Below, piece after piece: positions 1-59,885 of a DNA stretch of 59,885 nucleotides; positions within the stretch are counted from its first letter, which is position 1; the number at the start of each line of letters is the position of its first letter. The stretch is from Acidobacteriota bacterium (GTDB taxonomy: Bacteria; Acidobacteriota; Terriglobia; Terriglobales; Acidobacteriaceae). The DNA lies in assembly GCA_003225055.1 (NCBI GenBank), contig QIAU01000199.1, forward strand, positions 1 to 59,885, given 5' to 3'. Made by a program: the position numbers and the translations under genes. A model generated the notes under the pieces. That model did not search any database. It saw only the letters and a program-made list of their open reading frames with translations, and was not told the DNA's origin.

Positions 1-905
1 TATGGATAGACGCCCGGATTCGTAAAAGTGACCCTGAAGCGCGTTGGGCCGAACGGAGTCTGCGGCAGCCCGGTCTCATCCTGTGGCGCCGAGACGATGA
101 AGCCCGAATGGACGTTGTCCGAGGTTGACGAAGTGGTAGCGTGGAGTGCGCCGTCAGCATCCACGGTCACATTCGGTGAAGGAGGAAACGGGTCGTTCGG
201 TTCCGCTCCGAACGTAATGGTGTGGGGCATGCTGGTGTCGTCATTTGTCCATTCCACAGTCGCGCCTGCATGGACTATCAATTCGGGCTGAACAAACCGC
301 ATCAGCGAGATGGTGCTGTGTCCGCCGGCATTGGCCAGTGTTTTTCCGGCTCCGACGATCACCGAATTGGGAGGCGCCGAGTGATGATGCGCCCGTCCTG
401 GATTGAGTTCAGCCAGCAGATCGTGAGCCTGCTGGGCGGCTTCCTTGTCGTAAAAGGTCTGATCATGCGGAAGCGGAACCGAAGTGTCGAGAACATGCAC
501 CACGCCAGTCATATCAGGATGAACAAGGCAGACCAGCTTGAAATTACCCGCCGTCGGAAACATCACGTTGAACGTTTGACCCGAGACCATCGGCGGAGTG
601 CTAATACACGTCGAGTAGTCGAATGACGCCGCCCCAACAGAAAATCCGGGACAACCGACGAAGAACGGTGGGCGCACCTGTCCAGTGGTGAGGAAGGTAA
701 TGGTGTGGATCTCATCAGCATTGACCGTCCATTGAATGGTGTCTCCCACGTCGATCCAAAGCTCGTTGGGAAGAAAGGCGACGACTTGGCGGCCCTTGTC
801 CTCGCTCTGTGCGCCAACGGTGGCATTCCATTGGGCGCCGAATGCAGGGACGAAACTAAGCACTGTGAAAACTAATGCGGTGAACCTGGAAAGTGACGTT
901 TTCAT
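1..905 (-). CDS. Exported two-domain cupredoxin-like protein (3' end outside window)
   Basis: The frame is open from an ATG at 905 down to the window edge, so the C-terminus is missing. An AGGAGA ribosome site lies just upstream. The first ~25 residues form a signal peptide ending near FGA-Q. Two plastocyanin-like domains follow. The first has type I copper ligands in the usual order: a His in DEIHTI, then Cys, His and Met in VCLVHPDM. The second shows SMPHTITF and is cut at GVYPY, just where its Cys-x-x-His-Pro motif would come. A His-rich linker (AHHHS) lies between them. The role is probably copper binding or electron transfer outside the cytoplasm; the partner is unknown. The gene is divergent from the winged-helix regulator at 1062, with about 156 bases between the starts, so the regulator may control it. 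Confidence 0.8.
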   Translation of the reverse strand, partial: MKTSLSRFTALVFTVLSFVPAFGAQWNATVGAQSEDKGRQVVAFLPNELWIDVGDTIQWTVNADEIHTITFLTTGQVRPPFFVGCPGFSVGAASFDYSTCISTPPMVSGQTFNVMFPTAGNFKLVCLVHPDMTGVVHVLDTSVPLPHDQTFYDKEAAQQAHDLLAELNPGRAHHHSAPPNSVIVGAGKTLANAGGHSTISLMRFVQPELIVHAGATVEWTNDDTSMPHTITFGAEPNDPFPPSPNVTVDADGALHATTSSTSDNVHSGFIVSAPQDETGLPQTPFGPTRFRVTFTNPGVYP

Positions 906-1028
906 GATCGCTTCTCCTGTTTGTCTTCTCTTCCTTGAATCCATGTGATTCCGAGCTCTAGTGTTTGCGCGCTGCAGCGTGAATAGGCACTGAGTGTCCT
1001 TGAAATCGGGGCCAAAGTCCTTAGAATG

Positions 1029-1055
1029 TTCTGAAAGTTTCTGAAGAATTCTGAA
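1029..1055 (+). promoter_or_regulatory. Three TTCTGAA direct repeats in front of the winged-helix regulator
   Basis: The heptamer TTCTGAA occurs exactly three times, at 1029, 1039 and 1049, with a 10-bp period, and the array ends seven bases before the ATG at 1062. OmpR/PhoB-type winged-helix proteins commonly bind direct repeats one helical turn apart, and the next gene encodes such a domain. This makes an autoregulatory site plausible. That it is the operator is inference; only the repeats are seen. Confidence 0.5.
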
Positions 1056-1061
1056 AGCCGC

Positions 1062-2723
1062 ATGGAACGGCCTCAGACGTATATCTACGAATTCGATGAT
1101 TTCCGCGTTGACCCCGGGAGACGTTTGTTACTTGAGGGAGATGGTCGTCCACTGCCCCTGACCCCGAAGGCATTCGACACGCTGATTTATCTGGTCCAAC
1201 ATAGCGACGTAGTTCTCGGCAAAGAAACGCTTATGCGGGCAATCTGGGGCGAAACCGCTGTCGAAGAGAACAACTTGAATCAATGCATCTCCGCGCTGCG
1301 CCGCGCGCTCGGCGAGAAACGAGCCGAGCACCGTTACATTGTTACGGTTCCAGGACGGGGCTACAGGTTCGTTGCACCCGTGACCAAGCGCAAGCCGCCT
1401 GTAATCGCAAGCAGTGCTGAGTCCATCCCAAGCATTGCCGTGCTTCCTTTCCAGCCGCTGGCACCAAATAACCGGGACGAAGCTTTGGAAATGGGCATGG
1501 CGGACACGCTGATCGCCAGACTCAGCAGCATCCGGGACGTCGTCGTGCGTCCCATAAGCTCGATTCGCAAATATGCTGATTTGAAGCAGGACGTACTTGC
1601 AGCGGGGCGGGAACTGGGAGTGGAGTCTGTGCTGGAAGGAAGCCTTCAGCGCCAAGGCAAGAGAGTCAGGGTCACTGTGCGTTTGCTGAATGTGTCAAAT
1701 GGCGCTTCGTTGTGGGCGGGAACCTTCGATGACGAAATGACTGACATCTTTGCTCTGCAAGATGCAATCTCCGAGCGGGTGGTGCAAGCGTTGTCACTCG
1801 AACTCAGCAAAGAAGATCAGTCACGTCTCGTCAAGCACTATACACAAAGCACAAGAGCGTACCAGCTTTACCTGAAGGGGAGATATTACTGGTGGAAGAA
1901 CTCGCCCGAAGAATTCAACAAGAGCCGTGACTATTTTCATCGCGCAGTTGAAGAAGACCCTTCTTACGCGCTCGGCTACTGTGGACTGAACAGCTTTTAT
2001 GGCTACGGGGCGGCGTGGGGCATCATGCCGCCAGACGAAGGCTGGCCGAAGGCAGAGTGGGCAGTTACGAAGGCGCTCGAACTCGATGACCAGCTCGCCG
2101 AAGCACATCTCGATCTAGCTGCACTCAAGATGGTTTACTACTTAGACTGGGTAGGCACAGAGAGAGAAGCGAAGCGCGCCATCGAATTAAGCCCTGGATT
2201 CGACGAAATACATTACGCGTATTCCTTTTTCTTGCTGGTAATGCGCCGTTTCCGCGAAGCCATCGCAGAAGGCAAGCGGGCGTTGGCATGCAACCCGTTT
2301 TCGCTTCGTATTAGCCAGCACTTGGGTTATGCCTTGTACTGCGCGCGCAGCTACGATGAAGCAATCCAACAATACCAGAAAGCAATCGAACTCGATCACA
2401 ACGACGCCTCAGTCCGTGAAGCACTCGGAGATATCTACGAGCGGAAGGGCCAATACCAGGAAGCGGTCGAACAGTGGACAAAAGCCACACTCTTGGCCAA
2501 TGATGCGGAGCTCGTCGCCACTCTCCGCGCGGCCAACACTAGCGGGGCCTTTGACAAGGTTGTGCGTGCTGTAGCTGCGACGAGACTCGAACGGTTGCAG
2601 TCTAGCCGGGATAATGGCGCTTACGTACCTGCAATAAAATTCGCGCGCGAGCATTTGCGGGCAGGTCATCCAGAAGAAGCATTGAGGTGGCTCACGCGGG
2701 CCTGCGAAGAGCGGAATGTATAG
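1062..2723 (+). CDS. Winged-helix (OmpR/CadC-type) regulator with TolB-like and TPR domains, cut by an in-frame amber codon
   Basis: Residues ~1-105 form a Trans_reg_C winged helix, with the LTPKAFDTLIYLV helix and the C-terminal hairpin VPGRGYRFV. Residues ~120-250 match the TolB/FlgO-like fold that often follows it (SIAVLPFQPL, then GVESVLEGSLQ). The rest, from ~260, is TPR repeats. No membrane segment is obvious. This architecture is common in Acidobacteriota and is thought to regulate neighbouring genes; the signal is unknown. The frame stops at TAG (2721-2723), but the same frame continues without interruption to TAA at 2814-2816 and encodes SLLIASDPFYDP followed by a basic tail that reads like the usual end of this family. 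The full product would be ~584 residues. Losing about 30 residues may be tolerated. Confidence 0.85.
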   Translation: MERPQTYIYEFDDFRVDPGRRLLLEGDGRPLPLTPKAFDTLIYLVQHSDVVLGKETLMRAIWGETAVEENNLNQCISALRRALGEKRAEHRYIVTVPGRGYRFVAPVTKRKPPVIASSAESIPSIAVLPFQPLAPNNRDEALEMGMADTLIARLSSIRDVVVRPISSIRKYADLKQDVLAAGRELGVESVLEGSLQRQGKRVRVTVRLLNVSNGASLWAGTFDDEMTDIFALQDAISERVVQALSLELSKEDQSRLVKHYTQSTRAYQLYLKGRYYWWKNSPEEFNKSRDYFHRAVEEDPSYALGYCGLNSFYGYGAAWGIMPPDEGWPKAEWAVTKALELDDQLAEAHLDLAALKMVYYLDWVGTEREAKRAIELSPGFDEIHYAYSFFLLVMRRFREAIAEGKRALACNPFSLRISQHLGYALYCARSYDEAIQQYQKAIELDHNDASVREALGDIYERKGQYQEAVEQWTKATLLANDAELVATLRAANTSGAFDKVVRAVAATRLERLQSSRDNGAYVPAIKFAREHLRAGHPEEALRWLTRACEERNV

Positions 2724-2816
2724 TCACTGTTGATTGCCAGCGATCCCTTCTACGATCCACTGCGGGCCGACAAGCGTTTCGCCAAATTGTTGCGGCGCAT
2801 GAAGCTGGACACTTAA

Positions 2817-3195
2817 TCTCCTTCCAATTCATTCCCCCACGTTATGCGTGGTGCCGACCGATCACTTCCATTCGTAGCGAATAACGAGCTAACCGGAAGT
2901 TGACCGGGAGCAAAGCAGACTTATCGGGACGAATCCCCTGCGGTCTTCGCTTTGGAGTACCTCCGGCTTCTCGACCACTAGCCTACGATCCCCAGCATCC
3001 TCGAAAATCGTGTAGACTTCCGGCCGTGAGCTTTCATGCCGTGCGCATTCTTGCCTGTCTCTGTCATAGACGTCTTGGCAGAATCGATCGCCTGCGGCCG
3101 TCGTCAGGTCGCCAAACGGTTATTTCAGCCATCAAATACGAATCTGGAGTTCGATCATGCAGAACACGGCTACAGCTAACGAAGGAAGTTTCCGC
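2817..3195. other. Gap without a recognised gene
   Basis: Between the end of the regulator frame and the esterase start. Short open frames on both strands show no family resemblance. The last ~50 bases hold ribosome sites for the esterase. Confidence 0.5.
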
Positions 3196-4269
3196 ATGCG
3201 TGGACGCACCACGAAGTTGACGCTCGGATTCGTCGCCCAATTGCTCATGCTGTGTCAGGCAAGCGCACAGCAAGCTCCCGCAGATCGTAAGCTAACGGAT
3301 AGCAGCACCATCTCGCCAGACGGAACGGCCTACGTCACCCGCGTTGTGCCCGTCCCCACCACCATCAGTTCGGAGGCGCAGAAGGTCCTGGCGCGCGTGG
3401 AATCAGACACAGCCGTGCCGCAAACCCTCGAGCAGCGCAGAATCGGCACGGACAAGTGGCAAGCCGGTGCAGGAGAAGCCTCAAAGAAGCTGTATCCGGT
3501 AAATGTGGCCACGGACACTATTGCGGGTGTGCCCGTGCGCGTCGTCACTCCGCTAACCACGGCGCCGGAAAAGCGCGGCCGGGTCCTGATCAACCTCCAT
3601 GGCGGGGGCTTCAATTCCGATTCCGGCTCGCTGACGGAATCTATCCCGATCGCAAACCTTTCAGGAACAAAAGTAATTGCTGTGCTCTACCGCTTGGCTC
3701 CCGAGCATCCGTTTCCAGCGGGACTTGACGACGCGGTGGCCGTGTACAAAGAGGTGCTCAACTCCTATAAGCCGAACAACATTGGGATCTATGGCACCTC
3801 TGCGGGCGCGATTCTGACAGCCGAAGTAACCGTGAAGCTGAAGCAATTGGGGCTGCCCCTGCCCGGCGCGACGGGAATTTTCTCAGGCATGGGCGACTTC
3901 AGTCAGGTCGGTGACTCGATCGCCCTCTATGCCTTGAACGGCTTTTCGGGCCACCTGGACCCGCCAAAGTCAAACTCGCACCAACTCGAATACTACGTAG
4001 GCTCGACCGATCCCAAGAACCCGGTGCTCTCTCCCCTCTATGCGGATCTCACCCGATTTCCTCCCACGCTTTTCATTACTAGCGGTCGCGATCTACTCCT
4101 GAGCGGAACCACCATCCTGCACCGCGCCTACCTGCGAGCCGGCGTAGATGCCGAGTTGGTGGTCTTCGAAGCCCTCCCCCACGCTTTCTGGAACAATCCC
4201 GCGCTCCCGGAATCTAAAGAAGCCCACCAAATCACGGCTGCATTCTTCGACAAACAACTGGGCAAATAG
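3196..4269 (+). CDS. Exported alpha/beta hydrolase, hormone-sensitive-lipase (HSL) family esterase
   Basis: The product carries the HSL-family oxyanion motif HGGG (near residue 135), the RLAPEHPFPA segment and the nucleophile elbow GTSAGA (Ser near 202). The catalytic Asp is probably the one in TSGRDLLL and the His the one in LPHAFW near the C-terminus. It should hydrolyse short-chain esters or similar acyl substrates. The ATG at 3196 is preferred because an AAGGAAG site lies seven bases upstream and the product then starts with a clean signal peptide cut near ASA-QQ. An ATG at 3157 is also preceded by GGAG and would add 13 residues before the signal. No operon partner is evident. Confidence 0.88.
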   Translation: MRGRTTKLTLGFVAQLLMLCQASAQQAPADRKLTDSSTISPDGTAYVTRVVPVPTTISSEAQKVLARVESDTAVPQTLEQRRIGTDKWQAGAGEASKKLYPVNVATDTIAGVPVRVVTPLTTAPEKRGRVLINLHGGGFNSDSGSLTESIPIANLSGTKVIAVLYRLAPEHPFPAGLDDAVAVYKEVLNSYKPNNIGIYGTSAGAILTAEVTVKLKQLGLPLPGATGIFSGMGDFSQVGDSIALYALNGFSGHLDPPKSNSHQLEYYVGSTDPKNPVLSPLYADLTRFPPTLFITSGRDLLLSGTTILHRAYLRAGVDAELVVFEALPHAFWNNPALPESKEAHQITAAFFDKQLGK

Positions 4270-4365
4270 CGGCGCTAGTGTGACGACGAAATATACTTGT
4301 GATGGGGAAAAACCGGGAACAGACGGAAAGTTTTCTGATATTTATCATCTAGCTAAGCTAGGGAT

Positions 4366-4449
4366 CACAATGATCGTAACGTGACCATCAGCAAGAGCGA
4401 CAAGAAGATGTTGTTCCAGACGAATGCGAAGAAGGTGTTCGCGCTCTAG
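4366..4449 (+). pseudogene. C-terminal remnant of an amidohydrolase-2-like protein
   Basis: Reading toward the stop at 4447-4449 gives ISKSDKKMLFQTNAKKVFAL, which resembles the conserved last helix of amidohydrolase-2 family (TIM-barrel metal-dependent hydrolase) proteins, where the chain ends shortly after a QxNAxKVF motif. Nothing of the barrel lies upstream, and stops occur before it in this frame. It is best read as the tail of a deleted gene. The match is short, so this stays tentative. Confidence 0.4.
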
Positions 4450-4630
4450 ACAGAATTAACCCGGCCGAGCCTTAGATGTGGCCTTTTCCCGGGACCGTGG
4501 CAATAGTGCCTGGATCAGGCAAACCGGAAGTAATGCCTCTGGGTTGGCAGATTGCTGCCGATAAACGCTGCTGGTCACAAGATCGGGGAGAGGATCACGC
4601 TTTTCGCCGCGGCACAGGAGGCCGCTTCCA

Positions 4631-5047
4631 GTGGCGAAAAGCAGACGCAAACGAGCCCCGAAGGCAGTTCTGAAGCTGCCAGATCTTGAACAATCGAGGT
4701 CGGCAGTTTTGAACAGTCTGACATCGGCGAGTTCAAAACGCTCCTACAACCATGCGATTCGCGAATTCATCGACTGGTACTGCTCGGAGCCTCGACTCGC
4801 CTTCAACAAAACGGTAGTCACGCGGTACCGGATTGCACTCGAAGAGCACCCTTATGCTCCGTCGACGATCAACCTGAGATTGGCGGCGATACGCCGGCTG
4901 GCGTATGAAGCGTCGGACTGCGGGCTCTTCAGCCCTGACCTTGCAGCAGGTATACGTGGCGTGAAGGGTGCCCGTCGACTGGGAGTACGTGTCGGAAACT
5001 GGCTGACGGCAGACGAAGGCAAGAAGTTGATCCCATCAGGAAGATAA
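4631..5047 (+). pseudogene. Tyrosine recombinase (phage integrase family), N-terminal half only
   Basis: The 138 residues match the SAM-like core-binding domain of tyrosine recombinases: a basic N-terminus, then SASSKRSYNHAIREFIDWY, then PSTINLRLAAIRRLAYEA, then the linker into NWLTADEGKKL. The chain stops there, where the catalytic domain with the Arg-His-Arg-Tyr residues should begin. No catalytic domain follows in any frame before the antitoxin at 5155. It is a truncated integrase that cannot recombine by itself. Such stubs often mark the edge of an integrated element, in keeping with the adjacent toxin-antitoxin pair. Confidence 0.75.
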
Positions 5048-5154
5048 GCCGCAATGAATGCACGGTAAGCGGAGGGATCTGTCGAATTTGCGGCTCATGG
5101 GTCCCCAGCGTCGCGACCCCATCGATTGGAAAGCTACTTCAATGGAGGTACACA

Positions 5155-5634
5155 TTGCCGATGGTTATGTGGCATAATGTACTCATGGTACGGACGGCGC
5201 CGCCAACGGTGACAACGGCCAAAATGCTGAATGAATATCTTCAGGATTGGCTTGGCACGCGTGCTCAATCTGAGCAAAAGATCGTAGACCTCGTAGAAGG
5301 CGGGTTGCCAACGAAGGTGGTCAACCACCTAATTGAACGGGGCCTGACGCGCAAGGAGGTTTTCGACGTAATCATTCCCTTGCGCACCTGGAAACACCGC
5401 AAAAGCCGGCGTCAGCCGCTGTCGAAGGAAGAGTCCGAGCGCGCGGTTCGGGCCGCCAGGATCCTTGCTCGTGCGCAGGCTGTATGGGGAGATCAGGAGT
5501 CTGCTTTGAATTGGCTGCGGGCGCCGAAGAAGCGGTTTGAAGGTCGTTCTCCACTTCAGATGCTCTCCACTGAAACTGGTGGTCGTCTGGTCGAGCAAAT
5601 GCTGGTCCAAATTGATGAGGGCATGTTCGCCTGA
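5155..5634 (+). CDS. Xre/MbcA/ParS-type antitoxin of a RES toxin
   Basis: The protein has a helical N-terminal Xre-like half (LIERGLTRKEVFDVIIPL) and a C-terminal toxin-binding segment typical of the MbcA/ParS group (ILARAQAVWGDQESALNWL, then APKKRFEGRSPLQML and a GG-containing last helix). It should bind and neutralise the RES toxin made from the next gene and repress the operon. The stop overlaps the toxin ATG by one base (TGATG), which suggests translational coupling. The start is uncertain: TTG at 5155 is best spaced from a GGAGG at 5144-5148, while ATG codons at 5161, 5167 and 5185 are in the same frame. Confidence 0.85.
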   Translation: MPMVMWHNVLMVRTAPPTVTTAKMLNEYLQDWLGTRAQSEQKIVDLVEGGLPTKVVNHLIERGLTRKEVFDVIIPLRTWKHRKSRRQPLSKEESERAVRAARILARAQAVWGDQESALNWLRAPKKRFEGRSPLQMLSTETGGRLVEQMLVQIDEGMFA

Positions 5635-6086
5635 TGTTCCTTTGGCGGATCAGCAATCATCCCACTCTCGATGGTCGAGGGGGACTGGTCGCTTCTGCCC
5701 GTTGGCACACCGAAGGCCGACCGGTGGTCTACTTGGCCGAGACTCCTGCAGGGGCACTGGTCGAGGCCCTTGTGCATCTCGAACTCACTCCAGGCAATCT
5801 GCCGAAGTCTTATCGACTCCTGAAGGCAGAAGCTCCTGACGGCTTGCCAAGCGCCGCAGTCACGGCAGCCGATCTAACAGGAACGGACTGGATCCACGAT
5901 CAAATTGCAACGCGCACAATCGGAGACAAATGGCTGGCGTCCGCCAGCAGCACAACACTGCGAATCCCGTCCGCCCTCGTGCCTGAGACCTTTAACGTAC
6001 TACTAAATCCGGAACACCCGGCCGCAGCCCGTGTGCGGATTTGGGACGCCGAATATCCCTGGGATGAACGACTGCTGAGGGGTTAA
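5634..6086 (+). CDS. RES-domain toxin (NAD+-degrading family)
   Basis: The 150 residues match the RES family: an early Arg in LWRISN, the RWHTEGRPVVYLAE segment, a conserved Glu in the following helix (LVEALVHLE), and the late LLNPEHPAA motif. Characterised RES toxins such as MbcT break down cellular NAD+ by phosphorolysis or hydrolysis. Length is normal and no lesion is visible, so the pair with the upstream antitoxin looks functional. A hairpin at 6087-6116 follows the stop directly and probably ends the operon. Confidence 0.87.
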   Translation: MFLWRISNHPTLDGRGGLVASARWHTEGRPVVYLAETPAGALVEALVHLELTPGNLPKSYRLLKAEAPDGLPSAAVTAADLTGTDWIHDQIATRTIGDKWLASASSTTLRIPSALVPETFNVLLNPEHPAAARVRIWDAEYPWDERLLRG

Positions 6087-6116
6087 CGCGCAACCGGAGT
6101 CCCCTTAAGTTGCGCG
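6087..6116 (+). terminator. Hairpin after the Xre/RES operon
   Basis: CGCGCAAC at 6087-6094 pairs perfectly with GTTGCGCG at 6109-6116 around a 14-base loop, one base after the RES stop codon. There is no good T-run, so it may be a weak terminator or simply an mRNA-stabilising stem. It also sits at the end of the minus-strand DUF362 remnant. Confidence 0.45.
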
Positions 6117-6777
6117 AATATGTTGAAACTCGGGAACGACCTGAAACGGAAATTCGGGGCGACGGAGTGCCTCGCCAGCTTAATCTTGTAGAGAAGGTGA
6201 GGAATTCCCAAGGAACCGCGACGCCTCGTGAATATGCGGGATGCGATCTGGTTCAAAGCCCATCAACCTGGCACAAGTCGCGTCAGCAGCGACCGGATCG
6301 TCCGCCAGAACGACTGTCCAGAGTGGCCGGGGGGGGTGCCGTTAAGGGGACCATTTCCTTCCATCGCGATAATAGCGTCGGCGATTACGAAATGAATCGG
6401 CACCGTTGCACAAATATCCAGAATGCTCTGCTGGATACCTCTCCAATGAAGAATGTTCTTAGGCCAACCGTACTTGCTCCCCGGGACAACCCCGAACATG
6501 TTCTTCATGCTCAGAGTGACACCGGACCAGTGGTGCACCTTTACCTTTGGCATGGAGACAATGAAGTCCGCCTGCAAGATTGTTCTGGGAAGCCAGAGGT
6601 ATTGCAGGTCGGTGTACGAAGCGGCAAGCCGCGTCCGGATGAGTTCGTCGCGGTTGAGATCCACGAACGGAACTTTGTGCAGCTTCAACTCCTCCTCATA
6701 GGCGCTCTGGGAAAGCACGAGTTGAGTGTCGCGCTGGTGTCCCGGGCCCTCGCCAACAACCACGTTCCGTGCACCTC
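6105..6777 (-). pseudogene. DUF362 family protein, 5' truncated, frameshifted and with an internal stop
   Basis: The minus strand encodes a recognisable DUF362 core: NVVVGEGPG, then ADFIVSMPKVKVHHW, SMKNMFGVVPG and IIAMEGNGPLNGTP. At a run of eight C (6329-6336 on the plus strand are G) the frame breaks. In another frame the family sequence continues as VVLADDPVAADATCARLMGF and HEASRFLGNSS. A TAA at 6182-6180 then interrupts it, and the last residues (PFQVVPEFQHIRA) run to TAA at 6107-6105. The N-terminus is missing and replaced by a piece of another gene (next entry). DUF362 function is not well established; some members look like iron-sulfur or metal-binding proteins. Confidence 0.75.
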
Positions 6778-7029
6778 CACCAGCTTGCCTGCGCCGATGC
6801 GGGTTGTCAGCCCAGCCGATCTCCAGCCAAAGGCTGTGGGAAACAACCCGACATTCGATTTGTCCGGATTCAGCGTTCCGAAGGTGCGATAGGCTATCGC
6901 GCAATCGCGAATGACTTCGCCACTTTCCAGCTTGAAATCTCCGATGCGAGCTGTTTGCTGCTCTTGAGCGGCAAGCAACCCGAGGAATCCGGTCAGCGAC
7001 AACAAGGCCGCCAAAAGGACACTCTTCAT
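6778..7029 (-). pseudogene. N-terminal fragment of an exported homoserine-acetyltransferase-like alpha/beta hydrolase
   Basis: From ATG at 7029 the first ~22 residues are a signal peptide ending near LAAQ. GDFKLESGEVIRDCAIAYRT and SNVGLFPTAFG follow, the start of the MetX-like hydrolase fold up to the first strands and the GKLV segment. At about 6778 similarity stops and DUF362 sequence begins in a different frame, so the Ser-Asp-His triad is absent. The likely history is a deletion joining two neighbouring genes of the same direction. Confidence 0.65.
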
Positions 7030-7745
7030 TGTTGGATCCTCCGAATCAGCTGAGTGGCCTTATCCGAAGCTGGACATGGTAGCAGCGTCTGCAACTAGCT
7101 GAACGTGCTCTTCCTTTGACGCAACCGGAGATGTACTCCGCTTTGTCACCTTACGATTGAGGAGCGATCCGGAGGTTATCGGTTCGTCCGTCGGATTAGT
7201 ACCGAAAAACGCTAGTGCTGTGCGTCATTCAAGGTTTACCCTCCCTAAACGGATCACGACCGTATTTGCCGACAACTCTCCGGTTATCTGCGGATTCTTC
7301 ATAGGTCGGACTAAGCACGATATTTTGCGTGCCCTCCACTACCAGCCTACAATGCTTCGGCAATGAGAAGAAAATTTCGCAGCTACACGAAACGAACAAT
7401 CTTTTGACACTCCGCTCTTAAGTCCAAATTTGACTGTATCTTCACTGGAGTTTCAGCTACGCACGAGATGCGATCAATAACGCCAGAGCGCCGGCCGTCG
7501 CGAATCGTCCAGGCCTGAGTACACCGTAGGGAATCCGAACGGGTGGTTCCAGAGCGCGGGGCCCCAGAAATACATTCCCGCCTAGCGAGGTTGCCGCACC
7601 AACCGTCACGTCATTACGCGTATTGACCCTGAATTCTTCGCCACTCTCAACAAAGTCGGCTTGGCACTGCGATCGGCAGCAGACCTCATCTGCCTTCTCA
7701 GAACTTCTGTTAAGATTCCCCGTATTGGGCTTTGTGGAGGGCAAA
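7030..7745. other. Gap without a recognised gene
   Basis: About 700 bases between the hydrolase fragment and the aldo/keto reductase. A minus-strand open frame at 7457-7620 translates to a Gly/Ala-rich stretch (TSLGGNVFLGPRALEPP) that could be a gene tail, but I cannot name a family. A GTGGAGG ribosome site for the reductase lies at its right end. Confidence 0.4.
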
Positions 7746-8627
7746 ATGTCCAACTTCAGCCGGCGTGAATTCCTGAAGACCGGGCTTGCAGCCGGAACTC
7801 TTGCTGTTACGGGGAGCCTTCCGCTCATTGCACAGCGCCAGCAAGCAACCGACCTCGTGACGCTGGGAAGATCTGGTATGAAGGTCACGCGGCTTGCGTT
7901 TGGCACTGGGAGCTTCAGCGGCCAGGTGCAGCGCGAGCTTGGGCAGCACGGGTTCACGTGGCTCGTGCACTACGCCTATGATCACGGCATCCGCTTCTTC
8001 GAGACAGCCGAGTCGTACGGCGAGATGCACAAGATGCTCGGCATCGCCCTCAAAGGCATCGCACGCGACAGCTACCGGCTGATGTCAAAGGTGACCACCC
8101 GCGACGGTGTCAACCCGCAGGACAAATTCGACGAGCTTCGCAAACTCGCTAACACCGAGTATTTCGACATCATGCTGCTCCACTGGCAACATACGGGCAC
8201 TTGGCCAACCGACACTCGGCGCTGGCAGGACGCGATTGAGGAGGCCGAATCGAAGAAGATTATCGTGAGCCGAGGTGCGTCGGTGCACGGGCTCCCAGCG
8301 CTGCGCTGCGCTCCGGGAAACAAGTGGCTCGACATTGCCATGATCCGCGTGAATCACAAAGGCAAGAGCATGGACGCCGAGGACTACGCGACGCAGGGAC
8401 TAGGTAACGTTCCCGAAGTGGTCGAGCACGTGAAAGAAGTTCGCAAGGAAGGCATGGGCGTGATTTCTATGAAGCTCGTCGGCGAAGGCACCTTCAACCG
8501 CGAAGACCGGCAGAAGGCAATGAAGTTTGCCTTCAGAAATGCCGGCGTCGATTGCGTGACCGTCGGCTACAAGAGCACCGCCGAAATCGACGAAGCCATC
8601 GAGAACGTCAACGCGGCACTTGCGTAG
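7746..8627 (+). CDS. Tat-exported aldo/keto reductase
   Basis: The product (293 residues) starts with a twin-arginine signal, SRREFLKTGLAAGTLAV, then LVTLGRSGMKVTRLAFGTGS, the usual opening strand of the family. The putative catalytic Tyr is in ESYGEMHKML, the Lys in LMSKVTTRDG and the His in IMLLHWQH, which completes the Asp-Tyr-Lys-His arrangement of NADPH-dependent reductases. It probably acts outside the cytoplasm, where the reductant is unclear. The ATG at 7746 is chosen for its Tat signal and the GTGGAGG just upstream. The open frame reaches back to 7623 but that part is not protein-like. Confidence 0.88.
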   Translation: MSNFSRREFLKTGLAAGTLAVTGSLPLIAQRQQATDLVTLGRSGMKVTRLAFGTGSFSGQVQRELGQHGFTWLVHYAYDHGIRFFETAESYGEMHKMLGIALKGIARDSYRLMSKVTTRDGVNPQDKFDELRKLANTEYFDIMLLHWQHTGTWPTDTRRWQDAIEEAESKKIIVSRGASVHGLPALRCAPGNKWLDIAMIRVNHKGKSMDAEDYATQGLGNVPEVVEHVKEVRKEGMGVISMKLVGEGTFNREDRQKAMKFAFRNAGVDCVTVGYKSTAEIDEAIENVNAALA

Positions 8628-8874
8628 TAATTCCAGAATTGCTTCTCGCGTCGGCGATATGCACGTCGCGCACATCTGTGGCGTTGACCACTTCGTGGTC
8701 CTGCACTGTAGCCCAACAGTTCCTCCGCAGGGTCCCATTGATTCTCTTGCCCTCGTGCCGCCCGAGCGGCTTCGTCGGGCTACTCTTCGCCAATCGGTTA
8801 GGACGCGTAAAATAAATAAGGGAATAAAAGATCGCGGCTGCGAACAGCGCGCGAGGCATCCAGTTCCATCTCAT
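8608..8874 (-). CDS. Possible small membrane protein
   Basis: From an ATG at 8874, preceded by GGAGA, the frame gives 88 residues with one hydrophobic segment near the start (ALFAAAIFYSLIYF) and a polar remainder. The end overlaps the convergent reductase gene by about 20 bases. No family is recognised. The ribosome site and membrane segment favour a real gene, but the tail composition is unremarkable. Confidence 0.3.
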   Translation of the reverse strand: MRWNWMPRALFAAAIFYSLIYFTRPNRLAKSSPTKPLGRHEGKRINGTLRRNCWATVQDHEVVNATDVRDVHIADARSNSGITTQVPR

Positions 8875-8920
8875 CTGGAGTCTCCGTCTTTCCAACTCAT
8901 GATTCCAGCTTTTATTGCTA

Positions 8921-9235
8921 TTATTGCTCCCAAGCTGCGGCAATCCTAGGTGGCAAGGTTTCCTGTCCTCCAGCTTGAGCGGGATCAGGCTCATGACTAA
9001 ATATGGATAGGATTAAGATTGCCCCCACCAGCAGCCCGACCAAAGCCATGACTACGGTAGTAGCATTCTTCTCCCGCGCTTGCTTCTCAGCGCGACGTCC
9101 CATTTGCTCAATCTGCTCTTTGGCAGCCTGCTGGGTTTCCACATGGCGAATCCATTCCCGCAGCTGGTGAATTTCGTGTTGGACGCGGATAATTTCCGCT
9201 TGCTTGCTGGTTATTACCTCGTACACATGATCCAT
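8921..9235 (-). CDS. Small coiled-coil protein with one membrane segment, unknown function
   Basis: The 104 residues divide into a charged helical region (~1-58: many Gln, Glu and Arg in heptad-like spacing, e.g. IEQMGRRAEKQAREKN), one hydrophobic helix (~60-80, VVMALVGLLVGAILILSIF) and a short polar tail. A GGAGG site precedes the ATG at 9235. The layout suggests a membrane-anchored oligomer with its coiled coil in the cytoplasm. I do not recognise the family. Confidence 0.6.
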   Translation of the reverse strand: MDHVYEVITSKQAEIIRVQHEIHQLREWIRHVETQQAAKEQIEQMGRRAEKQAREKNATTVVMALVGLLVGAILILSIFSHEPDPAQAGGQETLPPRIAAAWEQ

Positions 9236-9287
9236 TTCCGACCTCCGCGGAGCGTAGAAATAGGGGGAGTCGAAACTGGTTAGTTCT

Positions 9288-9914
9288 TTACCTTGAGTTG
9301 TAGTTCATATCGGGGTCTCCAAGCCAACGGCAAAGGGCTGTCAGCAGCAACACTTCCAGTGGCTGCTCCTCGGTATAGACCATGATCAGCCAGATCCATT
9401 CCCGCAATTCTGCCGAATTTTGGGGACGCCCAGAAATGGTTATCTCTCGGCCCATCTGGCGCTTCATGCTCGTGACTCGCTGGATGGCTTGGTCGATCAG
9501 AGCCGGATCGATCTCTTCCAGGTTGATTGGAAAAGCCTTTCTATCCAACACTGCTCGGAATCGTTCTCCTGACATTCGCAGTACGACACATGCCCCCGAG
9601 CGTCGTAAAACGCCTTGGTTGGTCCGTGCTTTCCTGCCTCTTCCCAACAGTCGGGACAGCGAGCCTTGCACAGCGCATTCCGGCGCAATCGTGGCGATCT
9701 TGCGCACCGATTCAACTCCGTGCATTCCCGGCATGGCATAGTCGAGCAGCACCACGTCTGGCTTTAAACGACGAACCATATCTATGGCACCCAGGCCGGT
9801 CTTGGCCTCCCCGCAGACGGCCCCACCCTGCGATGCAATTACCCGAGCAAGCACACCAGGTTCTTGCACCTGCTGCAGCGCTCCAACGTTGCGGGTCAGC
9901 TCCCGTCGTGGCAT
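9288..9914 (-). CDS. Degraded response-regulator receiver domain joined to unrelated sequence
   Basis: Residues ~35-80 contain the centre of a receiver domain, including the phosphoacceptor strand VVLLDYAMPGMHG. The N-terminal acidic pair and first helix are missing, and after IATIAPECA the sequence departs from the family before the conserved Thr/Ser and Lys. The C-terminal ~80 residues (LEEIDPALIDQAIQRV, then AELREWIWLIMVY) look like genuine helical protein but are unassigned. An overlapping frame at 9497-9739 contains CPDC and CEC, suggesting a shifted zinc-ribbon-like segment in the middle. The locus is probably a broken or recombined gene; phosphorelay function is unlikely. Confidence 0.4.
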   Translation of the reverse strand: MPRRELTRNVGALQQVQEPGVLARVIASQGGAVCGEAKTGLGAIDMVRRLKPDVVLLDYAMPGMHGVESVRKIATIAPECAVQGSLSRLLGRGRKARTNQGVLRRSGACVVLRMSGERFRAVLDRKAFPINLEEIDPALIDQAIQRVTSMKRQMGREITISGRPQNSAELREWIWLIMVYTEEQPLEVLLLTALCRWLGDPDMNYNSR

Positions 9915-10307
9915 GGGTCACTCCTGGGCAGGTTTAGCAGAGAGTCGCGTGCCTTTCGACCGGACCGATTTTCTCCACTTGGGCACGTCAGCTCAATACG
10001 GGCGATTCCTGATTACGAAAGGCCAAGGATAGGGTGTCCAGAAGTTCAGTGTACGTACGGCGTCTTCGAGCGAGAGCGAGACCTAGTCAAGGCAGCCACA
10101 CTCCCGGAAGGATTTTTCCCGCTTGACAAGCTCCGTAAGATTGGGGCCTAATCAGCGGCGGTTCGGGGTAACCAAAAAGTACTAGGGCGCCCTGACAAAC
10201 AAGGTCACATCGTTGCTGCGGGGACCACTCTGTTCCATCAATCGCTAGCTGCGGCCGTGGGGCGTTAGAAGCAATCGATGGCCAGTATCTGGAAGGGAGC
10301 TATGTCC
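9915..10307. other. Gap upstream of the first receptor gene
   Basis: About 390 bases with no recognised gene. An AAGGGAG ribosome site at 10293-10299 serves the receptor. Promoter elements are not clear by eye. Confidence 0.4.
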
Positions 10308-13300
10308 ATGCCGAAGACTGTAAGGCTGCTGGTGGTGCTGTGTCTGCTCGCGCTGCTGGGCGCGAGTGCTTGGGCTCAAGGAATTTTTGCTACCCTGACT
10401 GGCGTTGTGTCGGATCGCTCGGGATCCGTCGTGAGTGGCGCTAAAGTCAAGTTGACGGATGCCCTGTCGGGGTCCGCGCGCGACACAGTTACTAATGGCG
10501 AGGGCTATTTCACCTTCGCGTCGGTGCCAGTTGGAACGTATGAGCTCACGGTGGAGGCGCAAGGCTTTCAAACCTACAAAGCGACCGACATTCGCTTGGG
10601 TGGAGGGGAGCGGCGCAAGAACAACGTGACGCTGGCCGTGGGCAGCACCCCGCAGACAGTGGAGGTCACCGCCATTTCCGACTTTGCGGTAGCCACGGTG
10701 GACTCGGGAGAGAAGTCGTTCACGCTGGCCACCAAGGAGCTGCAGAACTTCACGCAGGTCGGCAGCAACGCGGCTGAGTATGTCAAAATTGTGCCAGGAT
10801 TTGCCATCGCCAACGGCACGTCGAACAAGTCGAATTACAACGGCGCTACCATCGGCATCAATGCTAATGGAGATTCTGGCAGCCAGAGTCCGTTGAACAA
10901 TGCTTTTTCTTACAACGGACTGCCATCGAATGTGCTGGACATCGCGGCCGACGGTGCGCACGTTTCCGATCCGGGCTGTAACTGCGATACGCCAGTCAAT
11001 CCCAACTCCGACTTCCTTCAGGAATTCAGGGTTCTCACCTCAAACTTCAGCGCAGAGAATCAGAAGGGGCCGATCCTCATAACGTCAGTGACGAAGGCGG
11101 GTGGCCGGGACTTTCACGGCAGCGGGTTCTTCTCGGCCAGAAATCACTCGCTGAATGCGAACGACTGGCTGAATAATTTCAGCGGCGTCAAGCAACCCGC
11201 CAACTCCTACTATTACCCGGGAGGTTCCATTGGCGGACCGGTCATCATCCCAGGAACCAACTTCAACAAGAGTCGCAACAAGCTGTTCTTCTTCACGGGC
11301 TTTGAATACTTTCATCAAACCCTTGATACCGGATTGCTCAGGGCGACGGTTCCTACCGACGGCATGATAAATGGTAACTTCTCGCCTACCGAATTGGCGA
11401 AGTTAGGTACCAAGACCGCATCCGGCCTTCCACCGGGATCAGTTGATCCGTTGGTCTTTCCAGGCTACCAGATCCCAGCTTGTACAAGTGCAGGTCAGAC
11501 CGCTTGCATTGACCCCAACATGCAAGCCTTGATGAAGTTGCTTCCGCGTCCAAACGCAGATCCGAACGCCACGGGCGGCTATAACTACACTCAGGCCGAA
11601 ATCTTCAGCCAGAACAACCGGCAGTGGGTGATCCGCGGGGACTGGAGCATCAGCGACAACACGAAGGTCTTTGTTCGCTATAACTATCAGCGCGAGCTGC
11701 AACAGTTCCCAGTCGGCCTGTGGTGGCGCAACGGCGACCAAGTGCCATATCCTACTCCGATCCAGGGGAGGAACAAGTCGGATTCCTGGACGGGCACGGT
11801 TACTCACGTCTTCAGTCCAACGATGACCAATGAAACCATCGTGTCCTATTCGTTCATTGCCTTTCCAAACGTGTTCGCCGATCCCAACAAGGTAGACCGA
11901 ACGAAAGTGGGCTACACCTATGCTGGCCTGAGCCTCGTCGGCAAGAAGCCCATTTCGCAGATCCCGTCCTTCGGCAACTTTGGCCCGAGCGAGGCTGCGC
12001 TGATATTCAATCCGGGTGGATTTGAGGCGGGAGGTGCTGGCCAAGGTCTCTACGCCAACAAGTACATGCCGAACGTAAGCAACATTCTTACCAAGGTCAT
12101 CAAGAATCACACACTGAAGGGCGGTTTCTTCTGGGAGTGGATCCGAAATTCCCAGCCGGCCAACAACAACACCAACGGTCAAATGCTATTCCAATCTCCC
12201 GGCAATCAGTTCAGCTATGGAGACGAATACGCGGACATGTTGACCGGGAACATAACGAACGGTTACAGCGAGACAAACTTCAACCGCCTGAACAACATTT
12301 CATACAACACGTATGAGTTCTTTGGGCAGGATTCGTGGAAGGCCACCAAGAAATTAACGGTCGAATTCGGTCTGCGGTTCACTCACTTCCAGCCCTGGAT
12401 CGACCGCGAGAATTTTGGCTATTCGATCTTCAATCAAGCGCTTTATCAGCCTAGCTGTGCGGCCACGCCCACCTTCTGCGGATTCGTATGGCACGCCAAA
12501 GACAAATCGACTCCGCTCGGCGGATTCCCCACGCGGTCTTTGTTCTACCAGCCACGTTTTGGAGCTGCTTACGACCTCTTCGGCAAGGGCAACACCGTGT
12601 TGCGGGGAGGCTGGGGACGCTTCTATTTTCACTCCGGCCAGTTCACCAACGGCTTGGATGCCTCCGCGGGCGTAGCCGCTGCGAGCATCTCGTCGACCAC
12701 GTGGGTCGGAGGCGCCGGTTGCCCGACGAACCCGCCCGGTGGGTCTAAGCTGTTCGCACGATACTTGTCTTGCGTCAATGTCTCCGCATCACCCGCTTCT
12801 CCCGCGGCAGTTGATTCCAACGATGACAGGCAGCCGTACACTGACAGCTGGAGCTTTACGATCTCACAGAAAGCACCGTGGCAGAGTCTGCTCGAAGTCG
12901 CATATGTTGGCAACCGCAGCCGGGATCTGGCCAACAGCGGCGGATACGGCAGCAATACCAACCTGGTTCCTGTCGGTGCAATGGTGCAGAACGCCAGCGA
13001 CCCCGACCCGGCGCACGTCGATCCCAAATTCTTTCGACCTCTGAATGATAAGGTCACAGGCGCGGGCTACGGTGATCTTAACCAGGCCACCAACAATGTT
13101 TATGCCAACTACAATGCTATGCAGGTGACGTGGGCACGTCATCAGGGCCGCTATACCATCCAGGCCAATTACACTCTGCAGAAGGCTCTTGGCATCCTCA
13201 CCGAGAATGCCAATGGCCAATCCAACGGGTCGGTGTCGCTTAACCCGTTCAATCTCCGCGCCAACTACGGGGTTCAGCCGACTGACCGACGGCAAGTCTT

Positions 13301-14000
13301 TAACATTGCCTATTCCATTGATGTAGGCAATCCCCTGCACGCGCATGGCTTCCTGGGAGGCGCGACGGCAGGCTGGCAGATCTCGGGCATCACGCAGTTG
13401 CAGAGCGGAGCCAATCTCACCTTCGGCGGCGGCTACAACTCCAGCACCAACTTCAACATGACCCTCTTCTGTGATACGTCTACCCCGGCCAACGCAGCCC
13501 TGTGCAAGAGCATACAGAATAACAACGCGGTCATCCCTGGCACTTTCAACGCGTTTACCCCGCAGGGCCTTGCCATGAACAATCAGTCCATGTTGGGAAC
13601 CAACGCCCTGCAATTGAATCCAATCGTGACCTGCAACCCGAGGTCCGGGTTGGGATCGCATCAGTTCATCAATGGGAACTGCTTTGCTGTGCCCACAGCG
13701 ATTGGCCAAAATGGGCCCACTCTGCTGCCCGTGGTCTACGGGCCGAAGTATTTCGATTCCGACTTGGGAATCTATAAGAACTTCTCCATTTCGGAGTCAA
13801 AGAAGTTGCAGTTCCGCGTTCAGGGCTATAACTTCCTGAACCATCCATTATGGTCGTTCCCGAACAGTAGCAACCTGACCCTTCAGTTCTCGCAGGATCC
13901 GACAACGCAGGCCTTCACCCAGACCAATTCGAACTTCGGAAAGGCAACAGTCAAACAAGGCGGCCGCATCGTCGAGTTTGCCGTGAAGTTCTACTTCTAG
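10308..14000 (+). CDS. TonB-dependent receptor with N-terminal carboxypeptidase-regulatory-like domain (1)
   Basis: A ~1,230-residue outer-membrane protein. The signal peptide (LLVVLCLLALLGASAWAQ) is followed by a CarboxypepD_reg Ig-like fold (~25-110: GVVSDRSGSVVSGAKVKL, VPVGTYELTVEAQGFQ), a plug domain (~130-290) and a long beta-barrel ending in the aromatic tail KFYF. This Oar-like receptor class is greatly expanded in Acidobacteriota and is generally linked to uptake or handling of large substrates such as glycans or peptides; the ligand here is unknown. The ATG at 10308 is chosen for its spacing from AAGGGAG; ATGs at 10302 and 10278 are in frame. A strong terminator follows, so it is transcribed apart from the TPR-CRTAC1 pair downstream. 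Confidence 0.92.
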   Translation: MPKTVRLLVVLCLLALLGASAWAQGIFATLTGVVSDRSGSVVSGAKVKLTDALSGSARDTVTNGEGYFTFASVPVGTYELTVEAQGFQTYKATDIRLGGGERRKNNVTLAVGSTPQTVEVTAISDFAVATVDSGEKSFTLATKELQNFTQVGSNAAEYVKIVPGFAIANGTSNKSNYNGATIGINANGDSGSQSPLNNAFSYNGLPSNVLDIAADGAHVSDPGCNCDTPVNPNSDFLQEFRVLTSNFSAENQKGPILITSVTKAGGRDFHGSGFFSARNHSLNANDWLNNFSGVKQPANSYYYPGGSIGGPVIIPGTNFNKSRNKLFFFTGFEYFHQTLDTGLLRATVPTDGMINGNFSPTELAKLGTKTASGLPPGSVDPLVFPGYQIPACTSAGQTACIDPNMQALMKLLPRPNADPNATGGYNYTQAEIFSQNNRQWVIRGDWSISDNTKVFVRYNYQRELQQFPVGLWWRNGDQVPYPTPIQGRNKSDSWTGTVTHVFSPTMTNETIVSYSFIAFPNVFADPNKVDRTKVGYTYAGLSLVGKKPISQIPSFGNFGPSEAALIFNPGGFEAGGAGQGLYANKYMPNVSNILTKVIKNHTLKGGFFWEWIRNSQPANNNTNGQMLFQSPGNQFSYGDEYADMLTGNITNGYSETNFNRLNNISYNTYEFFGQDSWKATKKLTVEFGLRFTHFQPWIDRENFGYSIFNQALYQPSCAATPTFCGFVWHAKDKSTPLGGFPTRSLFYQPRFGAAYDLFGKGNTVLRGGWGRFYFHSGQFTNGLDASAGVAAASISSTTWVGGAGCPTNPPGGSKLFARYLSCVNVSASPASPAAVDSNDDRQPYTDSWSFTISQKAPWQSLLEVAYVGNRSRDLANSGGYGSNTNLVPVGAMVQNASDPDPAHVDPKFFRPLNDKVTGAGYGDLNQATNNVYANYNAMQVTWARHQGRYTIQANYTLQKALGILTENANGQSNGSVSLNPFNLRANYGVQPTDRRQVFNIAYSIDVGNPLHAHGFLGGATAGWQISGITQLQSGANLTFGGGYNSSTNFNMTLFCDTSTPANAALCKSIQNNNAVIPGTFNAFTPQGLAMNNQSMLGTNALQLNPIVTCNPRSGLGSHQFINGNCFAVPTAIGQNGPTLLPVVYGPKYFDSDLGIYKNFSISESKKLQFRVQGYNFLNHPLWSFPNSSNLTLQFSQDPTTQAFTQTNSNFGKATVKQGGRIVEFAVKFYF

Positions 14001-14028
14001 TTGGGAAAGAGCCTTTCAAAGCTAAAAT

Positions 14029-14054
14029 GGGATGGCCGAAGCCATCCCGTTTTT
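14029..14054 (+). terminator. Rho-independent terminator after receptor 1
   Basis: GGGATGGC (14029-14036) pairs perfectly with GCCATCCC (14041-14048) around a CGAA tetraloop, and the stem is followed by G and five T. It begins 28 bases after the receptor stop codon. This is the clearest intrinsic terminator in the window. Confidence 0.92.
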
Positions 14055-14210
14055 ATGTGTGCGGAATCAAGGTTGGAGTCCATGTCGATCTACGAAAGGT
14101 TGCATTTGAGAGCCGACGCAGCAAGACTTCCATGCCGGAGAGTTCGAAGCGGCGCTCCGCAAGGTAACGGTACTATTAAAAGAGTCGCGCTTGCCGCGTG
14201 GGGTCCAGTA

Positions 14211-15332
14211 ATGGATATGTGGAGAGCCATCTTCCTAATCGTATCCCTCGGCATCTTGACCCTCGATGCCATCGCACAGACGCCTCAGGAGTTGGTCCAG
14301 GACGCGATTTCGAAGCAGCAAGCAGGCGATCTCGAAGGCGCAGTCCGAGAATACAGACAGTTTCTGAAGATGCATCCCGAAGCGGCGGGTGTTCGATCAA
14401 ATCTGGGCGCCGCCCTGGCCGGGCTCGGACAATTTGCCGAAGCGATTACCGAGTACAAGGTTGCTCTCAAGCAAGCCCCTGCGACTCCCGGGCTTCGCCT
14501 CAACCTTGCATTGGCGTACTACAAGACGGGACGCATCAGTGACGCCGCCGCCAAACTGGTCAAAGTACACGAAGACAGCCCCGAGAACAACCAGGCGATC
14601 CTCCTGCTAGGCGACTGTTACTTGCGCATGGGACAGAATAAAGATGTGATCCGCCTTCTGCGGCCCGAACATCAGAAGAATCCCGATGACATGGCAATCG
14701 TGTACCTGCTGGGAACCGCGCTCATTCGCGATCACCAAGTGGACGAAGGGCAAGCCCTGGTCGATCGTATCTTGCGTAACGGTGAGTCGGCCGAGGCTCG
14801 CTTCATGCTAGGCAGCGCCAAGATGGAGGCCTCCGATTTCGCAGGCGCGCGCGAGGAACTTGCCAAGGCCATCGCCCTAAACCCGAATCTCCCCGGCGTG
14901 CATGTTCTCTACGCGCAGACCTTGCAGATTACGGCCGGTCCCGAAGAAGCGCAGAAAGAATTCAAAGCCGAACTGGCGATCGATTCCTACAACTACATGG
15001 CGAATCTCCAGATGGGAGCGATGCTGCGCCAGGACCAGAAATTCGATGAGGCCAAGCAATACCTCACGCGCGCACTGGAGACGCGGCCCGGCGACTTCGC
15101 GGTGCGTTATCAACTGGCAGCGATTGCGCTTTCGGAAGGCAAGGTCGATGAAGCGCGGAGCGAACTAGAGTCGATCGTAAAGGAGTCGCCGCAGTTCACC
15201 GAAGCGCACGTTTCGCTCTCGCTCGCCTATTTCCGCCTCAAGCGTCCGGCCGACGGAAACCGGGAAAAAAGTATTGTCGAAAAATTAACGGCGGAAGCGC
15301 AGGCCAAGCAGCCCGGAGTCAAGGCGCAGTGA
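14211..15332 (+). CDS. Exported TPR-repeat protein (1)
   Basis: From ATG at 14211 the product has 373 residues: a signal peptide ([18 protein letters not shown]) and then about eight to nine tetratricopeptide units, for example [20 protein letters not shown] and [23 protein letters not shown] solenoids bind partner proteins. The gene lies 37 bases before the CRTAC1 gene at 15370 and probably shares its transcript. Matching exported TPR proteins accompany the other two CRTAC1 genes of this window, so a functional partnership is likely although unproven. The open frame upstream of 14211 includes the terminator region and is not coding. Confidence 0.85.
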
Positions 15333-15369
15333 TACTTTCCGACTGCCCGCGTCCCCTGACAATCCCTTT

Positions 15370-17076
15370 ATGACGATCTCGAGAAGAGAGTGGCTGTGGC
15401 TCGCGGGCGCATGTGGCGCGACGCACTTGTGGGCTCGGCAAGGCGTGAGCACGCCACCAGAGCCGCTATTCGCGGAGGTGCCGGCATCGGCAAGCGGCAT
15501 CGAGTGGGTGCACGACAACGCCATGTCAGCGAACCACTACCTGCCCGAAACATTGGGCCCGGGTTGCGCATTTCTGGATTTCGATAACGACGGCTGGATG
15601 GATATTTTCCTGGTTAACAGCGGTCCCAGCGATTTCTGGAAGCCGCCCAAGCCGGTGCGCAACGCGCTCTACAAAAACAACCGCGATGGCACTTTCACCG
15701 ATGTGACCGAGAAAGCGGGTGTAGCAGGTGCGTCATTTGGAATGGGAGTTGCGGTAGGGGACTACGAGAACGATGGCTGGCCAGACATTTTTGTCACCGC
15801 CTACGGCAAGTGCACGCTGTACAAGAACAACCAGGATGGTACGTTCACAGATGTCACGGAGAAAGCGGGCGTCGCAACGCCCGGCTGGACTACCAGCGCC
15901 GTCTGGTTCGACTACGACAACGACGGCTTGCCGGACCTGTTTGTTTGCAGCTTTGTCGACTATTCGGGTGAGCACAAGTTCGAGTGTGGCGATAACAGGA
16001 TCGGCAAGAAGTACTACTGCATTCCCCGGGTCTTTCGCCCGACCGCAAGCTTCCTCTACCACAACAACGGCGATGGCACCTTTACCGAGGTGAGTAAAGG
16101 CACCGACATCGCCAAGGCGCTAGGAAAAGGCCTGGGCGTGGTTGCTACCGACATCAACAACGACGGACGCATGGATATGTTCGTTGCCAATGACACGGTG
16201 CAGAATTTCTTGTTCGTGAATCGCGGTCCTGGCCCGAACAGACGCTGGAAATGGGAGGAAATTGCCCTGCAGGCTGGGGTGGGATTCAGCGAGAGCGGTC
16301 AGGCCCGGTCCGGGATGGGCGTGGATGCCTCGGACCTGGACAACGACGGCTGGCAGGACATGCTTGTCGCCAATGTCGATCACGAGATGTTTTCGGTTTA
16401 CGAGAACAATAAAGACGAAACATTCCGTGACGTCGCTCAAGCTAACGAGGTTGCTCAGGCCACTCGCCTGCTGAGCGGCTGGGGATTGAAATATTTCGAC
16501 TACGACAATGACGGTGCAGTCGACTTGATCCTCGCCAACGGGCATCCTGATGACATGATCAACGAGTACTCGATGCAGGTGAAGTACAAAGAGCCGCTTC
16601 TGCTATTCCACCAGGGGGACGATCACCGGTTGCACAACGTCAGCGATCAAGCGGGTCCAGCGTTTAAGAGGTTTTTCCCGGCCCGAGGTCTGGCGGTGGG
16701 CGATTATGACAATGACGGTGCACTGGATGTGCTGATCGGCAACAATGGCGGCGCTCCCCTGCTCCTGAGCAACCATGCCGGCAAAGGCAACAACTGGCTG
16801 GGATTGCGACTGGAGGGGGTGCACTGTAATCGCGATGGCGTGGGCGCTAAGATCTGCTGGACAGCAGGCGGGAAGAAACGGTATCGGCTGAAGAATAATG
16901 GAGGCAGCTACTTGTCTTCTCACGATCCGCGGGAAGTGTTGGGCATCGGCAGCGCGCTGAAGATCGACGAACTCGAGATTCAATGGCCAGGACCAGGCAA
17001 GCAGATCGACAAACTCACAAACCTGCCCATTAATCGGTATGTCCACGTGATGGAAGGCAAGGGAATTTTACGTTGA
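15370..17076 (+). CDS. CRTAC1-like FG-GAP/VCBS repeat protein with ASPIC/UnbV domain (1)
   Basis: The 568-residue protein opens with a Tat-like signal ([15 protein letters not shown]) and carries many FG-GAP/VCBS repeats with calcium-binding D-x-D/N-x-D-G loops: [48 protein letters not shown]. The C-terminal ~80 residues ([20 protein letters not shown] and [10 protein letters not shown]) are the ASPIC/UnbV domain. It should fold as a seven-bladed, calcium-stabilised propeller in the periplasm or on the surface. Function is not established in bacteria; binding to glycan or protein is a guess. It follows the TPR gene by 37 bases. Confidence 0.9.
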
Positions 17077-17135
17077 GGAATATGGCTCGGGCGGTTCCAG
17101 GGAAACAATGAATATTTGTTCAATCGGAAAAGTTT

Positions 17136-17346
17136 ATGAAAACGCAAGCGTTGGTTGTTGGCGCGGGTCCGGTACGAGCTGGCAGCCTACAAAGTTGCAG
17201 TGCGTATCATCGACAAAGCGCCTGAGCGGAGCGACAAATTCAAGGCTCTCATTACCCGGAGCCGTACCCTTGAACTCCTCGAGTATTGTTGCTGCCCCGG
17301 CGCGGTACAGGTCACGGATTCAATGCATCACGAACTCCGTCGCTGA
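17136..17346 (+). pseudogene. FAD-dependent monooxygenase, N-terminal remnant with frameshift
   Basis: ATG at 17136 begins MKTQALVVGAGPV, the dinucleotide-binding GxGxxG region of PheA/TfdB-type flavin monooxygenases. The frame then leaves the family. In a second frame the sequence resumes with YELAAYKVAVRIIDKAPERS and SRTLELLEY, which match the segments normally following within ~10 and ~30 residues. Thus a short deletion with a frameshift has occurred, and everything beyond ~17300 (FAD second motif and substrate domain) is missing. This is a dead fragment with no function expected. Confidence 0.7.
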
Positions 17347-17529
17347 TTTGGCGTCGCGCAGCCTGCGTCTCAGGCTGTTTACGCAAGGCGTTGAGGAGCA
17401 CGATTTCATGGATCGTCCTCTTGTAGCGCATTTTTGGCTTTTGGTCTATTCACATTTGAAGAGAGTACTCCCCCCATTGTTTGAGGAGTAGTGAGCGTAA
17501 AGGCGATAGTGCAATAGTGAGATGAGAGC

Positions 17530-17994
17530 CTATTTGAAAACCGGCAGGTCTGTGTTCCTCTCCGTAAATTCCAACGAGAGTAAAATCTTAAACTTCTCTG
17601 CGCCCCAGTGCATGACGCAGCTTCCCCCTGTGTGGTCGAATGAAACAGTGAAGTTGGCGACGGGTGCGGATGTGGTAACAGACATGGGGAGTGGCGGTAA
17701 CTCTGAAGATCGGCCCTTCTCGGTCTGTTTTCTCATCCTCAAAGTCCAGTTGTTGTGAGAATCCTTCGCCGGGAAGACGCTGTAATCACCCGAGGGCACA
17801 CCTATGCCTTTGACCGTCACAAGGTCCTCATCAGTCGCCAACCGGTACTCCCTACGCTCGGAGGAGTACGTCACGGTAATCGTCCTTCCGTCAGAGAAAT
17901 TACACTGTGCCTGTCTTTGAGGTTCTGGCGCCTCTTGAGCAGCGGTTCGAAGTGTGAGAAGAAACAAGAACGCGAGAATTGTCTTTGCCGTCAT
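17530..17994 (-). CDS. Exported DUF2911-like protein
   Basis: The 154-residue product has a signal peptide (ILAFLFLLTLRTAAQEAP) and a beta-rich body: DGRTITVTYSSERREYRLAT, then VPSGDYSVFPA, NNWTLRMRKQTEKG and PVANFTVSFDH. The order of these elements resembles the DUF2911 family, common in Acidobacteriota and Bacteroidota. In usual members the N-terminus is longer. Function is unknown. It stands alone, with no clear operon partner. Confidence 0.6.
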   Translation of the reverse strand: MTAKTILAFLFLLTLRTAAQEAPEPQRQAQCNFSDGRTITVTYSSERREYRLATDEDLVTVKGIGVPSGDYSVFPAKDSHNNWTLRMRKQTEKGRSSELPPLPMSVTTSAPVANFTVSFDHTGGSCVMHWGAEKFKILLSLEFTERNTDLPVFK

Positions 17995-18233
17995 ACGCGT
18001 CGCCCCTCCCTCGCTGCTGATTCATTCTAATCTTGAATGGGCCACGGAGAGTCCAGAAATTTGAGTATTTGAGTAGCTGTTGTAACCTCAAAACTCCCTA
18101 AGCCCGTACCTAGCGCCAACGCGTGCATCGCCCAGGCGCAATTTGGGTTCACTCGGAGAGGCCTTGAGTGTATAAGTGAGCCTATCCGAAAGGTCAAAAA
18201 CGGAAATCGCGGCTTATTAAGGAGAGCAACATC

Positions 18234-18488
18234 ATGAGCTTGAAACCATCGATGCTTTTGGCTGTAATTCTCGCACTGGGAGTAGTCGGGTTTGCGCAAG
18301 GGGTCGCCTCCGACGTGGGCAAAGCCGCAAAAGATACGGGCCAAGCAACGGAGAAAGCGGCTAAGAAGACGGCTCATGGCACCAAAAAGACAGCGAACAA
18401 AACCGAGCACGGAACGAAGAAGGGCGTCAGGAAGGTCGCGCACGGAGTGAAGAAGGGCGCCAAGAAGACGGAACAGACGGTGAAGTGA
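18234..18488 (+). CDS. Small exported Lys/Ala-rich repeat protein
   Basis: The 84 residues start with a signal-like segment (MLLAVILALGVVGFAQG) followed by a very basic tail of degenerate repeats built on KKTAHGTKKTANKTEHGTKK, then KKGVRKVAHGVKKGAKKTEQ. An AAGGAGA site lies nine bases before the ATG. The tail resembles histone-H1-like or LEA-like low-complexity proteins, but the signal peptide points outside the cytoplasm, where it might bind anionic polymer. A hairpin follows directly. No firm family assignment. Confidence 0.7.
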   Translation: MSLKPSMLLAVILALGVVGFAQGVASDVGKAAKDTGQATEKAAKKTAHGTKKTANKTEHGTKKGVRKVAHGVKKGAKKTEQTVK

Positions 18489-18490
18489 AT

Positions 18491-18518
18491 CGCCGCCTTG
18501 ATTGCGGCGGGATTTCTG
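18491..18518 (+). terminator. Hairpin after the Lys-rich gene
   Basis: CGCCGC (18491-18496) pairs with GCGGCG (18504-18509) around a 7-base loop, two bases after the stop codon. The trailing T-run is short (ATTTCTGTT), so termination may be partial. Confidence 0.6.
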
Positions 18519-18583
18519 TTGGGGCTCGTGCAGGTTATTGGGTCCGAACTCTGTCGGAACTCTGCCGCGATATGTAGTTGGCT

Positions 18584-18620
18584 TCTGCTTATCCGGTTGT
18601 TTCAGCACGCCACCATCTGT
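18584..18620 (+). repeat. Left terminal inverted repeat of the reductase cassette
   Basis: Core TGCTTATCCGGTTGTTTCAG begins two bases inside the direct repeat. It matches the reverse complement of 19256-19292 at 32 of 37 positions. Confidence 0.8.
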
Positions 18621-18677
18621 AGCGTAGGTACCCCGGGCTGCCGTTTCCGTAGAATTTGCGCTCACGGAGGGTACGTC

Positions 18678-19232
18678 ATGAAAGCGTGGCGAAAGATCAT
18701 CGTCTACATCGCGACGAGCGCTGACGGTTACATCGCCAGACCAGACGGCGATGTCGAATGGTTAAATCGGCGACCACGCACAGTCGATTACGGCATGCGC
18801 GCGTTCTACCCCACGATTGACACCATCCTGTGGGGACGCAAGACCTACGACTGGGTTCTCGACTATTACAAGGAAAGAGGCAGGAAAGGCGGAATGTTCG
18901 ACACGAAGCTCGCCAACTACGTGTTCTCCAGGAAACCGCCGAAACGGGAGACTCCAGGCGTGGCATTCGTGTCGGAGCCGGTGAAAGCCTTTGCGCGACG
19001 CCTGCGCGCGACGCCGGGAAAACACATCTGGATGATGGGCGGCGGGGACCTGATCGCTTCATTCCTCGACGCCGGCGAGATCGACGAGTTCGATATCCAT
19101 GTCATTCCTACCCTCATCGGCGAGGGCATTTCACTCGTGGCACCGCGCCATCGGGACGTGCCGCTTCGCTTGCGCTCAGCCAGGAGGTACTCAGACGGTG
19201 TCGTCCGACTGCGCTATGAGGTCTCGAAGTAG
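18678..19232 (+). CDS. Dihydrofolate reductase family (RibD C-terminal-like) protein
   Basis: The 184-residue product matches the RibD_C/DHFR-like fold: IIVYIATSADGYIARPDGDV at the N-terminus, ILWGRKTYDWVLDYY in the NADPH-binding region, and IWMMGGGDLIASFLDAGEID plus IPTLIGEGISL toward the end. Such stand-alone proteins reduce pterins, pyrimidines or unknown substrates with NAD(P)H; the substrate cannot be told from sequence. The ATG at 18678 has a GGAGGG site ten bases upstream. It is the only gene inside the inverted-repeat cassette. Confidence 0.88.
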   Translation: MKAWRKIIVYIATSADGYIARPDGDVEWLNRRPRTVDYGMRAFYPTIDTILWGRKTYDWVLDYYKERGRKGGMFDTKLANYVFSRKPPKRETPGVAFVSEPVKAFARRLRATPGKHIWMMGGGDLIASFLDAGEIDEFDIHVIPTLIGEGISLVAPRHRDVPLRLRSARRYSDGVVRLRYEVSK

Positions 19233-19255
19233 CTCGCAACGGACTGCGAATCGCA

Positions 19256-19292
19256 ACATATGGTGGTCTGCTGAAACAACCGGATAAGCAAG
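19256..19292 (-). repeat. Right terminal inverted repeat of the reductase cassette
   Basis: Inverted copy of 18584-18620, starting 24 bases after the reductase stop codon. The outer end abuts the second AGTTGGCT. Confidence 0.8.
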
Positions 19293-19596
19293 AGTTGGCT
19301 AAGCGAGCTCGTCTGCACCCCGGCCACGAATTCCGGGCGGCGATGTTTCAACAGCTGGAACCGGGGCAGCCGGCACCGGTGGCTGCCGAGAACTCGTGTT
19401 GGTTCTTGGGAACCCGACTATCAGGAGGTCGCTTCAAGGATGCCTTTTGTCCCCGTGATCCGTGCCCGCAGTTCAGGCCTCTCGCCGCGTTGGACAAGCG
19501 CATGGCTTCCAATTCGCTGAAAGGCTTTGGACAACTCGGTGGGATCTTCATCCGCAGCCGCGAAGCGCTTGATATGAAAATCGAAATCGCTGGACG

Positions 19597-19879
19597 TTAC
19601 GCGCGCCCTACCCAGCAGGCTGGCCGTCGCTTCATGACGGCAAGCACATGTACCACACTCGGACGACGAATGGTGTAAATGACAGCGTAAGGAAAACGTC
19701 GAACGAGTCGACGCCGAATTGATCCGAGGACGCTTTGACCAGCCTCAGGGTGCGCAAGGATCGCATCAGCTCTCAACTTCTGCCAGGAACGCTGCTCCGA
19801 GGCCGGGGCTCTCCAGTTCATAGTATTGGGCGGCATCGTTCAGCTCTCGTTCGGCTAATGGGTTGAAAGAGACATTCAC
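19597..19879 (-). pseudogene. ParE/RelE-family toxin, frameshifted
   Basis: From a GTG at 19879, overlapping the antitoxin stop (GTGA), the frame gives NVSFNPLAERELNDAAQYYE then LGAAFLAEVES and a stop. In the neighbouring frame the family continues at once with ADAILAHPEAG, RRRLVRRFPYAVIYTIR and HVLAVMKRRPACW, ending at 19597. One missing base near 19765 explains the break. The restored protein would be a normal ~95-residue ParE-type toxin, which in characterised members inhibits gyrase or cleaves mRNA. As it stands the C-terminal catalytic strands are not made in frame. Confidence 0.75.
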
Positions 19880-20088
19880 TTCAGGCGGGCTCGTGCGTTA
19901 CGGAACACGTCATCGCTGGGACGGCCCATCGTTAGGTCTGCATCCCACGCCTGATCGCGCCTTTTCGCCTCCTCGGCCCAGAGCCTGGCGTTCTCTTCGT
20001 CCGACAGGTGCTCAAGGCTCTCGAGAAGTTTTTCGGCCAAACGAGCACGATCGCTTGCCGGCAGCTGCACAGGTCGGCGCCGGCGCAA
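19876..20088 (-). CDS. Addiction-module antitoxin (ParE partner), short N-terminus
   Basis: The 70 residues contain the family pattern LPASDRARLAEKLLESLE, then AEEAKRRDQAWDAD and DVFRNARARLK at the end, typical of small antitoxins that precede ParE-like toxins. The only start in frame is TTG at 20088, and the usual ~10 residues before the LPAS segment are replaced by an Arg-rich stretch, so the N-terminus may itself be altered. The stop overlaps the toxin start by four bases. The antitoxin core looks intact while the toxin is broken. Confidence 0.7.
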   Translation of the reverse strand: MRRRRPVQLPASDRARLAEKLLESLEHLSDEENARLWAEEAKRRDQAWDADLTMGRPSDDVFRNARARLK

Positions 20089-20720
20089 TCGAATACATCA
20101 CCTTAGATAGGCGGCAGCACGTCGCGTTTATGTCGGAAGGGTTCTCCGGAGCCCTTCTTCCATGAGCGCTATGCTCTCCGCAAACTGGAAAGCACAAACC
20201 GTGAGCTTCCGTGATCAAACATCAGGCGGACGACAATCGCTCCACATAGGAACTCGTTCCGGATGTTAACCGGAGGGTTTACGGTGGAATTCCATTACGG
20301 CCAAGGGTGGTGAGCATAGAGGCTCGGGTCTGTCATCCAACACCTGCGGTCCGCCAACGCTGATGAAATAGACAACGAAAAACGTCGAGCTGTCGCACTC
20401 GGTATCTGGACAATTGCAGGGGGCGTGAAGAGGACAGATTCCATCAAGCGCCACTCGTGCCGATGACCACGGCGCTGGCTTTCGTCGTCGCCCCATGGCC
20501 GGTGGAAGTACTTGCTGCGCCATTCCGGAACGCTAGCTGCCGGAACTTGGGCCGCTGCATTGCGACACATAAAAATCTGCCAGATTCGACAGGAGACTAC
20601 TTCCCGCGCCGGTTCGCCGCTTCGCCGCCGAACCGGTTTGTGCAGTCTTGCGTTCATGATAGAGTCCCGGCTGACGGGGATACCACAATTGCTCGCCAAA
20701 ACGGAGATGGAGGCTTTGTC
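20089..20720. other. Gap without a recognised gene
   Basis: About 630 bases separating the toxin-antitoxin remnant from the sugar cluster. Open frames on both strands lack family resemblance. A GGAGG-like site precedes the DUF1080 start. Confidence 0.4.
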
Positions 20721-21353
20721 ATGAAACCAGGTCTTGTGTTTGTCGCAACCCTGTTGCTGGTCGGTTTTAAGGCAATGGCCCAGGCGCAGCACGAAGAGGC
20801 GTGGCTGCCTCTTTTCAATGGCAAAGATCTGAGCGGTTGGAAGAGGAACGGGGATGAGAAATGGGTGGCCGAGCAGGGTACGATCCTAGGCGAAAGCACA
20901 GCCAAGAAATACGGTTACCTAACCACGGAGAAGAGCCACCGCGACTTCGATCTGCGACTCAAGTTCAAAGCTGAGGCGGCCGGCAACAGTGGCTTGTTTT
21001 TTCACGCTCGGATTACCGGCAACGACCCGCAACACGGGCCGGACATCGAAGGCATGCAGGTGGAGGTGGATCCCAACGTCGGCCACCATACCGGTGGCCT
21101 TTACGAAAGCGGCGGTCGCGGTTGGGTTATAATGCCCACGCCCGAAGGCGAGCGGGTGCTAAAGCCGGGCGAGTGGAATGATCTTGAGGCCTCGGTTCGA
21201 GGCAACCACATCGTAATTCATCTCAACGGCGTTAAGGTCACCGATTACAGTGACGCCTCGCCGAAATTCACTGATGGCGTGATTGGTTTACAGATTCACA
21301 CCGGCGGCGGTGTGAAGATGCGATGGAAGGATATTTACATCATGGACAAATAG
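20721..21353 (+). CDS. Exported DUF1080 (3-keto-disaccharide hydrolase / LamG-like) protein
   Basis: The 210-residue protein has a signal peptide (LVFVATLLLVGFKAMAQ) and the typical DUF1080 opening WLPLFNGKDLSGWKRNGDEK, then YLTTEKSHRDFDLRLKFK, NSGLFFHARI and GVIGLQIHTGGGVKMRWKDI at the end. The fold is a concanavalin-like beta sandwich. Some members hydrolyse 3-keto-glycosides, and the family is often found with Gfo/Idh/MocA oxidoreductases and sugar isomerases, as here. ATG at 20721 is chosen for its signal peptide and an upstream GGAGG. Confidence 0.88.
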   Translation: MKPGLVFVATLLLVGFKAMAQAQHEEAWLPLFNGKDLSGWKRNGDEKWVAEQGTILGESTAKKYGYLTTEKSHRDFDLRLKFKAEAAGNSGLFFHARITGNDPQHGPDIEGMQVEVDPNVGHHTGGLYESGGRGWVIMPTPEGERVLKPGEWNDLEASVRGNHIVIHLNGVKVTDYSDASPKFTDGVIGLQIHTGGGVKMRWKDIYIMDK

Positions 21354-21407
21354 AGGCTTTTCCACCATCCCCGGGTAAGCAGGTTCTTTTTGCCAACAGA
21401 TGCGGCT

Positions 21408-22388
21408 ATGAATAGACGGAACCGTCGCGCGTTTCTTCAAACTTCCATGGGGGCTTTAGCAGCCAGCCTAGGCCCAACGAGATTCGCTGCGCGGAGCGGA
21501 GTTACTCTGGATCACCTTGCCGGGGAAGCTGGCCGAGCGCAGACCGCTCCGGCGGTAGCTGCCAACCAAGGGAGGAAGCCGCTGCGGCTCGGCCTGATCA
21601 TTGGCATTGGCAAGGCTCCCGAGACTGCCGTGGCCAAGGTCCACGATTTGGGACTGCCCACATGCCAGGCATTCGTGGAGAATTTCGAGTTCGGGCTGGC
21701 AGGGCGGCTGCGTACGACACTGGACAAGCATGGAATTGAGGCTACTTCGCTGGTCGTCGGCGGGCCCGGAAAAGAAATATGGGATTTCTACCAAGGGCCC
21801 CTCACCATCGGTTTGGTTCCGCGAGAGACCCGTGCGGCGCGTATCGCGCATATCAAGAAGGCTTCGGACTTTGCCAAACAGTGTGGCATTCCTGCTGTCC
21901 AGACGCACTGTGGGTTTATCCCTGAAAACCCGAATGACCCGCTATACCGAGAAACCGTGATCGCTATGCGCGAAGTGGCCGTCTATTGCAAGGGTAACGG
22001 CCAGAATTTTCGTTACGAGACGGGGCAGGAGACTCCGATTACTTTGTTACGTGCCATTCAAGACGTCGGAACGGAGAACCAGGGCGTCAACTTCGATCTT
22101 GCCAACCTGATTCTCTACGGTAAGGCCAACCCCGTCGATGCCATCGAAGTGCTCGGCCCCTACGTGCAGGGGATTCACGCCAAGGACGGGCTCTGGCCGA
22201 CAAACCCCAAGGACCTGGGGGAGGAAGTACCGATCGGTAAGGGCAAGGTGGATTTTCCGCGGATCATCGCACGCTTGAAGGAGTTGGATTATCGCGGGGC
22301 GGTCACCATCGAACGGGAAATTTCCGGGCCGCAACAGGCAGAAGACGTGCGGGCCGCGAAGGCGTATCTGGAACGACTGATCGGATAA
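21408..22388 (+). CDS. Tat-exported sugar phosphate isomerase/epimerase-like protein (1)
   Basis: A twin-arginine leader (NRRNRRAFLQTSMGALAASL) precedes a xylose-isomerase-like TIM barrel: LRLGLIIGIGKAPETAVAKV, then FRYETGQETPITLLRAIQDV, FDLANLILYGKANPVDAIE, the metal-site His in GIHAKDG, and DYRGAVTIEREISG at the end. Members bind a divalent metal and interconvert or epimerise sugars and inositols; some act on 3-keto sugars. The ATG at 21408 is preferred over an in-frame TTG at 21390. It follows the DUF1080 gene by 54 bases and likely shares a transcript with it. Confidence 0.87.
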   Translation: MNRRNRRAFLQTSMGALAASLGPTRFAARSGVTLDHLAGEAGRAQTAPAVAANQGRKPLRLGLIIGIGKAPETAVAKVHDLGLPTCQAFVENFEFGLAGRLRTTLDKHGIEATSLVVGGPGKEIWDFYQGPLTIGLVPRETRAARIAHIKKASDFAKQCGIPAVQTHCGFIPENPNDPLYRETVIAMREVAVYCKGNGQNFRYETGQETPITLLRAIQDVGTENQGVNFDLANLILYGKANPVDAIEVLGPYVQGIHAKDGLWPTNPKDLGEEVPIGKGKVDFPRIIARLKELDYRGAVTIEREISGPQQAEDVRAAKAYLERLIG

Positions 22389-22494
22389 TTCGCGGCGGCT
22401 TGGGGGAAGCCGATTTCCTTTCCTAGAGGAGAAGAAAGCGTGCTGTAAATTCACGAGGAGCTTCACGCCATCTAGCCAGCAGGAGGAGGGGTCT

Positions 22495-23808
22495 ATGTCA
22501 AAGGATGCAAGCCAGGAGCCGAGCTCCCCCCACAAAGTCGATCGCCGTCGATTTATGGGCTTGGCCACGGCCACGGCCGGCGCGATGTTGATCAGGCCCG
22601 GGCTCGTGCGCGGCACGACTGCCAACTCCCAAGTCCGGGTGGGTCTGCTTGGTTGCGGCGCGCGCGGCACGGAAGACGTATCGAATCTGGTGGATACCGG
22701 CGGCGCGCGCGTGGTCGCCTTGGGCGATCTGTTTCGCGATCAGCTGGACGCTGCCCGCGCGCGGCTCGATAAAATCCAGCAAGCTAAAGGTTATGCTGCG
22801 ATCGACGCGGCACAACTCTTCGTCGGTCCCAGAGCTTATCAGCAAATCGCCGCCTCCAAGGAGGTGGACGCCATCGTGATAGCCACTCCCCCTTATTATC
22901 ATCCCGAACATCTGGAAGCGGTCGTCGCCGCTGGTAAGCACGTCTATCTTGAAAAACCCGTCGCCGTTGATGTTCCCGGAGCACTGAGAGTTATCGAAAT
23001 CGGCAGGCGCGCGGAGGCGAAGCTCAGCCTGGATGTCGGATTCCAGATTCGCGATTGCCCGCCATTCGTCGAACTGGTCCGGCGCATCCATGATGGGGCG
23101 CTGGGAAAGATTGTCTGCGGAGAAGCTCACTATCTTACCGGCTACATCGACCGGCCGGCGTGGCCGAACACGTCACCTGCCCAGCGTCGCCTGCGCAACT
23201 GGATATACGACCGTGTTCTTTCTGGGGACATCATTGTGGAACAAAATATTCACGTGATCGATATCTGCAACTGGATCCTGAAGGCCCATCCGCTGAAAGC
23301 GTCGGCAACAGGAGGCCGCCAGGGCCGCCCTGTTAGTGACGGCGACGCCTACGGAAATTACAACGTGCTCTTCCATTATCCTGACGATGTCGATGTGACC
23401 TTCAGCTCCACGCAATTTGCCAAAGGCTGGTGGGACGTCACCGAGCGTTTCTTCGGCACCCAAGGCACTTCGCAGTCTCCTTACTCGGGGCCACTCGGTA
23501 TCTGGGGGGATGAAGCTTGGCAAGCCACCCCCTCCCCTGCGAAAGATGCTTCTGAGCCTCAGGCATTTTCGGTCACGGGACGCTTTAGCTCCAATCTGGA
23601 GTTCGCCGATTCGGAAAAGAAGAAGGCCTTCGTCGAGAGCATCACGAGCGGCAATTTCCATAACCAAGCGGCCAAGGGCGCCGAATCTGCTCTTTCCTGC
23701 ATGCTAGCGCGCACCGCCGCGTACAAGGGACACGAGGTCACCTGGGATCAACTCATGAAATCGACCGAGGTATGGGATCCGAAGATCGACCTCGATAGAC
23801 TCGTCTAG
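22495..23808 (+). CDS. Tat-exported Gfo/Idh/MocA-family oxidoreductase
   Basis: The 437-residue product has a Tat signal (DRRRFMGLATATAGAMLI), a Rossmann fold starting RVGLLGCGARGTEDV with the GxGxxG-like motif, and the EKPVAVDV motif whose Lys is catalytic in this family. The substrate domain follows, with NIHVIDICNWIL holding the usual His. Family members oxidise or reduce sugars with bound NAD(P). An AGGAGGAGG site lies just upstream. Set between two isomerase-like genes, it is the likely redox step of the pathway, such as making or using a 3-keto intermediate. Confidence 0.9.
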   Translation: MSKDASQEPSSPHKVDRRRFMGLATATAGAMLIRPGLVRGTTANSQVRVGLLGCGARGTEDVSNLVDTGGARVVALGDLFRDQLDAARARLDKIQQAKGYAAIDAAQLFVGPRAYQQIAASKEVDAIVIATPPYYHPEHLEAVVAAGKHVYLEKPVAVDVPGALRVIEIGRRAEAKLSLDVGFQIRDCPPFVELVRRIHDGALGKIVCGEAHYLTGYIDRPAWPNTSPAQRRLRNWIYDRVLSGDIIVEQNIHVIDICNWILKAHPLKASATGGRQGRPVSDGDAYGNYNVLFHYPDDVDVTFSSTQFAKGWWDVTERFFGTQGTSQSPYSGPLGIWGDEAWQATPSPAKDASEPQAFSVTGRFSSNLEFADSEKKKAFVESITSGNFHNQAAKGAESALSCMLARTAAYKGHEVTWDQLMKSTEVWDPKIDLDRLV

Positions 23809-23861
23809 TTTGACCCTCGGCAAGTGAACGAGGGCAGGCAGCAAGCTTGGGAGGTGTGCAG

Positions 23862-24797
23862 ATGCGCCGTCCATCGCGTCGCGAGTTCCTGACATGTTCG
23901 GCCACCGCCGCGGGCACCGCAATTCTGGGCGTTGGAGAGTTGAGCCGCTCGTTGGTGACCACGCCGATCCGCATACCCGCTGTCAAATCCCCGTCTCCCT
24001 CTCCGCTTCCAATCAAAAAAGGCGTGCTGCTCGATATGTTGCCGGCAAAGCTCAGCTATTCGGACCGCTTCAAGATGACGCGGGACGTCGGCTTCGAAGT
24101 CGTGCAGGCGAGGACCGAGCCGGACGAGCGCAAGGCCGAAGAAATTAAGAAAGCGGCCGAGGGCGCGAACATCCGCATCGACTCCGTTATGAACATGGAT
24201 CATTGGAAATATCCGCTATCGTCAAATGATCCTGCCGTGGTTGAGAAGAGCCTCGCAGGGATGCGCACCTCTCTGCACAACGCCAAGCTCTGGGGCTCGG
24301 ATGCCGTGCTGCTCGTTCCAGCAGTGGTAAATCCACAAACCTCTTATCGTGAGGCCTGGACGCGCTCGCAAAAGCAGATCCGTACGCTGATACCACTGGC
24401 TGAGGAATTGCAGGTCGTGATTGCGATCGAGGAAGTGTGGAACAAATTCCTCTTGAGCCCGCTCGAAATGACTAACTACATTGAGGAGTTCCACAGTCCA
24501 CGGATCAAAGCTTGGTTCGACGTGGGCAACGTGCTGCTCTATGGCTATCCGCAGGACTGGATTCACACCCTCGGCAAGAGCATCGTCAAGGTTCACCTTA
24601 AGGATTTCAAGCGCAGAGAAGATGGGTACACTTGGGTGAATCTGGGTGAGGGGGACGTAGACTGGGCGGCCGTGCGTCAAGCGTTTGCCGATACGGGCTA
24701 CTCCGGCAGCGCCATTACGGAACTCGAAGGGGGCGACGAGGCCTACTTACGCGATTTGAGCCACCGCGTGGACAGGCTGGTCCTCGGACGATCTTAA
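23862..24797 (+). CDS. Tat-exported sugar phosphate isomerase/epimerase-like protein (2)
   Basis: The leader RRPSRREFLTCSATAAGTAI is followed by a TIM barrel of the AP-endonuclease-2/xylose-isomerase type: KLSYSDRFKMTRDVGFEVVQ, then VVIAIEEVWNKFLLSPLEM with a metal-binding Glu, KAWFDVGNVLLYGYPQDWI with Asp, VKVHLKDFK with His and ITELEGGDEAYL with the final Glu. It is a distant paralogue of the protein at 21408. ATG at 23862 has GGGAGG upstream; TTG at 23847 is in frame. It starts 53 bases after the oxidoreductase and probably ends the operon. Confidence 0.87.
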   Translation: MRRPSRREFLTCSATAAGTAILGVGELSRSLVTTPIRIPAVKSPSPSPLPIKKGVLLDMLPAKLSYSDRFKMTRDVGFEVVQARTEPDERKAEEIKKAAEGANIRIDSVMNMDHWKYPLSSNDPAVVEKSLAGMRTSLHNAKLWGSDAVLLVPAVVNPQTSYREAWTRSQKQIRTLIPLAEELQVVIAIEEVWNKFLLSPLEMTNYIEEFHSPRIKAWFDVGNVLLYGYPQDWIHTLGKSIVKVHLKDFKRREDGYTWVNLGEGDVDWAAVRQAFADTGYSGSAITELEGGDEAYLRDLSHRVDRLVLGRS

Positions 24798-25147
24798 TCG
24801 TAAGAGCGATGCTGATTTTGAATCAGAAACGGAACAATCGGAATCGGTTGACGCGTTCCCGAGCCATGCCGGGAGATTCTGGATATTGACCCGCTGCGAG
24901 CAAGCCTCAAACTTCAGGCCGAGGTGGCCGAGGTAAGCGAGCTTGAATTTCGCAGCGGATTGCCTTACGGCTCTCATTAGAGGCAGGGCATGCCTGGTTA
25001 GCCTGTGGAGAGAATGCGCTGTAAGGCATCTCGGTGAAGCGGGAACCCACCGAAGAGAGTTCGCAAAGCAGCGAAGCTTCTGTAGGAATCCTCTCCCTAT
25101 AAGGTAGAGGAGGATGTCAACCAAACTCTGGGAACAATTTCACATCG
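24798..25147. other. Gap without a recognised gene
   Basis: About 350 bases. An AT-rich perfect hairpin, CTGATT-TTG-AATCAG at 24812-24826, lies 15 bases after the isomerase stop and could be a weak terminator; no T-run follows. Nothing else is recognised. Confidence 0.35.
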
Positions 25148-26809
25148 ATGCGGTCGCGAAAGCAGTTTCTGGCAGTGTGTGCGTTTTTGCTTTTACAGTG
25201 GCACGCAAAGAATGGTGTTTCCAAGCCGCTTTCGGCTCCCGCTCCCATTCGTTTTCAAGAGATTGCCCAACAAGCGGGACTGGATTTTGTCCTTCAGAAT
25301 GACCCCACCCCGCGCAAGCACATCATTGAAACCATGCCCGGAGGCGTGGCAGCATTCGATTACAACAATGATGGGCTGACTGATATCTTCTTCACAAACG
25401 GCGCATCGATTCCCTCCCTAGAAAAAGATTCACCGAAATTTTTCAATCGGCTTTACCGAAACGATGGAGGTATGAAGTTCACTGACGTCACCAAGGAGGC
25501 CGGGATGGCAGGCGCCGGCTATTCGATGGGCGCAGCGGCGGCGGACTACAACAACGATGGTCACGTGGACTTGTTCGTAGCCGGGGTGTACCGGAACATT
25601 CTCTATCGCAATTTGGGCAACGGTAAGTTTGAGGATGTGACCGAGGCCGCTGGCATTAAGAGCGATAAGTGGTCGGTTGCTGCCGGCTGGTTCGACTATG
25701 ACAACGATGGATGGTTGGACCTGTTTGTAGTCAATTACGCACACTGGACGCCCGATTTTGATCGCTACTGCGGCGAACGTGATCGCAACCTGCGCGTCTA
25801 CTGCCATCCTAAGTATTTCGAAGGATTGTCCAATACCCTCTATCGTAACCGGCATGACGGGACTTTCGAGGATGTGAGCCTCAAGTCCGGCATCGCCGCG
25901 TACATCGGGCGAGGTATGAGTGTTGCTTTCGCTGACTACGATAACGATGGTTGGATGGACGTCTTTGTTACAAATGACAATCTGCCCAACTTTCTATTCC
26001 ACAATAAGGGTGACGGAACCTTTGAGGAGGTGGGGCTCCAGGCGGGAGTCGCTCTTACGAACAATGGATTGCCTATCGCCAGCATGGGAGCAGACTTTCG
26101 CGACTTCGATAATGACGGATTGCCTGACCTCAGCATTACGGCTCTGGCGGGCGAAACCTTCCCCCTATTTCGGAATTTAGGCAAAGGTGTGTTTCAAGAC
26201 GCAACCCACAGCACCAAGCTTGGCCCCCTCAGCGTCGCGCGCAGCGGGTGGAGCAATGGCTTTTTCGATTTCAATAACGACGGCTGGAAAGATCTGTTTA
26301 CCGCGAATTCAGATGTCAATGACCTGATTGACCTTTTTCAACCCACACACTACAAGCAGCCTAACAGTGTCTTCGTCAATCTCGCGGATGGAACCTTCCG
26401 CGATGTTTCCTCGGAGGCGGGCCTGAATCTCTCTCGCGCCCACCGCGGCAGCGTCTTTGCCGATTTTGATAACGACGGAAGAATTGACGTGGTCGTCAGC
26501 GCGCTCGGCGAGCCAGCAGAGCTTTGGCAGAATGTCAGTCCAGGTGGCAACCGCTGGCTGATCCTGAAGCTGATTGGTACCCGAAGCAATCGCGACGGCA
26601 TCGGTGCCAAGGTCCGGCTGGGCCGTCAGTCCAACCAGATGACCACAGCAGTGGGCTACTCTTCTTCCAGTTCACAGGGCATACATTTCGGAACCGGTAA
26701 GCTGGAAAAGGTCGATCGGATCGAGATTCGCTGGCCAAGTGGTACAGTTCAACTGCTGCGCAACGTTGCCACCAACCGAGTTCTCGAAGTCCATGAGCCC
26801 TCGAAATGA
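25148..26809 (+). CDS. CRTAC1-like FG-GAP/VCBS repeat protein with ASPIC/UnbV domain (2)
   Basis: The 553-residue protein has a signal peptide (FLAVCAFLLLQWHAK), then IRFQEIAQQAGLDFVLQND and about eight calcium-loop repeats (YNNDGLTD, YNNDGHVD, YDNDGWLD, YDNDGWMD, FDNDGLPD, FNNDGWKD, FDNDGRID). The C-terminal ASPIC/UnbV domain begins at RWLILKLIGTRSNRDGIGAK and includes EIRWPSGTVQLL. It is similar in plan to the proteins at 15370 and 32485. The TPR gene at 26831 converges on it, only 21 bases between the stops. Confidence 0.9.
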   Translation: MRSRKQFLAVCAFLLLQWHAKNGVSKPLSAPAPIRFQEIAQQAGLDFVLQNDPTPRKHIIETMPGGVAAFDYNNDGLTDIFFTNGASIPSLEKDSPKFFNRLYRNDGGMKFTDVTKEAGMAGAGYSMGAAAADYNNDGHVDLFVAGVYRNILYRNLGNGKFEDVTEAAGIKSDKWSVAAGWFDYDNDGWLDLFVVNYAHWTPDFDRYCGERDRNLRVYCHPKYFEGLSNTLYRNRHDGTFEDVSLKSGIAAYIGRGMSVAFADYDNDGWMDVFVTNDNLPNFLFHNKGDGTFEEVGLQAGVALTNNGLPIASMGADFRDFDNDGLPDLSITALAGETFPLFRNLGKGVFQDATHSTKLGPLSVARSGWSNGFFDFNNDGWKDLFTANSDVNDLIDLFQPTHYKQPNSVFVNLADGTFRDVSSEAGLNLSRAHRGSVFADFDNDGRIDVVVSALGEPAELWQNVSPGGNRWLILKLIGTRSNRDGIGAKVRLGRQSNQMTTAVGYSSSSSQGIHFGTGKLEKVDRIEIRWPSGTVQLLRNVATNRVLEVHEPSK

Positions 26810-26830
26810 TTTCGACGGACCAGAACTTCT

Positions 26831-28342
26831 CTACGGTGGTGTGATCTCCACATCCAATCGCGAGGCCTCTCTCATCGCCGCAACAGATCCTTGAATCTTT
26901 TGATAACCGGCTAAGATCTGTTGTGCGAGCTGTGGCTGGCCATTCATCTGATAGGCTTTCGCAAGCTGGTAATGCAGGCTGCCGTTTTCGTCGGTGGCCA
27001 AGGCGAGCTTCAGATGCGGAATAGCTCCGGAAGGGTTTCCGGCGGCAAGCTCCGCGCGAGCAAGGGATTTGTGCGCGGGCAGCAATTTCGGGTCGCGCTC
27101 CAAGGCCTGCTTGAGGAAGGGAATTGCTTCTTGCGCCCGCTGTAGGTCCAGCAATGTGTCCCCCACGAGATAATTTAACTCCGCCGACCCTGGCGACCGC
27201 CGAAGGAGATCTTGGAATACGGGTAGAGCGCCACCATAGTCTTGGCTGAATTTGAGACTGATGGCAAGTTGTCTCTGAATCTGAGGATCGCCGGGAGACA
27301 GCTTCAAGGCCTCCCTCCATTCGCCGGCGGCTTCGGTGTATCTCTTCTGGCCATCGTAAATATGGGCTTTCAGTTCGTGCTGTTCCGCAGAGGGCGGCAG
27401 CTGACCGAGGCGAGTGAAGGCCTGAAGAGCTAGCTGGTTGTACGCTCGCGATCGCCAATAGTACGACTCGGGAGTATTGGCATCTTTTGTGGGTGCCACA
27501 AGCACACTGAACTGCTCCATCCCGAACTCGCATTCAAGTGTCGTAGCGTGGCAATCCGGTTGGGGAAGCTGGCGCTCCTTCTCCTCCTCGACCTTTGCCC
27601 AGTCCGGATGTCCGGTCTGGCGATAGATCTCTGCCACAGCACTGTGCATCCCTCGCATGGTCGGCATTTTCTCCAGCGCGTGCCGGTACAAATAAAAAGC
27701 GCTCGAGAATTGCTGCTCACGGAGTCGAGCCTCCGCCATCAGTCCCAGCCAGTACCCCGACTCGGGTGCGATCTTCTGCAGCTCATTGAAAGCGCGGACG
27801 GACAGCGATTCATAACTGCGCCCCAGCCCGTACCACGCCGGCGAACTTTCGGGATCAAGATCAGCCAGCTTTTGGTACTGCTCGGCGGCCTCGCGGGCAC
27901 GGCCGAGTGAAAGCAGAGCGGAAGCGAGCATCTCAAGCCCGCCCCGATGATCCGGTTCCCGGCGTAAAACCATCTTAAGCGGCTCGACGGCTGCCGATGT
28001 CCTGCCCAGTTGTAGACGAGCCGCTCCCAGAAACAGCCATGCGGGAGTTAGTTTGGGATCAGCCTTGACGGCAGCTTCCAACTGGGGTATCGAGTTGCGC
28101 TCGTCGCCGACCATGTGGAGCGCCATACCGAGGTTCAGCAGCAAACCCGGGTTGTTGGGCACAGCCTGATTCAGTTCGCGGTAGAGAGCAATGGCCTGGA
28201 CAAACTTGCCCTCCGCCATGAATTGCTTTGCGCGCTGCGACTTCATGGCTAACTCGTCCGAGTGTGCCGAGCCATTCAAGTGCCCTAAAATCGAAAAAAG
28301 ACACAAGATGAGCGCCAGCCCAGCTTTTATCGTCGTCGCCAT
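26831..28342 (-). CDS. Exported TPR-repeat protein (2)
   Basis: The 503-residue product opens with a hydrophobic signal (AGLALILCLFSILGHLNG) and is otherwise tetratricopeptide repeats: FVQAIALYRELNQAVPNNPG, AAVKADPKLTPAWLFLGAAR, REPDHRGGLEMLASALLSLG, and near the end FLKQALERDPKLLPAHKSLA. A break in the solenoid around residues 240-290 contains CHATTLECEF. It probably works as a periplasmic scaffold. It follows the receptor gene at 28601 on the same strand (~260 bases away) and converges on the CRTAC1 gene at 25148. Confidence 0.85.
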   Translation of the reverse strand: MATTIKAGLALILCLFSILGHLNGSAHSDELAMKSQRAKQFMAEGKFVQAIALYRELNQAVPNNPGLLLNLGMALHMVGDERNSIPQLEAAVKADPKLTPAWLFLGAARLQLGRTSAAVEPLKMVLRREPDHRGGLEMLASALLSLGRAREAAEQYQKLADLDPESSPAWYGLGRSYESLSVRAFNELQKIAPESGYWLGLMAEARLREQQFSSAFYLYRHALEKMPTMRGMHSAVAEIYRQTGHPDWAKVEEEKERQLPQPDCHATTLECEFGMEQFSVLVAPTKDANTPESYYWRSRAYNQLALQAFTRLGQLPPSAEQHELKAHIYDGQKRYTEAAGEWREALKLSPGDPQIQRQLAISLKFSQDYGGALPVFQDLLRRSPGSAELNYLVGDTLLDLQRAQEAIPFLKQALERDPKLLPAHKSLARAELAAGNPSGAIPHLKLALATDENGSLHYQLAKAYQMNGQPQLAQQILAGYQKIQGSVAAMREASRLDVEITPP

Positions 28343-28557
28343 ATTCCAAAGACAAGTAATTATAGGCAGATGGCTTCCCGGGAGTCACCACGCAATCGGA
28401 TAGCGCAATCGCGCCGCTCCGCCCTGCCGATTTCGAAGTGTGCTTTCTTCAGAATTCTCGTCAGAAATTCATTCGCTGGTATGGAAGCCGAGCAGTCGTA
28501 AACAGCAACAAAAACAATGGGCGCAATCCGTTCCGGCTGGGCCTCAACAAAGCTCTG

Positions 28558-28582
28558 GGGGCACACGCTGTCGCGGTGCCCC
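28558..28582 (-). terminator. Possible terminator hairpin after receptor 2
   Basis: GGGGCAC (28558-28564) pairs with GTGCCCC (28576-28582) across an 11-base loop, 19 bases beyond the receptor stop on the minus strand. The T-run is poor. Confidence 0.35.
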
Positions 28583-28600
28583 GGGCTATGATTCAGCAGA

Positions 28601-31600
28601 TCAGAAGGCCAGACGTAATCCGAAGCGGAACTGACGCTCGTCGTCCTTGGCGCTATTGATTTCCATGAAGCTGGCGCTGGTAATGTCGCCATTGGGGTCT
28701 TTGAAATGGGGTGTGTTGAAAAGATTCGCAGCGTCGGCGCGAAATTGAAGTCCCAGGTGTTCGCGAATGTTGATCGTGCGGAACAGGCTGAAGTCCAGGT
28801 TCACGGCGCCTGGTCCTAATAGAGGATTGCGACCTACGTTGCCGTACCCACCAACGCGAGTCACTGGAGCAAACGCGGTTGGGTCATAGTAAGGATGTCC
28901 GGGGCCGATTCCGCCAAGTTTCTTAATCGGCTTCACTTGGTCAGGCGTTTGCCTCTGGCCGACGGCGTTCAATGACGCGCCGGACGCCGTAATATCTGCC
29001 GTATCCCCCCAGCCAGGGTGGCCTGAGATAGCGCTGAAGGTGCCACTGGTTTGCCATCCACTGAGGATCCTGGTAGCCGCGCCGCCACCCCCGCCCCATG
29101 TCTTGCCCTTGCCAAATGGCAGCTCGTAGACGTATGCCAGTTGGAAGATGTGCGGCGTATTGAACCCAGCCGCAGCACGGTTACGGCGCAGGATCTTGGG
29201 ATCGTTCCAGGCAAGGCTAGCCCACCCGTCATCATCTGTATAGTCAATGGCCTTCGAGTACGTGTAAGCGCTCTTGACCATGAGGCCCTTCGAGAACTGG
29301 CGGTTGATGGTCGCCTGGAGGGAGTGATAGTTAGCGTTCAGAAATCCCTGCCAAAACAAGGTTTGAGCGGTGCGGAACCCGTACTTCGCAGTGTTGAAAG
29401 GCTGCCCGGCCTGACCTGTGCCAGGGAGTGAGGCATTGAGGTCAATGTCAGCGAACTGGTGAACCGTCTGCGTACCGACGTAGCCCAACGAGAAAAAGAA
29501 GTTTGCCGGCAGTTTTCGCTCCAGCACGAGGTTCCATGACTCGATATAGCCCCGCTTTAGCAAACCAGGACCAACGCTTCTCTCCAGCGCCTGGGCGGGG
29601 AGCGGAATGGTTCCACTGCTGATGTCCGGGCAGCAGACAGGTGGGATGCCGACCGGAAGAGGTCCTCCGGGAAGCGGCGTAGCCAGCTGCGAGAGTGTCG
29701 CCGCTGGAACAAAGCCGTTTGCTCCGGCAAAGTTCGATCCCACCGTAAGCGGGTAGAAGCCTCGAAGCGGTCTGGCAAGAGGCAAGGGATCGACCGTAAT
29801 TCCGAAGCCCGTCCGCACCACAGTACCATCGTTAATCTGATAGGCCAATCCGACTCTGGGTGCGAAGAGCCGCTTGCTGGTGGTGACTCCGAGGTGATCG
29901 GGATTGCCGCCGAGGCCGCCGAGCAGCACGTTACCTGTCGTGAAATCATAACGATCAAACTTGAAAGGGCCGTTTCTGGTCATGAGTGGGTAGTATTCGT
30001 AACGGAGACCGAGCGTCGCGGTGAGCTTCGGGGTGACGCGATAGCGATCCCCGACGAACCAACCGAATTGCCATTCCCGAGCCGTCGCTTCGATAAATTG
30101 TTCGCTCTTGCCTACTCCCACTTGATTTCCGGCGCCCACGCCACTCTCGCCAGCCAGACCGAGTTCGAATTGCGCCAGAGCGTTGAACGAATTGGGAGCA
30201 GCAGTCCCGGACTTGAGTGCCGTGGCGCCGCCGCCGAAGTCGAATTCGCCGCGCGGGCCAGCCCCCAGCTCGGGCTGCCAGTGATTCAGGTGATGGTGGA
30301 TGATGTCGGTCCCGATGCTGGTTTGGTGCTTGCCATGAGACCACCTGAGGTTGTGAGAACTGGTGAAGCTCCAATCGTGGCGGAAAGCGGGGTTCCATCC
30401 CTCGGGATTGCCAATATCGGCAAAACCAGAAACGGCGAAGAAGGGCATACCACTACTGCGCAAGTCAGGAGGATTATTGGTACCCGGAATCCCCAGCACG
30501 TCGAGACCGATGTTCTTGCCGAAGTCTGGGGGTTGGCCGAACTCGCTCATGCGAGTAAAGCCTACGTTACCGTCAAGGACCAAGTTGGGCGTGAGGGTCA
30601 GGGTGTGGCCGACTGTGACCAGCTGCACAAAAGAATGAAAGTCACCGAGTCCGCCGTCACAGGCACAATCGCCAATGGCATCGCCCAGGCTAGGCACACC
30701 GTGAAACACCGACTTCATGGCGCTGTACTTGGCAAAAAGGCTGTGCTTGGAGGCGCGGTTCCAGTCGATCTTCGTGTCGAAATTGTTACGATTCAGACTC
30801 TGCGTAGCTGACTTGAAATAGTTGTCGGTGAGACGGGCGCCGGGTACGTTCGGCAGCGGAATCAGGGCCAGGATCTTCGCCGCGATGGGATCAATTGGGA
30901 TGGCGGCCTGGTTAGGAAACGGTGTGCGTCCGGTACCGTCCGGGTTTCCGGTAAACGGGTTATAGATTATCGTCCCCGTGCCGCTAAAGTCGCCGGCACG
31001 AAGGGCTGCCGTCGGTACCGTCACAAGACCAGTGCTGCGGTTATCGCGCTCATAAGTTCCATCGTAGCTCCCGAAGAAGAACAATTTGTCCTTCTTAATG
31101 GGGCCGCCAAAGGTGCCACCGAAATCATTGAGGATGCTTTTTCCCTTCCTACGACTTACGCTCGGAGTTTCAAAGTATTGTCTAGCTCGGAGGGCTTGAT
31201 CCTGATGGTACTCAAACAGAACACCGTGGAACTGGTTGCTCCCTGATTTGGTAATGACTGTGACCGCTGCCCCTCCGGTCATCCCCTGCTCTGGATCGAA
31301 ATTATTGGTAGATATGTTGACTTCCTGAATGGTTTCCGCGGGCGGGACATAAACGGTGTGGTGAGGGAGCCATACGAACACGTCCGCAGCGCCGTCTACC
31401 CGCGTGTTGTTATTGTTACGGTTGGTACCATTGATGTTCGTGCTCAAGGCGCGTTCCGGGGTGTCGGCGATAGCGTTTTGAAAGACCCCTGGGGTGGCGC
31501 CGGGCACGAGATTGATTAACGTCTGGTAATTGCGGTACTGATTGAGCGGCATCTGGAGGATAGCTTTTTCGGTGAGCTGAGTGTGAACGTCGGTTTTTTC

Positions 31601-32011
31601 GGTCTGCAGACTCGCCAAGGACGCTTCGACGGTGACCTCATCGGAGAAGGCGCCAACTTGCAGTTTGGCGTCGGCATTGGCAACCGTGTTGGCCTCTATC
31701 CTTAAATTTGTCTGTGTGAGAGGCTTGAACCCGCTAGCTGTAACCTTCAGGTCGTAGTCGCCCGGGGGCAGGTCAGTGATGATGTAATGCCCATTCTCAT
31801 CCGCATTGCCTTCGCGCTGAACACGGGTAGCGCGGTTGGTGACGACTACATGGGCCTTCTGCACAACCGCGCCGCTCTGGTCAGCGACTGTGCCGCTAAC
31901 CGACCCATACAACACCTGAGCTTCGAGAACGGGGATGAACAGAACGCCTTGAACGACCACAATGGCAAGGGTAACAAGTCCGAGCAGAAGCAGGCGACGT
32001 GCCTTATTCAT
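28601..32011 (-). CDS. TonB-dependent receptor with carboxypeptidase-regulatory-like domain (2)
   Basis: About 1,136 residues from the ATG at 32011, which has an AAGGAGGGG site upstream; the open frame extends to 32041 but that start lacks a ribosome site. After the signal peptide come the Ig-like domain (VSGTVADQSGAVVQKAHVVV, LPPGDYDLKVTASGFKPL), the plug (DVHTQLTEKAILQMPLNQYR, NGTNRNNNNTRVDGA, VNISTNNFDPEQGMTGGAAV) and the barrel, ending FGLRLAF. It lies between the CRTAC1-TPR pair at 32485-35711 and the TPR gene at 26831, all on the minus strand. Ligand unknown. Confidence 0.92.
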   Translation of the reverse strand: MNKARRLLLLGLVTLAIVVVQGVLFIPVLEAQVLYGSVSGTVADQSGAVVQKAHVVVTNRATRVQREGNADENGHYIITDLPPGDYDLKVTASGFKPLTQTNLRIEANTVANADAKLQVGAFSDEVTVEASLASLQTEKTDVHTQLTEKAILQMPLNQYRNYQTLINLVPGATPGVFQNAIADTPERALSTNINGTNRNNNNTRVDGAADVFVWLPHHTVYVPPAETIQEVNISTNNFDPEQGMTGGAAVTVITKSGSNQFHGVLFEYHQDQALRARQYFETPSVSRRKGKSILNDFGGTFGGPIKKDKLFFFGSYDGTYERDNRSTGLVTVPTAALRAGDFSGTGTIIYNPFTGNPDGTGRTPFPNQAAIPIDPIAAKILALIPLPNVPGARLTDNYFKSATQSLNRNNFDTKIDWNRASKHSLFAKYSAMKSVFHGVPSLGDAIGDCACDGGLGDFHSFVQLVTVGHTLTLTPNLVLDGNVGFTRMSEFGQPPDFGKNIGLDVLGIPGTNNPPDLRSSGMPFFAVSGFADIGNPEGWNPAFRHDWSFTSSHNLRWSHGKHQTSIGTDIIHHHLNHWQPELGAGPRGEFDFGGGATALKSGTAAPNSFNALAQFELGLAGESGVGAGNQVGVGKSEQFIEATAREWQFGWFVGDRYRVTPKLTATLGLRYEYYPLMTRNGPFKFDRYDFTTGNVLLGGLGGNPDHLGVTTSKRLFAPRVGLAYQINDGTVVRTGFGITVDPLPLARPLRGFYPLTVGSNFAGANGFVPAATLSQLATPLPGGPLPVGIPPVCCPDISSGTIPLPAQALERSVGPGLLKRGYIESWNLVLERKLPANFFFSLGYVGTQTVHQFADIDLNASLPGTGQAGQPFNTAKYGFRTAQTLFWQGFLNANYHSLQATINRQFSKGLMVKSAYTYSKAIDYTDDDGWASLAWNDPKILRRNRAAAGFNTPHIFQLAYVYELPFGKGKTWGGGGGAATRILSGWQTSGTFSAISGHPGWGDTADITASGASLNAVGQRQTPDQVKPIKKLGGIGPGHPYYDPTAFAPVTRVGGYGNVGRNPLLGPGAVNLDFSLFRTINIREHLGLQFRADAANLFNTPHFKDPNGDITSASFMEINSAKDDERQFRFGLRLAF

Positions 32012-32484
32012 GACCCCTCCTTCAAGAGCAAGCGAAATCATTGAGAAAAATAAGACCCAGAATTCCGGACAAGCTCAACCATGACGGGTACTTCGTCACA
32101 ATCACGCTCTCTGAGTTCCCAGCCGGGGCCATTCATCGGTTTGTCTACCCTTTAGTTTCCTGCTGAAAGAGGATGACACAAGGATGGTCGAGTGGGCACC
32201 TATACCGCTCTAAAACAGCGGTTGTCAAGCAAAAACTGCTGATTCATAAAATGGATAACCAAGGCGCACCATAGCGGTTAGTTTCGAGGTCTCTTGCCTC
32301 AACAGAATGTCGCAGCGACGCGCGCGCTGGGTGGTCTGGAATGTCCTGATAACAATCGGTGAGGAAGATGCGCGATCCAGATACCGCCTAGGTTGTCGTC
32401 AACAAGGAGAGCATTCAGAACTAAGCCAAGCTGCGGCATTGCTTCCAGTGCGCGGTGGATTCCCAGGGTCTTGGCAGGTGAATC
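32012..32484. other. Gap upstream of receptor 2
   Basis: About 470 bases, presumably the promoter and leader for the receptor on the minus strand. No gene or clear regulatory motif is seen. Confidence 0.35.
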
Positions 32485-34290
32485 TCAGCCGCCCCCAAGA
32501 ATCCTTCGGCCAGTCCCATGGCGGATGGTGACAATTTGGTCGGCTTGGATCTTGTCCCAAGCCTCAGCCGAACCATTCGGCCAGTACACAGTCAGGCATT
32601 CAATTTGGGCGTCCTCTCCCAAACCAAAATGAACCCGGACGTCATTCGCGCTTAAGTAGCTTGAATCGGTGTGGGCGCGCCGTGTGAGTTTTTGTCCGCG
32701 GCGACGAACCTCGACCTTGGCGCCCATCCCAAAGCGATTACCACTCCCCCCGTCCAGCCGAACCAGGAGCCAGTGATTGTGGTTTATGGAGTGAGTCTGG
32801 TTCAGCAACAGCCGTGCCGGGCCATTGTTGTTGGCGATTACTACGTCGATGGCGCCGTCGTTGTTAATGTCGCCAAAGGCCGCTCCCCGGCTTATCTCAG
32901 AGATGGCAAAAGCCGGCCCGGCAATTTCTGTCATGTCTCGAAATTTCTTTCCGACAACCTCATTGTGGAACAATTGATTCGGTTGGTTGAAAGGGTACGG
33001 GCTTGCTGGCAACGACTCCATGCGGTTCACGGCACCATTGGCTATAAACAGATCCAAACGGCCGTCATTGTCGTAATCAAACCACTCCACGCCGAAACCC
33101 GTGTAGGGAAAGGTTGGCAGCAGGAGGCCGTATTCGGCGGCCGCGTCATAGAAGTTTCCCCGACCATCATTGACGTAGAGGTTACAGCCTTCCTTGGTCA
33201 AGTTAGTTTTCACAATGTCCTCGTCTCCGTCATTGTCAAAATCTCCTGCAGCCACGCCCATGCCGGCCTGTGACATGCCTTCGGCGTTATAGGCAGTTCC
33301 GGAGGGTAGGCTCGTCTCCTTGAAGGTAGCGTTGCCCTGGTTGATCCACAGGTGAGCGGCGGCGCCGTCATTAGCAACATAAATATCCGGCCAACCGTCG
33401 CCGTTGAAGTCAGCGCAGACAACTCCAAGGCCGGGACCAACGGCGGCTCCGATTCCAGCCGCCTCGCTGACATCTTCGAACGTGCCATCGCCGCGATTGC
33501 GGAACAGGCGGGCCGGCACCGGCTGGTACATCTTCGGCGTGCAGTAGTCTCGCTCGCCCGTGGACGCGTAACAGCGCTTGTTTGCCTTAACGTTGAAATC
33601 AAGATAGTTCGCTACAAAAAGATCGAGGTGCCCATCGCGGTCAAAATCGACCCACGCCGCACTGGTACTCCAGCGAAGGTCATCGACACCCGCCTGCACG
33701 GTAACATCCGTGAAGGTGCCGTCCCCGTTGTTGTGATAGAGAACGTTGTGTCCAAAGTTTGTGACGTAGAGATCCTGGAAGCCGTCGTTATCGTAGTCTC
33801 CAACGGCGACCCCCATTCCATGACCGATGTGGCCGACTCCTGCTTTTTCCGTGACGTCCACAAATTGCAGCTTTCCAGTCTCGCTCAACAAGTTGCGGAA
33901 CAGTCGGTTGCCTGGCTTCCAGCCCGCGGGAGGAGGAAACTTTGCCAGGCGCGGGTCCCGCGTTGGGTCGAACACGGTGCCCTGCACCAGATAAACGTCC
34001 AGATCGCCGTCGTTGTCGAAGTCGAATAGGGCGACGCCGGCGCCCATAATTTCGGGCATATAGTATTCGCCCGTCGCACCGGTAAAGTGATGGAATTTGA
34101 GCCCCGTCTGCTCGGCCACTTCCCGGAAGAGAAAAACCGGAGAGGATTGGAAACCAGCCCTGCTTCGGCGCGTACCGACGCAGGCCGCAAGCCCCCAGGA
34201 GAGCAATTCCAGAAACTCGCGGCGCCTCCAAATCTGCTTGGCTTTAGGAAGCTCTCTGACGGGGTCGCGGTCTTTCTCTCTCTCTTTCAC
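32485..34290 (-). CDS. CRTAC1-like FG-GAP/VCBS repeat protein with ASPIC/UnbV domain (3)
   Basis: The 601-residue product starts at GTG 34290, overlapping the stop of the TPR gene by four bases (GTGA). A Tat-like leader (WRRREFLELLSWGLAACVG) is followed by FLFREVAEQTGLKFHHFTG and repeats with calcium loops such as FDNDGDLD, YDNDGFQD, FDRDGHLD, FNGDGWPD, FDNDGDED and YDNDGRLD. The ASPIC/UnbV domain runs from HWLLVRLDGGSGNRFGMGAK to VYWPNGSAEAWD. Tight coupling to the TPR gene supports a joint role. Confidence 0.9.
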   Translation of the reverse strand: MKEREKDRDPVRELPKAKQIWRRREFLELLSWGLAACVGTRRSRAGFQSSPVFLFREVAEQTGLKFHHFTGATGEYYMPEIMGAGVALFDFDNDGDLDVYLVQGTVFDPTRDPRLAKFPPPAGWKPGNRLFRNLLSETGKLQFVDVTEKAGVGHIGHGMGVAVGDYDNDGFQDLYVTNFGHNVLYHNNGDGTFTDVTVQAGVDDLRWSTSAAWVDFDRDGHLDLFVANYLDFNVKANKRCYASTGERDYCTPKMYQPVPARLFRNRGDGTFEDVSEAAGIGAAVGPGLGVVCADFNGDGWPDIYVANDGAAAHLWINQGNATFKETSLPSGTAYNAEGMSQAGMGVAAGDFDNDGDEDIVKTNLTKEGCNLYVNDGRGNFYDAAAEYGLLLPTFPYTGFGVEWFDYDNDGRLDLFIANGAVNRMESLPASPYPFNQPNQLFHNEVVGKKFRDMTEIAGPAFAISEISRGAAFGDINNDGAIDVVIANNNGPARLLLNQTHSINHNHWLLVRLDGGSGNRFGMGAKVEVRRRGQKLTRRAHTDSSYLSANDVRVHFGLGEDAQIECLTVYWPNGSAEAWDKIQADQIVTIRHGTGRRILGGG

Positions 34291-35711
34291 TGCGGCGCTC
34301 TCGGCACTTCGAGGGTGCGTAGATCGCGGTCAATGCTGTCCACTAATCCGGATTGGCCGAGTGTTAGAGCACCCTCGCGGGCTTTGTGGATGTAGCGCAA
34401 GCCATTCTCGCGGTCGCCTGAGCGTGCGAACGCAGCTCCTAGCGCATAGATGTATCGAGGCGTGTTTTCATCCTCCCGCCCGATCGTTTTTTCCAGTTCC
34501 TGGATTCCTTCCTGGTACCTCTCCAGATTCACTAACACTCGCCCAAGATTGAAGTGTGCCTGGCGATCGTAGGGTCTGTTCTCGATCGCTCTCCGGTACT
34601 CGGTCATCGCGTCCAGCAATCTGCCCTGCCGCTCAAGGAGGAATCCGAGGTTGTTGTGGGCGTCCGCTTGAAAGGGATCGATCTCGAGGGTTTTGCGAAA
34701 AGCGCTCTCGGCCTCTTGATATCTTTCAGCACTCAGGAGAAGAACTCCGTAATCGTAATAGTTCTCCGCAGAGCCCGGATCGAGCTGGGAGGCAGCGCGG
34801 TAGTGCTCCTCCGCCCTCTCAAATTCACCCAGTCGCCCGTATAGCTCGACCAACTTGACGTGCGCCTGAACCAATTGCGGATTGATTTCGAGTGCCTTCT
34901 CGTGTGCTGTCACGGAGTCTTCAAGCTTGCCTTGCTTTTCGAGCTCAATACCGATCTGCATCTGGTAGGTTGCACTCCGGTTGAGTGCGCGAACCTGATC
35001 CAGTAGCGGGTCACCGGACGGGGGGAACCGGTCCCTATTTCTCTCGTAGAGGCGAAGCTGTTCGTCAGCTTGGCCGCCCTGGTCGAGCGCGCGATCGACC
35101 AGAGCCAGAGCGTAATGGGCAGGTCCGAATTCGGGAAACAGCGCGCACGCTTTGCTGTAGGCCTCCGCCGCGCCGGCGAAGTCGTGGCGGGCGGCGCGCG
35201 CCCGTCCCAACCCATAGTAGGCATCGGCGTTATCGGGGTGAAGCTTGATTATCGCTGCATAGATCTCTTCACTCCCGTCCCAATCTGCGGAAGTCAGCAG
35301 GCAGTTTGCCAGTTGTAACTGGGCGGGGACATAGTTGGGATCGAGACGCATGGCAGTGCGAAGGGTGGAGGCAGCCTTGTCGCAATACCCTTGCGCAGCC
35401 TCAACCACCCCCAGGTAATAGGCCCACCGAAATGCCGAAGGGGCAAGCCGGGCTGCCCTTTCATAAAACAGTGCTGCCGACGGGAAGAGTCCATAAGTGT
35501 GTAAGATCATTCCTAACCGACCACTTGCGTCGCTATCGTTGACATGACCGCGAGCAGCGGCGTACGCAACTTGAATCTGATCTCGGATGCCAGGTGAGAA
35601 ATTATCAAGAGTGGAGCGGGGCAACTCCGGAATTGATTGGGGCTGAGCGCCTACACTGTAGCACATGAAAATCAGGGCGCCCAAAAAGATAAAACATCGC
35701 GTTTTTCGCAT
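34287..35711 (-). CDS. Exported TPR-repeat protein (3)
   Basis: The 474 residues comprise a signal peptide (CFIFLGALIFMCYSVGAQ) and roughly ten TPR units, for example AASTLRTAMRLDPNYVPAQL, YAAIIKLHPDNADAYYGLGR, VTAHEKALEINPQLVQAHVK and AFRKTLEIDPFQADAHNNLG. It is translationally coupled to the CRTAC1 gene that follows, sharing four bases. Together they form the third TPR/CRTAC1 set of the window. Confidence 0.88.
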   Translation of the reverse strand: MRKTRCFIFLGALIFMCYSVGAQPQSIPELPRSTLDNFSPGIRDQIQVAYAAARGHVNDSDASGRLGMILHTYGLFPSAALFYERAARLAPSAFRWAYYLGVVEAAQGYCDKAASTLRTAMRLDPNYVPAQLQLANCLLTSADWDGSEEIYAAIIKLHPDNADAYYGLGRARAARHDFAGAAEAYSKACALFPEFGPAHYALALVDRALDQGGQADEQLRLYERNRDRFPPSGDPLLDQVRALNRSATYQMQIGIELEKQGKLEDSVTAHEKALEINPQLVQAHVKLVELYGRLGEFERAEEHYRAASQLDPGSAENYYDYGVLLLSAERYQEAESAFRKTLEIDPFQADAHNNLGFLLERQGRLLDAMTEYRRAIENRPYDRQAHFNLGRVLVNLERYQEGIQELEKTIGREDENTPRYIYALGAAFARSGDRENGLRYIHKAREGALTLGQSGLVDSIDRDLRTLEVPRAPQ

Positions 35712-36261
35712 CAGTTCATTCCACCAAACGACGATGCTAGCACCGCTTAAAAAACTCGGTCAATCTTTCGGTCCAGGAGTGTCCGGAAGAAGACAACTGC
35801 GGCTCGGCTTCTCCCGAAGTCTCGCTAACACCCGGCCCGACTGTAGAAAAGCATTCGCGTACGATCGGGACCTTACCCCTCGTGTTCGGGACGGAGCGCC
35901 CTCGGCCGTCGAGAGCCACGCGGAAAGCGGATCATGTCACACACTCCGCCATCCTTCACGCCCGTCCTTCATGCTGCGTTCTTAAGCCTCAGCGTACCGA
36001 CAAATCTCAATGTCGAGAGCCTTGGTCAAAGCGACTTCAAGAACATGCTGACGGTGAACAGTATTGAGTACGTATTCAGAGCACTCGACAAGCCCCACGC
36101 TGACGCACTCTGGGATGTTGCGGGAAATCCAATCGGCCGGACGCGGTTCGTGCTGCGCCCCGCGGAGGACAGACGGCCTCGTAACCGCCTCGTAAAGCCT
36201 CGTAAGCGTCGAATGCCCGGAGTAAGGATAGTGTGAGAAAGTAAGGAATGGCGGGGTGTAT
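35712..36261. other. Gap without a recognised gene
   Basis: About 550 bases. Short open frames on both strands give no family match. The right end holds the GCCTCGTAA repeats described separately. Confidence 0.4.
36176..36205 (+). promoter_or_regulatory. Three GCCTCGTAA direct repeats upstream of the AbrB-type antitoxin
   Basis: The 9-mer GCCTCGTAA occurs at 36176, 36187 and 36197, so the copies are 11 and 10 bases apart. The array ends 56 bases before the antitoxin ATG. One-turn spacing suggests a protein-binding site, possibly for the antitoxin itself; this is inference. Confidence 0.45.
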
Positions 36262-36501
36262 ATGCAAAAGCAGGCAACTATCACTAGCAAAGGTCAGATC
36301 ACTGTGCCTCGTGAAGTGCGCCGCGTACTGGGGGTGCGGACGGGAGATAAATTGCTGTTCGAGAGCGATGGAAAGGGAGTTCGAGTCTGGCCAGTTCGAA
36401 CCAGGAGTGCATTTTCCAAATATCGAGGAATCGGCACCCCCGGAATTGCAAGCGGCCGAAAAAGCATTGAGAAATGGCTCCGCGGGATGCGTAGAGAATG
36501 A
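36262..36501 (+). CDS. AbrB/MazE-type antitoxin
   Basis: The product has the swapped-hairpin AbrB fold: ATITSKGQITVPREVRRVLGVRTGDKLLF across the first ~35 residues, the classic SpoVT/AbrB DNA-binding unit. The C-terminal half (SGRKSIEKWLRGMRRE) should bind the toxin. ATG at 36262 is preferred to an in-frame GTG at 36256. The stop overlaps the PIN toxin ATG by four bases (ATGA). Confidence 0.85.
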   Translation: MQKQATITSKGQITVPREVRRVLGVRTGDKLLFESDGKGVRVWPVRTRSAFSKYRGIGTPGIASGRKSIEKWLRGMRRE

Positions 36502-36912
36502 CGACAGGTGTCGACGCTAACGTGATCATTGCGTTGTGGGATAAGAATTCTGCACTTAGCTTGGCAGCCCAGAACGCTCTGGAGGCGGCGTTCAACCGGG
36601 GCATTTGGTCGTAGCGGCTCCGGTATTCGCGTAGCAGCCCCAGGGCGCACCGAAGCATCGTCGGATCATTTCTCGAAGAGACTGGAGTTGGCGTTGACTG
36701 GGAATTGGGCCGAGCAGGTATGGCGGTTTGCAGGACGAGCGTTCAAGGCATATGCGGAGCGCCGTCGTAAAAAGCGCGACGCGGGAACGCGTCGCATACT
36801 TGCTGATTTCCTAGTCGGGGCTCATGCAGTGTCGAACGGTTTTCGCCTACTCACATTGGACGGTCGGTTATATCGAGTATCATTTCCTACTCTCGTAATC
36901 GAGACGTTCTGA
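36498..36912 (+). pseudogene. PIN-domain toxin, multiply frameshifted
   Basis: The ATG at 36498 begins TTGVDANVIIALWDKNS, the first acidic motif of a PIN nuclease, and continues AAQNALEAAFNRG before a premature TAG. The rest of the domain is spread over other frames: HLVVAAPVFA, then APGRTEA, then LEETGVGVDWELG, and finally RFAGRAFKAYAERRRKKRD, RRILADFLVGAHA and LLTLDGRLYRVSFPTLVIE to the stop at 36910. At least three shifts are needed to join these. The intact form would have been a ~137-residue ribonuclease partner of the AbrB-type antitoxin. Confidence 0.8.
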
Positions 36913-36914
36913 GG

Positions 36915-37149
36915 ATCAGCCACAACAACGGGCCAGATTTCGGACGCGGGGCGATGACCAATGATTATATCGATTTCAACAACATCGACATGATGTTGGT
37001 GATGGGCGGGAATCCTGCCGAAAACCACCCGTGCGGGCTACAAGCGGGCCATCGAAGCAAAGCGCAACCATAACGCCAAGATCATTGTTGTAAATCCTCG
37101 CCTCACGCGCACCGCCGCCACCGCCGACCAAAAGTCGTTAGTCTCATGA
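36915..37149 (+). pseudogene. Formate dehydrogenase alpha subunit (molybdopterin enzyme) internal fragment
   Basis: Starting three bases after the PIN remnant, the plus strand reads DFGRGAMTNDYIDFNNIDMM then LVMGGNPAENHPCG, and after a one-base shift near 37035 YKRAIEAKRNHNAKIIVVNP and RLTRTAATAD. These match consecutive parts of the FdnG/FdhA-type large subunit just beyond the Sec/Cys active-site region, where the GGNPAE loop and DPRFTRTA segment contact the molybdopterin. Only ~75 of ~1,000 residues remain, and neither end is preserved. Confidence 0.75.
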
Positions 37150-37175
37150 GTCCAACCACCTGTCTTCAAGTCGAT

Positions 37176-37592
37176 TTAGGCGCTGTAGGGATTGACCACA
37201 GGGACTGAAAGGTCTTCGAAGTGGCTGGTGTTGCGGGTCGCCAGCGTGGCACGGTGGGCAAGCACAATTCCGGCGATCATCGTGTCACGCAGATCGCCCG
37301 GCCTGCCTCTCTTTTGCCGAGCAGCCATCAACTCCGCAGCTTGAGTCGCAGCTGCGGCATCGAATGAGGCGATCCGGTTCCCCATCGCGTCTAGCGCAGT
37401 TTCGAATGCCTGCATCTGAAGCGATCTCCGTTTGCCGGTCGCCATGATCTGCAATCCGAATCGGATCTCAAGGATCGTCACCGAGTTCGTCCATATCGAT
37501 GTTCGAGGCTGCCGGTCGAGCCACTCGATCACGTGCCTGTCGGGCGTTTGCCGCATCAACGCCGAGAGGACGTTCGTGTCGAGAATAATCAT
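37176..37592 (-). CDS. FitB/VapC-type PIN-domain toxin
   Basis: The 138 residues contain the PIN acidic residues: MIILDTNVLSALM, the Glu in SVTILEIRFGLQIM, and RPGDLRDTMIAGIVLAH with Asp. TRNTSHFEDL near the end is the common FitB-type ending. It should be a Mg-dependent ribonuclease held inactive by its antitoxin. The start overlaps the antitoxin stop by four bases. No lesion is visible, in contrast to the PIN gene next door. Confidence 0.88.
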   Translation of the reverse strand: MIILDTNVLSALMRQTPDRHVIEWLDRQPRTSIWTNSVTILEIRFGLQIMATGKRRSLQMQAFETALDAMGNRIASFDAAAATQAAELMAARQKRGRPGDLRDTMIAGIVLAHRATLATRNTSHFEDLSVPVVNPYSA

Positions 37593-37837
37593 GACTCAAA
37601 GAGCGCAGGGTTAATCTGATGGCCTCGCAGCTCGTGGATGTCCGCATTTAGACCCAGCTTCTGGAATAAACCAGCGATCTCGCTACCGAGCTTGCCAGCC
37701 GGTACTTCTTCCTCGTTGGCGACATTTCTGAGGATGTCTCGCACCTCCTCTTCCATGCTTCGGCCGTGGCGCCTCGCCCGGCGCTGCAACTTAGCTTTCA
37801 CAACGTTCTCGATATTGCGCACGATAAGCTGCCCCAT
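37589..37837 (-). CDS. FitA-type ribbon-helix-helix antitoxin
   Basis: The 82-residue product starts GQLIVRNIENVVKAKLQRRA and continues HGRSMEEEVRDILRNV, the ribbon-helix-helix signature of FitA/Arc-like antitoxins. The tail (GLFQKLGLNADIHELRGHQI) should thread into the toxin. FitA-type proteins bind inverted repeats in their own promoter, and a pair of overlapping palindromes sits 19 bases upstream at 37856-37873. Confidence 0.87.
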   Translation of the reverse strand: MGQLIVRNIENVVKAKLQRRARRHGRSMEEEVRDILRNVANEEEVPAGKLGSEIAGLFQKLGLNADIHELRGHQINPALFES

Positions 37838-37855
37838 GAGTAGATTCCCTGGATA

Positions 37856-37873
37856 ATGATATCATGATATCAT
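37856..37873. promoter_or_regulatory. Overlapping ATGATATCAT palindromes, probable FitA operator
   Basis: The 10-bp perfect palindrome ATGATATCAT occurs at 37856-37865 and again at 37864-37873, sharing two bases, so the centres are 8 bp apart. It lies 19 bases from the antitoxin start. Arc-type dimers often bind such adjacent half-sites. Confidence 0.65.
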
Positions 37874-38439
37874 AACTTTTTGGTGCGCACGAGGGTTCTC
37901 GTTTTCACAACCGTTGTTGTCCTTGCCTTCATTCCTGCTGTTCAAGCGCAGTGCTTCGATCAGAACACAGTTCGCTACCGGTAAAACGATCGCGTTGACT
38001 TCCCTGGCAAGCCTCCTCTGCACTGGGGCCAGAGCGGATACAATCTTGGTGAATGGTGCGTTTCCCAGAACCATCAAACCCCACGCCACTGTTCGGCCGC
38101 TCGGTTTGCCGGTCCACTATAATAAGCCGTAGGCAAAGGCGATCTGAACTTCAGATCCCTGATAGCGTTAAAGCGGAACGGATGGCGTCGTGGAGGCCTG
38201 CGGTCTTCGCGATTCGCGATCAGCCGCTTGATTTCTGAAAGAAGGGGACTCGCGAACTTATTAATCTACACTTCTCATTTCTCACTGCCTCGATAACATG
38301 CGCTGTGATCGGTTCCATCCAAGTTTTCCACTCAAATTCACAGGAACTCACAGCACAATTCTTTCTGTCCTTCCGGTAGAGTAATGGCTGCATTAGCACG
38401 AAGAGTCCAAGAGGCATAAAAAAGGATCGTCATAACCCA
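37874..38439. other. Gap with an orphan signal-peptide frame
   Basis: From about 37884 the plus strand reads TRVLVFTTVVVLAFIPAVQA, a convincing secretion signal, followed by QCFDQNTVRYR and a stop at ~37981. It may be the 5' end of a lost exported protein. The rest of the gap shows nothing recognised until the GTG of the Hsp70 cluster. Confidence 0.35.
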
Positions 38440-41220
38440 GTGGTGATCAGGGAGAGAACGACCGCTCGGTCCCAGGTCGGGGAGTCCCGTGGATCGTTTC
38501 CCGACGCCCTGCCAGCGGCCGAAGCCCGGGTGCGCGAACTAATCGCCGGGCGACACTCGAAAGCCGCGCTCGAAGCGGCGAAAGACCTGCACAAATGCTA
38601 TGCGACGCCGGGCTCGGAGGGTTTGCTCGTTGAAGCCTACGAGGCTCGCATCCGTGATCTATTGAGACACGGAATGTCGATCGAGGCCAAGTCACTGCTG
38701 GACTTGGTTATCCAGAGGTTTCCTTCGGCGCGGGCGCGACTCGAAGAAGTTTTGTTCGAAGTGCGCATGAACGAGGGGAATTTGGATGCGTGGGTTGCTC
38801 CGCTTCAGGATCCGAACCTCGCTCCGGCCGTTCGCGAGAGGATCGAGACGGCTATCCGGCAACGGGTATTCGACTTGCCGGCTCTTTCCCAGGCTTCCTC
38901 ACTTCTGCCCACTCACAGTTTGCGGGAGGGGGCGGCCGTGCTGATTGCTGCCCTGAAGGCGGTGACCAGCGCGCCTGTGGGAGAAGCCGACTTGGTTTTG
39001 CCGCAGGTGTCGCGCCGCGGCCCACTGGCATCGTGGAAGGCATTGGTTAATGCGATTGCGACTTTTCACCGGCGCGATGATGCAACCTGCCGCATGTGGC
39101 TCCAGGCGATCGCACCCGATTCTGTTCCCGCCCGCTTAGTACCCGCTATACAGGTGATGCTAGGTTCCGCAACGGCTCCCGTGCTCAACTTTGCCGCCCA
39201 GAAGTTAGTTGCTGCTACCGGAGCCGGCGGGGAAACCCTCCGTTCCGCCCTGGCGTCCCTCGAATCGGCAATGGCAGCTAAGAGGCGCCCACCGATTCTG
39301 CAAAAGGCACGGGCGGCCGTATCGGCCTGTGAGCGGTTTGGTCCCGATCTTCGTGAGAAGTTGCGCCAATACATTTCGATCCGCTGCATGGTACTGGGCT
39401 TTGCCCCGGATTCGGTGCGTGATGCCATCGGAGGTTCCCCTCGAAAAGATGCCCGATGGTTCCATCTGGTAGCCAAGGCCATGGAGGGCACCTTCGAGAG
39501 CTTTGAGGATTTGGCTGATGCCCTCATCGCCTGGGAAGCTTTTCGAGAGCGGGCCCTAGAAGAGAAATTGTTCACGGCGAATACTGTGGAAGACGGAGTG
39601 CTATCGCTGCACATGGCAGAGTTGGCTGCTCGCATACCCGCGGATGTGGCTGACGACCTCCTGTCGCTTGTGTACCGGCGAAATTCCCCTTTGAGCAAGG
39701 GTGGATTGACGCCGCAACGGCTATTCTCACCCGCCGCTCTTTACGAACGAGCATGTGCATCTGATCCGCATTCGGACGCCTTCCAGTCCTGGCTGGTGTG
39801 GGCTAAAAAGCAGCGCGACTGGAGAGTGGCAGACCGGGTTGCCGAGTCCTGGCATCAGGCGTGCGGCAAGGATGTGGCTCCGCTGTTATGGCTGATGGAG
39901 TCCAGCGAGAAGCGCAGTGCCTACCAGAAATCGCTTAAGTACCTGGAACACGCCGAGCAACTGGACCGCCTCAACCCCGAGGTTCGCAAAGCCAAACTGC
40001 GACTCCTACTGGCCGGCGTCTTGCGTCATTTTCGCCAAGGCAAACCTCACTTGGCCTCCCAAGGAATCGAACGCATCGAGGCCTCAGCCGAACTGGACGG
40101 GAGCTTGGCTGCGTTGGTGAGCGCTCTGCGCAGGGTTTGTGCGGCACTTGATAAGGACTCCGATGCGGTCAACCGGCACGCTGCGGAGGTAGAGGCGCGC
40201 CTGGAAAGTTGCGTGGCCGCCTACGCTCTCCATCAGGGCATCGCGGACGCGGCTGTTCTCGCGCCTGAGGAGATCTGGCTGGATCCGCTGGACATGAAGT
40301 CCTATGACGGTGTGACGCTGCTCAAAGGTTTGGCCAAGGCCTGTGTTTTGGGTGATTCCGTGGGCATGCCCTTGGCGATTCCGGAGAAGTGGGAAGACCG
40401 GCTGAGCTCTTCCTTGAGAGCTTCCGACCCCGCGCTGCACACCGCCGAGCTACTGGTGCTTGGCGAGGCCGCCATTCGCAGCCAAGCGTCCGGCTTGGCC
40501 TTTGCCCTGTCCGTGGCAGGCATGGCATGTGGTGGCGCTGATGCCAGATTTCTCTTCCTGCGTGCGCGGGCGTTGCCCCCATGGGCTTCTGAGAGACGCT
40601 ATGATTGCCTGTCTGCCGCCCTGGAACTGGCCCGCCGCGAACGCAATACGGACTTAGCCGGAAAACTGCTTGACGAATTGCGCTGCTGCCCAAGCAACAT
40701 GTTTGCCCCGGACGACTTTCTTGCCGAGGTCGGGCCCGGTGGTTACTCGATGGAACCGGGTTTTCTCAATGAGATCCTGGCGTCTGAAAGAGCGGAGAAG
40801 CAATTCCCGGTCCCGAGCCGGAATCTGCCAGCGAGTGATGGGTCGGACGAGGTGGACACATTCCGGGATGAAAACGATTTTGCAGATTTCGAAGACATCC
40901 CTGCAAACATGCCTCCGGAACTGGCCCGCGAGTTGACCAAGGCCATCGCCCGAGGCGCCAAACCCGAGGAGATCTTGAAAGGGATTTTGCCGGGCACATC
41001 AGGGGCTGCAGAGCTTGAGGACTTGTTCGGGTTGCTGGTTCCTGAGCTGTTGCGGGAGGTCAAGAAGGCCATGGCTCTGGGCGCCGCTCCAGACGAAATC
41101 TTGGCGGAGATGGAAGACGTCCTTCGTGGTGGCGATTCCCGGAAAGGGCAGTTTCCCCGGGGGGCACAAAAGAAGGAGAACCCCAGAGCAGGGCGTCCTG
41201 AGCAGGGAAGCCTGTTTTAA
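38440..41220 (+). CDS. Large helical-repeat protein, first gene of the Hsp70 cluster
   Basis: The 926 residues start at GTG (38440 or 38443). There is no signal peptide or membrane segment. The whole chain appears alpha-helical, with degenerate ~35-40-residue units (SLKYLEHAEQLDRLNPEVRK is TPR-like), so it is probably a cytosolic solenoid. Near the C-terminus two related segments occur: ELARELTKAIARGAKPEEIL and ELLREVKKAMALGAAPDEIL. The tail is basic and Gly/Gln-rich. No known family is recognised. The J-domain gene starts 10 bases after its stop, so it is likely a scaffold or client adaptor of the Hsp70 system. Confidence 0.75.
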   Translation: MVIRERTTARSQVGESRGSFPDALPAAEARVRELIAGRHSKAALEAAKDLHKCYATPGSEGLLVEAYEARIRDLLRHGMSIEAKSLLDLVIQRFPSARARLEEVLFEVRMNEGNLDAWVAPLQDPNLAPAVRERIETAIRQRVFDLPALSQASSLLPTHSLREGAAVLIAALKAVTSAPVGEADLVLPQVSRRGPLASWKALVNAIATFHRRDDATCRMWLQAIAPDSVPARLVPAIQVMLGSATAPVLNFAAQKLVAATGAGGETLRSALASLESAMAAKRRPPILQKARAAVSACERFGPDLREKLRQYISIRCMVLGFAPDSVRDAIGGSPRKDARWFHLVAKAMEGTFESFEDLADALIAWEAFRERALEEKLFTANTVEDGVLSLHMAELAARIPADVADDLLSLVYRRNSPLSKGGLTPQRLFSPAALYERACASDPHSDAFQSWLVWAKKQRDWRVADRVAESWHQACGKDVAPLLWLMESSEKRSAYQKSLKYLEHAEQLDRLNPEVRKAKLRLLLAGVLRHFRQGKPHLASQGIERIEASAELDGSLAALVSALRRVCAALDKDSDAVNRHAAEVEARLESCVAAYALHQGIADAAVLAPEEIWLDPLDMKSYDGVTLLKGLAKACVLGDSVGMPLAIPEKWEDRLSSSLRASDPALHTAELLVLGEAAIRSQASGLAFALSVAGMACGGADARFLFLRARALPPWASERRYDCLSAALELARRERNTDLAGKLLDELRCCPSNMFAPDDFLAEVGPGGYSMEPGFLNEILASERAEKQFPVPSRNLPASDGSDEVDTFRDENDFADFEDIPANMPPELARELTKAIARGAKPEEILKGILPGTSGAAELEDLFGLLVPELLREVKKAMALGAAPDEILAEMEDVLRGGDSRKGQFPRGAQKKENPRAGRPEQGSLF

Positions 41221-41230
41221 GGATGAAGCG

Positions 41231-41536
41231 ATGCAGAAGTCGAATCTTTCACTAGACCCACGGATCGTGCTAGGGGTTGCCGAGGACGCGACCGACGAAC
41301 AGATTCGTGCGGCGTATTTGAACAAGCTCAAACAGTTCCCCCCGGACCGCAGCCCTGCCGAATTTGAGCAGGTCCGGGACGCCTACGAATTCCTCCGGGA
41401 CCGCCGCCAACGCTTCCGACACTTTCTGATCTCCATCGATCCGCTTGCTCCGTTGGACACGGTGTTCGGGAGCGGTTCGAGTGAGAGGAAGTTCGTTGGA
41501 CCGGAACCCTGGCTGGCCGTATTGAAGGAAAAATAG
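41231..41536 (+). CDS. Minimal J-domain protein with altered HPD motif
   Basis: The 101 residues consist of little more than a J domain: DPRIVLGVAEDATDEQIRAA, helix II YLNKLKQF, the loop PPDRSPAEF, and helix III VRDAYEFLRDRRQRF. In canonical DnaJ proteins the loop is HPD and its His is needed to stimulate Hsp70 ATPase; here residue 37 is Pro. No Gly/Phe region, zinc domain or client domain follows. The ATG at 41231 is in the right frame; an ATG at 41223 is not. The gene is packed between the helical protein and the GrpE-like gene. Confidence 0.8.
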   Translation: MQKSNLSLDPRIVLGVAEDATDEQIRAAYLNKLKQFPPDRSPAEFEQVRDAYEFLRDRRQRFRHFLISIDPLAPLDTVFGSGSSERKFVGPEPWLAVLKEK

Positions 41537-41542
41537 ATCCGA

Positions 41543-42391
41543 ATGGGCATGAACTCTGACGGCTCGGAAAGCTCTGTGCATGAAATCCGCGAGATCAGCC
41601 TACGTGGGTTCGAGACGTGGTTGGACAGCGCCCTCGCTGGAGAACAACCGCCTCCGGGCTTAGCTGCGGACTTGCTGACCGCGATCGAAAATGGGGAGCC
41701 GCTTGCGCCGGTTGAAGGCCGCTGCGACCTGTACGCTCTGTGGTCGGCGATAACGGCCCTCACGCAGGAGGTCAAGCTGCAAAGCCGGACCTTCAAGCAA
41801 GTGGGCGATACATTGGCACAGCTGCCTGAGGCGGTGGCTGCGGCGATGGCACGGGGCTCTGCCGCCGAGCTCATGGATGTTGAGGAGGAGGAGGAGGAGG
41901 AGGAGGAAAAACAAGAACCGGAGGCAGCTTTGGGGGTGGCGCATGCCTGGCGTCCTGCGAACCAACATATCGACCTCCTGCTCGACCTGCGCGACCGTCT
42001 CGAGCGCGGCCTCAATTCCCTGCGTGAAGCCAGTTCAGGGTTACTGACCAACGCCCGCCGCTCCAGGTGGTCACGTTGGTTCGGTAAGGATAAGGAGGAG
42101 CCACCGTCCCAGACTCGGCAGGTTCTGGCCGCCCTGGAAAAGGGCTACACCCTGACCTTGGACCGCCTCGATGAGGCGCTACAGGATTACCGTGTCAACC
42201 CAATCCTCTGCCAGGGGAAGGAGTTTGATTCCCACCGGATGACTGCTGTCGAGCGGGAAGAAACGGACTCGGTGCCCGAGGGAACAGTGGTGGGCGTTTA
42301 TCGCAACGGTTATGAGTGGGAAGGGGAAGTTTATCGTTTGGCTCAGGTCAAAGTGGCACGCAGGAAGTCGAGCGATCGAGAAATTGACTAA
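41543..42391 (+). CDS. GrpE-like nucleotide exchange factor with a nine-Glu tract
   Basis: The last ~70 residues have the GrpE beta-domain pattern: GKEFDSHRMTAVEREETDSV then GTVVGVYRNGYEWEGEVYRL and the final AQVKVAR. The preceding ~60 residues (LLLDLRDRLERGLNSLREAS) form the long helix. The N-terminal ~110 residues are specific to this protein, and residues 114-122 are nine consecutive Glu encoded by eight GAG and one GAA (41882-41908). At 282 residues it is longer than typical GrpE (~190). It should exchange nucleotide on the Hsp70 encoded next. It starts six bases after the J-domain gene. Confidence 0.78.
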   Translation: MGMNSDGSESSVHEIREISLRGFETWLDSALAGEQPPPGLAADLLTAIENGEPLAPVEGRCDLYALWSAITALTQEVKLQSRTFKQVGDTLAQLPEAVAAAMARGSAAELMDVEEEEEEEEEKQEPEAALGVAHAWRPANQHIDLLLDLRDRLERGLNSLREASSGLLTNARRSRWSRWFGKDKEEPPSQTRQVLAALEKGYTLTLDRLDEALQDYRVNPILCQGKEFDSHRMTAVEREETDSVPEGTVVGVYRNGYEWEGEVYRLAQVKVARRKSSDREID

Positions 42392-42438
42392 CAGGTAATT
42401 TGCATGGTCGTAATTGGGGCAGGGGGAGCTTCAGCAAA

Positions 42439-42459
42439 GGGGATCAATTCTTGATCCCC
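42439..42459 (+). promoter_or_regulatory. Perfect hairpin between the GrpE-like and Hsp70 genes
   Basis: GGGGATCAA (42439-42447) and TTGATCCCC (42451-42459) are exact complements around a TTC loop. No T-run follows, so it is more likely an operator, an mRNA-processing site or an attenuator than a terminator. It does not match the CIRCE element bound by HrcA. Confidence 0.5.
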
Positions 42460-42526
42460 ACGATGTATCCCCGGGCGGGAGCCAAGAGACTGGATACAAA
42501 AGAATTATTAAGGAGGATGGAGGCTG

Positions 42527-44359
42527 ATGAGCGAGCTTATCGTAGGTATTGATCTGGGCACTACTAATTCGGAGGTGGCTAGCTTTGTCGACGGTCGAGT
42601 GCAAGTTCTCGGCTGCGGGAAGACCAAGATACTCCCTTCAGTTGTGGGGCTCTCTCCTTCTGGGGACGTGCTTGTGGGCGAGCCAGCGCGCAATCAGTTA
42701 ATTGCTTACCCGGAGCGAACCGTGCGCAGCATCAAGCGCAAAATGGGGAGCAAGGAAAGCGTAACCCTGGGCGATCGCCAGTTCACTCCTCCCGAAGTCT
42801 CGGCCTTGATTCTGCGCGAGCTCGCGGCTTGGGCCTCGTGTAGCGTCGGGCAGCAGGTGCACCAAGCCGTGATTACCGTTCCTGCGTATTTCTCGGACGC
42901 GCAACGCCAAGCCACTCGGGAGGCTGCGGCACTAGCGGGTCTGGAGGCAATTCGGATCCTCAACGAGCCCACTGCAGCCAGCTTGGCGTATGGGGAAGGG
43001 GAGCGGCACAGCGCTATGGTCTATGACCTCGGTGGCGGTACCTTCGACGTCTCCATCGTTGCCTTGGAAGGCGATATTACCGAGGTGCTGGCCAGCCATG
43101 GCGATAACCACTTGGGCGGCGACGACTTCAACGATCTATTGGCGGAGCATTTGCTGACGGCCTTCCAAACGGAGCACGGCGTTGATTTGCGGCAGGGACA
43201 TCCCGTGGCGTGCGCGCGTATCTGGTGGGCCGCTGAAGAGGCCAAAAAGCGGCTGAGTTTTGAGCCGGAAGTCACCATCCGAGAAGAAGCCCTGGTTAGC
43301 GAGAAAGGGAAACCCCTGCACTTGGAGTTGGAGGTCACACGGGAACAGTACGAAGCGATGATCCGCCCGTTGCTGGAGAAAACGCTGGAGAGCGTTTCCA
43401 AAGCTCTCGCCGACTCTCGGAAAAGCCCCGGGGACCTGGACACGATCCTGTTGGTCGGCGGTTCCACGCGCACACCGTTGGTGTCCCGGCTGTTGCTTGA
43501 ACGCACTGGCCTCGTGCCCCAGGAAGAAATTCATCCGGACCTGTGCGTAGCCTTGGGAGCTGGTGTACTCGCCTCTCGACTAGCGGGGCATGAGGTGGAC
43601 CGGGTGCTGGTCGATGTATCCCCCTACTCATTCGGCGTCTCCTATCTCGGAGAACGCGGCGGTGTTCCGTACCCCTACTGCTACAAGCCCATTATCCGGC
43701 GTAATAGCCCGTTACCGTTGACCCGTACTGAGCGTTTCTTTACCTGTGTTCCGTTTCAGGAGCTCGTCGACGTTTGCGTTTACGAAGGCGAGGACGAAGA
43801 TGCGCTCAAGAATATCCTCGTCGGCATTTTCAAGGTTAAGGACTTAAAGAAGCTTCCCGATCTCAGCGAAGTTCTCTGCCGCATGAGCCTGGACTTGGAC
43901 GGCATTTTGCATGTGACTGCCGTCGAGAAATGCACCGGAAAGTCAAAGCACATTACTATTGATCGAGCCCTGGAGAAAAAGAGCGACGCGGAAATTGCCG
44001 AGGCACGCAAACGGCTGGAGGCTCTGTCCTCGAGAGGTATTTTCGAAGCCATCAAATCGGAAGAAGAAGAAGAAGAAGAAGAAGAAACCGAGGAATTGGA
44101 TGAGGACGCCGAGGCGGATAGAAACGCGAACGCCTTGGCTCTTACTGAGGGCGCATGGGCAAAAGTTGCCCGCGAGGCCTCGGAAGTAGCGCAGCGCTCG
44201 CGCCGGTTAGTCGAACAAATGCACGAAGAAGACCGCGAGGAAGTTACCGATCTCAACCAGAAGATCGAAACCGCCATCGCCGCCAAGGATGAAAAGACCC
44301 TCACAGGCGCGATCCAACAGCTTGCGGAACTGTTGTTCTTTGTGGAAGGGAAGCGGTGA
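42527..44359 (+). CDS. Hsp70 (DnaK-like) chaperone with divergent C-terminus
   Basis: The 610 residues carry a complete Hsp70 ATPase domain: VGIDLGTTNSEVASF at 6-20, AVITVPAYFSDAQRQATREA at ~114-133, LNEPTAASLAYG, YDLGGGTFDVS at 166-176 and LLVGGSTRTPLV at ~308-319. The interdomain region VLVDVSPYSFGVSYLGERGG differs from the DnaK LDVTPLSLGIE form. The substrate domain is present but shortened, with LDLDGILHVTAVEK. Residues 512-520 are nine Glu in GAA codons, then an acidic stretch and a helical lid; there is no DnaK-like acidic tail. It has a strong AAGGAGG site. It is probably a dedicated second Hsp70, not the housekeeping DnaK. Confidence 0.9.
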   Translation: MSELIVGIDLGTTNSEVASFVDGRVQVLGCGKTKILPSVVGLSPSGDVLVGEPARNQLIAYPERTVRSIKRKMGSKESVTLGDRQFTPPEVSALILRELAAWASCSVGQQVHQAVITVPAYFSDAQRQATREAAALAGLEAIRILNEPTAASLAYGEGERHSAMVYDLGGGTFDVSIVALEGDITEVLASHGDNHLGGDDFNDLLAEHLLTAFQTEHGVDLRQGHPVACARIWWAAEEAKKRLSFEPEVTIREEALVSEKGKPLHLELEVTREQYEAMIRPLLEKTLESVSKALADSRKSPGDLDTILLVGGSTRTPLVSRLLLERTGLVPQEEIHPDLCVALGAGVLASRLAGHEVDRVLVDVSPYSFGVSYLGERGGVPYPYCYKPIIRRNSPLPLTRTERFFTCVPFQELVDVCVYEGEDEDALKNILVGIFKVKDLKKLPDLSEVLCRMSLDLDGILHVTAVEKCTGKSKHITIDRALEKKSDAEIAEARKRLEALSSRGIFEAIKSEEEEEEEEETEELDEDAEADRNANALALTEGAWAKVAREASEVAQRSRRLVEQMHEEDREEVTDLNQKIETAIAAKDEKTLTGAIQQLAELLFFVEGKR

Positions 44360-44877
44360 ACGCAAACAGTCCGCAATCGGAAGCAGCCGGCCGATGCCCG
44401 GTATGTCAAGCCCGCTTTCGCGGCGTGTCGACGTGCTCCCGCTGTGGGGCCGATCTCATGCCGCTGATGCTCCTTGCGGCACACGCCTATTCTCTCCGGC
44501 AGTCCGCCCGGCGGTCGCTTCGGGCGGCAGACGCGCGGAGCGCCCTGGCTGCAGCCAAAGCGGCTCAGAAACTGCACACTACGGTTCAGGGGGGCATTTT
44601 AGAGATGGTAAGCGCCGCAGCGGTGGGTATAGGACAACCATCGTCGGTTGCGGTCTCGGCGGGCCCCCGAGAGGCGCCAAAACGTGCCCTGAGCGAAACG
44701 GAAGGCGCCTCGCTGCCCACTCCCGCACATGAGGAGAACCCCTCGTGCCCGATCGCTAGGTGCCAGCGATCAGAGATAGCGTTCCCCGTGCCTTGGAAGG
44801 GTCTCTGCTTGTCAGCAGCGGCGGCTCTGATTGTGGTCATGGGTTTTGGGTTGGGCCGTCACAGGCCGCGCGCCTGA
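44356..44877 (+). CDS. Zinc-ribbon protein with one C-terminal membrane segment, Hsp70 cluster
   Basis: The 173-residue product begins at GTG 44356, overlapping the Hsp70 stop (GTGA). Residues 14-30 form a Cys4 zinc ribbon (CPVCQARFRGVSTCSRCG). A helical Ala-rich part follows (SLRAADARSALAAAKAAQKL) and a low-complexity linker, then one membrane segment (~149-166, LCLSAAAALIVVMGFGLG). The architecture suggests a tail-anchored protein that could tether the Hsp70 system to the membrane. Family not recognised beyond the ribbon. Confidence 0.7.
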   Translation: MNANSPQSEAAGRCPVCQARFRGVSTCSRCGADLMPLMLLAAHAYSLRQSARRSLRAADARSALAAAKAAQKLHTTVQGGILEMVSAAAVGIGQPSSVAVSAGPREAPKRALSETEGASLPTPAHEENPSCPIARCQRSEIAFPVPWKGLCLSAAAALIVVMGFGLGRHRPRA

Positions 44878-45265
44878 GGTCCTTAAGGCTCGACCGTTCG
44901 CAGCGGCTAGGCCATCGTAGGTGAAATCGAAATCCGACGTGGTGATTCGCATCCAGGCCCCACTTTTTTCTTGACCTCGCCGTTCAGGTAGCCGTTCTGG
45001 GTCATGTGGAAGCCGTTGGTCAAATGGTAGGAATCCATGATCGCGCCCACATGGGCTTTCTTCACCGCTGCCTTGAGCGCAGGCAGATAATTCTCGCACA
45101 CGGTGTGCTCGTCAATCATCGAACCGATGTGGTTGCGAGCGTATTCCTGGTTATTTGCCCATGAAGTGCTTGGTGGGTGGGTGGTCTTGGTGATCGCACT
45201 CACGCCCTGGCTCTGCATGCCCTTGATGTAAGCGGCGCCGCTGCCCGGGAAGCGGGAAACTGGAA
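44872..45265 (-). pseudogene. Glycoside hydrolase family 3 internal fragment, frameshifted
   Basis: The minus strand encodes AAYIKGMQSQGV, then NNQEYARNHIGSMIDEHT, YLPALKAAVKKAHVGAIMDS and LTNGFHMTQNGYL, matching the loop region of GH3 beta-glucosidases. In a neighbouring frame it goes on with SDFDFTYDGLAAANGRALR, where the Asp of SDF corresponds to the GH3 nucleophile. At least two frameshifts are present and both ends of the gene are missing. It is a dead remnant of a glycan-degrading enzyme. Confidence 0.75.
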
Positions 45266-46008
45266 GGGACCACAGCTGATTTCGCTGGCGCCTGAATTGG
45301 CGGTAGCGAGAGTCGACAGGTCCGGTCGGCGGCCCATCGCCCCGCTAGAGTAATCGTTGGATCGTTGCCGGATGTTGTCACGGTCTCTTTCCACATCACA
45401 GAGCTGGCCTGGCCGCGCCACCACGACGACGGTAGCCGTATCTCCCTTTAGGAGAGGATGCTGGCAGGGATGCCCGGACAAATCGTGTCCTGGGTGCGAA
45501 ATGAGAAAATCCGCTTCCAGCGGCCGAGAGCCGGTGCGTTGGCGGCCAGCTTCTGGGGTGCCAGCCAAGGAAACGATCCTCCGCAATCCGAAAAAGAAAT
45601 TTTCAGGAGATTCCTGGTTTCGGCGCGGCCTTCGCCGATGCGGCCTTGAACCAGCTCTCCCTACCGGCACGAGAAGAATTGTTCCACGAACTCTTTTCAC
45701 CCTTCAGAGATGAAGCTTAATGTCTGCTGCACCTGCATTGGATCGAGCGACTATTCGACAAAAATCTATAGCTATGATGAATCCGGGGCTGGAGCGCTCT
45801 CGATCGAACACGACCGCAGGCACATTTTGCCGATCCTTCGGGGAGCCGGAAAATGAATCCCGACGTCAGCTGCTTGGTGCAGTTCTTCACCCGAAACCAA
45901 GGTGATTGGGTTTGCCAGTCTCCCTCAGCTCCCGACCATTCTGAGGCGATTGCGGGGTGTAGATCGGTTCGGTAGAATGGTAGATATATATGGTAGAAGA
46001 GTTGCCAC
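45266..46008. other. Gap without a recognised gene
   Basis: About 740 bases after the GH3 remnant. Overlapping frames on both strands are compositionally odd and show no family match. The right end holds the GGTAGA repeats and ribosome site for VapB. Confidence 0.4.
45971..45998 (+). promoter_or_regulatory. GGTAGA direct repeats upstream of VapBC
   Basis: GGTAGA occurs at 45971, 45979 and 45992, 11 bases and more before the antitoxin start, with an AT-rich TAGATATATAT between the second and third copies that may include a -10 box. Location suggests an autoregulatory operator. Confidence 0.4.
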
Positions 46009-46263
46009 ATGGGGCTGAACATCAAGAATAAGGAAGCGCACAACCTGGCACAGGAGCTGGCCAAGCTTACTGGAGAAAGCATGACGGAAGCGGTTACCGA
46101 AGCCGTTCGTGAGCGCCTGAAACGAGTTCGTCGTGAACGCGGTGCCGCGCTTTCCGACCGATTGCTACGCATTGGAAAGGATTGTGCGGCACATCTGAAG
46201 GAGCCCTTCCGCTCCATCGATCACGGCCGCATGCTGTACGATGAGAAGGGACTGCCGCAATGA
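46009..46263 (+). CDS. VapB-type antitoxin (Rv0623-like)
   Basis: The 84 residues open [20 protein letters not shown] and [20 protein letters not shown], the pattern of the PSK/Rv0623 transcription-factor-type VapB antitoxins. The C-terminal end ([16 protein letters not shown]) is the toxin-binding tail. The stop overlaps the VapC ATG by four bases (ATGA). Confidence 0.87.
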
Positions 46264-46586
46264 TTCTTGATACGTCGGCAATCGTCGCAATCCTTCGCGA
46301 TGAGGCCGAGGCGCCTCTGTTTGCGAAGGCAATCGAAAAGGCTGTCCATCGGCGCATCTCGGCAGTCAATTACGTCGAAGCAGCTGCTGTCATCGATGCC
46401 AGCCGGGATCCGATCGCGAGCCGGAGATTTGATGACCTACTTCAAGAAGCAGAGGTAACCGTGGAGTCCGTCACCGAAGCTCAAGCACGAATTGCACGGC
46501 AGGCATACCACGACTTTGGCAAGGGCAGTGGTCACCCGGCCAGGCTGAATTTCGGCGACTGTTTCGCTTATGCCCTTGCAAGGTAA
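46260..46586 (+). pseudogene. VapC-type PIN toxin, frameshifted near the C-terminus
   Basis: The frame reads [20 protein letters not shown], then [13 protein letters not shown] with Glu, and [13 protein letters not shown] with Asp, the first three acidic sites of a VapC nuclease, and stops at 46586. In another frame the sequence continues at once with EPMLFKGDDFSHTDVTPALS to TGA at 46652-46654, the standard end containing the fourth acidic motif GDDF. One lost base near 46582 accounts for it. The truncated 108-residue product lacks that site and is probably inactive or weak; the restored length would be ~131. Confidence 0.8.
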
Positions 46587-46778
46587 AGAGGGAACCGATG
46601 CTATTCAAGGGTGACGACTTCTCGCACACAGATGTGACGCCTGCTCTATCTTGATGCATCAAGGATTGACGAACCCAAGTGAGCGCCAACTCCCATTAGA
46701 CCTCCATTACCTCTTCCAGGACCTTCCCGGCGATTCCGGTTGCTGGACTCGGAAAATATTCATAGTTAACATTCACGT

Positions 46779-48149
46779 TCAAACGGATCGCACCAGTCCT
46801 CGGCGAGTCGCGTCGGAATTGCGCACCAATATCAGAACCAGAATCATCGCCACAAACGGAACCAGTCCCGCCACAATTACGATGGGATCGAAGGAATGCC
46901 CCGCCATGGCCCGGCGGGCGTCGGAAAAATGCCCAATAAGTTCGAAGGCGACTATCGTCCCCAGGCCCGCCGCAGTTCCGCTCATCCCGCTGACCGTGGC
47001 CACCGATTCACTGCAGAAAAGGTCCGACGGCAAGACATTGGCCATGGTCGAAAACGAAGCATATGAGAAAGTTGCCAGCGCAAACAGAAGAGCAATCAAA
47101 TAAAGACTGCTGGTAAGAACGGTGGGCAGCACCATGCTCACGCCCACACCCCCAAAGAGGACGACAGCTTTGCGGGCCCTCCCGAGGGGCCACCCGCGTT
47201 TGATAAGGTAGCCGGAAACCCAACCCCCAAAAAAGTTTCCGAGATCAGCCGCCAAAAATGGAATCCAGATCGCAAACAGTCCCGTTCTCAGATGGAATCC
47301 TTTGGCCACCAGATAAATCGGAAACCAGTCGGTAATGAAGAACCAGACCGGATCCGTCAACCCTTTTGCGATAATCGCGCCCCAGGTTTGTGGTAACTGT
47401 AAAAGGACACGCCAGCCCAGCGTCTCCCGCTTCGTTTCCAGGGCATTCAACTCCAAGCTGTCCACCAGAATCATCTCCCGTTCTGCTTCACTGATTCTGG
47501 GGTGAGACTGGGGCGGATGGTATAGCCAGCGCCAAACGATCAGCCATAAGAATCCGAGCGTTCCGGGAATCGCAAATGCCAGGCGCCAGCCCCAACGGAA
47601 ATAAATCCAGAGGATGAACCAGGCGGCGATCGCTCCACCAACCGAGGAGCCGCTATCAAAGAGCGCAGTGGCCAGTCCGCGTTCACGCTTCGGGAACCAT
47701 TCCGAAACGGCTTTGGTAGCGGCCGGCCAGTTGCCCGCTTCGCCAGCGCCCAGCAGGAAGCGGATCGTGGCAAAACTGTAAAAGCCTCTGGCCAATGACG
47801 TCAGCACTGAGACAACGGAATAGAAGGCTACGGTGAGGGTTAACCCCCGCCGCGTCCCGATGCGATCCATGAACCGGCCGAACAGCGTCTGCCCAAGCGA
47901 GTAAGCAACGCGAAAACCGATCACGATGTTGGCGTAGTCGGTATTGGTCCAGTGGTACTCGAGTTTGAGGTAAGGCGCCAGCAGTGAAAGCGTCTGGCGA
48001 TCTATGTAATTAATGATGGTGGAAGCAAACAAGGCGGCGCCGATCCACCAACGCAAATTCGAGATTGGCCGGCGCAAGGTCAATTCATCCTGGGCGGAAG
48101 TCAACGTAATTGTCGGCTCTTTGATAAGGGCGCCTCGGTAATCGGCCAC
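46779..48149 (-). CDS. MFS transporter, ACS/hexuronate (ExuT-like) family
   Basis: The 456-residue protein has 12 predicted membrane segments. After a cytosolic start come WWIGAALFASTIINYIDRQT and LSLLAPYLKLEYHW, characteristic of the anion:cation symporter branch of MFS; GRFMDRIGTRRGL is the loop 2-3 motif, and RFLLGAGEAGNWPAATKAVS follows, as in ExuT-type transporters. Members import hexuronates and related sugar acids with protons. Neighbours include a heparinase remnant and a BNR protein, which fits uronic-acid-containing glycans as substrates. Confidence 0.88.
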   Translation of the reverse strand: MADYRGALIKEPTITLTSAQDELTLRRPISNLRWWIGAALFASTIINYIDRQTLSLLAPYLKLEYHWTNTDYANIVIGFRVAYSLGQTLFGRFMDRIGTRRGLTLTVAFYSVVSVLTSLARGFYSFATIRFLLGAGEAGNWPAATKAVSEWFPKRERGLATALFDSGSSVGGAIAAWFILWIYFRWGWRLAFAIPGTLGFLWLIVWRWLYHPPQSHPRISEAEREMILVDSLELNALETKRETLGWRVLLQLPQTWGAIIAKGLTDPVWFFITDWFPIYLVAKGFHLRTGLFAIWIPFLAADLGNFFGGWVSGYLIKRGWPLGRARKAVVLFGGVGVSMVLPTVLTSSLYLIALLFALATFSYASFSTMANVLPSDLFCSESVATVSGMSGTAAGLGTIVAFELIGHFSDARRAMAGHSFDPIVIVAGLVPFVAMILVLILVRNSDATRRGLVRSV

Positions 48150-48235
48150 GCTCGGTTCAGAAGCGCAGCCGGGCTGACTTGAAATCGAAATTTAATTACT
48201 TGCAACAAAACGCGGAATCCCAGGCCTTCTTGGCG

Positions 48236-48738
48236 TCATACCTTCGCGATCCGCAGGCGCAAGTTGCGCAGATCACGGCGTTCAACCCGGAGTACTCCCT
48301 TGACGTTTGCGCGAACCCGCATGGTTCCTGCCGAAACGCCGGGTAAAACCGCTGCCGGCGAGGATGACACATTAAGTTCTCCCAGAATGAGCTCATAGAC
48401 GGTATCTGGCTGCAGGCCAGTGATGATTAAAGAATCGCAAGTCAGGTCGGGCCGTCCTGTTCAACGCTGGGCTGATTTACTCCGTGCAGCAGCCAGGCCT
48501 TCCGAAAAGAAGAGTTGTTGCTTACGACGCGGTCAAACACAGATAGGACGTTTTGCCCGGGTACGTAGAGAATCTCGCGAGTAAAGCGCCGTATCTTTTC
48601 GCGGGCCGGATGCGGCTTGCTTTCCGCTTGCACCTCCGCGTGCGCAGCGGCTCTGCCGATCCGTGTTCCGGCCCCAACCGCCAAGCCACCCACGCCATAC
48701 AACCAGTCACGGCGATTGATCAAAACTGATTGCTCCAT
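48236..48738 (-). pseudogene. Heparinase II/III-like protein with the catalytic part deleted
   Basis: From ATG 48738 a signal (LINRRDWLYGVGGLAVGAGT) runs within ~50 residues straight into REILYVPGQNVLSVFDRVVS and FRKAWLLHGVNQP, which belong to the late beta-sandwich of heparinase II/III-type lyases. The frame then stops at 48442. In another frame LIITGLQPDTVYELILGELN, AVLPGVSAGTMRVRANVK and RRDLRNLRLRIAKV lead to TGA at 48236. The alpha-toroid and catalytic residues are missing, so a large internal deletion plus a frameshift has destroyed the enzyme. Confidence 0.6.
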
Positions 48739-48744
48739 TCCCCG

Positions 48745-51018
48745 CTATTGCCCGGGCTCGAGCACGGCCGTTGCGATGTCTACGGGCCGATTCTCTCCGT
48801 TGACCGAGCCATGCCAGACGCTTCCTCCGAAGGTGGTGATGTAGATCTTGCTATGGTCCTGCGGATCGGGAATCACACGTTGTCCCCACTTGAAATTGAA
48901 TCCGGGAATGCGCGTCCAATGCAAACCGCGATCCGCAGATCGCCACGCGGAAGATTCGAATCCCGCCGAGTAGAGAATGGCGGGATTTGATGGATCAGTC
49001 GTGACGTCGTAAACATGGCGATCTTTTTCAAGCACTCGCTTCCAGCTCTTGCCGCCATCTTCGGAAAGAAAGACGCCGCCGCCGTCGCCGTGCAATCCGG
49101 TCGCCTTAGCCCATGTTGCAAGGTACAGACGATTGGGTGAGCGCGGATCCACTGAAATGCCGTTCGGACCGTTCGTTCCCTCGGGCAGCTTTATCGGCTG
49201 CCAATGTTCCGCGCCGTCCGTCGAGCGGTAGAGAGCGCCATCGCCAGCGTTGCCGATGCTTCCGTCTTCCGATCGCCGCGCTATGACGGCATAGATAGCG
49301 CCATCAGAGCTGAGCGCGAGTCTCCATACAAAAGGCTGCGACTGCGTGATTCCCTGATTCTTCAGAGTCCAAGTCCGCCCATCGTCTGAACTTTTGTAAA
49401 TACCACGGCCAAAGCCAGCTACGTACAGTACCCGCGCATTCACCGGACTCTTGGGGTCGAGAAGAATATGGGTGGCCGCGGTCTCTTCCATCCCATCGTT
49501 TGATTTCGTCCAGGTCGTGCCGCCATCGTTGCTGCGGCAAACGCCGCCTTTATAAGTCGTCACCGAGTTGTGCCGCCACATCTTGGGCCGGGGCAGATCG
49601 TGCGTATAACTGTTCACGCTCCACATGCGGCCTTTGACCTTGGGATCGAAAATGACCCAGTAAGTTGTATTCAGCCATTGACGGGGAACCCCGGTGGTGG
49701 AACTCTTCCATGAAGTTCCGCCGTCCTCGCTACGAAACAGGCCAATGTCGGTATAGGTTATGAACTGGCGCTTGGCATCGAAGGGATCAAAATGGATGCC
49801 GTAGCTGTTGGTGACGTCGAGGCCCACGGTGGTCCAGCCTGCATTGTCGACTTTGCGGGAATATAAGGCGGTCCAGGTCGTACCGCCATCTATGGTTTTC
49901 ATTGTTCTTCCGAGATCCGTACCGTAAGCCAGATTTGGATCCTGTTCAGCGACTGCAAGGTTCAGAGGATTCTCTCCCCACCCCGGGCCGAAACGTTCCG
50001 TGATCCAGGCGTCGTGGATATTCTTCCCGCCTGTGTCGGCTTCTTTCCACACCAGCTGCCAATTTTTGCCCGAGTTTGTGGTCTTGGCCACACCGATCCA
50101 AAACTTTGCATCTAGAGCCAGGTGGGCGTATGAGACGTACGCGACCTCGGGATGATGCAAGCTGGTGGCAATCGCGCGCACTTGCGCTCCCTGGCCCGGC
50201 AGCTCTTTTTTGTTCCAGGTCGCTCCTCCATCGGTCGAGACGAACACGCCTTTCTCGGATGTGGCATAAAGTGTCGCCTGCGCATCTGAAGCGAAGCCGA
50301 GGGAAAGATCATTGGCCGTTTCCGGAAGCGGCAGACTGCGGACTTTGTCGGCCGTCACCACGAAAACAGCTTTGGAACTCGCTATGAATGCTTTGGAACT
50401 CGCCATGAATAAGGTGCGTGCGCCCGCTGGTGAATGCGGATCAACCCATATACGGCGGGCCCTGGCCGGCAGGTCGGCCTGCTTTTGCCAGGTCTTTCCA
50501 TAGTCGCGCGAAACGAAAAGAGCAAAATGCTCCTTCTTGAAGGCGGCTGCGTACAATATGTTTGAATCACCAGGATCAACGGCCAGCGCCGAAATTTCGC
50601 CCAGAGGATCGGGATCGGCAAGAATGTGCTCATCGGAGTGATCGGAATTCATCTGCACGCCCGTGACCGCACCCGGATCCGGATAAACCAGCTTCCACTG
50701 CTCCCCACCGTCGCTACTGCGCCATAGACCTGTTTCGTGGACGTACATCGTTTGGGGATCTCGCGGGTCGAATACGAAAAAATCCGCCACTCCGCGCAGA
50801 TTGAACATGCGCCAGGTCTGCCCTGCATCGTGCGTGATGTAAGAGCCAGTCATGTCACAGGAAATCAGAACCGTGTTGGTGTCGTGGGGGCTGATGGTGG
50901 GATTGAACATGGCGCCGCCGCCGCCCGGCCCGATGACGCGGAAGTCTCCCGGACGTTCAGCGAAAGCGCAGGCCGCGCACACTACGACTACCAGTGCGGG
51001 AAGAATACGAAGCTTCAT
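48745..51018 (-). CDS. Exported BNR/VPS10-like multi-repeat protein (sialidase-fold glycosidase-like)
   Basis: From ATG 51018 (upstream GGGAG) the protein has ~757 residues with a signal peptide (LRILPALVVVVCAACAFA). It contains many Asp-box/BNR repeats: SYITHDAGQTWRMF, WRSSDGGEQWKLV, VSTDGGATWNK, FRSEDGGTSWKSS, CRSNDGGTTWTK, YKSSDDGRTWTL, LSEDGGKSWKRV. Two propellers are likely, as in oligoxyloglucan reducing-end enzymes (GH74-like) and VPS10 domains. The exact activity is not determinable. An extended start at 51105 lacks a signal. A 21-bp tandem duplication lies inside (50369-50410). Confidence 0.85.
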   Translation of the reverse strand: MKLRILPALVVVVCAACAFAERPGDFRVIGPGGGGAMFNPTISPHDTNTVLISCDMTGSYITHDAGQTWRMFNLRGVADFFVFDPRDPQTMYVHETGLWRSSDGGEQWKLVYPDPGAVTGVQMNSDHSDEHILADPDPLGEISALAVDPGDSNILYAAAFKKEHFALFVSRDYGKTWQKQADLPARARRIWVDPHSPAGARTLFMASSKAFIASSKAVFVVTADKVRSLPLPETANDLSLGFASDAQATLYATSEKGVFVSTDGGATWNKKELPGQGAQVRAIATSLHHPEVAYVSYAHLALDAKFWIGVAKTTNSGKNWQLVWKEADTGGKNIHDAWITERFGPGWGENPLNLAVAEQDPNLAYGTDLGRTMKTIDGGTTWTALYSRKVDNAGWTTVGLDVTNSYGIHFDPFDAKRQFITYTDIGLFRSEDGGTSWKSSTTGVPRQWLNTTYWVIFDPKVKGRMWSVNSYTHDLPRPKMWRHNSVTTYKGGVCRSNDGGTTWTKSNDGMEETAATHILLDPKSPVNARVLYVAGFGRGIYKSSDDGRTWTLKNQGITQSQPFVWRLALSSDGAIYAVIARRSEDGSIGNAGDGALYRSTDGAEHWQPIKLPEGTNGPNGISVDPRSPNRLYLATWAKATGLHGDGGGVFLSEDGGKSWKRVLEKDRHVYDVTTDPSNPAILYSAGFESSAWRSADRGLHWTRIPGFNFKWGQRVIPDPQDHSKIYITTFGGSVWHGSVNGENRPVDIATAVLEPGQ
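50369..50410. repeat. 21-bp tandem duplication within the BNR gene
   Basis: Two adjacent 21-base copies (50369-50389 and 50390-50410) differ at one position. They encode the in-frame doublet FMASSKAFIASSKAVF, extending one strand or loop by seven residues. Confidence 0.85.
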
Positions 51019-51158
51019 CGCTCCCTGCCTGATGTCGGCCGCCGGGTCGCGCGGCGCCGAAGTCGTGCGGCGGTTCTGTTTACAACGCGATTGGAAAGAT
51101 GCCACCGGTCAGTTCTGCTGTCCGACATCGCGGCCGGATTCTTTAACGCGGTTTGACG

Positions 51159-54100
51159 CTAGAACGTAATCCTGAGTCGCAAACGTATGGTGCGCCGGCT
51201 GTCCACGCCCTCCTGAGAGAAAGTCTGGAATGCACGACCGAAATCGGCATTCGGGCTGATATCGTCAGGAATAGTAGGCCCTACCAGGTTTAGTGTGGCT
51301 GGATCAACGTGGATGTTGAAGCCGCCGAGGTAAGCGAATGATCCGCCGCCACCGCCGAAGTCGGCATTGGGCGACCGCAGCGGGTGATTGAAGAGGTTGT
51401 TTGCATCCGCCCCAAGCGTGGCGATCACTCGCTCACCGAAGTGGAAGGTTTTGTGCAGTCCGAAGTTCACTCCCCACGAACCCGGTCCCCACAACAGGTT
51501 GCGTTTGGCAACTTGAGGGTTATCAAAGACATCGGAACCGATCGTTGGTGGGGCGAAGGCGCTCGGATCGAACAGTTGATCACCAACGTGATGCTTGTAG
51601 TCGCCGACAACGAGCGGACGGTAGGTGATGAAGTCGCTAAAGTCTCCTACCGCGCTCACAGAGGTGACGGCAATGTTGCCGGGAAGGGTTGAGCCATTCT
51701 GACAGTTGTCACAGGTCCAAAATGGTGTAAAGCCGGTTCCGGTCTTGGCGAACATCTGGAAGGTCGTCTGCCAACCGCCGATCAAGGCATCAGCCCATCG
51801 CGCGAACGAACTCCCCAACGTTCTACCACGGCCTACGGGCAAGTCGTAGATCCCGTATAGGACAAACCGGTGCCGGGATACCCAGCCATCCTGGCCGTAA
51901 TCCGCTTCAGGGTTGAATGGATTGTAGGCGACGCCGCCCAGACTGGAGTTGCCGGAATCCAAGCCGGTAGATTTCTGATCCAGGTACGTGTAAGACGCGC
52001 TCAGCATCAATCCCTTGTTGTAGCGGCGATCGAGTTGTGCCTGGAAGGCGTTCGACTGACTGTGGCCAAAGTTCCCGAAACTCATCAGGTAGTCACCCAG
52101 CTTGGGATAGGGCAGGCGCGCGAGATCCGCCGCTGAGGGAATACAATCTGCGTTGTCAACGTTGCAGGCGGTAACCCCATCGCCGGTCGTCGTGTCCCAT
52201 CCCCTGTCATTCGGTTTGATTTCATTCAGGTCCTTGCCTGCAATCAACCCGTGCGCCGTGCTGCCGAGATAGGAAAAGCGCAGAGATGTTCTCAGTCCCA
52301 GTTCTCGTTCGTAGGTGCCGTTGTACTGCTGAATGAGGGGTTGGTGAAGTCCGACTGGTACGGCATTGACTGAAGGGAGCCCGCCCAGCGAGCTGGTATC
52401 GATATCTCCACCCGTCAGAGGCGTCGGCCATGGCTGCAACGGTTGCGGATTGATCCCGGAATCGATCTTTCGGAGAGCTTGGTTGAACGCATTCGTGGAG
52501 AGCGGATCACGGATTCCCTGGGCGGCCGCAGTTGGGAAGTAGACTCCGTATCCCCCCCGCACTACAGATTTGTCAGTCATGCGCCAGGCAACTCCGAGGC
52601 GAGGCGCAAGGTTATTTTTGTCGGTTCGCACTAAACCCCGGCCGATGCCAAGTCCTGATTGAGAGGCCGTGACTACCGGTAAGATGGCGGGAATTCGGGG
52701 ATCCAGGAATTGAGTTGTTTTATCCGAGGAGATCAGGAATCGCCCGCTCCCGCCGCCAAAGGTGGGGTCAAAGTTCAGCATGATGTCATTTTTGTCGACG
52801 AAGGGCGAAACCAGTTCGTAGCGGAGGCCAAGATTAAGCGTCAATCTCGAGTTGACTTTCCAATCGTCCTGGAAGAAATAACCTTGCTCCCAGTTATGCA
52901 CGTCCATGGGCGGACGCGGGTCAGCAACGAAAGTGACGCTGGTGGGCGGCAGCCCGAGGAGTAATTCCGCGAATGGATCGGTCGTGGCGTTGACACAGGA
53001 GCCATTTGCACAGGCCCTAGGATTGGCATAGGCCATCGTCCCCCGCGGATTGCCACGGCCCGAGGCAAAACCGTCCTGGCCCACATTTCTCACAAAATCA
53101 GCGCCCATCTTCAGGTTGTGATTTTTGATGACCCACGTCAGCGTATCGCCGAATGTAGTGAGGTACTGGCTCAACTGACGTTCCGTGTTCCTTCCGCCGG
53201 TGCCAAGACCAACGAATGTCCTGCCATAGGTGATTCCTGTGTGCCCGTGAGTGGCCAGTTGTGATTGACCGACAACTGCCGCATAAGCATCAATCGCACT
53301 GGCATCGAAGCCGATACTCGACAGGAACCCGGCGAGGGTTGTGTTGCTGTGACGGAAGCTGTTTTCCCGATTGAATCCGGCACGAGCTTCGTTGATCAGG
53401 TTATTGTGAATTGTCCGCACATAAGAACCGGATATGGTGTTATCGCGGACATCGTTTTGGGCAAGACCCAGTCCGGTGAAGGGCGCAACCACAGGGGAAG
53501 TGGCGCCAAGATCAGCCTGCGCGTTATAGACCACATAAACGCGATCTTTGTCCGTAAAATCGTGGTCCACGCGAAGGGTTCCTAAATCCCGCGTCGAACC
53601 GCCGGGGATTAACGTCTCGAAACCCCCGGCGATCTTGCCATCGACACGGCCGGAGGCGGAATTCACTCCCATCTGGACGCCAGTGCTAATTTTTGGAAAG
53701 TAGGTGCTGATCAGTTTCTGCACATTGGAATTCAGAAGTTCCGGGGGTATGCTCACGAACTGTCGGCCCATGCCCTGGTACGTGAAAGAGGGATCCACAC
53801 TGACGCCGGCGGGAACGTCGGGAAGAAGCCCGGGATTGGCGGTCGCGGGATCGCTGATGAGACCTGAGAAATCTCCTCTCCAAAACGACGGATGAGGTAG
53901 CTGGTTATTAAAAATGTTGATTGGAGACCTGGCGTAATTCCTCTCGTAGGCAGCGAAGAACCAAGTCTTCTTCAGGCCCGGGATCGGACCCCCCAAAGAC
54001 CCTCCAAGATCGTTGTAGTTGAAATAGGGGGTGGGATAGTGGCTGACGAACTGATTAGGCACGAATTTCGCCATGCCCTCCTTATCCTGGATCTGCAGCG

Positions 54101-54875
54101 CGGCGAGTGCCGAGTTCTTGTTGTTGTAAAAGGCTGACCCGTGAAATTGCGCTTCGCCTCGCTTCGTTGTGATGCGGATATTCGAGATTCCCGCATACTC
54201 CGCACTGAAATCGTTGGAGAGGACATTGAGTTCGCCCACAGCCTCCAGCGGGGGTTCGCTGCTAGTGGGTGACCCGAAAATAGTATTGGTGGAGCGTTGA
54301 CCGTCGATCGTGAAATTGGCTCCGTAGCTTTGGAAGCCAATGAATTTGAATTCGCCGGCATCTACGCCTTGCGTGATATTCGGGTTGAGAAAAAGAAACG
54401 AGTAGACGTCGCGGCTGTCACGGGGGAGGTCAATGATCTCCCGGCTGGAGATGGTGTCGCTGATGGTTTGATCGCTGGTATTTACCAACGGCGCTTCCGA
54501 TGTGACTTCGACACTTTCACTGGCAGTGGCTAGCTTCAGCACGGCATTGGCCGTAAGTGAGTCGCTGCCCTTCACGTCGATACCGCTAATCTGTGTTGTC
54601 CTCATGCCCGGCGCCGAGACTGAAACCTGGTATCTTCCGGCGCTCAGGCCGAAGACGCGGTATTCGCCTTGCGCATTGGTCTTGGTCTCGCGCTGTGTGT
54701 TTGTGGCGAGGTCGAGAATCACCACTGTCGCATTGGGAACCACGGCGCCTGTTCCGTCAGTTACCAGGCCTGCGATCGTGCCCAGGTCGGTTCCTTGCGC
54801 GAAAGCCAAGTTGGTGCCCCCGAAAATTGCAAGCAGGACAGTGAGGAGCATTGCAGAACAGTTCAACTGCTTCAT
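51159..54875 (-). CDS. TonB-dependent receptor with carboxypeptidase-regulatory-like domain (3)
   Basis: The 1,238-residue protein has a signal peptide (AMLLTVLLAIFGGTNLAFAQ), the Ig-like domain (IAGLVTDGTGAVVPNATVVI, LSAGRYQVSVSAPGMR), the plug (SDTISSREIIDLPRDSRDVY, FTIDGQRSTNTIFG, LNVLSNDFSAEYAG) and the barrel, ending LRLRITF. A GGGAGC site precedes the ATG. It is on the same strand as the BNR gene 141 bases downstream, so receptor and BNR protein may be co-expressed. Ligand unknown. Confidence 0.92.
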   Translation of the reverse strand: MKQLNCSAMLLTVLLAIFGGTNLAFAQGTDLGTIAGLVTDGTGAVVPNATVVILDLATNTQRETKTNAQGEYRVFGLSAGRYQVSVSAPGMRTTQISGIDVKGSDSLTANAVLKLATASESVEVTSEAPLVNTSDQTISDTISSREIIDLPRDSRDVYSFLFLNPNITQGVDAGEFKFIGFQSYGANFTIDGQRSTNTIFGSPTSSEPPLEAVGELNVLSNDFSAEYAGISNIRITTKRGEAQFHGSAFYNNKNSALAALQIQDKEGMAKFVPNQFVSHYPTPYFNYNDLGGSLGGPIPGLKKTWFFAAYERNYARSPINIFNNQLPHPSFWRGDFSGLISDPATANPGLLPDVPAGVSVDPSFTYQGMGRQFVSIPPELLNSNVQKLISTYFPKISTGVQMGVNSASGRVDGKIAGGFETLIPGGSTRDLGTLRVDHDFTDKDRVYVVYNAQADLGATSPVVAPFTGLGLAQNDVRDNTISGSYVRTIHNNLINEARAGFNRENSFRHSNTTLAGFLSSIGFDASAIDAYAAVVGQSQLATHGHTGITYGRTFVGLGTGGRNTERQLSQYLTTFGDTLTWVIKNHNLKMGADFVRNVGQDGFASGRGNPRGTMAYANPRACANGSCVNATTDPFAELLLGLPPTSVTFVADPRPPMDVHNWEQGYFFQDDWKVNSRLTLNLGLRYELVSPFVDKNDIMLNFDPTFGGGSGRFLISSDKTTQFLDPRIPAILPVVTASQSGLGIGRGLVRTDKNNLAPRLGVAWRMTDKSVVRGGYGVYFPTAAAQGIRDPLSTNAFNQALRKIDSGINPQPLQPWPTPLTGGDIDTSSLGGLPSVNAVPVGLHQPLIQQYNGTYERELGLRTSLRFSYLGSTAHGLIAGKDLNEIKPNDRGWDTTTGDGVTACNVDNADCIPSAADLARLPYPKLGDYLMSFGNFGHSQSNAFQAQLDRRYNKGLMLSASYTYLDQKSTGLDSGNSSLGGVAYNPFNPEADYGQDGWVSRHRFVLYGIYDLPVGRGRTLGSSFARWADALIGGWQTTFQMFAKTGTGFTPFWTCDNCQNGSTLPGNIAVTSVSAVGDFSDFITYRPLVVGDYKHHVGDQLFDPSAFAPPTIGSDVFDNPQVAKRNLLWGPGSWGVNFGLHKTFHFGERVIATLGADANNLFNHPLRSPNADFGGGGGSFAYLGGFNIHVDPATLNLVGPTIPDDISPNADFGRAFQTFSQEGVDSRRTIRLRLRITF

Positions 54876-55612
54876 GGCGCGCTCCCGGTTGTAATCCTTG
54901 GTCTAACGGTCGACCCTTTTACTACACTTCAACACTAAAAGCAAAAGAAACAATAGGAAATGAAAACATATGACAAGCCAAGCATTTGCTCACACAGGAA
55001 CCGGCATTCGGCGTCTTTTCCCACTCATCTCTTGGGCAGGCGTAACGCGAGAGTCTGCACCACGCGTTGATCACGCCATTCTCCGATGGCGAGTCAGGCA
55101 GCAATCCCTCTTTCCAGGCAGCGGAAAAATGCCAACAAATGACCTAGGATGAGTCAATCACGGGAAATTTTCCGTTCGGCTTCATCAGCCCTTGCATTCA
55201 ATCAGCACCTCAGCCTCGCTGGGTACATCGCGAGGAACCTCTTTGCCCAGAATTATCTTCAGAAGCCCTCGTTCTTCCGATCGAACTCGCGCAGCAGGTC
55301 GGTTTCATGCGCGCGAAGCGTTGGGTCTGACGACAGGAAGCACGTGATAAGTGTGTCGCCATGGACATAGCTCATGGGACGATGGTGCAGACCGAGATAA
55401 GTCTCGCAAGTGGTCGTGCCCCTTGCCTGCCTGCGGTCATTTGGAACCAGTTGAGGGCGGAGCCAATCCGGTTCCATGTTCGGGATAAGGACATAAAATG
55501 AAAACGGTCTAGGAAGGAAAACAACAGAACATAATAAGCAAAAGAAAACAACAAAGCAGATTGGAAGGGGCTTAGATATACTCCTCGTGGCCGCGCGAGA
55601 CGAGCCATATCC
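54876..55612. other. Intergenic region between receptor 3 and a glycosidase-like gene
   Basis: About 740 bases between divergent genes. A-rich tracts containing AGCAAAAGAAA occur near 54941 and again near 55535, one close to each gene, so they may be promoter-associated. A minus-strand frame (55259-55420) encodes SYVHGDTLITCFLSSDPTLR and LLREFDRKNEGF, which reads like the end of a lost protein I cannot assign. Confidence 0.4.
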
Positions 55613-57152
55613 ATGCGTCGTAGAGACCTGCTGAAAGGCGCGATTGCGTTGCCTGCCGCGCTCGCCGCCGACGTTCCCTCTCACCTATGGCAAGGCTACG
55701 ACTTCGGCTCCGGCCCGCCTGTTCGGGGGCGCCTAAATCAAGGTCCGTTTGATATTGAGCAAGACCAGGGTTGGCAAACCGTGCTGTTCACCACTCCCTC
55801 CGAGCGGCCGGTTCGGACTCCCGGGCTTGGACTGGGTGGAGTACGCATGGGAGGAGAGCGGGCCGTCGCTGGCCACACGGGCAGGTCGGGAAACGTTTGC
55901 GCAACACGTCGAGAAGATTTCGAGTTTGCCGTTTGTGGATGTGCTTTACATCCGCTGTGATTGGCGCAACGTGCAGTCACGCCCGAGACAACTCGACCTA
56001 GATCCGGTGTGGCAGCTCACGCTGGATGCCGCCAAACGCAAGGGCTTGCGCGTGGCATTTCGAATCCAACTATCGAACACATCATTTCAGCCTGAGCAAG
56101 TGGCCCTGCCGGAGTTTTTGCGAGATCGCGTGCCGCTGGTGAAGATTGGCAAGATTCCCGGAAAGGAACCAGGCGAATACCGCGAGCCCCGTTACGATCA
56201 CCCGGAATTTCAGAAAGCATTCGCAGAATTGACCGATCTCCTGGCGGCCCGCTTCGAAGGCGACCCCCTGATCGAGTGGATGGACCTGATGCAATACGGC
56301 TTTTGGGGCGAAGGACACACCAGCAATTAGCGCAACCCCTTTCCCGACTACCTGACCGCCGAGCGCACGTTCGTGGCGATGACCGAGCGTCAGCTTGAGA
56401 CCTGGAAGAAAACTCCGCTGGCCGTCAATACGCAACCTGACATCAGCAATGTCGGCAATCGTACGGTCATAGATATGGCGGTGCGAGCCGGCGCCTGGCT
56501 GCGTTCCGACAGCATCATCGTCGAGGAGCCAATCCAGATCGAAGAGCTTGCCAACCGTCCACCTTGGCTGGCGGCGATCTTAGAAGATGGCTACCTGCGG
56601 CAATATGACGCGCAGAAGATAAAGCTCGATGCCGCCGGTGTGAACGAACTTGAGAACTACATGCTGCACCTCCTGGACGTGAAAGCCAATCATTGGGGTC
56701 TTTGGACCGAGTCCGACAACCTCGCGCACTACTATGAGAGATACCCGCGGGGCTTCGACCGGTTGCGGCTCAACCTGGGGTGCCGATCGAGTCCTTCCTG
56801 GGTGTGGCAGCGGAAGCGGTATGGCACCTCAGAGCTGATCGTCTGTGTTTCCAACCGCGGTGTGGCTGGAGTTCCGGGTGGGTTGTGGCTCGAAATCGAA
56901 AGCCTTGATCAGAGATTCAAGCTACGTGGGGCGCTGGATGCGGGGCATCCTTACGGTGGTGGTCTGCGAGAGGCTTCTTTTTTACTCCCACAAGGTTTCA
57001 GTGGCAAAGTTCAGCTATCGGCGCAGCTTGAAATTCGTCCTGGTGTAATGAAACCGGTGGCCTGGGCGTGCGAACAACCGCTAAACCCCGATGGATCAAT
57101 TACCGTTGAGGTCAAGACCGCTGAAGATCGCGGTTGGCGAAAAGGGGTTTAA
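55613..57152 (+). pseudogene. Glycoside-hydrolase-like (DUF4832-type) protein, frameshifted and with an amber stop
   Basis: The first frame starts RRRDLLKGAIALPAALAADV, a Tat-like signal, and runs through DQGWQTVLFTTPSERPVR. Around 55825 one extra base shifts it; the next frame carries DWVEYAWEESGPSLATRAGR, PFVDVLYIRCDWRNVQ, LRVAFRIQL and EWMDLMQYGFWGEGHTSN. A TAG at 56328-56330 interrupts it, yet the same frame goes on (RNPFPDYLTAERTFVAM ... LGCRSSPSWVWQRKRYG) to 57152. The layout resembles TIM-barrel glycosidase-like proteins with a C-terminal DUF4832-type sandwich. Two independent lesions indicate a dead gene. Confidence 0.65.
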
Positions 57153-57160
57153 CCAAACGG

Positions 57161-57931
57161 TCATTCCCGCTTTTCTTGCCAGGCTGAAGCCAGGGTTGCT
57201 GGACGAAGCAACGCGGCTGACTGTTGGTCCAGATACACCGTCGTGTTCGGATGAGTCCGCAAGATGGAAGCAGGGGCCATCGGACTGATTTCACCCTCGA
57301 AACACGCTTTCACAGCCTTGGCTTTGCGGGCGTCAGGGACGAAGCACAGGATTTGCTTCGCCTTGAGAATCTGACGCACACTCATCGAAATAGCGCGTTG
57401 CGGTACATCTGCCAAGCTGGCGAACCACCCTTCGCCGAGTTGTTGGCGCCGGCAAGCCACATCTAACTTGACGACCAAATACGGGTCTTCGATTTCGAAG
57501 TCTGCGGGAGGATCATTGAACGCGAGGTGGCCATTCTCTCCGATTCCGACAAAGGCCACATCAATCGGCGCCGAGAGCAATGCTGCACTGGTGCGGCGGA
57601 CAACTTCCTCGGTATCCTCTTCCGGGTTGAGCAGATGGTGCTGGGTGATTCCCGTCTTCTGAATCAAGCGCTCTTGCAGGAAGCGGCAGAAACTGGCGGG
57701 GTGCGACGCCGGTAGGCCGATGTATTCGTCCAGGTGAAACATTTCGACCTTTGACCACTCGATTCGCGGAAGGTTTGTGAGCACTTCGAGAAAGTCGAAC
57801 TGGGCCGCGCCGGTGGCAGCAATGAGGCGAGCCTTTGCCTGTTCCTGTATAGCTTGTCGCAAAATTGAGGCAGCCTGGTCGGCCGCGACCTGGGCCATTT
57901 CGCGCTTATCATGAAAGCATTTGATCACCAC
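57161..57931 (-). CDS. nagB: Glucosamine-6-phosphate deaminase (NagB-like)
   Basis: The 256 residues follow the NagB/RpiA/SOL fold: [16 protein letters not shown] at the phosphate loop, [20 protein letters not shown] with the catalytic Asp, [18 protein letters not shown] and the [19 protein letters not shown] segment. In E. coli NagB the equivalent motif is GIGVDGH; the Asn for Asp change is common in related paralogues, so activity on glucosamine-6-phosphate or a close amino sugar is likely but not certain. It lies 14 bases after the Gfo/Idh gene on the same strand, suggesting an amino-sugar operon. Confidence 0.88.
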
Positions 57932-57945
57932 GTGAATCTCCCAAA

Positions 57946-58854
57946 TCAGGATTTACCAGAAACCTGCCCGCGCGTGCTCTGCTCTGCCGTCTTTGCCATC
58001 GCCAGGCAAAGCTCCACCGAGGGAAACACGTCCTCAATCGAGGGATGTGGGGCTTGTTTACGCGTCAGCGCCCGGATGAATTCTGCGGCGCCGTCATAGC
58101 ATCCGTTCAGCACATCTTCCGGCATATTGTCGGAAGCAGTTTCCTCAATGGCCAGCCGATTCTCGCGGTATGCTCGCCAGCCGCGCTGAGGCCCGAATGG
58201 GCAGGTGACGAGGGCACGCAAATCCTCACCCATCGGCTCGTAACTTTCTTCGAGCGCTCCGGCCGCGGGTAGGATGTCAATGCGACCCGAGACGCCGCTC
58301 GCGAAGCGGAAGTCGATGGCATACCAGTCCGCGGCTCTGCCAATGTTTTTTAAGGTTCGGAATTGTGCATCTTCGACCTCGCCAGCAATGTGGCGGAGCG
58401 CATCCACGGCGTGAACCGCAGTCACCCACAGGAATTCAGGTTCTGTTCGCGCGTGCCGAGCCAGGGTGAAACGCCGGTTCGCGGAAAGCATGTTACGCGT
58501 ATGCGTTGCACGGGCCGTGTCGAATAGGGCCTTCACTCCAGAAATCGAGGCGCCGAGTGGTTTCTCGATGACACATGGAATTCCCAAATGAAGCAATTTG
58601 GAGCCGACCTCAGAAATATCTTCGGCCGGCACCACGGCTATACAACCGTCAAGTTTTTCTGCGGCTAGCATTTCCTCGCTGCTTTGATAGGCTCTCGCGA
58701 CATCATACTTGCGGCAAACCGAAACCGCAGCATAAGAGAGCAACCTTGCGGACGGACTTTTCCGTATCCACGCTGAAATAGCGCTGTGCCATCGAGTTGG
58801 TGTTGTATCCGAACGAAACCATGATCGTCCTTGACTGAAGGAGGTATTACCCAA
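57946..58854 (-). CDS. Gfo/Idh/MocA-like oxidoreductase, abnormal N-terminus
   Basis: Residues from ~45 match the family: [20 protein letters not shown], then [40 protein letters not shown] with the EKP catalytic Lys, and [11 protein letters not shown]. The first ~40 residues do not contain the GxGxxG nucleotide loop expected there and are rich in Arg, Ser and Trp, so the 5' end is probably frameshifted or replaced. The open frame in the overlapping register at 58665-58961 does not supply it convincingly. If the loop is lost, NAD(P) binding would fail. It precedes nagB by 14 bases. Confidence 0.65.
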
Positions 58855-59051
58855 CCGAATTCGCCCGAAACATGCATAGTCTTCATCTCTGGGGGCAGGA
58901 ATGAATGAGCCCGCTTATCCCACCCACGCGGGCAAGAGATGTGATCACCAAGACCAGGCAAAACGGCATGTCGTCGTCTTCCGCAAGTCTTTCCATAATG
59001 CTATAAACTACGAGGCGTTTTGTCTTTTCGGAGGATAACGGTTCACTGACA

Positions 59052-59312
59052 ATGCCGAAAACTGAAACCGCAGGACGCAAGCTACGACGGCTGCGCGAAA
59101 GCTTGGGTTTGACTATGCACGATGTCTACGCGGCGAGCAAGTTAGTTGCAGGTGCCAAGCGCAGCCGAAGGTTCCTGCTCCCGCCTGGTCGGCTGTCGGT
59201 CATCGAAAGCGGAAAAACGGTGCCCAGCATTTATCGACTGTACACGCTGGCTTTCGCGTACAATACGCGGATGCGAAAGCTGCTGGTGCTTTACGGCGCG
59301 TGGTGGCGTTGA
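59052..59312 (+). CDS. Xre-family helix-turn-helix protein
   Basis: The 86 residues form an Xre-type DNA-binding domain: AGRKLRRLRESLGLTMHDVY then SVIESGKTVPSIYRLYTLAF, where the SxIExGK motif lies in helices 3-4. An insertion of about 15 residues (VAGAKRSRRFLLPPG) between helices 2 and 3 is unusual. It is probably a small regulator; no target is evident. Confidence 0.8.
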   Translation: MPKTETAGRKLRRLRESLGLTMHDVYAASKLVAGAKRSRRFLLPPGRLSVIESGKTVPSIYRLYTLAFAYNTRMRKLLVLYGAWWR

Positions 59313-59397
59313 GTGCAGCGGGAAAGAACCAATCCTGTGCGGGAGTTCATTTTTTGGCTAGCCACGACTTGATCAGTTGATCTGACGTTTCCGATGC

Positions 59398-59583
59398 ATG
59401 AAAGCTTCGACAGAAAACACCTTAAGGGCGACCGGGGTTGCGATTGCGGTAGGCACGGGGGCATGGCTTTTTGGCTTCGCACAGAGAATTTGGCCCGCGC
59501 ATCCGGTACTTGCTCTACTCCTCCTTACCATTGCCGTTACTGTGATTGTCAAAGTGTGGCCAACGACTAAGTCAAATCTGTAG
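59398..59583 (+). CDS. Small membrane protein, two hydrophobic segments
   Basis: The 61 residues include GVAIAVGTGAWLFGFAQRIW and HPVLALLLLTIAVTVIVKVW, so two short membrane helices joined by a tight turn. No family is recognised. The ATG is poorly supported by a ribosome site. It may be a real small protein downstream of the HTH gene. Confidence 0.45.
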   Translation: MKASTENTLRATGVAIAVGTGAWLFGFAQRIWPAHPVLALLLLTIAVTVIVKVWPTTKSNL

Positions 59584-59885
59584 TGTGGACCGACACTTTG
59601 GAGCTAGGCCGCCACGGCCTTGAGGAGTCGGGCCTGCACCATTTCAGAGTTCCTGCACCCGGAGACTCCAGCGAGGCTGCGTCCCTCCACAACCTGGCAT
59701 TGTTGTACGCGAACCGCAAACTGCCCATCACGTCCGTCAGCTACTGCCACTGTAAGAAGTCGTGCTCGCTCAAGGTTGGCCCTAGTCTCTCTCTAGAGAA
59801 TTGCCGAACTGACACCGAGTTCACCGTCCGAACCGTATTGCCCAGATGGCGATAATAGTGGTAATAGTGGACTGTTCACATGGAT
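59584..59885. other. Right edge of window, nothing recognised
   Basis: A plus-strand frame of 90 codons (59583-59855) and a minus-strand frame running off the edge are both open but show no domain, ribosome site or family pattern. Confidence 0.3.

Follow-up and report, generated by a model that had tools for sequence, protein, structure and literature searches.

The window, by which we mean the whole stretch of DNA analysed here (59,885 nt of the forward strand of contig QIAU01000199.1, assembly GCA_003225055.1, genome label G000), comes from an Acidobacteriota bacterium of the Acidobacteriaceae. It contains a 709-bp cassette in which a single intact gene, and no transposase, lies between terminal inverted repeats. 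The length follows from identical copies of an octamer that bound the element on both sides (18584–19292). The features of the locus are:

18576–18583, no strand: left target-site duplication AGTTGGCT, with an exact copy at 19293–19300; it fits the family target AGNNNNCT
18584–18624, plus strand: left terminal inverted repeat with an exact 22-nt core (18586–18607), as at the ends of IS1595-family elements
18625–18661, plus strand: transposase-gene relic (IS1595-type, 5′ end), from alignment with full elements
18666–18671, plus strand: ribosome-binding site GGAGGG, by sequence; similar before the gene in G705, G692, and G605
18678–19232, plus strand: RibD_C/DHFR-like reductase gene of 184 aa, the intact passenger (PF01872; yyaP, 2gd9; dN/dS)
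19252–19292, minus strand: right terminal inverted repeat with an exact 22-nt core (19269–19290), from the arm alignment and the shared core
19293–19300, no strand: right target-site duplication AGTTGGCT, an exact copy of the left octamer

The inverted arms (18586–18624 and 19252–19290) are 39 nt long and pair at 35 of 39 positions (90% complementary); the sequence-only reading, which had reported inverted repeats around one gene, counted 32 of 37. The outermost 22 nt of both arms (TGCTTATCCGGTTGTTTCAGCA) match exactly, and the matching core begins two bases inside the octamer on both sides, bearing out the symmetry described there. Across the whole window, exact 16-nt inverted pairs no more than 2 kb apart number seven, which overlap and all belong to this arm pair, and ten mononucleotide shuffles of the window yielded at most one exact 14-nt pair apiece. 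The pairing of the arms is beyond chance. The enclosed gene is of DHFR/RibD type with its own ribosome site, as had been proposed, with GGAGGG six bases 5′ of the reductase ATG. The absence of a transposase also held: tblastn with the IS1595 transposase of L047, one of the full elements described below, finds no match in the window at E 1e-4. Between 18400 and 19450 a promoter scan returned no sigma-70-like promoter, and two terminator-like sites are present in this interval against 1.0 expected.

Upstream of the cassette, a 1240-aa outer-membrane barrel protein (OMP_b-brl_4), a TPR protein, and an FG-GAP/UnbV_ASPIC protein are encoded in a row (10278–17076). A lysine-rich, repetitive 84-aa ORF without a Pfam match (18234–18488) is followed by a terminator-like hairpin (18490–18510), and the octamer of the cassette starts about 65 bp further on. 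Just downstream, at about 19640–20100 on the minus strand, an antitoxin-like frame (Unstab_antitox, PF09720, E 2e-9) lies next to a ParE-like toxin gene that is broken over two frames; the first piece of this gene has no Pfam match, and the second scores 21.4 bits against a cut-off of 23.

An IS1595 element family shares the ends

The 22-nt core is found well beyond this locus. It occurs three times in the window's own genome (up to three mismatches) and also in relatives, where the sequence-only reading had advised looking. At the same tolerance it is present in 49 of the 398 genomes of the window's family, with some control hits as well, and in 27 of 396 genomes of the phylum, its own included; many of the three-mismatch hits in the phylum scan are probably due to chance, because a reversed control also matches in several genomes. 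A scan for the exact core in a species-genome collection returned 65 stretches, mostly titled Acidobacteriota, with others titled Nitrospira/Nitrospirales, Verrucomicrobia, Deltaproteobacteria, Gammaproteobacteria, and Gaiellasilicea. Of these stretches, 22 come from one MAG, SRVP_9, and some loci are duplicates (L083 of L047, L111 of L048, and L173 of L112).

Eight loci (L042, L047, L062, L071, L117, L118, L210, and L212) combine the same ends and an exact 8-bp duplication with an IS1595-family transposase, and these are the full elements that the earlier reading had proposed to seek. They are 1030–1054 bp long and filled by the transposase alone, and two of them (L210 and L212) belong to the window's own family. 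The L047 and L042 proteins match Zn_ribbon_IS1595 and DDE_Tnp_IS1595, and the L047 protein also matches the NCBI IS1595 model NF033547 (E 1.2e-55). An 8-bp target duplication is typical of the IS1595 family. Two further transposase elements have near-exact duplications, differing by one base in L096 and by three in L102; the transposase is in two pieces in L071 and L096. Both ends are present in L209 and L211, with differing flanks.

The same ends also delimit MITEs of 99–111 bp with exact duplications (L043, L058, L066, L074, L079, L091, L108, and L114); in L044 and L086 the duplications differ by one base, and L059 and L073 are cut at contig ends. Rearranged paired-end forms occur as well, with exact duplications in L064 and L103 and three differences in L057. 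L064 (2489–4990, 2502 bp) has the exact 8-bp duplication GGATATCT and a transposase split by an insert of ∼1.3 kb, which carries a long opposite-strand ORF that looks by eye like another transposase. L174 (G579:C80, about 16971–17070) is a MITE of ∼100 bp with cassette-like ends, flanked on both sides by the window's own octamer AGTTGGCT. In genome G763 we count 21 copies of the end over many contigs, with TGATTATCCGGTTGCTTCAGCA in the ten that were listed; this element is probably high-copy and breaks the assembly, since at least five of the ten listed ends are at contig edges.

Just outside the two terminal bases, the 94 distinct outer flanks (from 101 ends) read AGNNNNCT in 65 of 94 and TAGNNNNCT in 60 of 94, and the preferred target of the element family is TAGNNNNCTA. 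The window octamer AGTTGGCT and the octamer of a second copy in the same genome (AGTTAACT) both fit this family target. The description of the locus as a transposed passenger unit is thus borne out by that second copy and by full elements that share the ends, have 8-bp duplications, and favour one target. We also considered that the repeats might be ordinary terminators and rejected this, since they pair around transposases and ∼100-bp MITEs with target duplications.

The reductase gene and its copies at other loci

The product of the passenger gene matches RibD_C (PF01872, E 8.7e-16, residues 5–176), and its closest solved structure is YyaP (2gd9, E 9.6e-25, residues 5–180). These sequence matches cover nearly the whole domain and place it among YyaP-type RibD_C/DHFR-like proteins. 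TIGR01508, the sole NCBIfam match, scores far under its cut-off, and a structure model of the 184-aa protein (mean pLDDT 68.7, eight sequences) was set aside as evidence. From its sequence, the enzyme is predicted to be an active NADPH-dependent reductase. Relatives occur in related bacteria: 32 of the 398 family genomes, its own included, match the element at E 1e-10 or better in a DNA search, mostly over the gene only, and 31 of 298 genomes of the order match the protein at E 1e-30. Relatives of the protein also occur in 190 plasmid records, all at less than 60% identity.

Full or nearly full genes (23 in total) were placed in nucleotide and protein trees; the partial copies at C108 and G535 were excluded from the tree and from dN/dS, and the one stop in the aligned frame in each of G484 and G758 was read as X or skipped. 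Nine genes from five genera (the window, G605, G705, G692, G150, G159, G470, G484, and G521) form a clade that is separated from the remaining 14 genes at 100% support in both trees. Inside this clade, G150/G159 aside, branches have 13–92% support, and genes that have ends are intermingled with genes that lack them. Over nine gene pairs, dN/dS ranges from 0.051 to 0.217. Between the window gene and its homologues it is 0.089 (G605), 0.095 (G705), 0.175 (G692), 0.217 (G150), 0.153 (G470), and 0.086 (G484), and for pairs without the window gene it is 0.051 (G605–G705), 0.106 (G692–G605), and 0.125 (G150–G159). The reductase gene is under purifying selection, and it has stayed functional while divergence went far enough for the ends to become blurred.

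Several of these genes, together with broken ones, are further copies of the cassette. In the window's own genome, a second, broken copy (G000:C108) lies next to AGTTAACT; it retains the right end and the window's shortened 5′ joint, its reductase gene has two internal deletions, and a transposase remnant to its left is IS630-like by eye. The same left end and gene occur at unrelated loci in three more genera (G535, G705, and G692). A left-end profile built from ten sequences, the window and L112 among them, scores 22.5 bits beside the gene in G705 and 21.0 in G692, against 6.1 for the best shuffled control; the scores of the window (64.6) and G535 (69.2) are not independent, because both are in the profile. 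G535 is 80% identical to the element from the left end inward, and its gene shifts frame around codon 45 and is no longer similar beyond about codon 83. The G705 contig stops right after the gene, and no right end was seen in G692. Both ends are kept in the window copy alone, with the right end in C108 and the left end in G535, G705, and G692.

G605 is a less certain case. Alignment of its flanks with those of the window beats all 300 shuffles on the two sides (51 vs 41 and 40 vs 29), and it was the sole one of 29 tested homologous loci with both flanks above the shuffles, G705 and G692 being found later. We call it only a probable cassette copy, because the profiles do not detect its end. G159 equals the shuffle maximum on one side only (30 vs 30). 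Among the two G000 loci, G705, G692, G605, and G535, no shared neighbours were found (ORFs of at least 80 aa, 6–20 kb, E 1e-12), and G150 and G159, which are from one genus and have no ends, do share flanking neighbours at E 1e-12. Copies at unrelated loci in related genera suggest that the cassette has moved around, and the unit may have been transferred between genera.

The remaining five genes of the clade (G150, G159, G470, G484, and G521) are close homologues without detectable ends. The sequence-only reading had counted the gene standing in place without the repeats in related genomes as evidence against it; such homologues do exist, and they are at other loci. They may have lost their ends or represent the source lineage, and the selection data fit either. 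One tentative and, in our view, rather unlikely extension is that the whole nine-gene clade was spread by the cassette and the ends then decayed in each host, which would make these five genes former passengers; they fit a free-standing gene as well. If it were true, a transposase-less IS1595 unit would have spread a metabolic enzyme gene across a bacterial family, and the gene would afterwards have settled in its hosts.

Origin and proposed mobility of the cassette

Positions 2–78 of the element match the full elements L102, L071, and L047 at 82–85% identity, and the match continues past the repeat to take in the first part of the transposase gene. This relic carries a TAG (18650–18652) where the full elements read AAG, and it is followed by GGAGGG and then the reductase ATG. 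Read from the sequence, the reductase gene occupies the former position of the transposase gene. L112 (QIAN01000097.1, acidobacterium gp1 AA128), which is identical to G535:C536 over the compared stretch, has the same fusion with ∼25 more bases of the transposase gene. Given the common fusion joint, a single capture appears to have given rise to the window copy, C108, and L112, and of the three L112 looks nearest to the original joint.

Because the full elements share its ends and the relic remains, we interpret the cassette as a non-autonomous descendant of an IS1595-family element in which a captured reductase gene took the place of the transposase gene, a reading to which we give a probability of about 0.9. 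We infer the following order of events. An ancestral IS1595 element would have taken in a RibD_C/DHFR-like gene with its ribosome site, displacing nearly all of the transposase gene and leaving both ends and roughly the first 20 transposase codons, later a dead relic. Since both ends are intact, we propose mobilisation in trans: an IS1595 transposase supplied from elsewhere would cleave the ends and place the unit in a target resembling TAGNNNNCTA, with duplication of 8 bp.

Other histories could place a gene between such ends. Same-end MITEs are common and solo or truncated ends occur, so a resident reductase gene might by chance have come to lie between two ends or MITEs from separate insertions. 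The exact 8-bp duplication at the outer edges and the transposase relic joined straight to the gene, with a like joint in C108, in G705, and (longer) in L112, largely refute this reading, which we consider extremely improbable. It is also very unlikely that a full-length IS1595 element carried the reductase beside its transposase and then lost the latter by deletion. IS copies with extra passenger genes have been reported and are sourced, in PMC3129680, to a paper on the IS1595 family; against this, the 1030–1054-bp elements are filled by the transposase alone, the 2502-bp L064 consists of a split transposase and its insert, and none of the loci examined holds transposase and reductase together.

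Whether the captured-gene cassette is active today is a separate matter. The unit may have moved in the past and by now be a normal chromosomal gene flanked by the remains of its ends; this can be true together with the replacement of the transposase gene, differing on present activity only, and we see it as a real possibility at somewhat under even odds. No cognate transposase was found in the window's own assembly, the search returning only two distant IS1595 relatives (35 and 41% identity), around which no repeats of the cassette type were found; one of them, spread over two frames, scores above the domain cut-off. Decay of the ends is seen in G605 and, in part, in G692 and G705. On the other side, the window's 22-nt cores and octamers are still perfect, and the same genome has a second copy. 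A copy of the cognate transposase may be missed, since the assembly is 98.7% complete in 301 contigs; barring this, movement today would need an outside transposase. The empty site that the sequence-only reading suggested looking for was not found in 40 relatives, in which the only match to the flanks is 86 bp at 71% in G006.

Relation to known transposase-less units

The cassette has IS-related inverted repeats, a passenger in place of the transposase, and a target-site duplication, and on these structural grounds we file it as a new mobile insertion cassette (MIC) from an IS1595-family element. For movement by a cognate transposase in trans, the copies at unrelated loci count as indirect support. 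According to PMC3913671, MICs were originally reported from B. cereus, with an endopeptidase gene in place of the transposase, and can be moved in trans; MIC231 of Bacillus cereus and the qnrD and qnrS2 cassettes likewise hold a passenger within IS-type inverted repeats, with a target duplication and no transposase. The MIC231A1 endopeptidase unit described there was mobilised in trans. Known MICs, as far as this source goes, are mobilised by IS231 or, in the qnrD unit, have a 2-bp duplication (PMC3913671), whereas the present unit has IS1595-family ends and an 8-bp duplication; compared with the MIC231 and qnr cassettes, its relic is still visible and its passenger is a RibD_C-type reductase.

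Neighbouring classes differ in other ways. The cassette shares common ends, 8-bp duplication, and target preference with the IS1595 family, but lacks a transposase gene: where an autonomous member has a Zn ribbon and an ISXO2-like DDE transposase, only the relic is present. The ISsaga paper (PMC3129680) lists MICs apart from IS copies that carry passengers, termed transporter IS. These are likewise IS-related and carry a gene unrelated to transposition, but are IS copies plus additional genes, whereas here the passenger replaces the transposase. MITEs are likewise non-autonomous, with the same ends and 8-bp duplications; the cassette differs in its 709 bp and its intact 184-aa gene.

The earlier suggestion that a non-autonomous unit carrying an enzyme is unusual needs qualifying. 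The enzyme passenger is real, but cassettes that lack a transposase and carry an enzyme are already an established class (PMC3913671). The type of cassette is known, and the IS1595-derived example with a reductase passenger is new; no titles naming an IS1595 MIC were found in a search that reached little of the subscription literature. The known passengers named in PMC3913671 are an endopeptidase and drug-resistance genes, and here the passenger is a metabolic-type reductase in Acidobacteriota. Copies that are intact, one-ended, and probably decayed occur in four genera with the captured transposase start still readable, a natural record of an insertion sequence trading its transposase for a host gene, which may later settle. 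For the question of movement in trans, the ends of the cassette and a transposase of the L047 or L210 type offer a concrete pair.

Among the 65 exact-core stretches, tblastn finds the reductase in L112 only. ORFs viewed by eye in 25 chosen loci and two more revealed no other recognisable passenger between these ends, and many of the ends in the surveyed loci lie at contig edges. No second end was found within 545–3000 bp at single ends such as L056, L070, L072, L087, L093, L048, L046, and L050, and these loci may hold a passenger. L217 and L219 have IS ends of 57–66 bp followed by unrelated DNA. In viral contigs there is one exact end, L121, which lies at a contig edge with 117 bp inside.
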